From Lepidostoma basale (Eukaryota > Arthropoda > Insecta > Trichoptera > Lepidostomatidae), in the NCBI GenBank assembly GCA_022606425.2, contig JAHDVF020000840.1, positions 186,001 to 250,000 on the forward strand: a stretch of DNA of 64,000 nucleotides. Direction: 5' to 3'. A program made the translations under genes and the position numbers. Below are positions 1 through 64,000 of the stretch, piece by piece. The stretch's first letter is position 1, and the number at the start of each line of letters is the position of its first letter. The notes under the pieces were generated by a model. That model was given only the letters and a program-made list of their open reading frames with translations. It was not told the DNA's origin and ran no database searches.

Positions 1-49
1 ATTCTAGAATTACGTACTATATTTTATATTAGATATTAACTTTTAAATG

Positions 50-230
50 TAGAAAAAATTGTAAAGAAAACGGAACAAGTAATAGAGGAAGACCGAAGAA
101 AACGTGGCAGGATCAAAACATGCCGGCTAAGTGAAGATTCGGAGAAATAGACGGGCGTGCATGACACAATGTATGAATGTTGGGAATGCGATAGTAGTAT
201 GCCAGGAAAGAACAGAGTGATGCTTTTATA
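50..230 (+). mobile_element. RTE-like family A fragment
   Basis: Shares AATAGAGGAAGACCGAAGAA, GCATGACACAATGTATGAATG and CCAGGAAAG with 58595-59129. The TTAG tail is lost and a tRNA-derived SINE starts directly after it. Confidence 0.7.
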
Positions 231-492
231 GATAATGGCCGAGTGGTAAGTGGATTGACTGTCACCCCGAAGGTTCCGGGTTCGATTCCCGGCGAGGGCA
301 GTGTAATTGTCACATTGTCTTTGGTCTGGTGTGGAATTCACATGACAATAAAATGGCGATAGATTAGCTACCTATCACATGTCACGAGAATCATTATGAT
401 AGCTATAATAATACCCTTTACATCGATTTGGCTCACGCTGTCATGGTGTAAAGAGCGATTCAACAAAATAATAATAATAATAATAATAATAG
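228..492 (+). mobile_element. tRNA-derived SINE (SINE-A), full-length copy
   Basis: The A box TGGCCGAGTGG (236-246) and B box GGTTCGATTCC (279-289) form a tRNA-like head with pol III promoter spacing. A core follows (TTGGTCTGGTGTGGAATTC, ATGACAATAAAATGGCG, ACCTATCACATGTCACGAG), then TTTACATCGATTTGGC, AAGAGCGATTCAACAAAA and an (AAT)n tail. About eight pieces in the window share this plan, so it is a repeat and not a tRNA gene. Confidence 0.82.
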
Positions 493-913
493 AAAATTAA
501 AAAAATCACTTACATTTGGTTTGTAATATGAATCATTATTTTCAATTAATTCAAATGATTGTATTAAGGGAATCACACGTAAGCACGTCCAATTTTTGTC
601 TTATAATCGTACATCCAAAAGGAACTTCGAATAATCAATATTCGCGTATCCGGAAATGATTAATAGTTATTGGCGATTCTTTATGGTTATAGAGTTATAA
701 GAAATTTGATTTCGCTGCATTTTCTGCAAGGGAGGGTTATTTTGTCTATAAACAGAGGGTGGAGCGATTAATCCTGTTTACTCGACATAATAAACTTTTC
801 CGAAGGGTAACGGGATAATAAATATTTTTAATTAACTAAGGAATGCATGAGGGAAGATTTTAGTACACCAATTTCTTAAATGAAAGAAAATTCCTTAAAT
901 GATTTTATAAGAA

Positions 914-1425
914 ACTAACTAATAAACATCACGCCGTCTCCCGAAGGGATAGGCAGAAAGAATGGACTGACACACTTTTCTTTCCTGACATATTTCTTTC
1001 GCTTCCTCAACATTCATACATCGAGTCATGCACGCGCATCGATTTCTCCGACTCCTCATGTGGCTGACATTCAATATTTGATTTATTTGATCGCGCCACG
1101 TTTTCCATGGTCTTTCTCAATTTTTGGTTCCATTTACATCGTTAAAATATAATTTTTTACCATTCTTACATCATTCATTCTTTCCATATGTCGAAACCAT
1201 CTTAATGATCCTCACATTATTGTGTTCATAACACCATCATTTGCACCGCATTCACTTCTTATATTTTCATCCGACACTCTATCATACACAGAGTATCCAC
1301 ACATTCGTCTAAGAGATCTCATTTCTACTGCATTTATTCTACTTTCATCCTTCTTTTGCCAGTTCCATGCTTCGCTTCCAAACATAAGGGTCGGTAGAAG
1401 AACACCATTTGCACTGCCATTCTAG
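914..1425 (-). mobile_element. RTE-like family A, 5'-truncated copy
   Basis: Minus-strand copy colinear with 58621-59110 over about 500 bases. The tail (TAAC)n and CATCACGCCGTC are at the low-coordinate end. The frame is broken; the + strand frame at 1222-1425 is only its antisense shadow. Confidence 0.8.
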
Positions 1426-1429
1426 CTTT

Positions 1430-2235
1430 TTTGGATAGGTAATTTTATAAGAATTTTACATATTATAAATTTTGGGTGAACTATTATTACACTAATGATG
1501 CTTATTTTGCCAATAATGTATTTTATTACGACTTTGTCAAGTTTATATCTATAAAGAACCAGTAAAAATTATGGGGACATCAACATCATTTGATTAGTCT
1601 TACAGTGTTCTAAGTAGAAATGGCTTCTCCACATGCTCTGTGCCAAGTGATATAAGACCAAACGGGAAATATTGGTAGTTAACGTTAAACTTTAACGGTG
1701 TTTAATCCCCCGTGACAGAAGACGGCCGGTTAAGTGTTATTTAAGTGGCTAAGATCAATCGGCTGGACGTGACTCCAATCAGGGCTTGCACACCGTATTA
1801 TTGAAACGAGAAACTAAGAAAAAGTCATCTGTTCTGTGTCGTATACACTATTAAAAGATACTTTTGTTGTTTTTTAAACAAAGAAGTTAAACTGAATATT
1901 CAATAAATAATACGAATGGATTTAGACTTGGATCTTCTGGCTTACAGGGGTTCAGCTCATGTGGCTATTCCTCTTACGTCTGTTGGGAACATTGTTGGAA
2001 GGTGATTTGGTGGGTTGTTAGTTTATGTGGGGGCATGATTTGTGATTCATTCGTATTACTTATTAAAAAAAAAAACAGAATTAATTTTTACACCGTACAC
2101 CTATTTGATAATTTTGTCTAGTTTTGGGCACACGGAACCCTTATTTATTGGATTTTATTCTTAGTAAGTTAGAATTTATTGTTCTATTAAAGATTTTCTT
2201 GAAAATTTAACAGGTTTATATGGTATAATTTTTAT
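1430..2235. other. No gene or repeat recognised
   Basis: AT-rich sequence without a credible frame. A GC-richer patch at 1690-1800 is unassigned. Confidence 0.5.
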
Positions 2236-2239
2236 GAAA

Positions 2240-2352
2240 TCATCGCGGGGCGAAAAGAGAAGGATGGAGTGGCGCATCGGATAAAGTGTGACAGTCCATT
2301 CTTTCTGCCTACCCTTTCGGGGAGACGGCGTGATGGTTAGTTAGTTAGTTTT
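2240..2352 (+). mobile_element. Short chimeric element sharing the family A 3' tail
   Basis: A head unrelated to family A (GGGGCGAAAAGAGAAGGATG, GAGTGGCGCATCGGATAAAG) is joined to the last 65 bases of family A (GACAGTCCATTCTTTC, CCCTTTCGGGGAGACGGCG, GTTAGTTAGTTAGTT). The same head and junction occur at 62203-62300 and 56163-56265, so this is a repeat family and not a single accident. Confidence 0.6.
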
Positions 2353-2869
2353 ACATTTACAACACAAAATGGAGGTGAAAATATGTATTCTTAGACAAAG
2401 ACGATCAGTGATCTATAATATTTCTCAATAGTTTATTATTCAAATTCAGATGAATATATCATTAATAAAATAGAATTAGGAACTTTTCTTTTGTCTGGCA
2501 ACCCTAAATCTGATAGACTATTTCCCGCCTTTGGGTGTGAGTTACCATTCACAAAATGGCCGTTATTAAAGATTGCCGATCAAAACAAACATCAAGTTTA
2601 CTAATAGGATTGGAAAATGGCTTTCATGCTGTGGCCACACTCTTATTAAACTAATTTGATGACTCGGGGTGGAGCAGATCGGTAGATATCGTGGATATCG
2701 TGAACTTTTTTTATAATATGCAATACTAAAAATAATTTGTTTCGAGGCTAATATGTTACAACAGTATTAATAACTTGAATAACAGTTATCAGCAGATTGC
2801 TAACAAGGATAATAAATATTTATTACAAGCTTGTGATTTTAATTTAATTTCATATGATTTTAATAACTG

Positions 2870-3010
2870 TGTGATTGTCACATTGTCAATGGTCTGGTGT
2901 AGAATTCATTTGACAGTAAAATGACGATGGAATGTCTTAGAGAATCAATATAATAATAAATAAAAACAAATTATTGTATACACAGTTATTGGGTTCAAAC
3001 GACCTGTAAA
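2870..3010 (+). mobile_element. SINE-A core with alternative 3' module
   Basis: GTGTGATTGTCACATTGTC, AATGGTCTGGTGTAGAATTC, GACAGTAAAATGACG, then a module ATTGTATACACAGTTATTGG, GTTCAAACGACCTG shared with 4741-4965. The tRNA head is missing. Confidence 0.65.
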
Positions 3011-3955
3011 TAAAAAAATATATAATGATAAATTGTCAATTATTTCTATAAAATAAATGCACTCACAGTTTTAGATACTTCCGAAATTTCTGTGTTATTT
3101 TTTTTTTTAAATAAATCGATTATTAAAAATCTGTAAATTATGTCAGTGTTCATATATTTATATATTTTTTAATCATTTACTATACAGGCAAATTTTATGA
3201 TAATTTTAAATTAAATTGAAATAACGCAATTTTACTTAATGTATATAATTATTAGCTGCTAGATCCACTGTAACACATATATATTTTTCAAAACAATATG
3301 TTTAACATATAGCCTTATATGAATTCTAGTTCGCGAACCAACCGTTGTTGAATCCTTTTTTTAAATTCGTATATGATTTCTAATTCATTATTTTATTATC
3401 TACAGTTTATAACTTGAACTTTTCCAATTCAGATAATCTATTCTATAAAAAAAAAACGAAGATTCGAATTTTAAATTTGTTGAAATATGTGCGTTAGTTA
3501 TGCATGTAGGTACTACAGTTGTTACACTCAAGAACCAGAAGAACGTCGTCATTCAATATTATAACAAACCGAAATCGAAAAAGCGAAACACAATCGAACA
3601 ATACGTAGTTCCTTGCACCTTCCGATTCGGAGTTAAATCAAATTAGGCATCTTTTTATACGTTTTGGTATTTATTTAATTTAAACCTAAATCGATCTTTG
3701 TGGACCATTTGCCCATGGAGGTGTTGCAACAGCTGCAGACTCTAACGCGCCGTAGAGAAGGCAGCGTTTCGTCACTAGTGAGTAGAGGAACCTGGCTGTG
3801 TAGTCGTGGATCAGCGGTGCATGGAGACAGTCGGTGGAGCGGAAAAACCGACGCCCTTGAGATATAATTAAGTGCTTTTTTCGGTACACCCACTTTTACG
3901 ACACGTGACGCGCTATCATCTCACGAAAACACTTGTATTCCTGATCCCAACAATA
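3010..3955. other. No gene recognised
   Basis: AT-rich. The block 3690-3890 is more GC-rich (frames of about 70 codons on the minus strand) but matches nothing I know. Confidence 0.45.
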
Positions 3956-4004
3956 TGAAATCATATTTATTGTTTCTTAAACAATGATGTAAAACTTCTA
4001 TTAA

Positions 4005-4300
4005 ATCATTGATGGTTGAGGTTTTTGTTTTGTAAAACTCCAATATAATTATTGTTTATAATAATAAACGCGATTGTTTAATGGTTTAACTTGATTTAAT
4101 TCATATATTTACTTATATAAATAGTAGTTACAAATTTGTTTCGCCTTGCGAGGGCATTTTCAAACTGAACCTTGAAGTTTAAAAATGCCCTCGCAAGGCG
4201 AAACAAAGTTGTAACCACTATTTATATAGGTAACTATATGAATTAAATCAAGTAAAACCATTAAGCAATCGCGTTTATTATTATATACAATAATCCTATT
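4005..4300. repeat. Near-perfect long palindrome (fold-back element, TTTCGCCTTGCG family, copy 1)
   Basis: Arms 4049-4160 and 4182-4294 are inverted copies of about 112 bases separated by a loop of about 21 bases. The arms carry ATAATAATAAACGCG, TTGATTTAATTCATATA, TATAAATAGTAGTTAC and, at the centre, TTTCGCCTTGCGAGGGCATT. Adjacent TTGATGGTTGAGG... is shared with the outer end of copy 2. No coding capacity is seen, so it is non-autonomous. Confidence 0.75.
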
Positions 4301-4304
4301 AAAT

Positions 4305-4615
4305 CATTAATACGAATGAAAAAATCTGTCTTCTAGAAGTTTGTCTTTCCAAGGCATCATTAAATGTTAAACATTTTATAAAGGCTTAGAAAATCAAAAC
4401 ATATCATTCCCATAGAATATAATAAAGCTTCTAGAAAACATACGTTTTCATCATCATTTTACATGTTATTAATTTTACAAATTTAAGAATTAAACTTTTT
4501 ATAATATCTTAAAAAGGCAAAACATGTTAACCCCATAAACTATAATATAAATTTTAGAAAACAGGCGTTTTCATTCGTATTATGATATCATTTTATATGT
4601 TATAGATTTTAGCAA
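4305..4615. repeat. Two tandem degraded copies of the TACGAATGAAAACG fold-back family
   Basis: TTAATACGAATGAAA, TCTTCTAGAAGTTTG, then AACATATCATTCCCATAG, TTCTAGAAAACATACG (first copy), followed at 4500 by AAAAAGGCAAAACATG and GTTTTCATTCGTATTA (right arm of a second). Confidence 0.5.
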
Positions 4616-4740
4616 ATTCAACAAATTACGTGTGACAGAAACGGGTTCATTTTTACTAGTCCGCAAACCAAACAAAATAATTGAAATCCACGCTAAACAG
4701 TATGTCTATATGAAAAAAAGTATGTGCGAAACGACAATGA

Positions 4741-4965
4741 CGGCCTCCGTGGCAGAGTGGTAAGAGCTCTGACTGGCATACCAAAGCTCCTGGTTTCGAT
4801 TCCCAGCGATGGCAGTGTGATTGTCACACTGTCATTGGTCTGGTGTAGACTTCTTGTGAGAATAAAATGGCGATAAATTAGATACCTATCACATGTCATG
4901 AGAAGCAATATAATAGATCAACACAATATTATATACAGTAATTGGGTTCAAACTACCTGTTGTAT
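4741..4965 (+). mobile_element. SINE-A with tRNA head and alternative 3' module
   Basis: A box region GTGGCAGAGTGGTAAGAGC, B box GGTTTCGATTCC, core TTGGTCTGGTGTAGACTTC, ATCACATGTCATGAGAAGC, then TTATATACAGTAATTGG, GTTCAAACTACCTG. The (AAT)n tail of the standard form is replaced. The minus frame at 4693-4908 is a shadow. Confidence 0.75.
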
Positions 4966-5179
4966 ACAAATCCTCCGAAAACAGGAAACCAAGGAGAACC
5001 GATTTCGACTAATACTAATGGTTAGATTACGAATGTTAACAATTGCCTTCTTACCGAATATATTTAGTAATCACGTGTTTAATAAAGCTATTAACATTAC
5101 AGAAAAATAGGGTTGAGAAAAAGATTGTTGAGATCATATGATAATGAACCAAGAAAAATGATCTTATATTTAATAGAAT

Positions 5180-5365
5180 CAGAGCGTCTGTTTTCTTGAA
5201 GTTTTATTATATTTAATGAGAATGTCGCGTTTCACATTGCTAAGGTAGTAAAAAATGGTATTGATATTTGACATTTGATAATACCTTAGCAAGGCGAAAT
5301 ATATCACTCCCAGAAAATATAATTAAACTTTTATAAAACCGACGTTTTCTTTCGTATTAATTATT
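5180..5365. repeat. Fold-back element, TACGAATGAAAACG family
   Basis: The left arm has GTCTGTTTTCTTGAAG, TTTATTATATTTAATG and CGTTTCACATTGCTAAGG. The right arm has CCTTAGCAAGGCGAAA, CTTTTATAAAACCGACG and TTTCGTATTAATTA. The hammerhead-like centre on the + strand reads TTGATAA, then stem ACCTT/AAGGC and GAAAT. Confidence 0.6.
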
Positions 5366-5369
5366 TTTC

Positions 5370-7255
5370 TTTTCATTATAACTTTAATGTAGATTTTTTT
5401 CTACAGTGATTCTACGTTTAAAGATTCTAAATTTAATTATACCATTTTAAATGATGTAGAACTACGTACATTTATAATATGATTTTAAGCTTTTTACAGT
5501 TGCCCGCAAAAGTGCAAAATTTTCAGCTTCGCTATACCTCTTAATCGTAGACAGATAAGAAAAAAAACAACGTTAAAGTAAATGGTCTAGAAAAATATTT
5601 GAATTTTCAATGCAATTCATTTGCGTAAATTAATGACACATCCAAAACAAAAGAAGACCGTTTTGTTGAGCAAAAAAAAAAAAACAATAAATGAAACAAA
5701 ATCTCTCCCATCTGCGGATTTGAACACCGGAAGTTGATTGTACTCAAAGAAACATTTTTGGTGAATTTTCGTGAATTTTTGTGAATTTCAAAGTGAATAA
5801 AACCAAGCAAGCGTGAGAAGCATTCCGCAGAGTGCGACTCGCAAAAGCGTTAGAGTAGACTTGTGAATAATTTTACTCGAAGTAAAACAAAAGCTCTAAT
5901 CGCATGTGTTTACATTATTAACGCTCTGTGTGTTTTGGGCAAGTTAACGAAATCGCGGTAGCGTGTCGCATTACTTTTGAATTATCTGAAGGTTTACAGT
6001 TAAGTTCATTATATTCTAATTAGAATTTCGTATCTCTCATTAGTATCATTAACACCCTGCAGAGATTTTATTTGAAATGTTATATATAATACGCATATAA
6101 CTACTTCTGACTATTAAAACAGGTGATTTGGCGTTAACGATTCGTATAGCGAATAATGGCGGAGATTTTTAAGGAATAGTATATGTACGAATGTAGCAAA
6201 GTGGGCAGTAAAATAATGAATAATTAGATTCTACAAAAACATAAGGATATTAATGAAAAATAATTGTTTGATATGTGGTTTAACTACACAGTATGCCACT
6301 GATGTAACGCATTAAAGGTTTTGAATTAAAATTTAACTATGCTTTCGTATGAAGTACTGAATTTGTGGTATATGGTTAACGATATAAACTCAATGATAAA
6401 GGTGTAAAAGCTTCAATATATTTCGAGAAAAATAAACTCAAAAGTGGAAAAGCTGTATTTCTTCATAAAAAAATATTTTGTCTCTAGTGTCAGACGCAGC
6501 TCCCGTGACCTATCAAATTGTGAAAGCGCCCTTAATGTGAGTTACTGTTAAAACAGTCGAACAAAAAAATATATTTGGTAAATTACCAAATTTATTCGTG
6601 GCATCATAATGTAACAGGAAGAAAGTTTATCACCTAAAATCCCACAGGCCCATAATTTTTTTACATGTGATTTGAGAATAATTACCACGCGGATTGGCAT
6701 TCGTTTACACCGTTACTCTCCATTAATGCCGTTTGGGAGCAATTAGCTGCAGAGAGATGGCGTTTTAATTGTTTCTTATAAGGCGATGGACAGTCCGAGG
6801 CTGGCTATTGCAACAGTCTTCTTGGGTCTCCAGACTCGCGAGAACTAATGATTGTGGGAAAATATATACACATATTGACTTAGCTACTCCCAAATGTCTA
6901 CTTGTATTCCCCCAATAACAGGAAAAATTTATAATATATTGCCAAGATTGATGTAGAAAAATACTTTGATATGTATCTAAATAGAAATGCCATCATATAT
7001 CAAATTAAATTTGCTTTATAATTATGGCGAATTCTTTTCGGCCGTTAAAAGTTCACCTCTGAAGCAAAAATGTTTTTTTAATTTCGGATTTAGAATAAGT
7101 TGGAATGAGAATCAACCGTGTATTATTAATTTCATATATAAACTGTTTTTAAATTCGAACATCTGAACTATAAAAAAACTATGAAAGCATCTTAAATCAT
7201 TCCAAATAAAAATCAATAAATATATAAAATTTCGATAGTTACGTGTCAATAGTTT
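5370..7255. other. No gene or repeat recognised
   Basis: Mostly AT-rich. 6680-6860 is a non-repetitive, balanced patch that could be regulatory. Confidence 0.45.
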
Positions 7256-7259
7256 ATTA

Positions 7260-7372
7260 ATTCTTCTTCTTAAAGTACCCTGTCAGGTCTCCACGACGTT
7301 GGCTATCACTCTGGTAAACTCTTCCCTATCCTGCGCTGTCCGGAATAGTTCCTCCACAGTTCCGATTCCCGT
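7260..7372 (-). mobile_element. RTE-like family B tail
   Basis: TTCTTCTTCTTAAAG, CCTGTCAGGTCTCCACGACG, TTGGCTATCACTCTGG, CTATCCTGCGCTGTCC. The same end block occurs at 26131, 28624 and 43066, always with (GAA)n as the 3' tail. Confidence 0.65.
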
Positions 7373-7404
7373 TTATTAATTAATTAAGTAAATGTACAGT
7401 TTTT

Positions 7405-7605
7405 TTATTAATGAAAATGTCTGTTTTCTAGAAGTTATTGTATATTCTAAAGGAATAATGTGTTTTTGTCTTTTGATTATACCTTAACAAGGCATAATCA
7501 AAAGACATGGAATTTGATATGATATTGACATTTGACATTTTATAATGCCCGAGCAAAGAGAAGCATGTCATTCCCATAAAAAATGGAGCTTTTGTCCAAG
7601 AAACT
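7405..7605. repeat. Fold-back element, TACGAATGAAAACG family, internally rearranged
   Basis: AATGAAAATGTCTG, TTTTCTAGAAG, then CTTTTGATTATACCTTAAC with an inverted AATCAAAAGACATGG, and GCATGTCATTCCCATAA at the right. A small internal palindrome has been added to the usual plan. Confidence 0.5.
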
Positions 7606-8082
7606 GTAATATAAATATGTATAAAATAATAACAATGTTTCAAGCGTAAAGTGCACTTATGTTTCAGCACATCTTAATAAAATGTAGAAATCTAAAAAAC
7701 AAATTTCACATTTGAAAGGTCAACGTTTACTATATCGAAAGCTGAAACAATAGAGCTTTCATAGCAAAAGTTTTCGGTATCATCTCAGTTCCCGTTTTCC
7801 TTTCATTGCCGGGTAATGGCACTGTTCCCGGGATATATATATCAGGAGACCAGAAGTTTCCAGACACATAAATATCCTTTAGGACAGAAGATTCCAAGTA
7901 TGGGCAAACCCTGAACCACGCAACTTTGCTTTTTGCAAAAGTGTTTTTATTCGTTCATATATGTAAACAAAATACTTTAATATTTGTTAAGTTATATTGT
8001 CTTTTTTATTTTCGAGAACTTGCAGTATGTTGGCTTAGTTATATGTATGTGAAAAAATAGCAAAAATAATCTGATAAAGTCT

Positions 8083-8200
8083 AAATAAAGACAAAAGTGG
8101 AAGTAGTTAAAAAACATCGTTTTATTTAATTATTATTTAAAATGAACTTCCATCAAGAGATTTCAGTAAAATCATTTGATTATCTGATAAAGTATAATTC
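8083..8200. repeat. Right half of the CTACTTCCACTTTTG fold-back family
   Basis: AAATAAAGACAAAAGTGGAA, GTAGTT and CATCGTTTTATTTAATTATT followed by AATGAACTTCCATCAAGAG and TTTCAGTAAAATCATTTGAT. This matches the flanks and one arm of 52290-52500. Confidence 0.5.
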
Positions 8201-9815
8201 TTATTTAATCCAATAATGTTGTAAAATAAATAAATGATAATACATTGGATGGGGAATGGGGATTGGGAAAGGTGGAATGGGGAATGTTGTAATTACATAA
8301 AGCGTGCGCTTAACCCAACAAATGACAGGTCATAAGTCCTGTAAACACCTTGATCAACCATATTCAGTTTCCAATTAGCATATTCGTCTCTATTGAGATA
8401 CAATTAAATCATGAATTGATAACCCGCAATAGGTGAAATCCAGTATTCGTATACAAGTTTATGTATACATTTAAAAAATATGATAATACGTTTATTAACA
8501 AAAAGGAACAAATGAATATTTATATAATGTTTAAAAATTGTATGTTAATGATATGATTTTTTTTTTTAATTGTATGGTTGTGGTGATCCATCACCTCTGC
8601 ATACCTCTGATATATGATATGCTATTAAAGTATTCAATAATATTTAATTTATTTTAACTATTGTATGTGTACACACCAAAGATATGTTTGTTTGAGATTA
8701 GAATATTACTAACACCGACGCACTCGCAACGTTATGCTGTATACGTCCAGCAAAGGTCTCCTCGGGGTCCGTTTTATTGGTTAAATTTATGACCAGATGG
8801 AATTGCATAGAGGAATACAACAGAGAAGACAGATGTTCGCCATTCGAACAAGGTGGCGATTTTAACTGTATTGTTCTTGTTGTTGGTTGTTAGTTTGTTG
8901 TTTGTTATTGCTTGTAGTCGGTTGCGTCCACAAACTCTAAAACAGATTTATATTCAGGTTTGACTTATGTGGGAACACTGCAGAAATTGCGGGAAGCATG
9001 AGTTTATTTTATGCTTGTCTGAATATAATATAAGGATCGAATACGTTTAACAAGTTTACATTAACATTATTGGAATCTGAATGATATGATATATTATACA
9101 GTATAATACGAATTCATATTTGTTTCAACATTAAAACATTTAATAATGTTGAAGTATCATAGCGTTTTGGCCAAAATAATGATAACATATGATCAATCAA
9201 GTTTAGAGATGAATGAGACAAAATACCTAAAATTTATGCGTAAAATACTATATTTAATAATGGTCCTGTCTAGAGAGGTTTATTAACTTAAAGAAAATCG
9301 CATGTTCTCTTAGGTTATAAAGTTAATTGAAGTATGACGTTAATACGTCTTGTTGTTATAATATATTAATCCATTAACTATACAATACTGATAACCCCGA
9401 TTTCATAGGTTCTTACTTTTAATTTCTTCTCAAACAACAGTTAATAGTTTCGAATATATTGATAAGTATGTGAGTTAACTATGATCTATTAAAAATAAAC
9501 AATTATGTATTTGATAACAGTTATTGTTTAATTTAAAGTTTTATAATTGCTGTGATGGTTATGCTATTTTACCACGTTGAAAAACATGTATATATAAAAT
9601 ACCGTAAGACATAAAATGCTTATTATCATGGTTTCGATATTTTTAGACTTACAATCAAATAATGAAGTTTGTATGTAAATGAATAAAATCAACAACAGAC
9701 GTAATTATTACCTCGGGCAAATACTAAAGCCAAGCAAATAATCATCTTGTCTCCTCGTTTGTCTAATGGAATTACCCATATAAAGTCGGCTTACATATTA
9801 CTCCGATATAATATA
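8200..9815. other. No gene recognised
   Basis: AT-rich, with a patch at 8700-8950 of higher GC. 9130-9185 carries the outer end of the CAGCTG fold-back family (AATGTTGAAGTATCATAGC). Confidence 0.45.
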
Positions 9816-9818
9816 ATC

Positions 9819-10560
9819 CTTTGGCCTTCTCTCACAATGCTATGCTGAAGACCAGCAACTTTATTTTTTCTGCAACCCCGATGACACCAAACATCTTACA
9901 ATCAATAACTGTCAACTACACTGATGCCATATCTAAATGGATGGCATCAAACGAACTTGAACTAAATCCATCCAAAATGGAATTTCTCTGGACTTCTTCC
10001 GCAAAGCGTCAACATCTTATCGATCGTTCTTTAATTTCAACAGCTGACAATGATATCGTTCCCAAAAACTCCACAAATTTTCTTGGTGTAAATCTGTCCT
10101 TAAATCCAATCTATCCACATAAGATGATTAAAATCTGTCAAAAGGAGTATTCCCCACGTCACTTTCAAAACTCTTGTAAACTCCTTCGTTTTATCATGAC
10201 TTGACTATTGTAATGGAATTTATGCAAACATTCCAAAACAACAAGTAAACAAACTTCAATAGGCGTTCAATGCAGCATCAGTACTCATTAAAGGCATTCT
10301 GAAAAAGTCCCATATAACACAGCATCTCAAAGAACTTCACTGTCTTAAAAATCCAGTAAGAATCCAGTATAAACTCTGCTGGACAGTCTTCAAAGCGCTA
10401 CATGGTATGGCACCAAGATATGTATCCAAACTCTGTATAATAGACAGTCTAAATCCAATGAAATCCACACTTCATCTTTTAAATATTTCACACCCAATTT
10501 AAAACTTGTATATATTTTTTTCTATTATACTTTCTAACCGATCGCGTATATCAGATGCAG
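9819..10560 (+). mobile_element. CR1/Jockey-like retrotransposon, older copy with stops and deletion
   Basis: Colinear with 62928-63860 from TCCTTTGGCC to ACCGATCGC. The catalytic box reads AMLKTSN in frame (YADD lost), there are several stops and frameshifts, and about 175 bases covering the DRAFAVAGP motif are deleted near 10475. The 127-codon frame at 9821-10204 is a remnant. Confidence 0.85.
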
Positions 10561-10564
10561 CGTT

Positions 10565-11300
10565 CATATTGATTGAATTCTGAATATTTTATTTAGATCG
10601 TTTTCTTCGCTTAATTTTTGCACTCGACAGTTTAGCCTGGAATAATTTTCCCGCATTTACACCTCAATTGCATCGATGGATCATTAATCATTTGTTTAGA
10701 TCGAGACTGATTAAGCTCTTTCTAAATTACTCTATTAATTTTTTTATTTTTTATATGGTAGCGTTGATTACAACCCTTATACTTAACAATTTCATCACAA
10801 AGATACAGTATTTAACTAAAGATAGATATTTAAAATGAAGCTAGATAGATCAATCCAAACTAATTAATCAAAGGAGGACGGGCGAAAGAGAATGTAGCAC
10901 CACACTGTTCTATCCTTACACATCTCTGAAATTCCTTTTTACTCATATATCATGACTCGCACATTTTTTTGACTTCGAACATGACTGCATATTAGTAATT
11001 GATTATTTCGGTCATGCATATAATTGTAAAATGGGTTATTATTTTATGTTCACAGATATAAGAATATGAAATCACTTGAATATATAAAAAAATTGTTACT
11101 GAACGACAAACAGGGTCCTTCTTAGGCTATAGATTTAGGGCCAGTTCACTTATACAATATTTTAAGGCTTGGAGCAAATGGTTATTTCGGTTTTTAAACA
11201 TTTCGAGAAAAACTCAACTCAACATCGAAAAAAATAGTGTTTTAATTATAAGAAAATGTATTATTATGGAATTCTAAAGTATTAACTTAATAATACCTGA
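10565..11300. other. No gene recognised
   Basis: AT-rich. 11195-11280 shares AACATTTCGAG and TTATTATGGAATTCTA with other unassigned repeats. Confidence 0.45.
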
Positions 11301-11307
11301 ATAATAA

Positions 11308-11445
11308 GTGATTCTTTTTCGGTGTCATATCAGGTGTCCCCGACTATGTCTGTCACTTGAAAGTAGGCATCTCTGTCCCTGGTAGAAACAACTCCTCAAC
11401 GCTTTTCAAAGCCAATCCAGTTTCTTATGCTGTGGAACGAGGAGA
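11308..11445 (-). mobile_element. Probable RTE-like family B tail, diverged
   Basis: GGTGTCATATCAGGTGTCCC, CTCTGTCCCTGG, AACAACTCC follow the order of the family B end with many changes. Confidence 0.4.
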
Positions 11446-11899
11446 TTCGCCTATACTAGGAGATTCAGTATATACGAAGAAAAAAAAATACAAATAATAC
11501 AGTATATATTTCCCATATAACGATGACTAATATAGTAAATTCCTTATTGACAAAGCCAATATAGCATCCCTATATGCACATTTCTATTGCTTACAACAGC
11601 ACATTATTTATTTTCATGTAATGTACGTATAAGCCACGTTACTCCATGTACACTTGTGTTTACATACAAGTGTGATGTTCGTCTATTCCATACATTATGT
11701 GAAGCTAAGAAAGATCTAGGCTCTTCAGAACTCAATGTTGGGGTTTGTATTGCTTTGTTACATGCAGTGCAAACTTATGTATATATTCCGAAAACAGTCA
11801 CATTCGCATCCACTAATGTTTCGTTTTAGTTCAAATAACTAAGTATACGAGTACATCTGTGGTATTCAACATGTTTCAACATTATATCTATTTATTTTA

Positions 11900-11993
11900 T
11901 ACATATATCATCAGCGCCCTCGAGATGAGTAATTCATAAAAATGGCGCTCTATAAATTATCCAATTTATTATTATTATTATTATTATTATATA
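11900..11993 (+). mobile_element. Isolated CR1-like 3' end
   Basis: GCGCCCTCGAGATGAG, AAAATGGCGCTCTATAAATT, then (TTA)n. Same layout as 63910-63985 (GCGCCCTTGAGGTGA, AACGGCGCTTTAAA). Confidence 0.6.
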
Positions 11994-12505
11994 CTAAGAG
12001 AAGAAAATGCATATTATGCCCATGACAAATTTATAGTAGAATGTAATTCATATAATAACTAGATTAAAAAAAAACACTATGCAACAGCATGCTGATAATG
12101 ATGTATTTTAGATACATTTCTGTGAGATAATCTATTTCCAGGGTGCTTTCCGTCTGGAAAGCTGGCGTGTAAAGTTTTTTAAAAGCTCTTAAAAACTTAA
12201 CCTCTTGTCTTGATTTAGAATGTGATATGATTGTCCATTCCACGCTGCCGGTTCCCCGATGCCAATCTACAAAATTATCATGTGAACCTATCATATAACA
12301 CCCATGGATTACGAATGATTTTATAACAATTAGATTTTTTCAGTATAACATGTGTATATAAAACTTCGAAGAAAAATGTATAATTGAAACAATAAATGTT
12401 GAAATATGGGTCTAAATATTTTTTGTTATTAATATTATATATAGATCAAAAAAAGTTCTGGAAATACAATCGGTGAATATATTATATTATAATTGCTGAA
12501 CCGAT

Positions 12506-12807
12506 ACCGTAGATTGGACATATGGAACGAATGGATGAAAGTAGAATAGTTAAAAAGTTGTACACAAGCAGCATAAGTGGAAAAAGAAGCCGAGGATGAC
12601 CGAAGAAAACATGGCATGACCAAATTAATTACTAAAAGGCGGCCACATTCGAAGTCGGAAAATCGACGTGCGTGCATGGTACGATGTATGAATGTAGAGG
12701 AGCCCGAGAGGTATGCCAGGACCGAGCATTGTGGCGATCCATCCTCTATGCCTACCCCTCCGGGGAAATGGCATGATGGTTAATTAGTTAGTTAGAGACC
12801 GTAGATT
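12506..12807 (+). mobile_element. RTE-like family A (second subfamily), 5'-truncated with 10-bp target-site duplication
   Basis: Direct repeats ACCGTAGATT at 12506-12515 and 12798-12807 flank a 5'-truncated insertion. It starts at TGGACATATGGAACG and ends with CCCCTCCGGGG, GATGGTTAATTAGTTAGTTA. The tail hairpin has a UCCG loop instead of UUCG. Confidence 0.82.
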
Positions 12808-13424
12808 AATACTATGTCTTCTTAAACGGTTTTAAAACAATCGATTTATAAGTTTGTGTCATAATCCATCTCAGCGCCTCTTTCTGATTTATGAAAATAA
12901 TTAGCCTGCATTTTTTATTTCCGTATCGCATATTATACACGTAGTTAGAAAATTATTATTACCTGCTGAAATCTTGATGCGAAAGCTCTTGATATAATCA
13001 GAAATTGCCTCATTAAGAGATTACCCACACTTCACTACACTTCATATCATTAGTTTCGCATCGCTCCTGTTTTAATAAGCAATTTTGCCTTTGGGGAGAA
13101 GACAGGTGCGGGGTAGAAAGGGGGAGGGATGCAATTAAAGTTTATTAGCTTCTTCAAGGGGTTTCCCTGATAAGCGTTTAAATTACAAATAAATGAGAAA
13201 CAGAAGCGTAAATAGAATCTTTAGGTACAACCTGTATTTTTTTTTAATAATTAATTTAATCAGTAAAAATTCTAGTTAACCATACTTCATCTTCATCAAT
13301 CAAAACGGAATAATTGAAAAAATAATTCCATTTCTAATTTTATAATGTAATTGATATCAAATTGAAGGCATACATATGAGACGGTGAAATAACGTAACCT
13401 TTTTTATATTGGATTAGAGATAAA

Positions 13425-13720
13425 ACCCAAGTTGCCGACGTAGCGTGCAAAATAACCTCGTTGAAGTGGAATTGGGCCAGCCATATAGCGAGGATAACGA
13501 ATGATCGGTGGACCAGATGCACCCAGGATTGGCAATCGAGAATCGGCCACAGAAATAGTGGCAGACCACAAGAAAGACGGTCTGATGACATCAAGAGAGT
13601 GGCAGGAGGTCAATGACACAGAGCGCCGAGGGATAGAGAGTTGTGGAGGTCGGGAAGGGAGGCCTATATCTTATTCTGGACGACTAAAGGCTGATAATGA
13701 TGATGTCGATGATATATAAA
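13425..13720 (+). mobile_element. RTE-like family E, 3' fragment
   Basis: The + strand encodes, with frameshifts, KWNWASHIARITNDRW, GRPQERRSDDI and AYILFWTT, then GATAATGATGATG. This is the complement of the pattern at 41075-41335. The shadow frames are not genes. Confidence 0.65.
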
Positions 13721-13724
13721 TATA

Positions 13725-14765
13725 TTGGAATCAAATACTAACAATCATCATTGATATTAATTGCTAATTAAAAAGCGAATGAGAAATTAAAATTTTAATT
13801 GCAGAAGATTTTTAATTATTATAATTGTTATGGCTATGCTTAGTTAGAAACGATTATTTAGAATTGACCTTAAAACTTAATTATTTTAAATACTTTATTA
13901 CTGGGAATATAAAGTTTTAATGTTGCCAAACTATGTTTGCGACGGGTGAATTTCCGTTGAAATTTTGTGGAATTTTGATGTCAGGAATCTACGTGAATTT
14001 CAAATGGTTCCCGGATTATATTAACGTTGAGGTGTAGTGAGTTTGGAACCAGTTTTAGAAATATGGAAATTTACTTGGTGTGTTCTGGAGGGACTCCATA
14101 CGCAAGTTGGTTTAATAATAATTTAGACTTTATTATGGGTTAGTGACGAATAAATTTGTTAAACATTATTTAAGCTTGGTAATACTAAATTAATGACTAG
14201 TATTATTTATATGTCTCCAAAGTTTTTAAGACGAATCACACACTATTTATTGATGATCATAAATATATAGTTTTTTTGATAAATCATCTAAAGGATGGTT
14301 TGGAATTTATTTAAGTGAAAGTAAACATAATCTGAAGTAGGTGTTTGTATCTGAATATCTCTAATGTATAAATTTGACTATTTTTAAATTGGTCTATCAA
14401 CATTTTGGACGTTGTTGACGGTTATATCGTAATTTTAAATCACTTTATAGCCATTATCGGTTTCGGTAAATATTACCCTTCATTTTAAAGCATTGTTAGC
14501 CCTAATCTATAAAGAAATGGATTATTTTAATAATAGAGATAGAAGAAAAGATTCTCAACCATTAGCAGATAAATGCCAATTATACAAATAAATATACAAT
14601 TTTAAAATGTTTTTGAAAAACATTTCGAGTTTATTTGGAAAAAAGAAGTTGTTTTAAATGCGGTAATTTAAAATCAGCTTCATCCAGATACCACATCAAT
14701 TAACGTCAAATATGATTTATGTAAAAATAATCCAAACATTATTCATCAGAATCGTCCAATAAATA
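13725..14765. other. No gene or clear repeat recognised
   Basis: AT-rich sequence, no frame above 60 codons. Confidence 0.45.
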
Positions 14766-14769
14766 AAGA

Positions 14770-15130
14770 AATGCTGAACCTCGGAACGTAATTTGAATCA
14801 GGATTAAAATCTCTCCCGTCCTCGCGGGCTGAATAAGATAAACGCGGGGGGTGTTTCTGAATCCCACCCTAAGCGGCTGGAATCCGTACGGCCAACTTTG
14901 GCGAATAAATCTACCCCTAGTAGCCCGGTGGGAAATAACTCCAGAAATATATCAACATCCTTTTATCTCAGAGGAGTACCAATTGAGTTATATTTTATAG
15001 AGGTTAGAGCCAAATAACTTAATCTTATCACAGCTACGTTTTTATTAGCCACCTACCTGAAGTTCGCGTGTGAATTATTCTCACGCATGCCTTCACGCGT
15101 CGCCGCTAGGGGTGTGCTAATCTCAACACA
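14770..15130. promoter_or_regulatory. Unique GC-richer block upstream of the signal-peptide exon
   Basis: CTCTCCCGTCCTCGCGGGC, GATAAACGCGGGGGG, CTCACGCATGCC, TTCACGCGTCGCCGC. Could contain an upstream promoter or non-coding exon of the + strand gene; no direct evidence. Confidence 0.2.
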
Positions 15131-15149
15131 CATAAACGGACTATGAATA

Positions 15150-15440
15150 AATCTAAAAACAATATGTTCACTATAATTTTAAATTGAATATGATTTAATC
15201 CACTTTAAAAATTGAAAATAACGTTGTTTATAATCTACAAAATCTTAAAAATCACGACATGTTTCTGAGGATACCTCCATCTTCAGGTGTAAATATATAA
15301 TAAAAACTAAAAAAAGAAACAAGTCCTGATTGTTTCTTTGTTTAAACATGTCTTCCAAAACATATCGAGATATTTAATAATTTTTGGATTATAAACAACG
15401 TAATTTTCAATTTATAAAGTGTATTATTATGGAATTCTAT
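15150..15440. repeat. Fold-back repeat with central hammerhead
   Basis: The left arm 15207-15265 (ATTGAAAATAACGTTG, TTTATAATC, then the reverse of CATGTC) is mirrored by 15350-15418 (CATGTC, GGATTATAAACAACG, TAATTTTCAAT). The right flank contains the 16-base motif TTATTATGGAATTCTA also found at 11261 and 31410. Confidence 0.55.
15253..15289 (-). ncRNA. Hammerhead ribozyme motif at the centre of a fold-back repeat
   Basis: Minus strand: CUGAAGA at 15280-15286; stem II GAGG/CCUC extended by a U-A pair with one bulged G; GAAAC at 15261-15265; loop AU; GUC with C17 at 15256; stem I GUG/CAC (3 bp) before a mismatch. It occupies the middle of the palindrome at 15150-15440. Confidence 0.55.
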
Positions 15441-15549
15441 GCCTTAGCTTTTAATAAAAAAAATTATATGTATTTATTCTATATTCACTATTATTTTGAA
15501 TTTATATTTGAATATGTGAAGAGTTGTGAAGTTTTGTGTAATAAAATTT

Positions 15550-15700
15550 GTTGTAATTAATCATATTTATAGTTTTGTGGAACAATGATATAAAACTCTA
15601 TATTAAACAAATGTGCGAATGAAAACGTTTTTTAGAAGTCTTATCTTATTTTATAGAATGGCATGGTTCACCGTGCTCAGGGATTATCAAATATTATGTC
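15550..15700. repeat. Left-arm fragment of the TACGAATGAAAACG fold-back family
   Basis: ATATTTATAGTTTTGTGG, AACAATGATATAAAACTC, GCGAATGAAAACG, TTTTAGAAG, TTATCAAATATTATGTC. Only a diverged left arm is recognisable. Confidence 0.4.
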
Positions 15701-15704
15701 ACTT

Positions 15705-16520
15705 TTCTGTATTTTTTTTTAAAATCTATATATTATTATAATATTTATTTGTATAAATTATTTAATTATTCTTATTAAGAACATCTCAAAAAGTTCTATA
15801 ATTATTTTTTAAGAATTAAACGTTAAATAATAATAAAAATTAATTGTTTTAATGATATATTGTTGCGTAATGTTTATTTAAATATAAACCTATAATATCA
15901 AGTTAAAATGAATATATAAAAGAAAACAAATGGATTTTTTCTTCTATATTCGTCATTGAAAAAACATGGTATTAAATTATATTTTAGAATTTGTTGTTCT
16001 AGTTAACTTATTAATTTTCCCTTAAAAAAACGTACTAAATCAGTAATATGAAGTCTACGAAAACAAATTTGCGCTGGTTTCAATTCCCCGCGAATTTCCA
16101 TACACACAGTTAAAACGCTCCCTAGCAATTACATTAAACTTTTGAACTTCACTTTTATCCCCGCAGTAGCGACGGCAGGTGTTTTGCGAAACTTTTTGTT
16201 TGATCAAGTTTTTCTCCAGGAAATAAACCTGTCCTCAGAAAATACGACCCTCTTCCCGAAAAAAAAAAAATAATATCCTTATTCGCTACTTCGCCAGAGG
16301 AATTTTTTTCATCATAATAAAAATCGCGAGAACCAATTTAAAGTTAGGATTGATATGTCAAATCTTTGGAGTTTACAAAAGTCTAATTGAGTTTTTTTTA
16401 AATAATTTTATTTTTAAAGATGATCCCCATAGATAATTTGAAATTGAATGATTATTACATTTTCTTGTTAACTTAATTATCTTCAAGTCTAGTAAAGGCA
16501 TACCACAAGGATGAATAATG
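15705..16520. other. No gene recognised
   Basis: AT-rich. TTCTTCTATATTCGTCAT at 15940 is the terminus of the ACATGTC fold-back family. Confidence 0.45.
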
Positions 16521-16524
16521 GGTC

Positions 16525-16925
16525 TTGTTCTTCTTCTTCTTGTTCTTCCTCAGCCTATTCCCGTCCACTTCTGGACAAAGGCCTCCTCCATTTGCTTCCA
16601 TGTCATTCTGTCCTGTGCAGATTGCATCCAGGTTATTCCGACGTGTCTGTTTAGATCATCTTTCCACCGTAGTTGCGGTCGCCCTGCACTTCTCTTGGCC
16701 GTCCACGGTCTCCAAGTCAGCAATCTTCTTGTCCACTTTTCATCTGAGCTTCTGGCTATGTGACCTGCCCATTGCCATTTTAGAGTCGCCACCCGGTGGA
16801 TGATGTCAGTGACCTTTGTTTTTTTTCTCTCACCGTATCGTTTCTGACTCTGTCTCTTAGGCTTTTTCCTAATATGGCTCTTTCCATGGCTCTTTGGGTC
16901 ACTCGTAGTTTCATGGGTCCTGTTA
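16525..16925 (-). mobile_element. RTE-like family C, 3' fragment
   Basis: The minus strand encodes VATLKWQWAGHIARSSDEKW, TRRLLTWRPWTAKRS, GRPQLRWKDDL, EEAFVQKWTGIG then a (GAA)n tail. Colinear with the + copy 57027-57525 and preceded by the RAMVRAMLG-type block at 16860-16900. Confidence 0.8.
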
Positions 16926-17589
16926 TTATATTCTTATTTTGATTAGAAAATGAGTCTAATCTTGTAGTAGGTATAGATTATTTCAATGCCAAGAAATATA
17001 ACACTATTGGTATTTAAAATACATTTCTTCTTACTAATTTACCATCACGTCGTTTCTCGGAGAAGCAGACAGAAAAGATGGACTGTCAAACTGGTCTATT
17101 CTGAACCTCGTGTTGAGGCTATTGATTAATTGCTGCGTTTTCCTCAGCTTCTTTTTCCATTCACACTGTTTGCATACAAATTTTTAAATATTCACTAGTT
17201 TACAAATCTATTTCAACAAAAAATAATCAGAACACTATCAATATACAAATCATTTCAATTTGTTTACAAGTGGGAGGTTAACACGGTACAATGTGAGTTA
17301 TTTGTTTTAAAAATCTATATAAAAATATCGGTTTACGCCGTCAATAAAGTGGTTATTATATTTCATCTTGGAGTAAATCATCCGCTTACAATTATTCCGA
17401 GTTCATTCCTCGCCAGCAGACAGTGTTATTATAGGGATTACGACATAATACTTCTTGTAGTAATCTTCCTTAACCCTTTCACCACTGCTGATGAGCAAAC
17501 CCAGGTCTTATATTTTATCAGTGGTTCGATGTTTAAGTTATGGAAATTAAGATATTAATATTTAAAAAAAAAAAACTATTTTACTTGGA

Positions 17590-17830
17590 TGTTTTATTTT
17601 ATTAATTGCTTCTTGAACAATGATGTAAAACTCAATAATAAATCATTAAAAGTTTGTTTTCTAGAAGTTTTATCATATATTACGGGAATGAAATTTTTTG
17701 CCTTGCCAAGCTATAATTATTTTCAATTGATTAGAAAGGCGAAAAACGTAAAACCCCATAGTATATAATATTCTTCTATAAAACATACGTTTTCACTCAT
17801 ATTAATTGTGTTATATGATGTTGTTATTTA
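17590..17830. repeat. Fold-back element, TACGAATGAAAACG family
   Basis: CTTCTTGAACAATGATG, TAAAACTC, GTTTTCTAGAAGTTTTATC on the left; AGAAAGGCGAAAAACG, CCCCATAG, TTCTTCTATAAAACATACG and TTTTCACTCATATTAATTG on the right. The centre is decayed. Confidence 0.5.
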
Positions 17831-17929
17831 TTATAACATCATCCCGCTTACTAACAATATGTTTACATAAAATCAATGTTACACAACATTTCTTATAATA
17901 AATTTAATTGTAAAGAATAAATAATTCAA

Positions 17930-18085
17930 ATATTGTTTCTTGGACAGTAATGTTTAACTTTATAATACATCATTACTACGAATGAAAATGTCGTTTGATA
18001 ATGTTTTAGCAAGGCGAAACATATCATTCTCATACAATATAGTAAAACTTCTATATAACAAACATTTTCATTGGTATATTTTTTT
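17930..18085. repeat. Fold-back element, TACGAATGAAAACG family
   Basis: TTGTTTCTTGGACAGTAATG, CATTACTACGAATGAAAATG, then TTGATAATGTTTTAGC, AAGGCGAAACATATCATTC and AAACTTCTATATAACAAAC. Most of the left arm is missing. The core reads TTGATAA on the + strand. Confidence 0.5.
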
Positions 18086-18218
18086 AAATAAATGTATCTA
18101 TTGTTAAAACTTAGTATAATCATATTTTTTTACGTTAAATATTGTATATTAACGAATAAACAGTATTAAAATATATCATAGCGCATAGTTTCCGCCTAAG
18201 CTATTTAAAGATTTTTAA

Positions 18219-18795
18219 AGTCTTCTTCTTCTTCCTGGTTGAACACCTATGTGGTCTGTTCTCCACAGTGTTTCTCCTCCTGTGAGGTAGATTCCCAGTT
18301 TTCCTTCCATCTTTTAGGAGGTCTTCCACGAGGATGAGTCCCACGATGGTATGCAATGCAATATAGGAGAGTCTGGTGGTGTCCATTCTTTGAACATGAC
18401 CGTACCAGTCCCTTTTTCGCTGTCTGCTCCATCTTATAATATCCTCAACCTCACATATCTCTCTTATTCTGGTGTTCCTCACCCGATCTCTCAGTGTCTT
18501 TCCTGCTAACGTCCTCAGTGTCTTCATTTCGGAAGTCCTCAAAACATGTTTGGTCCTTACTGTGTCTGCCCATGCTTCGACGCCAAATGTTATTATTGGT
18601 TTCAAGCATGCTTTATAGATTCTCATCTTACTCTTAATGGCCATGTCTTTGTTTTTCCATATTGTGGATTTTAGAGCCCCAGAGATTGCAGCTGCCTTGT
18701 TTACTGGGTACTAGCTGGGCTTGTATTGCTTCTCGTAGATCAGCTCTCCCCACCAGGTTATGCCTTGATACTTGAAGGTCCTGGCCTGATTATAA
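18219..18795 (-). mobile_element. RTE-like family D, 3' fragment
   Basis: Minus-strand blocks in order: FKYQGITWWG, AAISGALKSTIWKNKDMAIK, RIYKACLKPIITFGVEAWAD, LRTLAGKTLRDRVRNTRI, EDIIRWSRQRKRDWYGHVQR. The 3' end is (GAA)n. One stop separates the upstream part. Same family as 30207-30525. Confidence 0.78.
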
Positions 18796-19180
18796 TCAAA
18801 CGTTTTTTACATTTTGTTTACAAAAACTGAAATGAGCGTACAATGGGTTAACATTGTAAGTGTAATACTCTGCGGTAATGGACCACCCAAAGGATGCACC
18901 TCGGCCGGCCGATGGGGGCAACATGCAGTAATAAAATGGAATATGTAAATAGGCCTAAATGATTTATTCAACATTTTTATAGGACTAAGTGGGGGTTATG
19001 GATATGATGGGGTTTTGTGCTTTTATGAATAACCGGACAATACCGCTTGAATGAATTTGATTATTTTGAAAATTACATTTTATAATGAATGGTTTAAGGT
19101 GAACTTCAGGATAGAACTAAAATTAAAATTATTAACTGTTAAATTTACAACACTCTTACAATATCATTTTTTTATATTGT

Positions 19181-19457
19181 ATTATATTATATGTCAATTA
19201 TGTAAATGTAAAAAATATATGTCAATGATGTAAATGGAACCAGAAATAGAGAAAGACCGAGGAAAACGTGGCACGATCAAATAAATCAAATATTGAATAT
19301 CGGTCATGTGAGGACGCGCGTGCATGACACGATGTATGAATGTTGAGGAAGCGAGAGAAATATGTCAGGAGATAAAAGTGTGGCAGTCCATTCTTTCTGC
19401 CTACCCATTCGGGGAGACGGCGTGATGGTTAGTTAGTTAGTTAGTTATTATATTATA
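19181..19457 (+). mobile_element. RTE-like family A, short 5'-truncated copy
   Basis: Contains GTAAATGGAACCAGAAATAG, GCATGACACGATGTATGAATG split over two blocks, and GGGGAGACGGCGTGATGG then (TTAG)n. An AT-rich 11-bp repeat ATTATATTATA at 19181-19191 and 19447-19457 is a probable target-site duplication, less certain because of low complexity. Confidence 0.75.
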
Positions 19458-19502
19458 AAAGTGTTATAAATTTAACAGTGAATAATTTTGAAGTATCATA
19501 GT

Positions 19503-19800
19503 ATTATTGTATATAATAATAAACGCAATTGTTTAATGGTTTCACTTGATTTAATTCATATAATTTCCTATATAAATAGTAGTTACAAATTTGTTTCGCC
19601 TTGCGAGGGCATTTTCAAACTCAAACAACATAGAGTTTAATAATGCCCTCGCAAGGCGAAACAAATTTGTAACTACTATTTATATAAGTAATTATATGAA
19701 TTAAATCAAGTAAAACCATTAAACAATCGCGTTTATTATTATATACAATAATTATAATGGAGTTTTACAAAACAAAAACCTCAACCATCAATATCATAGT
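19503..19800. repeat. Near-perfect long palindrome (TTTCGCCTTGCG family, copy 2)
   Basis: Arms 19503-19615 and 19642-19752 are inverted copies and almost identical to those of 4049-4294. The loop differs. The outer right flank (TGGAGTTTTACAAAAC, CCTCAACCATCAAT) is the inverse of the outer left flank of copy 1, which shows that the full element is longer than the palindrome. Confidence 0.75.
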
Positions 19801-19960
19801 ATTCATATCGACATTTTATAATGCCTTAGAAGGGCGAAACATGTCATTCCCATAAAATATAATTAAACTTCTAGAAAACTGACGTTTTCAATCGTATTAA
19901 TTGTTTAATATGGAGTTTTACACCATTGTTCAAGAAACAATAAATAAGTATCATAGTGTA
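19800..19960. repeat. Right arm of the TACGAATGAAAACG fold-back family
   Basis: ACATTTTATAATGCC, GGGCGAAACATGTCATTCCC, TTCTAGAAAACTGACG, TATTAATTGTTTAATATGG, AACAATAAATA. It abuts the palindrome of 19503-19800. Confidence 0.55.
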
Positions 19961-20016
19961 TCCGCCAAAACAATGGACTAAAATTAAAATTATATTATCC
20001 ATCTTGTTAATTTAAC

Positions 20017-20615
20017 AACCATCACGCCGTCTCCCTAAAAGAGTAGCCGTTAGTTAACACACAGGCGTAGTTAACACAGTAAATTTTCTTTGTAAGGAGA
20101 GTAAGAGGAACGCAAATAAATGTGTAAATATATATACTTTTTGAAATGTAACTTTAGATAAATAATTTTGTGGCATTTATAATATATATAATAAAAATAT
20201 GAAAAATGGATACCACATTATTTTCTCTTGACATACATCTCACGATGTTCTCAACATTCATACATCGTGTCATGCACGCATGTAGATTTCTCCGACTCCT
20301 CACGTGGCCGACATGTAATATTTGATTGACGTTTTCCTCGTCCAACCTCAATTTCTTCTTCCTTATACATTGACGTGTACTTTCTCAACCGTTCATTCTT
20401 TTCATGTGTCAGAACCATCTTAATGACACGTTATTTTTTATATATATATATAATGCTTTCATTCGCACTGCATTCACTATTTTTATCTGCATTTGTCACT
20501 CTACCACATATTCGTCTAAGAGTTCTTATTTCTAGTGCATTTATTCTATTTTCATCCTTTGCCAGTTCCATGCTTCAATACATTAGGGTTGACACAAGAA
20601 CACTTTTGTGATTTA
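20017..20615 (-). mobile_element. RTE-like family A, rearranged copy
   Basis: The tail CATCACGCCGTCTCCC is at 20025, and after about 140 unrelated bases the body resumes at 20200 (TACATCGTGTCATGCACGC) and runs to the YGS-equivalent near 20600. It is interrupted and diverged. Confidence 0.65.
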
Positions 20616-21254
20616 TATTGGGAACCTTATCGTTGTGAAAATAAATATTAATAAAATGTCATTTTAAACTACATTTATTTTTGCTCAAACACGTTAGATC
20701 ATATAACTCGGAATTCATATTGTAAAAATGGTATATTTTTTTCAGTGAAACCTTTTATATGTCACGCCAGCTATTCATGTTATTTAGCTTCATATTGAAT
20801 GTGTATTCCACTCCGCAATAAAAATATTTTATATGAAAACACTTTGAATGAAACAAAGACATAAATTTGCCAAACAAAATGAATTTTCTTATCATTTCCA
20901 CTTTTCGTTTCTTTCCCGCGCTTTTGTCTGTCATAAACATGGTTTCATTTGTTTATATAGGCAAAGCAATTGCTTACATAAAGAAAAAATATCTTGATAC
21001 ATCGTTTAATAAATAATTAGAGAGATTCTCAAACGGTAGGATAATATAATTTTTAATAAGAAAATAAACCTCTTATGCGAACTTATTCAATCATGAATAG
21101 CTGTAATAAAAATTATGATGTTTTTATGACTAAGCTACTCTGTAATAATATGGTATATTATCACAACTATACTTCAGAGATTTAAATTTTGAAAAAACAA
21201 TAATCGTTAAAGACCACATTTTGAAAATCGTATCCATTACTGTATTATTTTGTT

Positions 21255-21360
21255 ACTAACTGTTAAATTAAATTACTTTGTTTTTTGTATCACAATTGTA
21301 TTTTATTTTACGCGACAGCTGTTTCATCAACCTATGTTGACATCATCAGGTGTTTTGGGC
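21255..21360. repeat. Half copy of the CAGCTG fold-back family
   Basis: Contains AACTGTTAAAT, a TATCACAATTG block and the hammerhead box in the same order as the left arm of 61550-61880. No matching right arm follows, so this is a solo arm about 330 bases upstream of the signal-peptide exon. Confidence 0.5.
21311..21353 (-). ncRNA. Hammerhead ribozyme motif in a half fold-back element
   Basis: Minus strand: CUGAUGA at 21343-21349, extra U at 21342, stem II GUCAAC/GUUGAU (6 bp) with AUAG loop, GAAAC at 21321-21325, then AGCUGUC with C17 at 21314. Stem I begins with a G-C pair, has one mismatch and then two more pairs, so it is weak. The sequence belongs to the fold-back family that also occurs at 32040-32310, 56370-56460 and 61550-61880; here only one arm (about 21255-21360) is present. 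Confidence 0.6.
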
Positions 21361-21419
21361 AAAACAACGGACTATTTAATTAATAGAAATTGTACACTTC
21401 CAATAGAAATTCTCCGCCG

Positions 21420-21510
21420 ATAGTTAATTTTTTTTCTCTGGCGCTACAACCCTTGGTGGGTTAGGTTTTTGGTCTAAAGCCCAACCCCCTTACTAGGAGC
21501 CGATAGTTAT
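21420..21510 (-). mobile_element. Possible retroelement tail (TGGCGCTACAACCC block)
   Basis: CTCTGGCGCTACAACCC, TTGGTGGGTTAGG, TTTTTGGTCTAAAGCCC recalls the antisense tail block common in insect retroelements. A single short copy here. Confidence 0.3.
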
Positions 21511-21691
21511 TAAAATATCATTTAATTTGTTTAAGGTTCCTAATAAAACAAAAACAAAATGCAATAATTGTAGCGCATTTAAAAAAAATATGTTTTTTTT
21601 GGATATGTTTTAAAACAACTTTTTTAATAATATTTTTTTAACTTTTATAATACCATTGACAAAATTTAAGAACATGTATTTTGTTTTACAG

Positions 21692-21792
21692 ATTGTCGGG
21701 CTACAAAGGAAGCATGAGTGTGGAGGATGCGCGGCGCGGTGCATTCGCGCTTGCGCTGTTTCTGGCGATACTTGCGCCACTCACCACAGCCG
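21692..21792 (+). CDS. Signal-peptide exon of an unidentified secreted or membrane protein (partial gene)
   Basis: The exon follows a T-rich tract and an AG acceptor at 21690-21691 and ends at a consensus GTAAGT donor at 21793. The ATG at 21714 has A at -3 and opens 26 codons plus one base, so the intron is phase 1. The product starts MSVEDARRG, followed by a hydrophobic core of about 14 residues (AFALALFLAILAPL) and TTA, which is a normal signal peptide with cleavage near the exon end. Base use is GC-rich and CpG-rich in strongly AT-rich surroundings. The acceptor in front of the ATG means at least one untranslated exon lies upstream, which I could not locate. The next exon I can support is 62031-62072. 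The protein family is not recognisable from so few residues; large matrix or adhesion proteins often have this layout, but that is only a guess. Confidence 0.72.
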
Positions 21793-22079
21793 GTAAGTCT
21801 CCATTAAGATCGTTTTTTTTTTCCGACCCCACAGATTGAGAAGGGCGTAAACGTAACAACGTTTTTTTTTCATTTTCTCCCCCTCGGTGTTTCTTTTTAT
21901 TCTTACAATTTAGACTGTTTTATAGGTTTTTATAACTTATGAGTAATGAATACATTTATGTAGAATAATATAATTCTTTACAATTTTACTTATTGTATAA
22001 AATTTATCAATTGTTTGGCTTCAAGTGTTCTTTATGAGGACAAGAATTTAAATTATTTGTGAAATGTATTTATTTACAC

Positions 22080-22330
22080 TCTATTTATTTATTTATTTAT
22101 TAATATAAAGATTACCAACATTACAGATGCCTTATCTTTAGAAATACATACAAAAATACTAGCACGGCATCAGAGATAACAATGACAACATTGATATTCC
22201 ATTCCCAGAGGCATATCACACTACCACGATATATGTCGACCTCCGAGGCGACCCGATTAAGCAATGAGATTGCTCTACCCATAGGCATAACCATTGACAG
22301 GTTGGTTTTGCAGCGTGACAAATAAAACAA
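22080..22330 (-). mobile_element. LINE 3' fragment (TNLPLVMPVGRA type)
   Basis: The minus frame 22330-22121 has CKTNLSMVMPMGRAISLLNR, VASEVDIYRG. The related minus fragment at 34860-35075 reads CRTNLPLVMPVGRANKLLN, MIASEIDAFH. The tail is (AAAT)n at 22080. Confidence 0.6.
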
Positions 22331-23049
22331 TCAAGTTTCGAATTAAGCAAAACAAAATTACTCAATTAAAAGGAAGCTGGTAAAAGCTTGCAATTCTTAC
22401 GCGAGTTAAAAAGTTAGGCTAATTAATATAAGAATTTGTGTGAAAAAATACGAAACAAAAATAGTTTAAAAATGTTTTAACTACCCACGGGATCACCCTT
22501 TTTACATAAACCATAAAAGCCAGTCGTTTTTTTCATAATACATATATAATCGTTCACACATATACACATGTAAGGAAAATTTCAATAATTTGGGTATTGA
22601 ATCGTAATAAATTTGAATATGTACATACACGTATTTGTACAGCAATTATATAATACTTTACGTACGCAAACTCGGAAATTCGAAGAACCACATCAACTGC
22701 TTTCAGAGCATTTCTCTCGATTGATTTAACTCCGGTGCGTTGCATAAAATCTCAATTGTAATAAAAATATACGATATGTTTTATCGACATATTAACACCA
22801 CGGCCTGCTATTAGCAGCAATATTTTACATGCATACTTTGCCCACCAGATTACCATCGCTTAAACGCCCATTTCTCTAGGTTTAGATTACATTTCCACAG
22901 AGCACAAATCACTAGAAATTATTTTCATTCTCGGCAGACAGTTACAAACAAAATGTACATGTACGTGGGACCATTTGCATTCTGTGCTTGGTTCGATTAT
23001 ACTTCGAGATTTAACCACATATGATATCGATTGTTAGACTTGGACACTC

Positions 23050-23355
23050 ACTAAACGTGATGAAATAAAGATGAACTGCTTAGAAAGGAAGATCCCCCGC
23101 AGAATCTTCGGACCTATAAAAGATGGTCAGATGCGGAGAAGGAGATACAACACAGTGCTCTGAAAACCAGGCCGTCAGCGTGGTTGCACCGCATGGGGGA
23201 TCTGAAGTTCCCCAAAAGAGTGTTGTATGACAATCCAGTAGGGCGAAGAAGTGTCGGCAGGTCGAGACTGCGATGGTTGAATGGTACCGTGGCAGACTTT
23301 TGGGTCCTGAAGCAGCAAGACTGGGAGGTGGCGGCCAGAGTTATCATCTTAAGCA
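23050..23355 (+). mobile_element. RTE-like family F, 3' fragment
   Basis: RKIPRRIFGPIKDGQMRRRY is followed after a stop by LHRMGDLKFPKRVLYDNP, GRRSVGRSRLRWLN, VLKQQDWEVAARV. A typical retrotransposon C-terminal order with several stops. Confidence 0.62.
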
Positions 23356-24927
23356 AGAGTAATTTTTTAATCAAAACATATTATTCGATTATATAATTTA
23401 TACATACTCGTAGTTTGTTAGCGTCAAAAATAGCAAAATGTAGAAAACCTTTTTTTTTTAAATCGCGGAATCCCTATGAAAGATAAAATATTCCTGATAG
23501 AATTATAATTTATATCGCGAATCGCAGCACCAATTTGCCTTTGAAGACGCTTATAAGAAAGAATGGAGCTATTGGTTTAATATATAATAGTATTCTCGCT
23601 TCTTAATGTTACTATTTGCATTGTGTTTCTGATACTTTGTTCCCACGCAAGCTTTTTTGTTACATAAAATAGATTAAATCCTTATATTTAGAAAATTCAC
23701 ACATAAGACAATTACAAGAAACATGGGTTATTCAGGAGTTTGACATAACTATTTTCATTTAAAAAAATCGATTATTATAGGAAATAATAAATAAATCGAA
23801 TTTGTATTTCGTTTCGATCATAGAAGACTCATTTCTAATTTTAAAGCCTTAGGGCAGAGTCAGTGCGAGTTACAGTTAGTGAAATGTTATCTACAGAATA
23901 TTTCACCAATGCGGCAGAGTAACCTCAGCCAAAAACTATTGGAATAACTTAACGCAACCATTAACTGACATCAGAATATGCATGTGTCACGGTGATTTTC
24001 GGTCGACTTCACTCCGTCGCGGATAGATTACGCGTTATGGACGTACGTTCTCGATGATGGACCAGAGATGATGGGCCTGATCTTGAATCTCGAGATGATA
24101 TTCCCTTCCGGGGCTTCATACGAGTTGCGTAATAATTTTTAAATTACACCTGATATGAAATTATACGGAGCGAACAATGATTGCCGTTGCTAGGTACTTC
24201 TTCTATGAGAATATCAGAAATCACTTCCGCGTATCTTATCTCGTTTATGTTGAACTTGAATATTTAAAAAATATTTATATTTTAATAGTTAAGTCATTAT
24301 TTTATTGAAGAAATCTAAAGTTTCATCTACAAAGGAACCGACATAATTATTTTTATACAAAGTAAGTGTTCATAAACTTATTTTAATGTTTATATTAACA
24401 AGGTGATAATAAACCATGAAACATCATTCGAAAATCTTAAATAAAATTTTATAAGGTTACTTTTTGTAATTTTTTCTTACATTAAATCACATACATACGA
24501 TTTTAACGTTTTAGATAAATGGGTTGATATTAAAATCACGTCATTTTAAAAAAAATAATTTCGTATATCCTTGTTATCTTTTTGATGAAAATGTCATGAA
24601 ATTACATTTTCTTTCGCATTGCGACGATTTTATAAAAATTGAATAAAATTATTTTGTTCCAATATCAACGTTTCAAATTTAGCAGTTAATAATGTTGAAG
24701 TATCATAATGTTTCCGCCAAAACAATGGATTATTTTATATGAAACCAAGTTTCTGTTATATTTACTGCAATTAATTTATATATTATACATAGAGAATGTA
24801 AAAGAAAATTGAATGTTGCCTCATTACTCTAGGAACAGTAAATTTAATCAATCCAGTAGTTAATCCAACTTGTTTTTAGACCTGTTGCATATCAACGTTA
24901 AAGTTGCATCTGAACATATTATATTTA

Positions 24928-25576
24928 AGGTAAATGGAGGTTTTATCGTGATGGGGGAAATATCGTGATATTTTTTTAGACTTTACCATGGTATTACCTA
25001 TCGCAACAAGCAAGCTCACGCAGAGGGCTACCAGTAGAATTCTCTAGGCAACCCGTAGACAGCATCTCGCTTATAAATATAAATAATAGAGTTCTAGTGC
25101 CAACCATTATGTATAGCGAAGCTTGGAACTGGCAAAAAATGATGAAAATAGAATAAATGCCCGTAGAAATGAGATTTGAGAATAATGTGCGGGAAAACGA
25201 TTTGTGATAGGATGCTGAACGACTAAACAAGGGAGAAATGTAAAGAAAATGATTGCATCCTACGCAAAATTAAAAACGTAAGGTTTGGACATATAGAACG
25301 AATGGAAGATGGTAAAATAAATGTATTCAAGTAGTACGAATGGAAAAATAAGCCGAGAATTGACCAATTACTAAAAGGTGATCATATTCGAATCCGAAAA
25401 AATCAACGAGGGTGCGTGTTCAATGTATGAATGAAGAGGAAGCTCGAGAGGTATGTGAGGATAATAGAGCTATTTGGGGTCTCATATTCTCTGCCTACTC
25501 TACTGGGGATATATCGTGATGGTTAGTTAGTTTATCACGATATTTCCTCTATCACGATAATACCTCAATTTACCCT
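24928..25576. repeat. Inverted-repeat element interrupted by a family A retrotransposon
   Basis: The left arm 24928-24970 (GGTAAATGGAGG, TTTTATCGTGATGGGGGAAA, TATCGTGATA) and right arm 25533-25576 (TATCACGATATTTCCTC, TATCACGATAATACC, TCAATTTACCCT) are inverted copies with a few mismatches. The 560 bases between them are mostly an RTE-like family A insertion (25080-25532). Each arm also holds a repeated ATCGTGAT. This looks like a small inverted-repeat element split by a retrotransposon. Confidence 0.6.
25080..25532 (+). mobile_element. RTE-like family A (second subfamily), inside an inverted-repeat element
   Basis: CCAACCATTATGTATAGCG, GAAGCTTGGAACTGGC, AGGTTTGGACATATAGAACG and the tail ATCGTGATGGTTAGTTAGTT. 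The hairpin region is decayed (CTACTGGGGAT). The frame is heavily broken. Confidence 0.7.
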
Positions 25577-25589
25577 ACAATAATTATAT

Positions 25590-25880
25590 TCGTATTCCCC
25601 GCTGGAGCCTAGAGCCGAGTGCATTTATATGTGGCTAATCCGCCAGCTTGTTGTCTTATATCAAGGAATGCAGTTCCGCGCAGTCGGTAATGCAGATGAT
25701 CTTTGCAGTCAATCGTGTATGCAGAGCGGCGGGGAATGGGAGCGGGCCGCGGGCCGCTCCTTGTTCCACCGAAGTGTCTCGGAGAAAGGTTCCTAGATTT
25801 GCCAAGTGTCACTGGCGAGCCTACTTTACATTCTAACCTGGATTGGTTACACTCACCACATTTGCATCTCAAAACAAATA
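25590..25880. other. GC- and CpG-rich island in the intron
   Basis: Contains GGGAGCGGGCCGCGGGCCGC and CCGGTGT-free balanced flanks in an AT-rich region. The minus frame 25962-25609 (117 codons) includes CKCGECNQSRLECK and PRHFGGTRSGPRPAPIPRRS. This could be an alternative promoter, a non-coding exon or an unrecognised coding fragment; nothing decides between them. Confidence 0.3.
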
Positions 25881-26130
25881 ACAAATTTACATGTAGAAAA
25901 CAAACATGGCAAATTGATGAAATTGGATGCAGTGTGCACAAGACACAACTATCTGTAAACAATGTAAGAATATTTTGTTGCGTAGGAAAAACAAAATTAG
26001 AAAAAAAAATGTATAACTTTAAATAATAGGAAACAATTTAAAAAATGTATTATTTACATTAAGCCTAATTCCACTTGTTCTTCTACTTTCATTGGTTTCG
26101 ATAGCTCGCTGTTATCTTTTGGTGTCTACT

Positions 26131-26592
26131 CTTCTTCTTCGCGTGCCGTATCAGGTCCCCCTGACGTTGGCAATCACTCCGGCGAAGGCTTCTCTATCTT
26201 GCGCAACCCGGAACAGCTCCCCCACATGTCTCATCCCGGTCTAGTATCTTATGTTGCACAGCTAAGACGTTTGCCTTCTACCAGGACAATGCCCCTCAAT
26301 TTTTCCCATCAATATTAGTTGGAGCAAACTGTATTTATTTATCTCTAATATGACCCAGATATGAAATCTTATGGACCTTAATGTCCTTTGGCAGTTGTCT
26401 ACTACAATTGGCTCTCCTCAAAACCTCAAAATTGCTCACGAAATCTGTCCACGGTATGCGAAGCATTCTCCTGTGCAACCACATCTCGAATGCTTCCAAC
26501 CGGTTCATAGTGTGCACTTTCAGGGTCCAAATCTCCGAGCCATAGAGTAATACAGACCAGACATAGCACTTCAACATTATCTGGTGTCTACT
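26131..26592 (-). mobile_element. RTE-like family B, C-terminal fragment
   Basis: The minus frame 26577-26335 encodes CYVWSVLLYGSEIWTL, then LEAFEMWLHRRMLRIPW, KVHKISYLGHI: the region after the reverse-transcriptase thumb typical of RTE/BovB-like elements. The 3' end has CTTCTTCTTCG at 26131. Truncated at its 5' end. Confidence 0.75.
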
Positions 26593-27504
26593 ATTAATCT
26601 TATATATCTGGTATCAATCAAGTTAGTTTTGGATTTGGTGCATAACGGAAGAATCAAACTAAATATTTAATATAAGAATATTTTTATTAATTTATTTATA
26701 TTACATTAGCCAGACATAATAAATAACGTTAGTCAAAAAAGGGGAAGATATCGTAAGATGGGGCTGACAACGCAGAAGATACTGGAATGTGCACGTGCAG
26801 AGGAAAGATCCCTCCGCAATTCCACACGTTATGGCGCACCATATTCCTGTTGGTCCACCACCTGACTACAATAACAGACCATAGGTCTAAAAGGAGAAGA
26901 AGGAGAAGAAAATTAGATCAAAATATTGCAAATAATACCCACATTATACCAACAGTAAATAAGAATATAAACTGCATACATATATTGATATGATTATGAA
27001 TCAAATCTAGCTCTTAACCTATAAAAGCATACGTTATTAGAATTGTTAGGTTTATTAAACAACAGATTAATTAGATTCATTTCGTAGTTTGTATTATAGA
27101 GATAAGCTAAGATGTATCGCGAAAAACGTATTAATAACGTTTTCACGTTTTACTGTTTCTTGTGAAATGTTTAATTTCATATCTAATCTGTTATTTCGAA
27201 ATTGGCATTTTGAAATTTTGCAGTTTCATTTAAGTTATTACGGTTTGACATTTTCATATATCTTTATTTATGCGATGCATATCGAATCAAGATAATATAA
27301 TTTAAAAAAAATGTAAACCACGAATTTCAAAATATAACATATATTTCTAATCAAACCTACCATATCAACAATAAACATTTATATGTTATTGGCTCGATTT
27401 AACTAAAAATTAAACCCATGTAGATCGATGTGAATATTTTTTTCGTGTATGGATTTAATAAATATTGTGAAACATTTGAAATTTAATATAAATATTAACA
27501 ACAC

Positions 27505-27615
27505 TTGTATTTGATAATGATGAAAACGTCAGCTTTCTAAATGTTATACTGTATTTTCAGGATTGACACCTTTCACTTTGCTAGGGTATTATTAAATGTG
27601 ATAACATTATTATAT
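27505..27615. repeat. Left-arm fragment of the TACGAATGAAAACG fold-back family
   Basis: AATGATGAAAACGTCAGC, TTTCTAAATG, then TTTCACTTTGCTAGGG and ATTATTAAATGTG. Diverged. Confidence 0.35.
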
Positions 27616-27644
27616 AATATTTTTAAAACTGGGGGTCATGATCT

Positions 27645-27727
27645 CGGGAATAGAATGTTGGCTCCTCATCCTGGGACTTGGGTTGAATCCTGGACATGAC
27701 CAGATTCCTTCTTCATAATTATGATGA
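27645..27727 (+). mobile_element. Possible second SINE family (SINE-B)
   Basis: GGGTTGAATCCTGGACATGA, CCAGATTCCTTCTTCATAAT, TATGATGAATTTAAC. The tRNA-like B box (GGTTGAATCC) and following CAGATT block match 55795-55865. The 3' end touches the (TAAC)n tail of a minus family A element in both places. Confidence 0.4.
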
Positions 27728-28254
27728 ATTTAACTAACTAACTAACTAACTAACTAACCATCACGCCATCTCCGCGAAGGGGTAGGCAGAAATAATGGAC
27801 TGCCACACTTTTCTTTCCTGACATATTTCTCTCGATTCTTCAACATAGATACATCGTGTCATGCACGCGCGTCGATTTCTCTGACTCCTCACATGGCCGA
27901 CATTCAATATTTGATTTATTTGATTGTGCCACGTTTTCCTCGGTCTTCCTCTATTTCTGGTTCCATTTACATCGTTAACATAATGTACAATGGTGTTCTT
28001 CTATCGACCCCTATATATGGAAGCGAAGCATGAAACTGGCAAAAGAAGGATGAAAGTAGAATAAATGCAGTAGAAATGAGACCTCTGAGACTAATGTGTG
28101 ATACTCTGTGTATGATAGAGTGTCGAATGAAAATATAGGAAGTGAATGCGGTGCGAGTGATGGTGTTATGAACAAAATAATGAAAGCATCATTAAGATGG
28201 TTTGGACATATGGTAAGAATGGTAAAAAAATTATATGTTAACGATGTAAATGAT
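27726..28254. mobile_element. RTE-like family A copy with 5' inversion (twin priming)
   Basis: 27726-27982 is the 3' part of the element in minus orientation, with its (TAAC)n tail at the left. 27983-28254 is the adjoining 5' part in plus orientation (CAATGGTGTTCTTCT to TTAACGATGTAAATG). The two parts meet at almost the same element position (GTTAACGATGTAAATG), so together they make one insertion of about 510 bases. Confidence 0.75.
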
Positions 28255-28623
28255 CAATTTTCTTCTCATATTGAAGAATGCATAATAAATTCTCATAGCA
28301 TTGATTTAAATCGTTTATATTGAACTGTTTAATACTCGTATATTTCAAATGTTACCAAGTGCAAAATAATAATTACATCTCTCGGGGTTCATTGATCTCG
28401 ATACCTTTGTTATCCCATCTCCGATGAATTATGACTGTACGATGGTCATTTAGGAGTAAAAAGGAAAGCGTACCTTCGGGTACATACTGCAGGGGTATTA
28501 CACAACGAGTATGCAATGAGGAATGCAAAAAATCATCACGATATAATGCATCGTCAGGGCTGTTTACATTTCTCTCTGTTTATTATTTCTTCAAAACTTT
28601 TTAAATAAAATAAAGGTTATGTA

Positions 28624-28800
28624 TATTGTAACTTCTTCTTCTTCTTAAAGTGTCCTGTCAGGTCCCACCGACGTTGGCGATCACTCTGGTAAACTCTTCC
28701 CTATCCTGCGCTGCCTTTTTCCCTTCAAAATTAGATGCAGCAGGCGATATTTTTCTCCTTGTAGAACGTGACCCAGATATGAAAACTTGCGGATTTTGAT
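28624..28800 (-). mobile_element. RTE-like family B tail with internal deletion
   Basis: CTTCTTCTTCTTCTTAAAG, CCTGTCAGGTCCCACCGACG, then a jump to CTTGTAGAACGTGACCCAG. Confidence 0.62.
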
Positions 28801-28877
28801 CAATGTATTATAACACAGTAACAAAAATAGTCGTTGTGATAATATTATTAGTTAAAAAAAACTAGCCTACCATCATT

Positions 28878-28981
28878 ATTAATACGAATGAGAACGTCAG
28901 TTTTCTAGGAGTTTAATTATATTTTATGGGAATGACATGTAATAAAACTTCTAGAAAACTGACGTTTTCATTCGTATTAAT
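28878..28981. repeat. Fold-back element, TACGAATGAAAACG family, centre deleted
   Basis: Arms 28878-28914 (ATTAATACGAATG, ACGTCAGTTTTCTAG) and 28945-28981 (CTAGAAAACTGACG, CATTCGTATTAAT) are inverted copies with two mismatches. The outer right end GGAGTTTTATGTCATTGTTC, AAGAAACAATAAATA is the family terminus. The central hammerhead-like hairpin is lost. Confidence 0.7.
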
Positions 28982-29224
28982 TATTTAGTATGGAGTTTTA
29001 TGTCATTGTTCAAGAAACAATAAATACCATCATAATGTTTGTTCAGAAGCAATGAACTGCCTGACTATAACAATATACACACGACAATAATAACAACAAC
29101 AAACCATTACGCCTTTCCCCCCGATTTTAAAATATAATGCCTACTTAAATATTTTACATAACTTTTAATGATGTGAGCATAACAAGATAATTATTTTCGT
29201 CTTTATTTGCCTTCACTTTGTGTT

Positions 29225-29395
29225 TTGGATTCATATTTGAATAAATTTAATTAAAATTAGTATTAGAACACTTTATTTCACTTAACACAGACATGTTTAA
29301 AAAATTGTGTACGTTGGTAAAGGTTTTATTATAACCAAAACATGTCTGTGTTAAGTGAAATGAAGTGTTGTAATAATAAGTGTTTTAATATTTAT
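29225..29395. repeat. Palindromic repeat with ACATGTCTGTG arms
   Basis: The left arm (TTAGTATTAGAACACTTTA, TTTCACTTAACACAGACATG) and right arm (CATGTCTGTGTTAAGTGAAA, GTGTTGTAATAATAAG) are inverted copies of about 50 bases around a 37-base spacer. AAAACATGTC on the + strand resembles the GAAACAUGUC half of the 32369/61437 hammerheads, but the CUGANGA half is missing. The outer TTCACTTTGTGTTTTGG block recurs at 42090 and 56950. Confidence 0.55.
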
Positions 29396-29449
29396 GCAAG
29401 ATGATTAATATTATTAATTTGTTGAATAGCTTTATATATAATTACAGCG

Positions 29450-29595
29450 CGAGCGAGCTTTTATAAGCTATTATATTGATTCTCATGACATATGATCTAG
29501 CTGATTTATCACCATTTAATTGTCACGTGATTTCTACACCAGACCAGAGACAATTTGAAAACCACACTGTCTTCGCCGAGAATCGAATATCGCTG
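29450..29595 (-). mobile_element. SINE-A fragment
   Basis: ATTACAGCGCGAGCGAGC, TTGATTCTCATGACATATG, TTGTCACGTGATTTCTACAC, CAGACCAGAGACAA in minus orientation; the tRNA head is broken at the B box. Confidence 0.65.
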
Positions 29596-30206
29596 ATGCT
29601 GTTTTAAGAAGATGATTCAAATCAAATATTGTGTGGTACGCTTTGTCCGTTTGTATCTGCTGCAATAATTATTTCAATTTGCTGTAATGAGTCTTTTTGC
29701 TGCGGGGAAAAAGATGATTGTTTTCTGATTGCAAAGATCTCTTGGCCGCGTGAGACGTCGGATCGAAAGCCCTGGCCGCGGTGCACATCCCGCAGTATCG
29801 TATGACGGCTTACATTAAAAAAGAATCAGTAAAAAACTCGGAATATCAAGTTTAACGTTTCCCATACAAGCCCAAGGCGATGCACAACCGAAGATCAAAA
29901 TAAACCACACTCCTCATTCAAGCCACGTCGTGAGACGACGCGTACTTCCATGATGGACGCTAAAATTAATATTTACACCTCTCGGTCGTGTTAGAAATTC
30001 AGTCAACTGCTAACATATTTGAATCAATATCACATCAATACAACACTCAAATATGTTTACTTCTTGTGTTTTGTTATCTCACCAGTTCACTATGAATTCA
30101 ATAAACGCAAAATGATATTGAGATAAACAATCAAAATCCTTACTTTTCGGGCCTAGTGCCTCTAACCGATTGCACGAATACAATAATTTACCGTATTTTT
30201 TAAATA

Positions 30207-30525
30207 TCTTCTTCTTCTTCCTCTTAGTTTAGGTCGTATGACCTGTTTGTGACGGTGGGCTGTTCTGGGATGATGATGTCCAGCCATCTCTCTATCTCTT
30301 TGACGGCCTTCCTGCTAATCTCGTGCTTCTTAGGTTTTCATCTTTAGCAAATTTTGCAATTCTTGTATTCTCCATGCGGTCCACGTGGGTTTTCCAAAAG
30401 CGCCTTCTACTTCTTCCCCATCTCACTATGTCCTCAACACCACAGACAGACTTTATCATTTCATTTCTGATCCGATCTCTGAGGGTTTTGCCTGCGATGG
30501 AGCGTAGGGTTCGCATCTCTGCTTA
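30207..30525 (-). mobile_element. RTE-like family D, 3' fragment
   Basis: The minus frame 30516-30292 encodes MRTLRSIAGKTLRDRIRN, CGVEDIVRWGRSRRRFWKTH, RLAGRPSKRW; (GAA)n tail at 30210. The + frame 30323-30526 is its shadow. Confidence 0.75.
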
Positions 30526-30591
30526 AATATTTGAATGTGGAAAAACTTTTTAAACGAATAAGTTAATAAATTAGAACTCCTATTTTCATAC

Positions 30592-30672
30592 ATTATAATA
30601 ATAATAAATTGGATAATTTATAAAGCGCCATTTTTATGAATAACTCATCTCAAGTGCGCTGTATTATTTCAC
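30592..30672 (-). mobile_element. Isolated CR1-like 3' end
   Basis: (TAA)n, ATTTATAAAGCGCCATTTTT, CTCATCTCAAGTGCGC: the inverse of 11900-11993. Confidence 0.58.
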
Positions 30673-30679
30673 AAATCAT

Positions 30680-32035
30680 ACCTGGCCACGAAAACTTTCA
30701 AATCATACCTGACATTTAAAAGCAGAATTTTATATATTTTTTAAGCTTATATAAGCCTAGCTTTTAAACGCAAATACAAAATGTTCATTTTTTATTATAT
30801 CTTGATATTTTGAATTTATTATATTTAATTTACACCACGGACAGTTTTAATACCATCATCCGGTGAATTCGAATAGAATTGTGAATAAAAATTAAATACT
30901 ATTGGTATTTTATGAATTATAATCCCATTATCCTTTACGATCAATAATGCCAGGATTATCTAGAACATAAAAATTGTAATTGGTGTACTATTGGATGCGA
31001 TATTCAAATCAAGTTTTTTTCACCATTGGACCAAAAATAGGCTTCCAGTACTACGCTCGCTATGTCTGGTGAAAAGAAATTTAATTCCCAAGAGCGTTTG
31101 CTGGCTAAACCGTTGCCGTAATGGTACACCTACCATTTAGTGACCATTTATCTCAAGCTCTTTCGATACCAGCAATCTCGGCCCCTCGGGGCAAGAACGA
31201 AAATTATAATGATCCAATTTGTTAAAATTTACAGCGTGTGTGAAACAAGTGAAGAATGCGTGCACACTCACGAGTACATATCGCGACTTAAGATAGCAAG
31301 TAATGCTGAATTTGTAGGAATCATTCGAATTTTAAATGTTTTTTAAAACCATTTTATCTCCCTTAATAATCTTAAATAATTCTCTAAGATGCATCAAGTA
31401 TTCAGAGTCTTATTATGGAATTCTAATTTTTTAAATAAATAATTGGAAAAATTAATTAAAACGAACTTATAATTAAATTATTTTTAATAATTCTTCAAGC
31501 TATGATTTTACTACACAGTTTTGGAGCTTTGGATTATATGCGGTTAAGGGAAGCTTTCGTATTGAATGAGCTTTGTTTTTATTTCCATATATGAAACTAA
31601 GTTTTTAACTAATAAATACATTAACATAATAGTTTTATATGACTGATATATTTAATATATTGTGATACGTACAATGTTATCAGTCATTTCACAACAATTG
31701 CAAAGGTTACAGACTCTCGTCCAAATGATAGTGTAACTTTAGCGAAGTTTGTGTATTGCATTAGCGTTGCATAACGATCATTATTTCAAAATTAATTAAG
31801 AAACTTTTCTTTTTATAAATAAATCCAAGTGTAAGTAACTTTTAATGAAAATGCACAAAATTCAATCGATTCATCGTTTAATTTTGTTTTAAATGTGGTG
31901 TGGGTGACAACGAAGTTAATGCTATTATTATAGTTATTTAAACATTATATGGTTATGTTTTTTATTTGTTTTTTTACAACAACAAAAAACCTTGTGTGGT
32001 CATCCGACTGTGCTGACACGAAATTGAACGAAAAA
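30680..32035. other. Intron sequence, nothing recognised
   Basis: AT-rich. Contains the 16-base motif TTATTATGGAATTCTA at 31410. Confidence 0.45.
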
Positions 32036-32039
32036 CCAA

Positions 32040-32310
32040 TAATACTTTAGATAATCCATTGTTTTGGCGGAAACATTTTGATATATCAACATTATTTACT
32101 GTTTAAACAAAAACACAGCTATAGAATATCACAATTGATTCTATTTCTTTCGAAATTGTCGCGACAACTGTTTCGCTAACCGATGTAAGCGTCGTCAGGT
32201 GTTATAATCAACTATCAGTTGAAAAGTGAAACAGCTGTCAGCAAGAAATATAATCAATTGTGATATTGTATAACAGTGTTTTTATTTAAACAGTTAATGA
32301 TACATTATTT
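32040..32310. repeat. Fold-back repeat carrying a hammerhead (CAGCTG family)
   Basis: The left arm (TTTAAACAAAAACAC, then a CACAATTGATT block and the reverse of GAAACAG) is matched in inverted orientation by the right arm from about 32228 to 32302 (GAAACAGCTGTC, then ATAATCAATTGTG, TTTAAACAG). The outer left end contains CCATTGTTTTGGCGGAAAC, which also ends related copies near 9170, 19970, 24720, 56440 and 61565. The central part carries the hammerhead motif of 32159-32202. Confidence 0.65.
32159..32202 (-). ncRNA. Hammerhead ribozyme motif in the arm of a fold-back repeat
   Basis: Minus strand: CUGACGA at 32192-32198, extra C at 32191, stem II GCUUAC/GUUAGC with one U-U mismatch and a 4-base loop, G12AAA plus C at 32170-32174, minimal stem III AC/GU with loop AGUU, and C17 at 32163. 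Stem I is weak (G-C, mismatch, G-C). It lies in the left arm of the fold-back at 32040-32310; the right arm carries only the GAAACAGCTGTC part. Confidence 0.55.
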
Positions 32311-32368
32311 GTCTTTTTCTTTTTTATATACTTTGTATACAACATTAAATAAAAAATAAAAAAAATTA

Positions 32369-32414
32369 AATATCAGACATGTTTCGGACAACTCGGTCCT
32401 TCCTCAGTGATATT
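32369..32414 (-). ncRNA. Hammerhead ribozyme motif, type I, complete
   Basis: Read on the minus strand, stem I 5' strand AAUAUCA (32408-32414) leads into CUGAGGA (32401-32407), one extra A (32400), stem II GGAC/GUCC (32396-32399 with 32386-32389) around a 6-base loop, GAAA (32382-32385), a 2-bp stem III AC/GU with loop AU, and C17 at 32376. The stem I 3' strand UGAUAUU (32369-32375) pairs perfectly over 7 bp. All invariant core bases are present. The extra base after A9 is also known from the chrysanthemum chlorotic mottle viroid hammerhead, which is active. Predicted cleavage lies between 32376 and 32375. The motif sits beside another fold-back repeat (32040-32310). Confidence 0.8.
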
Positions 32415-32461
32415 ATAAAGATATTTAAAATATTATAAAATTGTTTACAAATATTATTAGT

Positions 32462-32705
32462 ATTATTATCATTATTTTGTTAAATCGCTCTTTTACATCA
32501 TTACAGCGCTAGCCAAATCGATGTAAAAGGTATAGCTATCATATTGATTCTCGTGACATGTGATAGGTAGCTGATTTATCGCCATTTTATTGTTAAGTGA
32601 ATTCTTCACCAGACCAAAGAAAGACAGTGTAACAATCACACTGGCATCGCCGGGACCTACGGTGTGGCAGTCAAAGCACTTACCACTCGGCCACGAAGGT
32701 CGTTA
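32462..32705 (-). mobile_element. SINE-A, full-length copy
   Basis: In minus orientation: head CGTGGCCGAGTGGTAAGTG, core with TTGGTCTGGTGAAGAATTC, tail CTCTTTTACATC and (ATT)n at the left. The B box is shortened by one or two bases. Confidence 0.78.
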
Positions 32706-33515
32706 ATATGATCATTTTTGACAGATGTTATAAAGATTTATTTTGGAATGTTTATGCTTTTATTATAACAAATATTATGAATCAATTTAAATTTTAAAAT
32801 AGTACTTTAATTTTATTTTTGATATAGAATAATCAAATCAGTCCCATTTGATTGTGTTATGGTCTTAGCAGCCGTATACTTCATCACTCATCACACGCAG
32901 CGTCTCCCTAGAACGCGTAAAGATTAGTTCTCTGAAGCAGGGAACCGAATGGTCATTGACAGCGCTCCTGTGAGTCTGTCTTACAGTATCGCAATAAACT
33001 CGCTTTCCCATCGCTTGTAAATTTACGAGTAAGTCAAACTATCATCACTCGCACTGCGATATTCACACATCCGTTGTGTTATTGCGGCACGGGCAGTATT
33101 TTATTGTTTAAGCACATATTTCGAAAGAGGCCCCGGGCAGGCCTGGAGTATTTATGGTCAATATTTACTCAACTACGAAGAAGGCAGTTATTCTAATGCA
33201 GTATCATTTTGGTGGGCGGACATCTTCCAATATTCCGTGAAATAATTTATTGAGCAAACCGAAAATGTAAGAGTCTCATCATTAACACTTTGCGGTTTGA
33301 GAAAGCACTCGTACACTCGACACTGCGGATACACGCACCCACGGCTGATAGAATAAACTAAACATAACGACTGTAAACTTATAATCACACGAAATATGTA
33401 TTTTCTTTAACACCAGCTTTTTACAAACATGTCAAACATTTACACAAATAAAATTAATGCATAGTTCTTTTAAAAATTTAACCATTTATTAAGAAATGGA
33501 TTAAAAAATAAAACC

Positions 33516-33800
33516 TTAATCAAATGATTTTACTGAAAGACCGTCGACACCTCGTCGAACACCTCGTCGACCGTCAATCTTATCCTCCAAGATCGTAACA
33601 GTGCGTAACAGTGCGTACTTTTTGCCTCTCAGAACATGGCCCAAGTAGGACACCTTATGGACTTTGATGTTGCTCAGCAACTTTCTGTCAACTCTGGATC
33701 TATGGAGAACGTTTGCGTTGCTGACTATGTCAGTCCAGGAGATGCGTAACATCCTTCGGTGTATCCACATCTCAAAGGCCTCTAATCGGTTCATAACATT
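33516..33800 (-). mobile_element. RTE-like family B, C-terminal fragment with small tandem duplications
   Basis: The minus frame 33794-33516 encodes NRLEAFEMWIHRRMLRISW, KVHKVSYLGHVLRG. CGTAACAGTG and ACACCTCGTCGA are each duplicated in tandem. The 3' tail is missing. Confidence 0.72.
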
Positions 33801-33964
33801 GATAAATAAAATGAATGATTAATGATTGTAAATATTTTAATCAAACCAATATAACATTTTTAAGAATTCGGTAACGAATTGATACTTCAATAAAGTGTTG
33901 AAAAAATCATTCAATCCGAAGAAAATAATTAAGAAATGAAATAATTATTTAAAAAAATATATCC

Positions 33965-34168
33965 GGGTCTGAATGTGTTGGGTGTCTTGCGCAAGCATTG
34001 CATGCAGCTCTCCAGCGCTGGTGGTGTTTGCGGAGTTACATCAGAGGCTAGTGGCCACTCCGTGTACTTGGCCCAAGTTCAAGTGGGACTGGTTAACGTG
34101 TAGGACTAGAACCGGAGACCCGAAGCAGGTAGCGTACTGTAATTAACTTCCAAGGGAAGCAGACGCAC
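33965..34168 (-). mobile_element. Possible tRNA-like or SINE sequence
   Basis: A GC-rich block. On the minus strand GCTACCTGCTTCGGGTC, TCCGGTTCTAGTCC resembles a tRNA T-arm with a near-consensus B box. (CAT)n flanks it at 34150. Single copy here. Confidence 0.3.
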
Positions 34169-34669
34169 ATCATCATCATTATAATTTATACTTCCTTTCG
34201 CTAATTGCGGCCAGATGCATAAGCTTGAACTTGGATTGCGCTCTCGTGCACTTAGCGTAGGGTAAAATTAAAACATTACACACAGCTTTTAACGTAATGA
34301 ATATCATTGGAATGGGAAAAAAATAACTACTATTTGACAAAGAAGACAAAAGGGCTAAGTGTTATTTTGCGCTTAAACAGAAGGGAACAAACAGTTGGAA
34401 GGTTAAATGGCATATGAATATGTATATTTTGGATACTTCTGCAAACATCTTTAACTCGGTAAGCTCATGGATTGTAGCGGTCAAACTTATCGCTAATCTT
34501 CGAAATGATAAGGCGTTATGAAAAATATATTCATTTTTAGAGTTATAAAAGCATTGCTGGACATTTACTGATTTCATTTAACCCTTGTGATAGTAATTTA
34601 TAATGCTAGATAAAATAAATATAAGAATTATGAAAACCTTGTTAGACTATTAAAACAAACAGTTTGTGA

Positions 34670-34720
34670 GGCAAACATGACCGGTTTCAGGGAGTTGCCT
34701 CCATTTCCAAATGACAAAAA
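34670..34720. repeat. Decayed hammerhead-like box
   Basis: On the minus strand GGAG/CTCC stem, then GAAACCGGTC, resembles the hammerhead 3' half. The expected CUGANGA position reads UUGGAAA, so the core is destroyed. Confidence 0.3.
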
Positions 34721-34849
34721 ATATATTGCATGCGTTCATACAATTAATGAGCTCACTGAGTTCAAACAGTAAATCTGGTGGTGAGAATTTGTGAGTTATA
34801 TTTAGAAACCGGGCACGATGGTTTCACAAACTTATATTTCTTGCGACAT

Positions 34850-35078
34850 TATTTCAATCAAATCAAATCAAGTCAAATCAGGAACGCATTAGAGATGGTT
34901 CGACATTAAGAATACAAGATACTCTCCAAAGTCAAGAGTATTTATCCTCTGAACGTACTTTCAAGAATATGAAAGGCGTCGATCTCCGAAGCGATCATGT
35001 TCAGCAGTTTGTTTGCTCTTCCCACCGGCATCACCAGAGGCAGGTTGGTTCTGCATGCTGTGGAAGATAACCATTTGT
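34850..35078 (-). mobile_element. LINE 3' fragment (TNLPLVMPVGRA type)
   Basis: The minus strand encodes ACRTNLPLVMPVGRANKLLN, MIASEIDAFHILESTFRG then a stop. The 3' tail is a pentanucleotide series on the model TTGAT at 34853-34880. Confidence 0.62.
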
Positions 35079-35919
35079 AATATAGTGGATAGTTATAATG
35101 TAAACGTTTTATCTAATAATAAAATAAGTATCCCAGTTTCCAAGTGGTTATAATATACCATATATATTCTCCTTGAATACATAATATTCAAAGTTAATAC
35201 AAATAAATAAAAAAAAACATATATAACCAAAAGGCATACAAATAAAAGCAACGGAATATATAATATAAAAGTAAATATATACCTTATGCAATGATGTCAA
35301 TAGGTTAAAATCAACAAATACTTCTTTTTACTTATTCAAAAGATTCGATTTGCTCTTTGAACAATTTTTTTTTTATAAATCATTATGCAATCATTTCACT
35401 TTTTCCAGCACTTCCGTTCGCTTTCAGATTCGCGCAGCTTTTACGTGTGGCATTGGCCTTCTGTGGATTCCGATCTTGGCTTTATCGCGGTCTTGAACCT
35501 AGTCCGTGGGTACCGGTCACGGCCAATACCGTGTACTTGATTTCAAGCATTCGTTGCTTCAATCATGACCGATAATTGTCCGCATTATGCAATAAACTTA
35601 CTTTGTGCAATAAACTTACGAGGAAATGTCAAACAAGCGTATAGGTTCTGGTATTATTGGTAATAATTATAATAATTTATATGTATTTTTAATGTTACTT
35701 TAGCTATTGTATAAAACTTCACATCAAGCACAATATGAACACGTTCATTTATTCATTATTCAAGCTAAAAGCATTAACACTGTGGAATTCCATAGTTAAT
35801 TTAGAAACAAAAATTTAACACTGTGTATATCCACTTTTAATGTATGTATATTTATAACCAACTAACCGTATTTTGGTGGCATATTTTTATTTGTCAAAAA
35901 AAATGTTTTGGAGTTCTCG

Positions 35920-36245
35920 TATTATTATTCTGGTGACTTGTACTTTAAGAGCGCCGTTTTGTAAAATCAATTACTCCAAGGGCGTACTAGGAAATGACTG
36001 ACCGAACAGTGTAGTCTTTAGAAGTTTCTTAAATTTAACGTCACTATTCTCATACTTAATACTAACATGGAGGCTGTTCCACGCCAACGGACCCGCAACG
36101 CTGAAAGCACGATCATATAAACTTGCTTTATTAGCTCTGACTGGGATTATTATGTTGTTTGCACTTGTATCAACTGATCGGAGTGAAAGTTGCCTTTCCG
36201 TTGGCATGGGTGTCACGCAGAGGTCCGAGTTATACTCCATAATCA
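35920..36245 (-). mobile_element. CR1-like 3' fragment of a second family
   Basis: The minus frame 36240-35971 encodes MEYNSDLCVTPMPTERQLSL, then DRAFSVAGPLAWNSLHVSI and FKKLLKTTLF, the CR1/Jockey C-terminal motif. The 3' end AACGGCGCTCTTAAAG and (AAT)n follow at 35920-35965. Confidence 0.75.
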
Positions 36246-36526
36246 GGTGTAACCATAACAGGAGTTTTTGTTACACCTAAAATGGGAGTATGAATCCAAA
36301 ACAAGTTGTGTTAATTAATTAATTTTTTTTTTCTAAATGGTTTCGCCCCGTGTTGAATGTTCACCCTTAAATATAAACTACGGGTATAAAATGATTTTCG
36401 TAATTTTCATTTGATATATATGTATTTAAATAACAAATTTATAACATAGTTGGCAAGACTTTGAATTAATTTTGCTCTGAGGCGAAACCCAACCTAACCA
36501 AGAAGTGGAAGAGAGGCAGATCAGAT

Positions 36527-36658
36527 GTTGCCATTTTATTGTCACATGATTTTTTTCACCAGACCAAAAACAGTGAGACAGTCTCACTGCTATCGCCGGG
36601 AATCGAACCCGGGACCTTCGGTGAAGCAGTCAAAGCACATACCACTCGGCGAAACACA
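36527..36658 (-). mobile_element. SINE-A, head and part of core
   Basis: In minus orientation: GCCGAGTGGTATGTGC, CCCGGGTTCGATTCCCGGCG, AGTGAGACTGTCTCACTG, TTTGGTCTGGTG. The B box is perfect. A family A tail starts directly to its right. Confidence 0.75.
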
Positions 36659-36660
36659 TA

Positions 36661-36865
36661 CCAAGGCCAAGGAAGACATGGCATGACCAAATTAATATAT
36701 AACTGAATGATGGCCATCTTCGAAATATGAACAATCGCGCATGGCACGATGTGTGAATGAAGAAGAGGCGCGAGAGTTATGCCAGGATAAAACAGTGTGG
36801 CGGTCTATCCTCTCTGCCTACTCATCCGGGGAAACGGCGTAATAGTTATTTAGATAGTTAATTTT
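36661..36865 (+). mobile_element. RTE-like family A (second subfamily) tail
   Basis: AGGAAGACATGGCATGACC, GGCACGATGTGTGAATG, GTGTGGCGGTCTATCCTC, ATCCGGGGAAACGGCG. The tail is degraded to GTTATTTAGATAGTTA. It abuts a SINE on its left. Confidence 0.65.
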
Positions 36866-36954
36866 TTGGTGGTTTGATCCATTTTATTCAATGTTTGTAC
36901 TTCTATGCTACCTGTGGATTGAATTGGCAAAAATGGATTGAGATATCTGTTCGT

Positions 36955-37295
36955 ATCATTATACAACAAATACACAAAATTACGAAAAAAGTTTATTTTT
37001 ATCTGTATATAGAAACATTATAGATGAATTCGTTTACCGAAAATCTAGTGCTAATAAAATATGTTCTCTCAAGACACATAATACCGAATGCACGAACTAA
37101 GACAGGACAATCAAGGATATTGAACAATGGACTGAAACTCTACAATGAACTACCAAAAGACACAAGGAGTCTCATTACAACTCAATTCAAAATATACCTG
37201 AAACATTACATTATTAAAATTAAGATCTAAAAATGTATCCATATAACCCAATTGTTTTTTTTAAATATATTAAATAAAAAAAATAAAAAAATAAA
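36955..37295 (+). mobile_element. LINE 3' fragment of another family
   Basis: The frame 37024-37230 contains IPNARTKTGQSRILNNGLKL, YNELPKDTR, FKIYLKHY, which matches the C-terminal NGxxxYNxLP pattern of some non-LTR reverse transcriptases. It ends in an A-rich tail (AATAAAAAAA) at 37265-37295. Confidence 0.6.
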
Positions 37296-37299
37296 AATC

Positions 37300-38080
37300 T
37301 TCTACACTTGTACAATACTGTATTATCAAGTATGGATTTTATTATCGCTGATCGATTGTGTACTTTTAACAACGTGTTTAATGTCTTAAATATGCGCCCA
37401 AGTATTGTAACACGTTGAATCGTTAAAAAATTAAAGAAATTAATCTTCGTGGATGGACTTTTTGTGAGGTGCTAATGTTACTGGTGTGAGAGCGTAGCCC
37501 AGGGCGAATGCATCATCCAATGAGGAGTCGTGTACCAGCACCAGCACCAGCTCCGAGGAGATTAATGGTATTGCATTACGAAATTTAGATTTCACTAGCT
37601 GCTTACACCGGTATGCCCAAACACGGAATGGGTCGATTTCAATTCGGAAGTTTGACGGCCAATTAAGGCTATCGAAGTTTATTTACGACAAATTTAAGAG
37701 CAATCTTATTGAATGTTATTTTATCTTTGACACCGTAAATATTAATGGCTTGCTTTTACGTCACTTCTGATCACCGTTAGCTAATTTTAACATCTTGTAA
37801 TTGCCGCTTACCCACGAAAGATTACGTTTTTAGATATGAATTTTAAACTTTTCTTAAGCATTAGTTACACATTAAGCATTTTACTTTACTTAAACATTAA
37901 GCATTTTATCTTTGATAAATTGCCATACAATAAAACTGTTTATTTACATTTCTATTTAAGGCACATTGTAATTAATTTATGGGCTGGAAATATATTTAAT
38001 TTTGAAAGAGTGTGGAACTCTGTCCTCTTTATCTGCCCTTGCAAAGAAACCGCGTAATAGTTAGTTATAATTAATATTTT
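37300..38080. other. Intron sequence, nothing recognised
   Basis: 37440-37700 is non-repetitive and balanced in composition, with CAGCACCAGCACCAGC. Possible regulatory DNA. Confidence 0.4.
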
Positions 38081-38084
38081 CCCA

Positions 38085-38260
38085 ATCTTTAGTCTGGTGT
38101 AGAATTCACGTGACAATAAAATGGCGACAGATTAGCTACCTGTAACATGTCACAAGAATCACTACGATAACTGTAATAATACCCTTTACATCGATTTGGC
38201 TCATGCTGTCATGACGTAAAGAGCGATTCAACAAAATAATAATAATAATAATTTCAAAAC
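38085..38260 (+). mobile_element. SINE-A, 5'-truncated
   Basis: TTTAGTCTGGTGTAGAATTC, GACAATAAAATGGCGACAG, TTTACATCGATTTGGCTC, AAGAGCGATTCAACAAAA, (TAA)n. No tRNA head. Confidence 0.75.
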
Positions 38261-39739
38261 ATACACGAATAACGTTACATTAACTATTTTAGTAACCGTT
38301 GTACTGTGAATAACAATAAGTAATAATTAAACTTTGATCTACTGACTTTTGATTAACAGTATCAAAAGTTTACATACTTAATCAAACTTGTTATTGGAGC
38401 AAGGCAGACGATAGACAGAGGATGTTTTTGAATGGCCAAAGTAATGAGTTAAGGACCCTTACATATCTAACGAGTATTACTGCACAAATCAAAGATAATA
38501 ATTTTTCATTCTTTCACGAGTATTACCAAAATCTTCTTCTTGGATCCTTCGATCGATTATATTGCACGTCTGATACTTAAAATTTCAAGTTAGGCCTGAT
38601 ATCTTAAACTCGAGTTGCAGGTTTTTTTCCAAGTGGTTTGTCTCCAAGTCTGCATCATTTGCGCTTAGTGACTCTTTCTCGGATTAGCCTTTCCCCTGCC
38701 ATGACCATGAGAACGGTATTTGACACAGTTTAGGAAATACCTGGAGCTATCAGAGTCTAAATTCTTTAACTACATATCTTTGCATTAATAATTAAATCTG
38801 ATTGCTAGTTCACATGTGCTTATGTCCGATGCCACATTCAGTTTTGCTTAATAATTACGTTGAATATGTTTATGATAAAATAATCTTATATCTTAAAAGC
38901 AAGTTCGTGTTTGCAAAATTAGAATTCTTATCACGAGCCTCCTCTGAACATCTCGTCCAAATGTACTGCAATATAGACGTAATATTCCACTGCAGGTTAG
39001 TGGACAGAAATAACGGACACACATTTCCCATCATACAAAAACCAAGGCACTACACAAAACGTCATTTTAATACTAACAATATACGTAATACCACTTCGAA
39101 TGGACTCGGTTGACCCAAATTCCAAATGCAGAGACTTCGAGTACCATTCAAAACGTCATTTATATAGTAAATTGAATGAAGTGTGATACTTCGAATGTAC
39201 CACTTGGCTAGCGGGATATTTCCAATGACGCCTCGTGACGATAACCGGTTCTTTTAATTATTCAAAAGTTATTTTGGTATTCTCAAAAGCTTCCGATGTT
39301 TTTTTTAATACCCCGATCACGTTTTTTTCAGATTACAGTAAAGTCATTAAGTGACTGATAACAGTCGTCAGCTGGTCTGATTATAATCAAGAAAATCAGG
39401 TTGATTTTATTATATCGGATCACTCGTGTTTGGATTAATTGAATAGCGGAATTAGTATACGTATTAATTAGTAAACTGTACATAGTTCATTTTGAATAAA
39501 TATTTGTGTAGAATATTTCTGTTTGAAAGATTCTTGAATATTGTACAAAATATATTTTTAATTGATTTGTGGCATTGTTGATAAATATTTTAGGACAATA
39601 ATACTTATTTGTTTCTGATGTTAGACGGTGGCTATTTCGTAACCCAGAGTCTATCCGGTAGGAAGAGCATTTCGGATAGTTTTTCCCCCAGTGAGATGAA
39701 CAGGACGTGTCATTCGTAACTCTGACGATAGTTGGACAA

Positions 39740-39880
39740 AAGGCCTTCTCTGCTGGTGACCTAGAACTACGAGCCGAAACCCAAGATATCCTTAACTTCG
39801 ATGGAGGGACGATATTAAAGAGACCACCAGTCCAACATGGACGTCATGGACGAGGTTCTTTTGAATAAATTCGAAATCCT
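39740..39880 (+). mobile_element. Possible decayed RTE-like fragment
   Basis: One frame contains RNPRYP, then LRWRDDIKETTSPTW, resembling the GRPxLRWxDDI block of RTE tails. Otherwise unrecognisable. Confidence 0.3.
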
Positions 39881-40096
39881 TGTCTAAATTCACTTGTTTT
39901 AAAGTTGTATACTTTTTTTTTAAATCTTCTTCTTTTAGACCTTCGGTATGTTCCTGTAATCAGGCTGGCCTTTAAATTCTATTAATTAAATGAAAGCGTT
40001 TATATATAATATATTTTCAAACTTTTTTTAACTACCAACCCATTTCTTTCAGAGTTTCACACACTTTGTTAGGTGTCTAATGTTTATTTTGTTATA

Positions 40097-40128
40097 CTGA
40101 CGAAGTTCCGATTGGAGCGAAACCGATT
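40097..40128 (+). ncRNA. Decayed hammerhead ribozyme motif
   Basis: CTGACGA at 40097-40103, extra A, stem II GTTCC/GGAGC with GATT loop, and GAAAC at 40119-40123. Stem III has lost its second pair (AT instead of GT) and no stem I can be drawn. It is a degraded relative of 45374-45413. Confidence 0.45.
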
Positions 40129-40357
40129 AAAAAAAACGTAGGAAAATGGTGTAAAACAAAAGATTAAGGCGTATTTTTTTAATTAAAAAAAAAAAAGTTA
40201 TCTCGCAAATAGTCCAAATGTGTTACGAAGATATTAAAATAACAAATTAACTTAATTTAAATCTAAGGATTCATTGAAATATTGTGGTTATAGTGTCCTA
40301 GATAAATTCTCCGGTTGCCTTATTAATTAACTAAAGTATAAAATATTTCAATTAAAT

Positions 40358-40590
40358 ATGTTAACGATGTAAATGGAACTAGAAATAGGGAAAGACTGAG
40401 GTAAACGTGTCAAGATCAAATAAATCAAATATTGAATGTCGGCCACGTGCAGAGTCAGAGAAATCAGAGTCAGGGATGTATGAATGTTGAGGAATCGAGA
40501 GAAATATGTCAGGAAAGAAAATTGTGGCAGTCCATTCTTTCTGCCTACCCTTTCGAGTAGACTGCGTGATGGTTAGTTAGTTAGTTACTT
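40358..40590 (+). mobile_element. RTE-like family A tail
   Basis: TGTTAACGATGTAAATGG, TTGAATGTCGGCCACGTG, TCAGGAAAGAAAATTGTGG, GCGTGATGGTTAGTTAGTTA. One 20-base block is deleted near the CMTRCMN codons. Confidence 0.72.
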
Positions 40591-41074
40591 TGAAATATTT
40601 AAATATGAATAATATTTAAAATCGTTTTTTTTATTGTATTTAATAAAGCAAAACATTTTCTTTTGAAACATACTTATAAAATAGTATATAAATCAATTTG
40701 GTTTATTTTCAAGAAAAAATACTTAATTGCATAAATCACTCCCTGTTATAACAACATCATTGTGTAATAAGAATAACACGTGTTTAATGCTCTATTCAAG
40801 GCCAGTTCAAAGCATGTATATTTTTTTTGTTTTGGAGGTAAAATCGATAGCAATCGCACCGTGTACGTTAAGTACGGAATAATCGTCTTTTGTAAAACAC
40901 TTAATTCAAACATCCCGCTTCTACTCGGTGTTCTTAAAAATAGGGTTCATTTTAGACATCGCTTTTGTGTTATAGAAAGAAGTTGATTTTTCAAGTACAG
41001 ACTAATTCGTATTTCTTAGTAAGTGTACGTATATGAGGTACTGATTTAATTTTTAATGATTTTTGTAATCAACA

Positions 41075-41335
41075 TCATCATCATCAGACATTAGTCGTCC
41101 AGTGTAGGACATAGGCTTCCATTTCCGACTTCCACAACTCTCTATCCTTCGCGATTCTGTGCCATTGAAATTTTGTTACTCGTTTGATGTCATCAGACCA
41201 TCTTGTTTGTGGTCTGCCCGGATTTTTGTGGCCGGTTCTCGGTCGCCACTCCAGGGTGCGTCTGGACCACCGATCATCCGTTGTCCTGGCTATATGACCG
41301 GCCCAATTCCACTTAAACGAAGCTATTTTGCATGC
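41075..41335 (-). mobile_element. RTE-like family E, 3' fragment
   Basis: Minus strand: SFKWNWAGHIARTTDDRW, RTGHKNPGRPQTRWSDDIKR, KSEMEAYVLHWTT, then (GAT)n tail at 41080. Confidence 0.72.
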
Positions 41336-41577
41336 TTATTTTTTGTAATATGTCTTTAAAAAAATGATCACGTATTTGATATTATAATATAAAAATAATT
41401 AATATTGCACGACAATAATTTTTTTTAAAGTAATTGTTTTATAGTAAACATTAGGTGCAAACACTGGATTCCATTTGATTTTTTAAAAACATTTTTTTGA
41501 TGAAGAAATGTAAAAAAAGTATTAATTCTTAAAGTAAACTAATTCAACCCTTATAATAATATTTGAAAAATATTCAT

Positions 41578-41815
41578 TTACCGCGGGGGATTGAGATTAC
41601 GATCACTTAGCAAAACGAATATCAGAGTTGTTTCCGAGGGGTGGCTAGTTCCTATCAACAACAGGTCGGCACCGATCTCTTTGTCTGTTGAACACGTTTC
41701 ATGCATTATGTATGGGAGAGCTTTCTGTAAGCTCTGCCTAAGTAAGTACCTCGAACAGGAAGCTTTGACCCCGGCCCGTCTGACCCGCACTCGCTCTACG
41801 TGGATGTAATCGGCT
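41578..41815. other. GC-richer block with open frames on both strands
   Basis: Contains CGCGGGGGATTGAG and CCCCGGCCCGTCTGACCCGC with a GTAAGT at about 41742. Frames of 70-72 codons exist on both strands. Not recognised. Confidence 0.22.
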
Positions 41816-42029
41816 TACCATTTCTTTTAGCGATAGTTTAGCAGTGAATTATTCAGGTCGCCCGTCAGGTGAATCCGCCCACTATCTTCTAAAATGAGTA
41901 TTACTTTATTTGATATTTACGGTAAATAAGCACTATTTACGGTAAACTATTTTCTACTTTTGATAACAGACGCAAACGTTTTTAATGTAATGAAATATTT
42001 CATTGTGATGAAATTGATCATAGACAAAA

Positions 42030-42225
42030 CATTTATATTATTTTAAAATATAGCATTTCAGTGGGATATTCTATTTCTTCTATATTCGTCATCGCTTTGT
42101 GTTGTGGATTCACATTTGAATAACTTTTTGGAAACATTGTATTATCACAACACTTTTTTGCGCTTTTCACAAACATGTTTCGGGACACTAACTTCCCTTC
42201 TATAGTGTATGAATTTTAAATTAAA
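42030..42225. repeat. Relative of the ACATGTC fold-back family, decayed hammerhead
   Basis: TTCTTCTATATTCGTCATCG, CTTTGTGTTGTGGATTCAC, then on the minus strand CUAUAGA in place of CUGANGA, stem GGGA/UCCC and GAAACAUGUU. The core is mutated at two or more conserved positions. Block TTCTTCTATATTCGTCAT also occurs at 15940 and, in variant form, at 56945 and 61326. Confidence 0.45.
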
Positions 42226-42534
42226 ATTTAAAAATTCAATACTTAAAATAAATTTAAATGTAACGAAATATTTTTGGTAAAATATATATATTTTTTACTA
42301 CTATTTATTATTATTTTTAATGGTCCTCTATTGGAATTTCATAAAGTAATATTTATGTTTTATAATGACGTCACTTACTCGCTTGCGATTATTTTAACGA
42401 AATAAAACTAACATTCCATATTGATATTTTACAATTCAAAACAACCCTTTAAACTATAAAATAATTAAATTATACAAGTGGATAAAACAAATTTTAATAA
42501 AACTGATTTACTTAATTCCAAATTGTATGTGTTA

Positions 42535-42975
42535 AGTTATGTGCATAAAATAAGTGAAGCATGGAATTGGATGAAGGATAAAAGAGGAAAAAATGCAGTA
42601 GAAATGAGATCTCCTACATGTATGTTTATAAATCTGTATATGATAGAGTGCCAAATACAAATGTAAGAAGTGAATGCAGTGCGAATGAACGTGTTATGAA
42701 CTAAATGAAAGGAAAGGACTAATGAAATCATCAAGATCATTAAGATGATTTTGACACATGGAAAGAATTAATGAAGAAATAATGGTGAAAAAAGTATATG
42801 TAAACGACGTAACGGAACTAGAAAGAGAGGAAGGACAAATTAATCAAACATTAATTGTCGGTCACCACGCGATGTATGAATGAAAGAAGTGAGAAAATGT
42901 GGTGGTCCATTATTTCTGCCTAATCCTTTGGCGAGACGGCGTGTTAATTAGTCGGTTAGTTAGTTAATTATGTAT
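42535..42975 (+). mobile_element. RTE-like family A, decayed
   Basis: GAAGCATGGAATTGG, AAATGCAGTAGAAATGAG, AAGTGAATGCAGTGCGAATG, GGCGAGACGGCGTG, GGTTAGTTAGTTAATT. Several deletions and stops. Confidence 0.68.
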
Positions 42976-43065
42976 GACGTTAATTAAATTTTAAATTTCA
43001 AATTAATTAAATTTAATCGTTATCCTGCGTAATTCCAATCTATTGTTAACTTAATATTTTATGTT

Positions 43066-43280
43066 GGCTTCTTCTTTCGGTGCCGTGTCAGGTCCCCCCA
43101 ACGTCGGCGATCACTGGAGCAATAGCATCTCTATCCTGCGCCACTTGGAACAGGTTCCGAACTCTTGTTGTTCCTGTCCACTCTTTGATGTTCCGCAGCC
43201 AGGACAGCTGCATTCTATCAACTCCCCGACGTCCCTCCACTTTACCCATTAATATCAGTCGAAGTCGATAATATGTTGGC
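43066..43280 (-). mobile_element. RTE-like family B tail
   Basis: TTCTTTCGGTGCCGTGTCAG, GTCCCCCCAACG, GCGATCACTGGAG, CCAGGACAGCTGCATTC. The + frames here are antisense shadows. Confidence 0.6.
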
Positions 43281-44189
43281 TATTGTAGCATAATTGAAAC
43301 GCGTACAATAATCACAGCCTTAGCTTTAGGGATGATGGGATAACGGAAACCGAATTCGATCCGAGCGAAGAAGTTCGCAATGTGAATGAATACCATTATG
43401 ATCAGATACGGACGCTTCCAGCCGACGATAAATTAAACATATTGAATTCAGTTACATTGTAAACAGAGTACTAATGTAAATACTTGCGAGTATCATTGTG
43501 ACCCTAGAGAGTGTGCTTGGAAGGTGAGGCTGTATATTCGTAATATTATGTACATAAATATACAGTTGTTCATTGAAACATTAACTACATTGTTCTAGAC
43601 AAATGTTTATGACGCTGGCATACAACTTGGACATTGTAGAGTTGTTACCATCATTCTCAAGTTAGTACTGGTCAGGAAACGCCACATTTTTTGACGTGGG
43701 CGCCACGTACAAATGTCAAAAAGTAAACATTTGTTCTGAAGACAAAGGTTACGCAATTTAATACGCTTGTACGGTCGTTAATTACTCATTTCGTGTACGA
43801 AAACTATTTATGTTTGATTGATATTATAAATATCATCTAATTTGTTGACTGAGTTTTTACAGTACACGTCTTATACTTGTTCTATACATATCATATTGAT
43901 AATAAATTATAAGATACTAATTGTTTAGTATAGCATGAAACGCAATTAAGAAAATCTTCTTTCTCTTTTCTATTCTTCGGATTTTTGGTTTATCTCTACG
44001 CAACCATACCAATTTTCCTGAATTTTTTTAATATACTCAACATTCCAATATTTATTAATTGGAACGAAATAAAATGGTTATGACGCCAAACGTAAGGCAT
44101 ATTTTATAACTTAAAACACTTAAGTTAAGTTACTTGTGTATTAAATGTGTTATATATTGAATTGTCTGATTACTCACGTTGAATATATC

Positions 44190-44295
44190 ATGACAATTAA
44201 TACGAATGAAAACGTCAGTTTTCTAGAAGTTTTATTATATTTTATGGGAATGACAAGTTTCGCCCTTCTAAGGCTTATTAGCTAATTATCAAATG
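44190..44295. repeat. Left arm of the TACGAATGAAAACG fold-back family
   Basis: AATTAATACGAATGAAAACG, TCAGTTTTCTAGAAGTTTTA, TTATGGGAATGACAAG, TTTCGCCCTTCTAAGGC, TTATCAAATG. It is very close to the family consensus. Confidence 0.6.
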
Positions 44296-44884
44296 ATAAG
44301 ATGAGATTTATTATATTTTGTAGGATTTACATATCTTGCCAGGACATTCTTATATCATTTAACAATCCTTTAGTAAAGCGGATCAAGTTACTTCTAGAAA
44401 ACGGTATATTCGTATTAAATATTGTGAAATTCGCCATTCTACAAGAGACACTAGCTAAAAATAACACAAAAGGTATTTGGTTCTGCAAAACAATTGAAGT
44501 TAATTTACAAGAGCAAATATATTTCAACTTGCATTTGATTAAATTAGCATAAGTCAGTTTGTAATGTGGTCTAGCTATTCTACAAATGCTCGCCCATTAA
44601 TTGAAGATTCAGGCAACTCCTACAGAACATTATGCCTTTCGCATCTCTAATGCAACATTCTGCCTCAGATGCATCTAGTATGCAGTGTACGGATATCTCC
44701 GATCTGGTCTTACTCTTCCGGCTTGGATATCTAACTTTAGAACCTATTTTAACTTGTGATGTTCATACGTGGATATTTTAACAAGATAATCACATTGTAC
44801 AAACCTGTAAATACACAATAATCTATTTTATTTTTATTATAATGTCAGATGCAAGTTCCTATTTAATACAGGATAATATCAATT

Positions 44885-45020
44885 ATGTATTTATTGTTTT
44901 TAGAACAATTATGTAAAACACCATATAAAATAATTAATTCGAATAACATTCAATAATGCCTTACGAATGCGAAATATGTCATTCCCATGAAATTTAATAA
45001 AACTTCTAGAAAATTATTAG
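44885..45020. repeat. Rearranged copy of the TACGAATGAAAACG fold-back family
   Basis: ATGTATTTATTGTTTTTAG, AACAATTATGTAAAACACC, then ATAATGCCTTACG, CGAAATATGTCATTCCCATG and AAACTTCTAGAAAATTA. Confidence 0.5.
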
Positions 45021-45124
45021 TTATAAATTATGTATTTGGCAACAAATGAATAATACAAATTTATTTTGGTTTTAAATGACAGTACATTCCTCGATATAAT
45101 AAGAAAATTACAACAATCTATTGT

Positions 45125-45292
45125 ATTACAATTTATGGGAATGACATGTTTCGCCTTTCTAAGACATTATCAAATGTCAGATAAATTTTTGGACACATTG
45201 AAATATTTAATCCCCATAAATTATAATAAAACTTCTAGAAAACAGACGTTTACATTCGTATTAATTACTTAATATAGAACTTTCGTATGACG
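45125..45292. repeat. Fold-back element, TACGAATGAAAACG family
   Basis: TTTATGGGAATGACATG, TTTCGCCTTTCTAAGAC, ATTATCAAATGTCAG, then CCCCATAAATTATAATAAAA, CTTCTAGAAAACAGACG and ATTCGTATTAATTAC. The 5' tip of the left arm is missing. Confidence 0.55.
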
Positions 45293-45329
45293 CACTTAAT
45301 CTGTGGGGTAATATTATTAAATAAAATAA

Positions 45330-45430
45330 TAATAAACTTTTAGTATTTGTATCTAAACCACTTTATTTGGTAACACCAACTGGTTTCGCTCCCGCCGAAG
45401 CTTCGTCAGGGTGAGTGTGATTGTCAGTTC
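45330..45430. repeat. Single arm of the CCGGTTTC fold-back family
   Basis: AACCACTTTATTTGGTAAC followed by the hammerhead box in reverse matches the left arm of 47085-47290 (AACCATTTTATTTAG). No inverted partner arm is seen. Confidence 0.45.
45374..45413 (-). ncRNA. Hammerhead ribozyme motif, type I, complete
   Basis: On the minus strand: stem I CACC (45410-45413) pairs with GGUG (45374-45377). CUGACGA is at 45403-45409, followed by an extra A at 45402. Stem II GCUUC/GGAGC has 5 bp including one G-U and a GGCG loop. GAAAC is at 45383-45387, stem III is AC/GU with loop CA, and U17 is at 45378 (GUU triplet). All core bases are intact. Related copies with the same stem II are at 40097 (+), 47150 and 54906. 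Confidence 0.75.
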
Positions 45431-46429
45431 GCTCTCTGATTGTATTATAATTTAACTTAATATAGGGTTTTACATCATTTTAAAGAATAAAAAAATCAAT
45501 ATATTATGTTGCATTGATAATCATTTTCTTATCGATAATAAGATATCGTATAAAAAGATTTTCCTAAAATCTTAAAGGATTCTGAATGAAGCTGTTATAG
45601 AAAGTTATTTCATCCTCGAACAAAGAACATTCTAAATGTAACTAGCATCCTGTGAAATGGTACAAAAGGAGGATTTAGATAAAGAGCTATTTTAGGGGAA
45701 AAAAGGTATGGGGATTTGGATCAAATCACATTATTTACTCTGAATGACTCTTGAGCGGACGTACGAGTATTAATAAATATCTTTTATTTATTTACTAATA
45801 TGAGAAACATTATTATATACGCTATCAAGGGATATTTGATTTGGGATAGTATTTAAAAAATTATACGAATAAAAATTCAGTGAAATTAAACCTGAAGAAT
45901 GACTTGTACATTTATAATGAATACAAACCTCTTTAATACATAATTTTCTTATTAAGTGGCACTTACATATTTTTAGTGTATTTTTTAGATTTAATTAAAT
46001 TTCTAATAAAGAGAAAAATTCAATAAATCTCTTAGTAAAGCCAACTTTAGTAAGAAAAAATTCTGGATCAATTTTACCAACCTAAATTAATCGTTCTTTA
46101 GATATTTTTTTTTCAAATTATTTTGCAAATATGCAGCAATATTATCGTAAAAATAATATTAAACAAATGGATTCAATCACTTTCGTTGCAGATTAAAATC
46201 CATACTAATTTGTATAAAAAGTTCTATTTTATATGTAGAAGGATAAGGAAATTGAACGATGAGTGGTACAATTCACTTGGAGGAAATACCTGCTTAAGCA
46301 AAGGAAGAGAAATTTCCTATAATCCCTCACATTACCGATTCCCATTAGTCTCGTATAATTCTTCCATTTCTGCAAACACTCGCGCTTCCATTAGTGGAAT
46401 AGTCTAATAAATGTATATAAAATCCAATT

Positions 46430-46570
46430 ACTCCCCAACTCGGGGGTTCGGGGCTCGGAGTCCGGGGGCTGGTTCCCAGACGCAGGCAATGATTCAGGGA
46501 TAATTGAATCCCCCTAGAAGTTTATTAGTGGGGAGATATTGAGATAGCATCTTTTAACAATCGCAGACTC
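46430..46570. promoter_or_regulatory. GC-rich unique block, possible regulatory element
   Basis: ACTCGGGGGTTCGGGGCTCG and GGGGCTGGTTCCC stand out from AT-rich intron and match no repeat in the window. Function is only a guess. Confidence 0.2.
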
Positions 46571-47084
46571 CAGTCAACTCTTCACCAGATTTACCTAACT
46601 TTAATTACATTAGATGTTGCAGGCTATCGATCATTGCATTTCTATTCCTAATGAAAATTCTCGGGGCACATTATTCTAATAGTCCTTTGTTCATTACAGA
46701 ACACAATGCTTTGTTGACTTACGACTTCTTTAAGCTACTGTGTGGTTTAATTAAGCTATGAATTTGATTAAACTTCGATGGATTTTCATTGAATTTAAAG
46801 TGGTGATTTCAAGTTCAAAATTACATTTACGACAGTAAAATTAATGCAATTAATAATTAGATTAAAGTTAAACTTTCAATTTTAATATAATGACAGATCC
46901 ATTCATAAAGTTTTACTTAAGTTGATATGGCAGTATCAACTATAGTAAAATAACTAAGGATAAATCAATGCTATCAAAGTAAGGCAAAACAATGTAAGGC
47001 GAAACACACCAAACTGAAATTATTAAAATAAAGCTTTGATACGAAACCATTACTTTGTGGTTTGACAAATTTAAAAATAAAATT

Positions 47085-47290
47085 AAGCACTTTTTTACTT
47101 AGTATAAACCATTTTATTTAGTTAGTAACGCTAACCGATTTCACTCTGTTGAGAGCTTTCTCAGGGCTATATACAAACTGTTTACGTATAACCCTGAGAA
47201 AGTGAAACCGGTTGGTGCTACTAACTCAATAAAGGGGTTTATACTAAGTGAAAAAGTGTTAAACTTTATTTTTGAAATAAAGCTGTTGGA
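47085..47290. repeat. Palindromic repeat with decayed hammerheads on both arms
   Basis: The left arm (TTAGTATAAACC, TTTATT, TAGTTAGTA, AACCGATTTCAC, TTCTCAGGG) is inverted in the right arm (CCCTGAGAAAGTGAAACCGG, TACTAACTC, GGTTTATACTAAG). The left core reads CUGAGAA on the minus strand (G8 lost). The right core has lost stem II. The family is related by its CCGGTTTC box to 45374 and 54906. Confidence 0.55.
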
Positions 47291-48079
47291 TAAATGTTCT
47301 TTGTGGTAGTTTCAACTATATCTTTTACAAGTCGGATATCAGTTAGTAATGTCACGTGAACCTCCGTTAAAAAGATTGATGAAATGGTGTGGGAACAAAC
47401 CACGTTGTTATAATGCATTTAATAAATCAACACACTTCAATACCAAACCGCTTATACGCATTAAAACTACAAACACTCATTAATAGGCGTATTTATTATA
47501 TTAATTATCTGAAGTGCACAATACCGTTGACTGGTCATTCTTGAGTCGTTGCTCTCGAGTGCACCTTGAACCATCCTCCTGGACTCCGAAACTCGAGATG
47601 TTTGCCCAGTCGCCCACGGGGGCCTGTCCCCACTCGTGATCTGCGAGTATCAAAGACATGATATCAAATTCTAACAGTAATAAATAGCCATTTAAATGGG
47701 TGTCCTTCAGGCCTAGTGGAATCCGCCCACACGTAAGCTTCTGAATGTGTTACGGTTTTTGTCTAGACTATTAGACTAGTGGCATAGTTTTTTTTATAAC
47801 ATACAATCGCCATTATTTAAACATTTGATATTTTCTCTGAAGTAATATATGTTTTTGTACACTCTTCAAATTAAGCTTAGCGCTTGTATTATAAGAAGAT
47901 CCCTTGTTGTCGGAATCGAACCAACGTATTCCTGGATAAGAAGTCCAACTTTATCCAACAGTATCTTCTTCTGGATCTACTCCACTAAACAATATCCTCT
48001 ATTTAGCAAGTTTTTCTTATGTCTGCGTTGCGGACACGATCTCGTCATCAATTTACATTTTTTCTCATTAATGTGATGA

Positions 48080-49550
48080 TTGAAATTTAATATGTATTGT
48101 ATCTGAACCTTCAAAATACTAATAAATGAAACCAAGATTTTTCTTCCATTTCTGTAAGTGACACACCGGATATGATTTTTCCGTTTTGTATTGTAAATTA
48201 AGTACTTAATATGGATTCAATTATTTATACAGATAAATGATAAGTTTCAATGCGTTAAAGAAAAATCTCTTGTATATCCGGTATATAACGGATCTCGAAA
48301 AAAAATAACTGACTTCTTGTTTTTTCCAAAACAAGCTATTTAGGCGGTAATGCGTGGGAGGTTGCGTTTTTTCATCTAGGTCAAATCTTATCTGTATTTG
48401 TTCAATTGGATTTTCAGATCTCTGGGTCAATTTTTTATGTTGTTATTTAGGTTATTAAGTTGCATATTTATTATTATATATATTCTCTTTATACCAACCA
48501 TTTTTTTATGTCAAGCATACATATGTAAATTACGTGTATAAAATATATCCTTGGTAGAAAGGGCTTCAGAATACATATGTATATATTAGACATTTCTCTT
48601 ATGTAATTGATATCACGTACTTCATGCTTTCGCAGCTCCTTATGTGTTGGAGAATTTTTCTACCTAACATACATAGCAAAAAAATAAAAATTTCTTCCTT
48701 CCATCCTATCTACAATATATAGCAATGCGTTTTCTGTGGTATCTTACACCTTGTGAGTATTAGTATATTTCCCTCTTAAATCAAGTATACAAGTTCAATA
48801 AACATGTTTTTTATTATTCTATCTATTTCTTCTTTGTCTTTAGCTAATATGTTTTTTTGTATCTAACACAAATGTTATGTTTTGCCTGACGGTTATTTAC
48901 ACTGAGGGGTTGTGCATGTGATAGTTGTACTGCCAGTGTTATGAACTCCGTGTGCACATACTCGTATAACTGAGGTGTCTGATCTGATTTAATACATGTT
49001 TTTTTTTACCATTTTACATTCGATGTTTTTTTTGTGTACCAACAATTAATAAATAAATAAATTTTAACCTTAACAAAAACCAATGCCGCCGTGAAAGTAT
49101 TTACCAGGGCGTAAGCACCATAAACAATATTTGCAACATGGAGATTTATGGGGCCGTATGTAGTATTGGAATCCGTGAAGTTACTACGTGTCGCATGTCG
49201 TGATCTCAATTCATTTCGATTATAAATATGAAATTAATGTAAAATACAACTACGATTGTATTATTACTCCTTTGAAAAATATTGTCAAAGAATGTGATAT
49301 AAAATCTTCCCCATTTGCAAAGTACCAACAATATTAATGAAATAGCATTGTTAAAAATGTTTGTGTTTATTAAATATTTTCGATAAATATTTTTTTAAAT
49401 TTGACGTTGACAGCTGTCAGATCAAACCGGCCCCACATTATTTATTTCAACATTACAACCTGGTAACAGAGATTTCGAGATGGCATTGACAAAAACCTTG
49501 TAACATTATACAAGCTTCTATTCTGCTGATGAATTATTTTTATCATAGGC
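48080..49550. other. Intron sequence, nothing recognised
   Basis: AT-rich with no frame above 70 codons and no repeat from this window. Confidence 0.45.
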
Positions 49551-49554
49551 TTCT

Positions 49555-49900
49555 CATATTCTCATATTCTCACGCCGCTGACCATGTCCGCTGAGCAGCC
49601 AAGAATCTCGCTCCAAGCTCGGATCATAAATAGCTCCTTATCAGGATGGGAGTGAGCGCGGCTGGACGGGTTATCCTAACGGACTCAGATAGCATCTCGA
49701 ACCAAAGTAACATGTCTGCGCAGCTATCGTACCCACTCCGCGAGTTCAATTTTTAAAGCCGCGGCAATAATATTGGATGCAGCGCATTATTTTGATAACG
49801 TCAAAGAGGCCGAAATTCCTACGTGCATCTTATAAGTGCAGGCATTCCGCGCAGAACTTTAATGTATCGAGTCTTCTGATTCTCACCCAACCCAACTGAT
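49555..49900. promoter_or_regulatory. Unique, balanced-composition block, possible intronic enhancer
   Basis: Non-repetitive, CpG-containing sequence with CTTATCAGG (GATA-type), CATAAATAG and GCGAGTTCAATTTTTA. No open frame or repeat similarity. Confidence 0.25.
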
Positions 49901-51069
49901 ACCCGTTCTATGAATATTAATTCGTTCCTTCGTATGATTTAAAAAATGTATTTTTAGAACGAAACAAATGTCGAACGATAACAATGAGGTGTGTAATAAC
50001 AACGATTGTTTAGCAAAGTTTACATTTATTGATGAAGGTTATAACAGAATTTCTATTGCTTCAATTTAAATGGAATACTTAATTTTTAACGATTTTTTTC
50101 TAAAAGAAACCTTATTCTAAATACAACGAGTGTGTGTGCTCTCAAAACATATAAAATCATTTCTTAAATCACGGAAATATTTTCTATAATTATTTTTTCT
50201 TATGAATAATAATAAATATAATGACTACAAGTTAATACTACAACGGTAAAAGGAAAACAAAATATCTATGTTTTCTTTTAATCCTTGCTTTAATCTCACG
50301 TGATAATTATCATAACATCTGTCAGAAGATTCTTATAAATATTTCATATCCAAGAACACATAATCTGCTCATCACATCCACATCACATCAACAAGTCGAG
50401 AGAACGCAGAAGATTTCTATAGCTATTTCAAACATTCCTTTTTCATAAGGGTTTCTTAGACAGCGAGCGCTCATGAAGTAAATATCTAATGGTGATATAG
50501 GAATTATCATCTTCATCCGATAAATTTGTATCATATAATGTTAAAAAAGAGGAAATGGAAGTGATTAACAAGGAGGAAGGAAAACAAGATACTATTTAAT
50601 CAAATTAATGGACTTATAAGTCTACCCGTTTTAATAAATCCAGTTTACAGCATAATCCAATATGAAGACATGTTTTATACATCGATTTCTCGATTATTAC
50701 GTAAAGGTCATATTATATTTACCCGCGAGCACTTACTTCAAGGTGTATATATTCCAGTTTGCAATTGAATAACGGAATAACAGGCGATTAGACCAGATTG
50801 GAAACGGACGCATCATTTGCTCCCTGTCCCGTGGCTTCCCTCTAAAATAATTGCAACTTTCGAGGAAGTCTGACGTGTTCTGCACTTTGTGCGAGTGCAT
50901 ATGTCAACCAGATCTTCTGGTTTTAGCACTAACAGCTTACTAATGACAAAAAACTTGTCTGAGGTTACTATGTAGGCATGCGGTAATTTGTTGTGCCAAC
51001 ACATTTTATCATTGAATGTTGCAGTATTTTATTATTGATTTCACTTTTAAAATAGCCAATAGAAATATG

Positions 51070-51550
51070 AATTTTCCTAGCAGGGGTAGGTAGAGAAAAT
51101 GGACCGCCACACTACTCTATCCTGGCACACCTCTCTAGATTCCTCCACATTCATACAGCGAGTCATACACGCACGTCGATTCTTCCGACTTCTAACATGG
51201 CCAACCTTTAAAATTTGATTAATTTGGTCATGCCATATTTTCCTCGGTCTTCCTTGACTCCGTACTCTGTTTACATAATTAAAGTATACTTTCTTAACCA
51301 TTCTTTCTCCATCCATGCGCTCCATATGTCCGAACCAACGCATCGATCCTTTCATAATTTTGTTAATAATACCTTCTTTGGCTCTACATTCCTTTCTTAT
51401 ATCAGCATTTGAGATTCTGTCGTATATCGTTCTATCACACATACGTCTCAGGGACCTCATCTCTACTGCATTTATTCTGCTCTCATCCTTCTTCTGAAAG
51501 TTCCATGCTTCGATTCCATACATTAGGGTTGGGACCAGAACTTTATTCTG
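51070..51550 (-). mobile_element. RTE-like family A (second subfamily), 148-codon open frame
   Basis: The minus-strand frame 51523-51077 encodes the same C-terminal domain as 58621-59067 (YGIEAWNF, SMRWFGHMERMDGER, GRPRKIWHDQINQIL, ACMTRCMNVEESRE) and ends RSIFSTYPC. The TTAG tail is missing at the left. The open frame shows this copy is comparatively young or lucky. Confidence 0.78.
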
Positions 51551-51759
51551 AACGGTCGATTGAGCACTTTTCTAAAGCCTGTTAACATTTAATTAAAGAT
51601 ACTTCTCTTGCATATGGTACTTGCAGATGATTAGTTAGCTATAAATATTCTTTAATCATGCGTTTCACCCATTAATATGAACGGCCATATTACGATACAC
51701 AGCTATGATTATTTTTGACATTCAAGAACACTTCCCTAAACAAGCATCAATTATTGATC

Positions 51760-52020
51760 GCTCTCACGAAATCGCATAGTTCCAGCATAATGAATATTAA
51801 TTGCTCCATACAAATTTGAAAAACACCACCGGGTAAATAGCGACCAATTTATCGACGTGATCAAAGTGCGGTTATTGATTTATGCTCAGATTTTTGGCAG
51901 TCCTCGGTTAATTGGCCCCACTAAAGCGTTAACGAACTCAATCCCCGTGTCTAATGGACCGGTGATTCAGAGCGAGCCTAGAACCGGTTTCATTATTTGA
52001 CATGTGTTTTCTATGCGATA
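51760..52020. promoter_or_regulatory. Unique block, possible intronic enhancer
   Basis: Non-repetitive stretch with TTAATTGG and TTATTGATTTATG homeodomain-like sites, GGTTAATTGGCCCC and ATCGACGTGATC. No coding signal. Confidence 0.22.
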
Positions 52021-52289
52021 ATTAATACATATTATTATACACGCAGACGAGTACCTCTCCTGCAAGAGTCGTTGACAACCTTTTGCCATTTTGTCATTTT
52101 TTGTACAATATACGTAAGTTTCGGCAAATATGATAATTGATTTTATTATTTTAAGTCAAATCTAGGAAGTTCAGTTTTTTGCGTGTGTAAAGTGCAATAA
52201 TTGATTTATTTCCTTTGTTGTTAGATTAATACCGGGACCCCGATAAAAACTTAAAATTATTATTTTAAATTTATTCAAAATATTTGTTT

Positions 52290-52500
52290 TTAAGATAATC
52301 AAATGATTTTACCGAAATCTCTTGATGGAAGTTCATTTTAAATAATAATTAAATAAAACGATATTTTTTTTAACTACTTCCACTTTTGTCTTTATTTCGT
52401 CAGCGACCGGTTTCGCCATGGTCGCTGTCGAAATAAAGACAAAATTGGAAGTAGTTACAAACGTCGTTTTATTTTATTATTATTAAAAAATATTTGATAT
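52290..52500. repeat. Fold-back repeat, hammerhead remnant (CTACTTCCACTTTTG family)
   Basis: AAATAAAACGATATTTTT, ACTACTTCCACTTTTGTC and TTTATTTCG are followed by a short palindromic centre around CGACCGGTTTCGCC and then the inverted arm (CGAAATAAAGACAAAATTGG, AAGTAGTTACAAACGTCG, TTTTATTTTATT). GAAACCGGUC remains on the minus strand but no CUGANGA is present. Partial copies of the same family lie at 8083-8200, 33512-33535 and 53945-54005. Confidence 0.6.
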
Positions 52501-52893
52501 AACAAAAGCATGAACGTTCTGAAAATTTTTTTTTTTTTTATATTTCAAAACTGACAACATTCGTGAATTTTATTTACTTATAAAATATTATTTAATTTTA
52601 TTTTTGTAATAAATTTGGTATTGTGTACAGAGTAAAAAAAAAATATTGTTCAATGAATCCGTAACACAAAGTTATGGCGAGTATAGAAGACATTTAAATT
52701 TCATTTTCACAGTTAATATCTTATTATTAAATTTAACAAAAACAAACACGTTTTTCAAATACACTTTTATTTGCGCGTGAGCTTAAAACGTATACGTAAC
52801 ATGAACATAAAATCAGCAGTGGTGGCTCATACAACGAAATTTCTCTGTATAAAATAATAGTATTTGGTACATTTTTCTAGTATTTTTTTTCAG

Positions 52894-53180
52894 TATTCAT
52901 TAGATGCACCCGTTCGAACGCCACGCTTCGGGTCCTCTTCCCCAGACGTACAAATTACATCACGGTTTAGCGGGCAATGGAGCGGCGACCGACGAAACTG
53001 GTTTCATTTTCGGCGAGATGGTTTCTACAATAAATTCACCCAAAAATATTGTCACGTTAGGTCAACAAGGCTTAACGGTAAAGTCAAATATTCTGCATAC
53101 GTACAGGGTACGCCAGCCGCCTACAGCGTCGGTTTTCTTGCATTTTATGTGGACTTTAAAGTATTACATGCTGATTAAAT
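52894..53180 (+). other. GC-rich block with two overlapping open frames, possible exon
   Basis: Preceded by a T-run and CAG at 52891-52893 and containing a GTAAAG donor-like site at 53078. One frame gives DAPVRTPRFGSSSPD, FSGQWSGDRRNWFHFRRDGF; another gives HPFERHASGPLPQTY, TDETGFIFGEMVSTINS. As an exon 52894-53077 (184 bases) it would shift the frame of the phase-1 host gene, so it cannot simply be part of it. Not recognised. Confidence 0.25.
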
Positions 53181-53544
53181 TTTCTCAGAACGTGATTTAT
53201 CGGATATACTCGTATGCACAATGTTTCATGTCTAAAGATGTAGGTTTTATGTCATTTAGATGAATCGTAATCTTAAAATCGGCGATAATTCATTTTAAAT
53301 TATCGAAACTCTGACTTAATACCATTTAATATATGATTTTTTATAGCCTATACCGTTCGACCTGTTTTAGTGAAAAAAAAGGGCAAAATTTATATCACAT
53401 AATAGTTTATTTCATGAAGTACGGTGTGGGTTTTATTAGAATAATGATTTTATACACAATTTCACAAGGCTTGACCTATTTCATACCCTTCTCTTAATTT
53501 GCATTTATGTTACTGTACATCCTCTAATAAACTTATTATTAATA

Positions 53545-53796
53545 AATAATTTAAAAACGGCGTGAACGGAGCTAGAAATAGAGGAAGGCCGAGGAAAACG
53601 TGACACGATCAAATCAATCAAATATTGAATGTCGGTCACGTGAGGAGTTGGAGAAATCGAAGTGCGTGCATGACAAGATGTATGAACGTAGAGGAATCGA
53701 GAGAAGTATGTCAGGACATAACAGTTTGGCGTTCCATTCTTTCAGCCTACCCCTTCGGGGAGACGGTATGATGTTAGTTAGTTAGTTAATAATTTA
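53545..53796 (+). mobile_element. RTE-like family A, short copy with probable target-site duplication
   Basis: Flanked by AATAATTTA at 53545-53553 and 53788-53796. The body carries AGGAAGGCCGAGGAAAACG and CCCCTTCGGGGAGACGG, with tail GTTAGTTAGTTA. Confidence 0.75.
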
Positions 53797-54149
53797 TATA
53801 CTCGTATAAAGAAAATATTCATAACACCCGCTTTGTGTGGCGAATCATAAAGTATAGCAAAACTTCAGCTCGCTTCCATGTACGAATAGCTGCCGAAACG
53901 AAGCTAAAAATCTATTGGAATAAAAATAAATACGTACTTTAAAGGAGATTTTATTATTAAAAAAAAAATTATATTAACAATGAACTTCTATCAAGAAATT
54001 TCAATTAAGAACGTACATGATATTAGTTTTGTATGTATCGCTTTATGGGATTAAGAAAATCAAAATTCTGTATCATTGAAACCATCTTTTTATACAGTCT
54101 GTATATGGTATATACTCGTATAATGAGCGACGAACAGCAAAAATAAACT

Positions 54150-54600
54150 GGACTGTTTAGTGCTCATGCGATCACAATCAAAGACACAGTTCGTAGACAT
54201 TAAATACATGAATTATGTGATCAATCCCGTTCGTGTCGCTAAACGGCGGAGTACAAGCAAACAGTTAGACCTGTTGACACCCCCGTGATCGTCTATGGCT
54301 CTAGGTTCCTGTTCCCATGTTCCCGATAGAGGCATTACCCATTCAGCGGGCGAAGGCCCGTGTAATGCGCCAAAAAATACGGTACGTGATCAGAAAACCA
54401 TTGTGCGAGAAAGCGATACACTGATGTGTGCTGTAATTCGCCGAGTGACATAATGACTGCTCGCGGGTCGTGGCTCCGAGCCGCTTAATATTCACCGGCG
54501 CCGTGGAACTTTATGGAAGGTTATGTTTCAATTATGAAACACGTGGTTACCAGCTCAATATACACCACTTCTGATTGGATTGTTGGAATTCTGGAGCCCG
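54150..54600. promoter_or_regulatory. Unique GC-richer block, possible intronic enhancer
   Basis: ACACCCCCGTGATCG, GGGCGAAGGCCCGTGTAATG, CGCGGGTCGTGGCTCCG, TTCACCGGCGCCGTGG. It matches none of the repeat families here and has no long frame. Confidence 0.22.
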
Positions 54601-54867
54601 ACGGATTAAACTGTCTAATAATTTACACAATTGTAATTAATAATGTTTGTCATTCCTTCTGTTAAACATTATGCACCGAGGAAGGAAACATGTTTGTTAA
54701 ATGTGCAAAACGTGGTGTAAAAATGCAATGTTTATAAAAATTATTCAAATTATGTTCGTCAGAATCTAATAACATTGCTTAATATACAGAATTTTTCGAT
54801 CAATTGGCAATAGATACAAAATAGCAGATATTTATTAGTTATTTTTATTGTATATTATATTAATACA

Positions 54868-54955
54868 CTTGTAAAAGTTTATTTACACCAATTTATTATT
54901 TTCAACAACCGACCGGTTTCGCTCCTGCCGGAGCTTCGTCAAGGTTAAAAACAGA
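54868..54955. repeat. Single arm of the CCGGTTTC fold-back family
   Basis: AAGTTTATTTACACC, TTTATTATTTTCAAC, then the reversed hammerhead box of 54906-54947. The layout is the same as 45330-45430 but the arm sequence is diverged. Confidence 0.4.
54906..54947 (-). ncRNA. Hammerhead ribozyme motif with C3 changed to U
   Basis: Minus strand: stem I AACC plus a U-G pair (54943-54947 with 54906-54910), box UUGACGA at 54936-54942 where CUGACGA is expected, extra A at 54935, a perfect 5-bp stem II GCUCC/GGAGC with GGCA loop, GAAAC at 54916-54920, stem III AC/GU with loop CG, and C17 at 54911. The C3 substitution should abolish or strongly reduce cleavage, because C3 pairs with G8 in the active core. 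Same family as 45374-45413. Confidence 0.6.
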
Positions 54956-55124
54956 GTTATTTTAATGTTTTCAAATATTATTACAGTATTTTATTATTGA
55001 AATTTTCTTCTTAAATTAACATCATAATAATTAATATAATATTTGCATATATTGTAGTATCTTATTTATAAATGTGATATTATTATTGTAACCATAGTTA
55101 GAATGCCTAATGTATTATTTAGTA

Positions 55125-55220
55125 TTTTTATTTTATTATTATTTTGATGAATCGCTCTTTATTTTATTACAGTCAAGCTATCAAATTGATTCTCATGACA
55201 ATTGATAGGTAACTAATATC
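55125..55220 (-). mobile_element. SINE-A 3' fragment
   Basis: (TTA)n, TTTGATGAATCGCTCTTTA, TTACAGTCAAGC, TTGATTCTCATGACAATTG, GATAGGTAACTAA in minus orientation. Confidence 0.6.
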
Positions 55221-55794
55221 ATATGTAATCAATGGAAATTTTCTAACTTTATCTTTTCATTTTCTTAACATTTCTTTTATGGATGTGGTTGCAAACTAAG
55301 AAAATGTATACGAGTATATATCAAAAGCTATAATTGCATGTAATATATTCTAGTATTGTCATATATACATAGATTGATTTAAATCATGATGTTATGCCAT
55401 TCAATTTATCACCAGATATAAAATAGATAGAAATAACACGTAAATATTATCCAGCTGACCCAATAGTTCGCCATTCGAAAGTGAAATACGCGAATAAGAA
55501 CAATTTTCTAATAAGACGTTTGTTTTTACACAATACGCTAGTAAATGACAGGCTTACATTCTCATTAAATGAAAAAAATTCAAGTCATGCCCGCAAAGTG
55601 ACAATGAGCAACAAAAATTCAAAACATTCTCTATTTGTGCTCAATCGCGGATATTTCGCAAAATAATCTGGGACTGTTAACACTAATCACAAAACAGCAT
55701 CGCTAATTTGATTCACAAATAACATTTAAAATATCTTATTCTACAATAGTTAGGGCTGGCAGGCAGGCTTTCACACGACTGCCACACTTTTCTT

Positions 55795-55870
55795 TCCAGG
55801 GGACATAGGTTCAAGCCTGGATACGACCAGATTTTAACTTCATAATAATGAGCTATTTTTTGCTCATATT
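55795..55870 (+). mobile_element. Possible second SINE family (SINE-B)
   Basis: ACATAGGTTCAAGCCTGGAT, ACGACCAGATTTTAACTTC, ATAATAATGAGC. Partner of 27645-27727. No clear A box. Confidence 0.4.
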
Positions 55871-55885
55871 AAAGTTAATCTAACT

Positions 55886-56075
55886 AATTTACCACCAGGC
55901 TTTCACACGACTGCCACACTTTTCTTTCCTGACATACTCCTCTCGCTTTCTCAACATTCATACATCGTGTCATGCAAGTACGTCGATTTTTCCTATTCCT
56001 CACGTGGCCGACATTCAATATTTGATTTATTTGATCGTGCCACGTTTTTCTCGGTCTTCCTCTCTTTCTAGTAAA
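55886..56075 (-). mobile_element. RTE-like family A fragment next to a possible SINE
   Basis: CACACTTTTCTTTCCTGAC, CATTCATACATCGTGTCATG, CTCACGTGGCCGACATTC, CGGTCTTCCTC. The terminal hairpin is replaced by ACCACCAGGCTTTCACACG, a junction repeated nearby. Confidence 0.6.
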
Positions 56076-56149
56076 ATAAATTAATATTAAAGATTATTAA
56101 CTGTTTAATTAATACACTTTTACATAATAACAACATTGATTTAAAACTA

Positions 56150-56265
56150 ACTAACTAACTAACTAACCATCACGCTGTATCCCCGAGAGGGTAGGCAGAA
56201 AGAATAGGCTGCCACACTTTAATCGATGCGGCACTCCATCTTTCTCTTTTCGCCCATTAAGGAAA
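56150..56265 (-). mobile_element. Short chimeric element sharing the family A 3' tail
   Basis: (TAAC)n, CATCACGCTGTATCCCCGAG, then the chimera head GATGCGGCACTCCATC and TTCTCTTTTCGCCC in minus orientation. Confidence 0.55.
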
Positions 56266-56369
56266 GAAAAGTGTGGCAGTCGTGTGATGGCGTGGTGGTT
56301 AGTTAGTTAGATTATCTTTAATATGAGCAAAAAATTGCTCATTATTATGAATTGATTAAAATTGATTTA

Positions 56370-56460
56370 ACTTCTATGAAATTGTCGCGACAGCTGTTTC
56401 ACTAACGGAAATATCAAAGTGTTTCTGCCAAAACAATGGATAATATAAAATATTATTCAA
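56370..56460. repeat. Fragment of the CAGCTG fold-back family
   Basis: GAAATTGTCGCGACAGCTG is followed by GTTTCAC and the outer end ATATCAAAGTGTTTCTGCC with AAAACAATGGATA. The CUGANGA part of the hammerhead is deleted here. Confidence 0.5.
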
Positions 56461-56603
56461 TAAATTCTAATACCATTGATTTAAATCTTTGGTGTTAGTC
56501 TTTTTATTAAAAAATAAAAGCTACGCGAGTTAATAAGCGCGCAAACCTACACGCAGACAAAATGTTTTTACTGTTTCCAGTATAATCCAGGGACCTCGAC
56601 TTT

Positions 56604-56936
56604 ATACTATTGAAGCGTCGTGTTTCGTATTCCACGACACATTTTCGGAATGGTAATTGGTATAATTGACATGTTATAATGCCGAGGAATTCCTGCAATG
56701 CCCGAAATTAGCGTTCGATTAGACACACAGAACATGCCATCTTCTTTTGTGTTTGGAATAGTAAAGCACTCTTGTGCTCGGTACCGTTGGGGAGCAGTCA
56801 ACGTAACGTGAGCTCCATTGGGTGACACCTGCCATGTATTCATACCGCTGGCACTCTTGACAGATTTAGTGTGGGAGGTTCGTTGATTACAGAATTCTCC
56901 GCCTCGAAATTGGGTTGCGAAATCAAAATTGATCGA
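56604..56936 (-). pseudogene. Unidentified open-frame fragment, about 110 codons
   Basis: The minus strand is open from about 56936 to a stop at 56607, longer than the methionine at 56843 suggests: it reads through SINFDFATQFRGGEF, then NTWQVSPNGAHVTLTA, TIPNTKEDGMFCVSNR and ends NTTLQ. There are four cysteines. Base composition is more balanced than the surroundings, and the upstream end meets a repeat terminus at 56935. I do not recognise the family. It may be a captured gene fragment, an old viral or transposon piece, or an exon on the minus strand. No splice site clearly frames it. Confidence 0.35.
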
Positions 56937-57026
56937 ACTATTTCTCCTATATTCGCCATTACTTTGTGTTATAGATTCACATTATAATATATATTTTAAA
57001 ACATTGTACTTTTAAACATGGGTTAC

Positions 57027-57530
57027 ATCCTCAAAAAACGGGATAATACCGATCAACCTGAAACGAAAAATCTATGAAGCCTGTGTTCTGCCAGTTGGTA
57101 CTTATGGTCTCGAAACTGTAACATTGTCCAAACAAAGTGCCGAGAAACTACGAGTGACCCAAAGAGCCATGGTAAGAGCCATGTTAGGAATAAGCCTAAG
57201 AGACAAAGTCAGAAACGATACGGTGAGAGAAAAAACAAAGGTCACTGATATCATCCACCGGGTGGCGACTCTAAAATGGCAACGGGCAGGTCACGTGGCC
57301 AGAAGCTCAGATGAAAAATGGACAAGAAGACTGCTGACTTGGAGACCGTGGACGGCTAGGAGAAGTGCACGGCGACCGCAACTACGGTGGAAGGATGATC
57401 TGAACAGACACGTCGGAATAGCTTGGATCCAGTCTACACAGGACAGAGTGACATGGAAGCGAATGGAGGAGGCCTTTGTCCAGGTGTGGACGGGAAAAGG
57501 CTGAGGAAGAAGAAGAAGAATAGACAAAAT
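57027..57530 (+). mobile_element. RTE-like family C, 3' fragment with 126-codon open frame
   Basis: Encodes the reverse-transcriptase C-terminal region: YEACVLPVGTYGLETVTL, RVTQRAMVRAMLGISLRD, KVTDIIHRVATLKWQ, RWKDDLNRHVGIAWIQ, EEAFVQVWTGKG, stop, then GAAGAAGAAGAAG. Truncated at its 5' side; no endonuclease or YADD box. Frames on the minus strand are shadows. Confidence 0.82.
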
Positions 57531-58089
57531 TCTAAAAAGTTTAATTTAAAAATTTTAATGGTTTTAAAACATAGAATATTCAAGCGGTGTGGCAATTCAA
57601 TGTGGCATTCCGTAGTAAAAAAAAATGTGTGTCAGCAAAAATCTACTTATGAAGGAAATGAATATTCTGTTACATTTTTTAAATTAAAATTTTAAAACTG
57701 GAACGAGAAACAAACAACGGAACGCGATATTTATTACTACGAAGATTATAACGGCTTTGTTATATTTCGTTATTCATTGACTACGTCCAGTCCGGCTCAT
57801 GAATATTTATAAAAATCGCACATCGCATTAATCAACATAAAAAATAATAACTGTTTAAACTGGGAACAGACTGTCTCTTGACACTGCGAAATTCATTCAC
57901 AACTATATTACAATTCTAGAGATTTACATAAATTTGAATCTAATTAATCCAAGAGTTATTTGCTATATTTTATATGAAGTGCTTTGAATGTCTCCGGTAT
58001 TATAAATCTTATCTTTTGAAATGAAACATTTTTTTAGAACTATCATTATGTTGTCTATGGATTTCTCTATGGCAATATCCTCTAGATCA

Positions 58090-58400
58090 TTCTTCTTCTT
58101 CTTGTCATGTCACACCTCAGGGCTTTAAGGAACCTTCTCCATCCGACTCTATCGCACGCCTGATGCCTAACATCTTCCCAAGTGAGGCCTGCTGCTTTAA
58201 TCTGGAGTTTTCTAATAACGTCCGTGGTAGATTTCCAAGTCTTACATCCGTACAGCAGTAAGCTTTTAACGCTACTGTTCAATATTTGGAGCTTGAGGTT
58301 TTTTAAAATAATACTGGAACGCCATATAGGACGAAGCATTGCGAAAGCTCCCTCTGTCTTGTTGAGTCTGCTGGTCATATCCTGGCTATATCTTCTAGAT
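58090..58400 (-). mobile_element. RTE-like family G, 3' fragment with internal deletion
   Basis: The minus frame 58378-58082 encodes SRLNKTEGAFAMLRPIWRSS, NSSVKSLLLYGCKTWKSTT and then jumps to AAGLTWEDV, DRVGWRRFLKALR; the GRPR-type block between them is deleted. (GAA)n tail at 58093. Confidence 0.7.
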
Positions 58401-58580
58401 TACCACTTGTTAAATGTAATCTTTGGTTAAAGCGATGTACATTAATGAATATATGATAAAACGAATGTAACTGTTTGAAATTGTTTGTTATTTTCTTTAT
58501 TATTTAATAAACATCATTTTTATGTTTATTTACGAGTACATGAATTGGAAACATACGTTTTTATTTTGTTATAAATAAGA

Positions 58581-59143
58581 TAGTGATAAAAGTAAGATAA
58601 GATAAGATTTATAATACCGGATGCACAATGGTGTTCTTCTACCGACCCTTATGTATGGAAGCGAAGCATGGAACTGGCAAAGGAAGGATGAAAGTAGAAT
58701 AAATGCAGTAGAAATGAGATCTCTTAGACGAATGTGTGGATATTCTGTGTATGATAGAGTGTCGAATGAAAATAAAAGAAGTGAATGCGGTGCGAATGAT
58801 GGTGTCATGAACAAAATAATGAAAGGATCATTAAGATGGTTTGGACATATGGAAAGAATGAATGAAGAAAGAATGGTAAAAAAATTAAATGTTAATGATG
58901 TAAATGGTACCAGAAATAGAGGAAGACCAAGGAAAACGTGGCACGATCAAATAAATCAAATATTGAATGTCGGCCATGTGAGGAGTCAGAGAAATCGACG
59001 CGCGTGCATGACACGATGTATGAATGTTGAGGAAGCGAGAGAAATATGTCAGGAAAGAAAGGTGTGACAGTCCATTCTTTCTGCCTACCCCTTCGGGGAG
59101 ACGGCGTGATGGTTAGTTAGTTAGTTAGTTAGTGATAAAAGTA
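58581..59143 (+). mobile_element. RTE-like non-LTR retrotransposon family A, 5'-truncated copy with target-site duplication
   Basis: The insertion 58595-59129 is flanked by the perfect 14-bp direct repeat TAGTGATAAAAGTA (58581-58594 and 59130-59143), the signature of target-primed reverse transcription. Inside, an open frame from 58621 to 59067 (148 codons) encodes the C-terminus of an RTE/BovB-type endonuclease-reverse transcriptase: YGSEAWNW, LRRMCG, SLRWFGHMERM and GRPRKTWHDQI blocks, ending near QERKV. The 3' untranslated end contains CCCCTTCGGGG, which folds as a stem with a UUCG tetraloop, then GTGATGG and (TTAG)n. The endonuclease and catalytic reverse-transcriptase domains are missing, so it is dead. 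It is the best reference copy of family A here. Confidence 0.88.
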
Positions 59144-59289
59144 TTTAAAATGAAGAATGCGTTAAAAATAACACAATCGCGAAAAAATATGGGTTGAATT
59201 TAGTAATAAAACTAGATTTCGGTTAATAAATAGTATTTCTGTAGGTACTTCTTTTTTTAATGTAAAACAATGTAAGAAAAACTAATTAA

Positions 59290-59450
59290 ATAAATAACCA
59301 TATAATGGATCGCTACAGCATTCTTTCCTGACATGCTTCTCTCATTCCTTAACATTTATACATCGTGCCATTCACGCGCGTCAATTTTATCGACCCCTCA
59401 CGTGGCACACATTTTATATTTGATTGATTTTTAAAAAATGCTCAGGATCG
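59290..59450 (-). mobile_element. RTE-like family A fragment cut by another retrotransposon tail
   Basis: ATTCTTTCCTGACATGC, TTATACATCGTGCCATTCACG and CCTCACGTGGCACACATT, ending at 59435 where a (GAT)n-tailed family begins. Confidence 0.55.
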
Positions 59451-59525
59451 ACAGTCATGGAAGCTGGTGAAGGAGGCCTACATTCAGAAGTGGAAGGCTG
59501 CGGGCTAATGATGATGATGACGAAA
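59450..59525 (+). mobile_element. RTE-like 3' tail with (GAT)n
   Basis: Reads DRQSWKLVKEAYIQKWKAAG, stop, then ATGATGATGATG. Only the last 25 codons are present. It sits on the end of the family A fragment at 59290-59450. Confidence 0.55.
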
Positions 59526-59529
59526 AGAA

Positions 59530-61320
59530 ATGAGCATGTCTGGATTCAATCGGGTGTGGCAATCCGGTCGGTTTTGTTAGTTTATATAATAGTTAAAATT
59601 AATTAAGTTTGTAAAAATACTAAATTTGATTTTCATTTTAAATAACAATATAAAATATAATACGAAGTGATTAAAGTACTTTTTATTGTTAATAAAATAG
59701 CGTGGATATGTAAATCTCTCATTTGTTATGGGCGTGCATAAAAAAACACTTCCGAAGCTTCTAGACGGTGAGAAAAATCCGGTTCACGATGCGAAATATC
59801 TTCAATAATTCAAAACGAATCACCTCATTTCCTGTTTAATGTCATTAAACTAATGTAAATTTGGTAATAATATTTCTTAAACGTCAATTTCAGCGAGTTT
59901 ATGCGGGAGATACGCACAACATAAATTATAATTGACTTCTCGTGCTATTTATACAATTTATTAGGACCAGTTTTTTTTTATTATATACCTACCTAAACCT
60001 CATTATCGTACACTCGTTATTAAAACATGAATCAATTATACTTGTGAATACATAATTTACTATAATTTATTTACGTTGCAAAATATTAAATTTGTCGTTA
60101 ATTTACTTACACTCGTATAAATGTGACATGTCAATGCTAGGAAAGATCGGTCAAGTTCAACCAGATATGCAGAATTACTAGAGACATCTATGAAGCGAAC
60201 GTCGAAGCTAAAATAACATCACGTCGGATGAAATCTGCAGACAATTTGAAATTCACGATTTATCAATATAATTCTTAAACTGAGTAAAATTACCGTATAC
60301 TTATATAAGATTTCATTTATTTTCTACGTTTTTTAAGTTTTTTTTATTTATTTCATTTAACGCAGATTAAAAAATAATTATAATACGTGTAATTGGCAGT
60401 GTTGCGTGTGAGAAAATAATTTATATAGAAATATAGAAAATGTCAAAGATAGTTTGTCACAGCAAATAAAGAAAAATAATTGTATTTAATAAACAAATGT
60501 CGCCGTTTGCATATTATGAAACCTGTTGCTTCGCAATACTTATAATAAATATTTAATCACTTTTGAATCGAGTGCAATATATTTAAATACAATTTTAAAT
60601 TTAACTTCTTTTGATATTTTTGTTTCCCAGACTCACAGCTAAAATTAGAAACTCGTTAGCACCAAGCAATATGCAGTTTGTTTTCTTGTAAATCATGGCG
60701 TCGGCGCATGTCTACCAAATAATAGCGAAAATGGCGTTACCTAAAGTGGCGTAATTATTAGTTAAGGCGACAACCTTATACAACATAATGGTATATTTTA
60801 TGTATTATAGTTAACTCTTGACTTAATTCTGTCTCTACGAGCATTATTAAAACCCGATTCACAGCAATCTTCAGTATCAGGGTAACGGGAAGACCGATTC
60901 TCTCCAGAGATCGGAATACTTTTTTCACTGACAATAGTAAATGATATGATTAGTGGGTCTCGTTTCGTGTTTCCCACACTTATATCTTGTATTACGTACA
61001 GTTATCTAAACGTTACAATAACACAGTGCACTTGGTTATGTCTTGATACGCAATCACTGCACTATGGGGCCTAAAGAGCCATATTATTTCAAATTGCAGA
61101 GGGAATCTGTGATTTAATCGCTTATTGTGTGTATTTTCTTGATTATCCACGCGTATCTTGTAATATTGTTCAAAGATACTTAGATATACTTCACATCACA
61201 TTTAAATATACTAATGCATGTTTTTTTTATACAGTAAGCATGTATAATAATAACGGATTTATTTTTTCACATTACAAGCATGTTGTAACGTATGAGAGAT
61301 TTATTAAAATAAATATAATA
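59530..61320. other. Intron sequence, nothing recognised
   Basis: AT-rich; 60880-61100 is more balanced but carries no frame or known repeat. Confidence 0.45.
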
Positions 61321-61436
61321 TATTTCTTCTATATACGCCATACTTTGTGTTGTTATGATGGTTTATTTCTCTTTTTCTTTTTTATACACTTTACATGATA
61401 ACAACAACAATTTTATAAAATATTTATAAATATGTA

Positions 61437-61480
61437 TCGTTACTGAAGAAGGACTACTTGTCCGAAACATGTCTATATAA
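61437..61480 (+). ncRNA. Hammerhead ribozyme core, stem I decayed
   Basis: Plus strand: CTGAAGA at 61443-61449, extra A, stem II GGAC/GTCC with TACTT loop, GAAAC at 61464-61468, loop AT, and GTC ending at 61473. Only two stem I pairs remain. Stem II and stem III are identical in sequence to those of the complete ribozyme at 32369-32414, so both belong to one family. Confidence 0.5.
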
Positions 61481-61549
61481 TGAAAAAAAAATTGTTTATT
61501 TATATTTTTATTTATTTATATACAAAGTTTATAAACAAAATATAAAAAA

Positions 61550-61880
61550 ATACAAAATAGTTCATTGTTTTGGCCGAAACCCTATGATACTTCAACATTA
61601 TAAACTGTTAAATTATAAAACTCTGTTTCTATGTATCACAATTTTATTTTTATTTTTCGAGACAGCTGTTTCTTCAACAAATGTTGAAGTCATCAGGTCT
61701 TACAATAATGTATCAACTGTTAAATTTCGTGATTTTTCTAACCTGTATGTGTATTTGTTCTTATGTCAATTTGAATAATTTGAAAGGCTGGCGAAACAGC
61801 TGTCGCGAAAAATAAAAATAAAATTGTGATACATAAAAACAGAGTTTTATGATTTAACAGTTTATGAATATAATATAGTC
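61550..61880. repeat. Fold-back repeat carrying a hammerhead (CAGCTG family)
   Basis: The left arm 61560-61680 and right arm 61785-61865 are inverted copies. Shared blocks are TTCATTGTTTTGGC (left outer end), AACTGTTAAAT, TATCACAATTTTATTTTTA and the GAAACAGCTGTC box. It lies about 150 bases upstream of the 62031 host exon. The short frames inside are not genes. Confidence 0.65.
61658..61700 (-). ncRNA. Hammerhead ribozyme core in the left arm of a fold-back repeat
   Basis: Minus strand: CUGAUGA at 61690-61696, extra C at 61689, stem II UUCAAC/GUUGAA (6 perfect bp, AUUU loop), GAAAC at 61668-61672, loop AGCU, and GUC ending with C17 at 61661. The core is complete but the flanking bases do not form a convincing stem I, so this copy is probably inactive as a monomer. 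Confidence 0.55.
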
Positions 61881-62030
61881 TTCTCGATAAACTTATTATA
61901 AAAAAAATTACTTTTGATTAATTAAAAATAAGTTTTATGTATCAGAACATGTCACTAATAATTTAATTGTTACTAATATGTCACTTATATACGAACATGT
62001 CACTAATAATTCTATTTTCTATTGTTACAG

Positions 62031-62072
62031 CTCCTTTGAGTGACTCGACCGAGATTGAAAGCTACGACGAGG
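62031..62072 (+). CDS. 14-residue phase 1-1 exon, probably the next exon of the signal-peptide gene
   Basis: A pyrimidine-rich tract and AG at 62029-62030 precede the exon, and GTAAGC follows at 62073. At 42 bases the exon is a multiple of three. Joined to the single base left over from 21792 it reads A-PLSDSTEIESYDE and leaves one base, so it enters and leaves in phase 1 without a stop. The residues are acidic and serine/threonine-rich, as expected just after a signal peptide. Because the exon is symmetric it could be skipped without a frameshift. The link to the 21.7 kb exon rests on matching phase, strand and composition; no further exon is visible before the window ends. Confidence 0.6.
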
Positions 62073-62202
62073 GTAAGCAGTATTTTTTTTTCTATTCAAA
62101 CATACTTGGTTCTCCCCTACTTCTATAATCCCTTAAAAAGTTCTTGCTTTTTTATTTAATAATTACATTTCAATATGTTTACTCAAAATACAAAAAGTAA
62201 GC

Positions 62203-62300
62203 ACATCACGCCGTCTGTCCGAAGGGGTAGGCAGAATTAATGGACTGCCACACTTTAACCGATGCGGCACTCCATCCTTCTCTTTACGCCCCCGCGGGAG
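62203..62300 (-). mobile_element. Short chimeric element sharing the family A 3' tail
   Basis: CATCACGCCGTCTGTCCG, TGGACTGCCACACTTTAACC, GATGCGGCACTCCATCC, TTCTCTTTACGCCC in minus orientation. Located 130 bases after the 62072 exon. Confidence 0.6.
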
Positions 62301-62759
62301 TCAACAAAATAATTCTAAAACAAATAATATAAAATAGAACGATACAAAATAAAATAACAAAATAAAAATAATATAACACATAATGTTCTTTTAGATGGTG
62401 CACTGTTGTCAAATGGACGATCCGGACTTTTGTGTTTATTTAATTTATATTTCACGTATCCACCGTTCCTTTATAACTGTAATTATACATTTAAAACAAT
62501 TCAACCCCACCAAAATATTATTGAAGAAATTGTTCAAAATTTCATAGGAACAAATGAAAAATTAATTTTAACACCTAACAAAATTCTTTATGTAAACGAA
62601 AAAACTTTTATAATTTTAACATCAAAACAGTAGGTACAAACGTATTACGTGTCATAATTAACTATTATAAAGAGCAGCAACAATCAAACTGACCAAAATA
62701 CTTCATTATTACTGTTAAAATTTGTAGCATTGTTATAATAACACAATTTATTTTTATAC

Positions 62760-63985
62760 ACTGAGAGTGTCGCTATGGCTTCATATCTGTCGGATCGTTC
62801 ACAAGCTGTGCAGCTAGCAGGTAAAAAATCCTCATTTACTAATATCCAATCTGGTGTGCCACAAGGCTCTGTTTTAGGACCCCTTTTATTTATCATGTTT
62901 ACAAATGACGTTGCCAAAATAATAGAATCCTTTGGCCTCCTCTCACATTGCTATGCTGATGATCAGCAACTTTATTTTTTCTGCAACCCTGATGACACCA
63001 AACATCTTACGTCAACAACTGTCAACTGCATTGATGCCATATCCAGATGGATGGCATCAAACAAACTTAAACTAAATCCATCCAAAACGGAATTTCTCTG
63101 GACTTCTTCCGCAAAGCGTCAACATCTTATCGATCATTCCTCAATTTCAACAGCTGACAATGATATCGTTCCCAAAAACTCCACAAAGCTTCTTGGTGTT
63201 TATCTTGACGCAAATCTGTCTCTAAAATCCCAAATTAATAACACGGTCAGCGCTAGTTTCTTCCACCTAAGACGATTAAAATCCGTCAAAAGGAGTATTC
63301 CCCACGACACTTTCAAAACTCTTGTAAATTCCTTCGTTGTGTCACGACTTGATTATTGTAATGGAATTTATGCAAACATTCCAAAACAACAAATAAACAA
63401 ACTTCAATCTGCGTTCAATGCAGCAGCAAGGCTCATTAAAGGCATTCCAAAAAAGTCTCATATAACACAACATCTCAAAGAACTTCACTGGCTTAAAAGT
63501 CCAGAAAGAATCCAGTATAAACTCTGCTGGACAGTCTTCAAAGCGCTAAATGGAATGGCACCAAGTTATATATCTGAACTCTGTATAACGGACAGCCTAA
63601 ATTCAAGGAAATCCACACTTCGCTCGGCGAACTCCTCAGCAATGGGAAGATTAGTTGAGCCGAAGCGTTGCCCTAGTACAAATTTCGGGGATCGAGCGTT
63701 CGCGGTAGCCGGTCCATCAGCTTGGAACAATCTCCCTTCACACCTCAGATGCATAAATGATCCGACAGATTTCAGATCTAAATTGAAAACCCATCTTTTT
63801 CATATTTCATACCCAAATTAAACATTTATACTTTGTTCTACTATACTTTTAAACCGATCGCTTTTTAAGCGGTCACATTTAGATTTTTAGATTTAAAGCA
63901 CGTCTTAATGCGCCCTTGAGGTGATTACATCACAAAAACGGCGCTTTAAAAGTTAGCATATTATTATTATTATTATTATTATTAT
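62760..63985 (+). mobile_element. CR1/Jockey-like non-LTR retrotransposon, 5'-truncated, 348-codon frame
   Basis: The frame 62775-63821 begins inside the reverse-transcriptase domain: SYLSDR, SGVPQGSVLGPLLFIMFTND, then the catalytic HCYADDQQLYF box, NPSKTEFLW, thumb blocks SRLDYCNGIYANIP and LKELHWLKSPERIQYKL, and the C-terminal DRAFAVAGPSAWNNLP motif. The stop is followed by a 3' end with AACGGCGCTTT and a (TTA)n tail at 63961-63985. The ATG is just an internal methionine; endonuclease and fingers are missing. No stop or frameshift, so this is a fairly recent insertion. It lies downstream of the 62072 exon. The minus frame at 63566-63754 is a shadow. Confidence 0.9.
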
Positions 63986-64000
63986 GGCTGTTTCGCCATC

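What the first reader, a model, noticed from the sequence alone, without database searches (positions are those of the whole stretch)
32369..32414. Complete type I hammerhead ribozyme on the minus strand
All invariant bases are present: CUGAGGA, G12AAA, and C17 preceded by GU. Stem I pairs over 7 bp without mismatch (AAUAUCA with UGAUAUU), stem II over 4 bp, and stem III is a 2-bp stub. A chance match of the core plus an uninterrupted 7-bp stem I is unlikely. One extra A follows A9, as in an active viroid hammerhead.
Basis: partly seen in the sequence, partly recalled or inferred. Interest (0 to 1): 0.82.

Follow-up and report, generated by a model that had tools for sequence, protein, structure and literature searches.

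The report
Hammerhead ribozyme in palindromic retroelement arm
This stretch encodes a genuine hammerhead-type RNA that can probably cut itself, and it is one of many near-identical copies spread through an animal genome by a small Penelope-like jumping element whose paired arms each carry the ribozyme, pointing away from each other.

Summary
Confirmed: a complete minimal type I hammerhead lies at 32414-32369 (-), with intact core, 7-bp stem I and 4-bp stem II. Chance is unlikely: 2 of 3000 shuffles had a comparable site, and the genome holds 1,927 matches to the 32-nt core at up to 3 mismatches against 0 for the reversed control. Rfam misses it and its relatives in 18 loci. Paired changes across 13 hand-picked copies support stems I and II (covariation score reached by 0 of 500 shuffles).

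The '2-bp stub' of stem III is better read as a palindrome (ACAUGU) that would let two copies form a double hammerhead.

The ribozyme sits in a 153-nt solo arm. Elsewhere such arms pair head to head; in 18 of 20 classifiable pairs exactly one arm has a ~38-nt 'tail', and flanks look like target-site duplications. These match published Penelope-like elements. No Penelope ORF was found; the genome-wide domain search did not complete.

So: a real ribozyme, a new member of a known kind, in an ORF-less palindromic family that could help test how Penelope elements insert. Cleavage is untested.

The parts
32369..32414 (-). Minimal type I hammerhead (family A1): stem I 7 bp, stem II 4 bp, extra A after A9, palindromic stem III ACATGT; predicted cut between 32376 and 32375
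   Evidence: genome-wide copies
32305..32457 (-). Solo, tail-less arm of family A1 holding the ribozyme; 93% identical to positions 1-156 of the arm consensus
61322..61558 (.). Diverged A1-like head-to-head pair: left arm (-) 61322-61433 with tail, right arm (+) 61406-61558 without; hammerhead 61443-61473 (+) with stem I only 2 bp
45378..45409 (-). Family A2 hammerhead, stem I CACC/GGTG, H17 is T
54911..54942 (-). Family A2 hammerhead with ACCGGT palindrome, stem I AACC/GGTT, C3 changed to T
40097..40128 (+). Family A2 hammerhead, stem I broken
47123..47174 (-). Decayed family A2 relative (18.4 bits, E 0.024)
42073..42215 (-). Decayed hammerhead of another family (42164-42215) followed by a tail (42073-42109) homologous to that of family A1
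32098..32295 (.). Family B head-to-head palindrome directly downstream of the A1 arm, hammerhead-like units at 32163-32198 (-) and, partial, near 32228-32239 (+)
61603..61862 (.). Family B head-to-head palindrome, hammerhead-like unit 61661-61696 (-) with ACAGCTGT palindrome and a partial copy near 61793-61804 (+)
21258..21354 (-). Family B arm with hammerhead-like unit 21314-21349
15256..15286 (-). Hammerhead-like unit with stem II GGAGG/CCTC(A), stem I 3 bp (a relative is in L048)
4051..4291 (.). Family C head-to-head palindrome, hammerhead-like relic TTGAAAA / ACAAATTTGT; second copy at 19506-19749

Best explanation
The interval is a minimal type I hammerhead ribozyme in a solo, tail-less arm of a high-copy, apparently ORF-less, Penelope-like retroelement family. 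SHOWN by sequence: complete core; paired stems I and II with covariation between families; palindromic stem III; many genomic copies; head-to-head arms around a palindromic centre; usually one tail per pair; target-site-duplication-like flanks. INFERRED: when the minus strand is transcribed the arm RNA folds into the hammerhead; two copies pair through ACAUGU into a double hammerhead and cut after C17. A Penelope-type enzyme acting in trans starts reverse transcription about 71-76 nt or 113 nt downstream of the cut, the two places where arms end, which explains the optional ~38-nt tail. A transcript across a whole inverted pair would bury the ribozyme, so solo arms, or transcripts starting inside a pair, are those expected to cleave.
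For: 6 window sites against a shuffled mean of 0.114. 1,927 genomic core matches against 0 for the reversed control. Covariation: score 0.66 against 0.07-0.18 with partners slid, 0 of 500 shuffles; also in five window copies. Double hammerhead predicted for two strands of the window copy, -19.4 against -15.4 kcal/mol for two monomers. Solo-arm fold keeps stem I (P 0.47-0.66) and stem II (0.92-0.94), full pair buries them. Of 38 adjacent arm pairs within 400 nt, 33 head to head; 18 of 20 classed pairs with exactly one tail; flank words longer than permuted (7.5 against 5.79, 0 of 301). Tail shared with other hammerhead families. Published Penelope traits: inverted pLTRs, palindromic junction, 31-bp tail on one inverted pLTR, 8-10 bp duplications (PMC3846280 passages); 30-40 bp tail between two reverse-transcription starts, both strands cut and extended (PMC11167929 passages).
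Against: No Penelope RT or GIY-YIG domain in 20 window ORFs, no GIY-YIG-like match in a crude motif scan of the window and 48 loci; genome-wide PF01541 search did not complete. No Rfam hit. Fold energy ordinary. Of four units co-folded, only the window copy gave the complete double hammerhead. Many copies are decayed: 47 of 71 units keep core and all stems with stem I >=5, although the units were found through the core. In a lizard Penelope element, hammerhead mutants did not affect insertion in vitro and no RNA reads began or ended at the cut site. The flank test does not correct for base composition shared by the two sides of one locus.
Confidence: 0.75

Rival explanations
1. Animal non-LTR retrozyme: short direct tandem repeats with type I hammerheads that spread through circular RNA.
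For: Type I hammerhead, non-coding AT-rich short repeat, high copy, as in PMC7229834; a few direct neighbours exist (++ 4, -- 1 of 38).
Against: 33 of 38 neighbouring arms are inverted head to head; the palindromic centre is part of the flank consensus; a ~38-nt tail on one arm is a Penelope trait.
Confidence: 0.1
2. Foldback or MITE-type DNA transposon with inverted arms, in which the hammerhead is a passenger.
For: Long inverted arms, no ORF, high copy.
Against: Asymmetric ends (18 of 20 pairs with one tail), ragged short-arm ends (133-161), shared flank words of varying length, solo arms; covarying hammerheads in several families with a shared tail.
Confidence: 0.08
3. The copy and its family are catalytically dead fossils: the fold once mattered, but nothing is cut today.
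For: Individual copies decay: in 13 partner arms not chosen through the core, 22 of 383 core positions differ from the majority, not clearly fewer than upstream (29 of 397). Minimal hammerheads without a stable stem III can be weak as monomers (PMC7761336 passages).
Against: The window copy has every invariant base and a 7-bp stem I; 47 of 71 core-selected units are structurally intact.
Confidence: 0.25
4. Chance match in AT-rich DNA.
For: No Rfam hit; fold energy ordinary.
Against: Shuffles, copy number with a zero control, covariation.
Confidence: 0.01

Closest known systems
Minimal type I hammerheads of Penelope-like elements and Terminons (Cervera and de la Pena 2014; Lunse, Weinberg and Breaker 2017: neither held; seen as described in PMC7761336 and PMC6155905 passages)
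   Same: Very short stem III, small stem II, dispersed in thousands of copies, in pLTR-like arms, proposed to act as dimers
   Different: No Penelope ORF attached here as far as seen; arms spread as ORF-less inverted pairs. Whether their published consensus also has the extra base after A9 I could not check
Adineta vaga Penelope elements with inverted pLTRs (PMC3846280, passages)
   Same: Head-to-head inverted pLTRs, palindromic junction, ~31-bp tail on one inverted pLTR, short target duplications
   Different: Those carry an RT-endonuclease ORF and direct pLTRs as well; the words hammerhead and ribozyme do not occur in that paper
Poseidon element of the green anole (PMC11167929, passages)
   Same: Hammerhead near the pLTR-ORF junction, downstream tail between two reverse-transcription starts, AT-rich targets
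   Different: Autonomous, organised in tandem; its hammerhead was not needed for insertion in vitro
Aedes aegypti repeat-type hammerheads with palindromic stem III (PMC3088659 Fig. S8 legend and passages)
   Same: Palindromic stem III that would pair in a dimer; repeated element
   Different: Element context not described in the passages seen
Animal non-LTR retrozymes (PMC7229834, abstract, part of Results, Discussion, passages)
   Same: Type I hammerheads in short non-coding AT-rich repeats
   Different: Direct tandem repeats; here 33 of 38 neighbouring arms are inverted

Membership tests
Hammerhead ribozyme, type I | Core C3U4G5A6N7G8A9, G12A13A14, A15.1-U16.1, H17 | tested here: met
   extra A after A9, shared by related units
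Hammerhead ribozyme, type I | Three-stem junction with stem I open at the ends | tested here: met
   Stems I and II pair and covary; stem III two pairs, invariant or nearly so, palindromic
Hammerhead ribozyme, type I | Match to a curated covariance model (Rfam) | tested here: not met
   No hammerhead hit; this is a limit of the models for short stem III by my reading, not a defining chemical feature
Hammerhead ribozyme, type I | Self-cleavage after H17 | not testable with these tools
   Needs in vitro assay
Penelope-like element | ORF with PLE reverse transcriptase (and GIY-YIG endonuclease) | tested here: inconclusive
   None in 20 window ORFs nor in a crude scan of 48 loci; genome search for PF01541 not answered (and later)
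Penelope-like element | pLTRs in direct and/or inverted orientation, head-to-head with palindromic junction | tested here: met
   33 of 38 adjacent arms head to head, palindromic centre
Penelope-like element | Optional 30-40 bp tail on one pLTR | tested here: met
   18 of 20 classed pairs have exactly one tail of ~38 nt
Penelope-like element | Short target-site duplications | tested here: met
   Shared flank words mean 7.5 against 5.79 permuted, 0 of 301; composition shared within a locus not controlled; clear single cases L019, L032, L037
Non-LTR retrozyme | Direct tandem repeats of a hammerhead unit | tested here: not met
   Direct neighbours 5 of 38
Non-LTR retrozyme | Circular RNA intermediate | not testable with these tools
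   No RNA data

The most novel reading that the evidence does not exclude
Several hammerhead families in one genome ride on a carrier type I did not find described in the library searched: apparently ORF-less head-to-head arm pairs that spread at high copy like MITEs, borrow a Penelope enzyme through a shared ~38-nt tail, and are built by rule from one tailed and one tail-less arm. If the two arms are primed at two different reverse-transcription starts on the two cut DNA strands, these copies are the genomic footprint of double-ended priming; and the ribozyme, buried in the whole palindrome but free in solo arms, would decide which transcripts stay mobile.
Probability: 0.25. Interest if true: 0.65.

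Novelty: new member of a known kind. Interest (0 to 1): 0.4.

Why it matters
How Penelope-like elements insert, and what their hammerheads do, is open: PMC7761336 calls the role of these minimal ribozymes a mystery, PMC3846280 favours self-priming on antisense RNA, and PMC11167929 shows an enzyme that cuts and extends both strands with internal starts. A family with about 1,900 core matches and two defined ends is a large natural data set. The one-tail rule (18 of 20 classed pairs; P = 2.0e-4 if each arm took the tail independently at one half) is something an insertion model has to explain. The case also shows that Rfam can miss a whole family of minimal hammerheads.

Tried and rejected
Rfam: no hammerhead in the window or in 18 loci. 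The miRNA-like hits lie below their gathering scores; those at 4130-4214 and 19589-19666 overlap palindromic family C repeats.

Core-pattern scans of viral contigs and genome contigs: 0 matches each, as expected for a eukaryote. Protein search with the LINE reverse transcriptase: 7,164 hits among 7,975 scored, 120 listed, almost all unnamed; it did not identify the host.

Penelope ORF: 20 window ORFs against Pfam gave only RVT_1 (62742-63818) and DUF6451 (58085-58399). Comparison of 86 outer flanks showed no long shared continuation that would mark an ORF-bearing element; two short arms (L021, L046) are followed at once by the same repeat.

Within-locus against between-locus arm distances do not differ (15 pairs: 0.141 within; 0.136-0.163 between). 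This neither supports nor excludes copying of the palindrome as a whole. One search gave the same with 16 pairs, but there I had labelled one unclassed arm (L033, right) as tailed, so I repeated it without that locus.

Core conservation: one search counted one core-selected arm (L008, left) among the unselected ones; one search repeats it with 13 arms (one cut before the core): core 22 of 383, upstream 29 of 397, stem I 5' side 0 of 84, stem I 3' side 12 of 90, downstream 90 of 692. The core is not clearly better kept than upstream; the downstream figure may be inflated by alignment of AT-rich DNA.

Covariation caveats: the 13 rows were picked by hand from the window and from hits of model R1 (92 hits at E<=0.5), which already holds the structure. 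Against the reading: the number of pairs with a change on both sides (10) is reached by 77 of 500 shuffles, and the three outermost stem I pairs are unpaired in 7 of 13 rows. In one search the measures 'pairs changed' and 'further types' are reached by 62 and 96 of 500.

Dropped rows: 13 of 33 pairs had an end I could not class.

The T3/A8 core of families A3 and C looked new, but U3-A8 covariation is already reported in nature and active in vitro (PMC3088659 section 8).

Papers: PMC7229834 abstract, first of three parts of Results, Discussion and passages; PMC3088659 section 8 and passages; PMC7761336, PMC6155905, PMC11167929, PMC3846280, PMC10085705 and PMC8490949 passages only; PMC5785218 and PMC4209133 not held. 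'Not found described' rests on search listings in an open-licence library that lacks the two key papers.

Full report
What is there. The minus strand of 32414-32369 reads as a full type I hammerhead: stem I AATATCA/TGATATT, core CTGAGGA, an extra A, stem II GGAC/GTCC, GAAA, stem III ACATGT, C17. Its lowest-energy fold is that structure, with an energy ordinary for its composition. In 3000 dinucleotide shuffles of the window, a core with stem II and stem III occurs 0.114 times on average (maximum 3) against 6 in the real window; a site with a 7-bp stem I occurs in 2 of 3000.

Rfam sees nothing. The likely reason, an inference, is stem III: two pairs with a two-base loop. Its six bases are self-complementary, and two strands of the window copy are predicted to form a double hammerhead, with stem I between strands and a 6-bp stem III, at -19.4 against -15.4 kcal/mol for two monomers. 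Of four units tried, this complete fold appeared only for the window copy. Related units carry other palindromes at the same place: ACCGGT, ACAGCTGT, ACAAATTTGT. Such minimal hammerheads are described in Penelope-like elements and may act as dimers (PMC7761336); palindromic stem III is described in Aedes repeats (PMC3088659).

Covariation. Five window copies from two families show paired changes (13 cells against a shuffled mean of 7.1, 0 of 500). A model built from them scores its seeds at 50.5-61.6 bits; the next window hit has 18.4 bits, E 0.024. On 40 fetched loci it gave 92 hits at E<=0.5, among them hammerheads of other families. Thirteen hand-picked representatives give 84% paired cells, 41 cells changed on both sides and a score of 0.66 (each 0 of 500), against scores of 0.07-0.18 with partners slid; the count of changed pairs (10) is not exceptional, 77 of 500.

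The family. The genome (768.8 Mb, 1572 contigs, unnamed) holds 938 + 989 = 1,927 matches to the 32-nt core at up to 3 mismatches and none to the reversed control. The host is probably an insect, judged by recall from LINE- and mariner-like ORFs. In 48 fetched loci a looser pattern finds 71 units: 60 keep the invariant core, 47 also all stems with stem I of 5 bp or more, and 65 keep the palindrome. These loci were chosen through the core. In 13 partner arms not so chosen, 22 of 383 core positions differ from the majority, against 29 of 397 upstream and 90 of 692 downstream, so there is no clear sign that single copies are kept functional.

Anatomy of the carrier. Flank consensuses show arms that run outward from a palindromic centre, each with the hammerhead pointing outward. 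Arms end either around position 133-161 (short) or at about 195, after a further ~38 nt (tail). Within 400 nt, adjacent arms are -+ 33 times, ++ 4, -- 1; 29 of 48 loci hold a head-to-head pair, but five loci (L019-L023) were fetched because a pair was visible. Of 33 pairs, 18 are short/tail, 1 tail/tail, 1 short/short and 13 unclassed. Flanks of the 20 classed pairs share longer words than permuted flanks (7.5 against 5.79, 0 of 301), without control for composition shared within a locus. If each arm took the tail independently at one half, 18 or more mixed pairs of 20 would have P = 2.0e-4.

These traits match Penelope elements: inverted pLTRs, palindromes at the inverted junction, a 31-bp tail on one inverted pLTR and 8-10 bp duplications in Adineta (PMC3846280); a 30-40 bp tail between two reverse-transcription starts in a lizard element whose enzyme cuts and extends both strands (PMC11167929). 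The tail also follows arms of other hammerhead families: L044 and L013 (a CTGATGAAGGG type) and the window unit at 42 kb, which suggests a shared recognition sequence. Of 44 tail hits, 21 follow a standard A1 unit by a crude label, 9 follow some GAAAC and 14 have no GAAAC within 130 nt.

The window copy. The arm spans 32457-32305 (-), 93% identical to positions 1-156 of the consensus: a solo, tail-less arm. It abuts a repeat at about 32452-32693 (-) with further copies at 236-491, 38086-38250, 4740-4916 and 29404-29581, one of which gives a weak tRNA match, so a tRNA-derived SINE is likely. A palindromic family B element follows. In the 145 nt folded (32448-32304), stem I pairs have probabilities of 0.47-0.66 and stem II 0.92-0.94; in a full pair (L011) the ribozyme is wholly paired with the opposite arm (-176 kcal/mol). 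A diverged pair, again one tailed and one short arm, lies at 61322-61558. In the window, families B and C also form head-to-head palindromes, as does the 42-kb family at 29.3 kb.

What is inferred. Cleavage, dimer action, use of a Penelope enzyme in trans and the reading of arm ends as reverse-transcription starts are inferences. In the lizard element, hammerhead mutants did not affect insertion in vitro and no reads began or ended at the cut site, so a need for cleavage should not be assumed. The missing link is an autonomous element: no Penelope domain in 20 window ORFs, none by a crude motif scan of the window and 48 loci, and the genome-wide search did not complete.

Verdict. A real minimal type I hammerhead, a new member of a known kind, in an apparently ORF-less, head-to-head palindromic family with Penelope-like architecture. 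The ribozyme itself would not surprise a specialist; the carrier and its one-tail rule are the more interesting part.

Noticed in passing
window 45125-45177, 5272-5323, 44234-44295, 17992-18042, 15648-15692 and others (family A3): A repeat whose start looks like a hammerhead relic (hairpin, GAAACATGTC). Of 12 copies that cover the core, all read T at position 3 and A at position 8, and 5 read TTGATAA: the U3-A8 version of the C3-G8 pair.
   Followed up: partly
window 4051-4291 and 19506-19749 (family C): Head-to-head palindromes with a relic TTGAAAA core and a 10-nt palindrome ACAAATTTGT; they overlap sub-threshold miRNA-like Rfam hits.
   Followed up: partly
window 32452-32693 (-), 236-491, 38086-38250, 4740-4916, 29404-29581: SINE-like repeat, probably tRNA-derived (weak tRNA match at 4743-4814, 21.7 bits, below gathering), ending in AAT repeats; the A1 arm abuts its 3' end.
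   Followed up: partly
L029 4123-4175, L021 234-286, L043 5357-5409, L028 5501-5553: A hammerhead-like family with core CTGTCGA or TTGTCGA (A6 changed to T) but good stem II and an ACCGGT palindrome in all four.
   Followed up: no
window 62742-63818 (+): 359-aa open frame with RVT_1 (E 4e-15), LINE-like (CR1/L2 type by recall); the longest frame listed.
   Followed up: partly
L021 and L046, outer flank of the short arm: Two short arms are followed directly by the same repeat beginning near (AACT)n AACCATCACGCC, perhaps a shared insertion preference.
   Followed up: no
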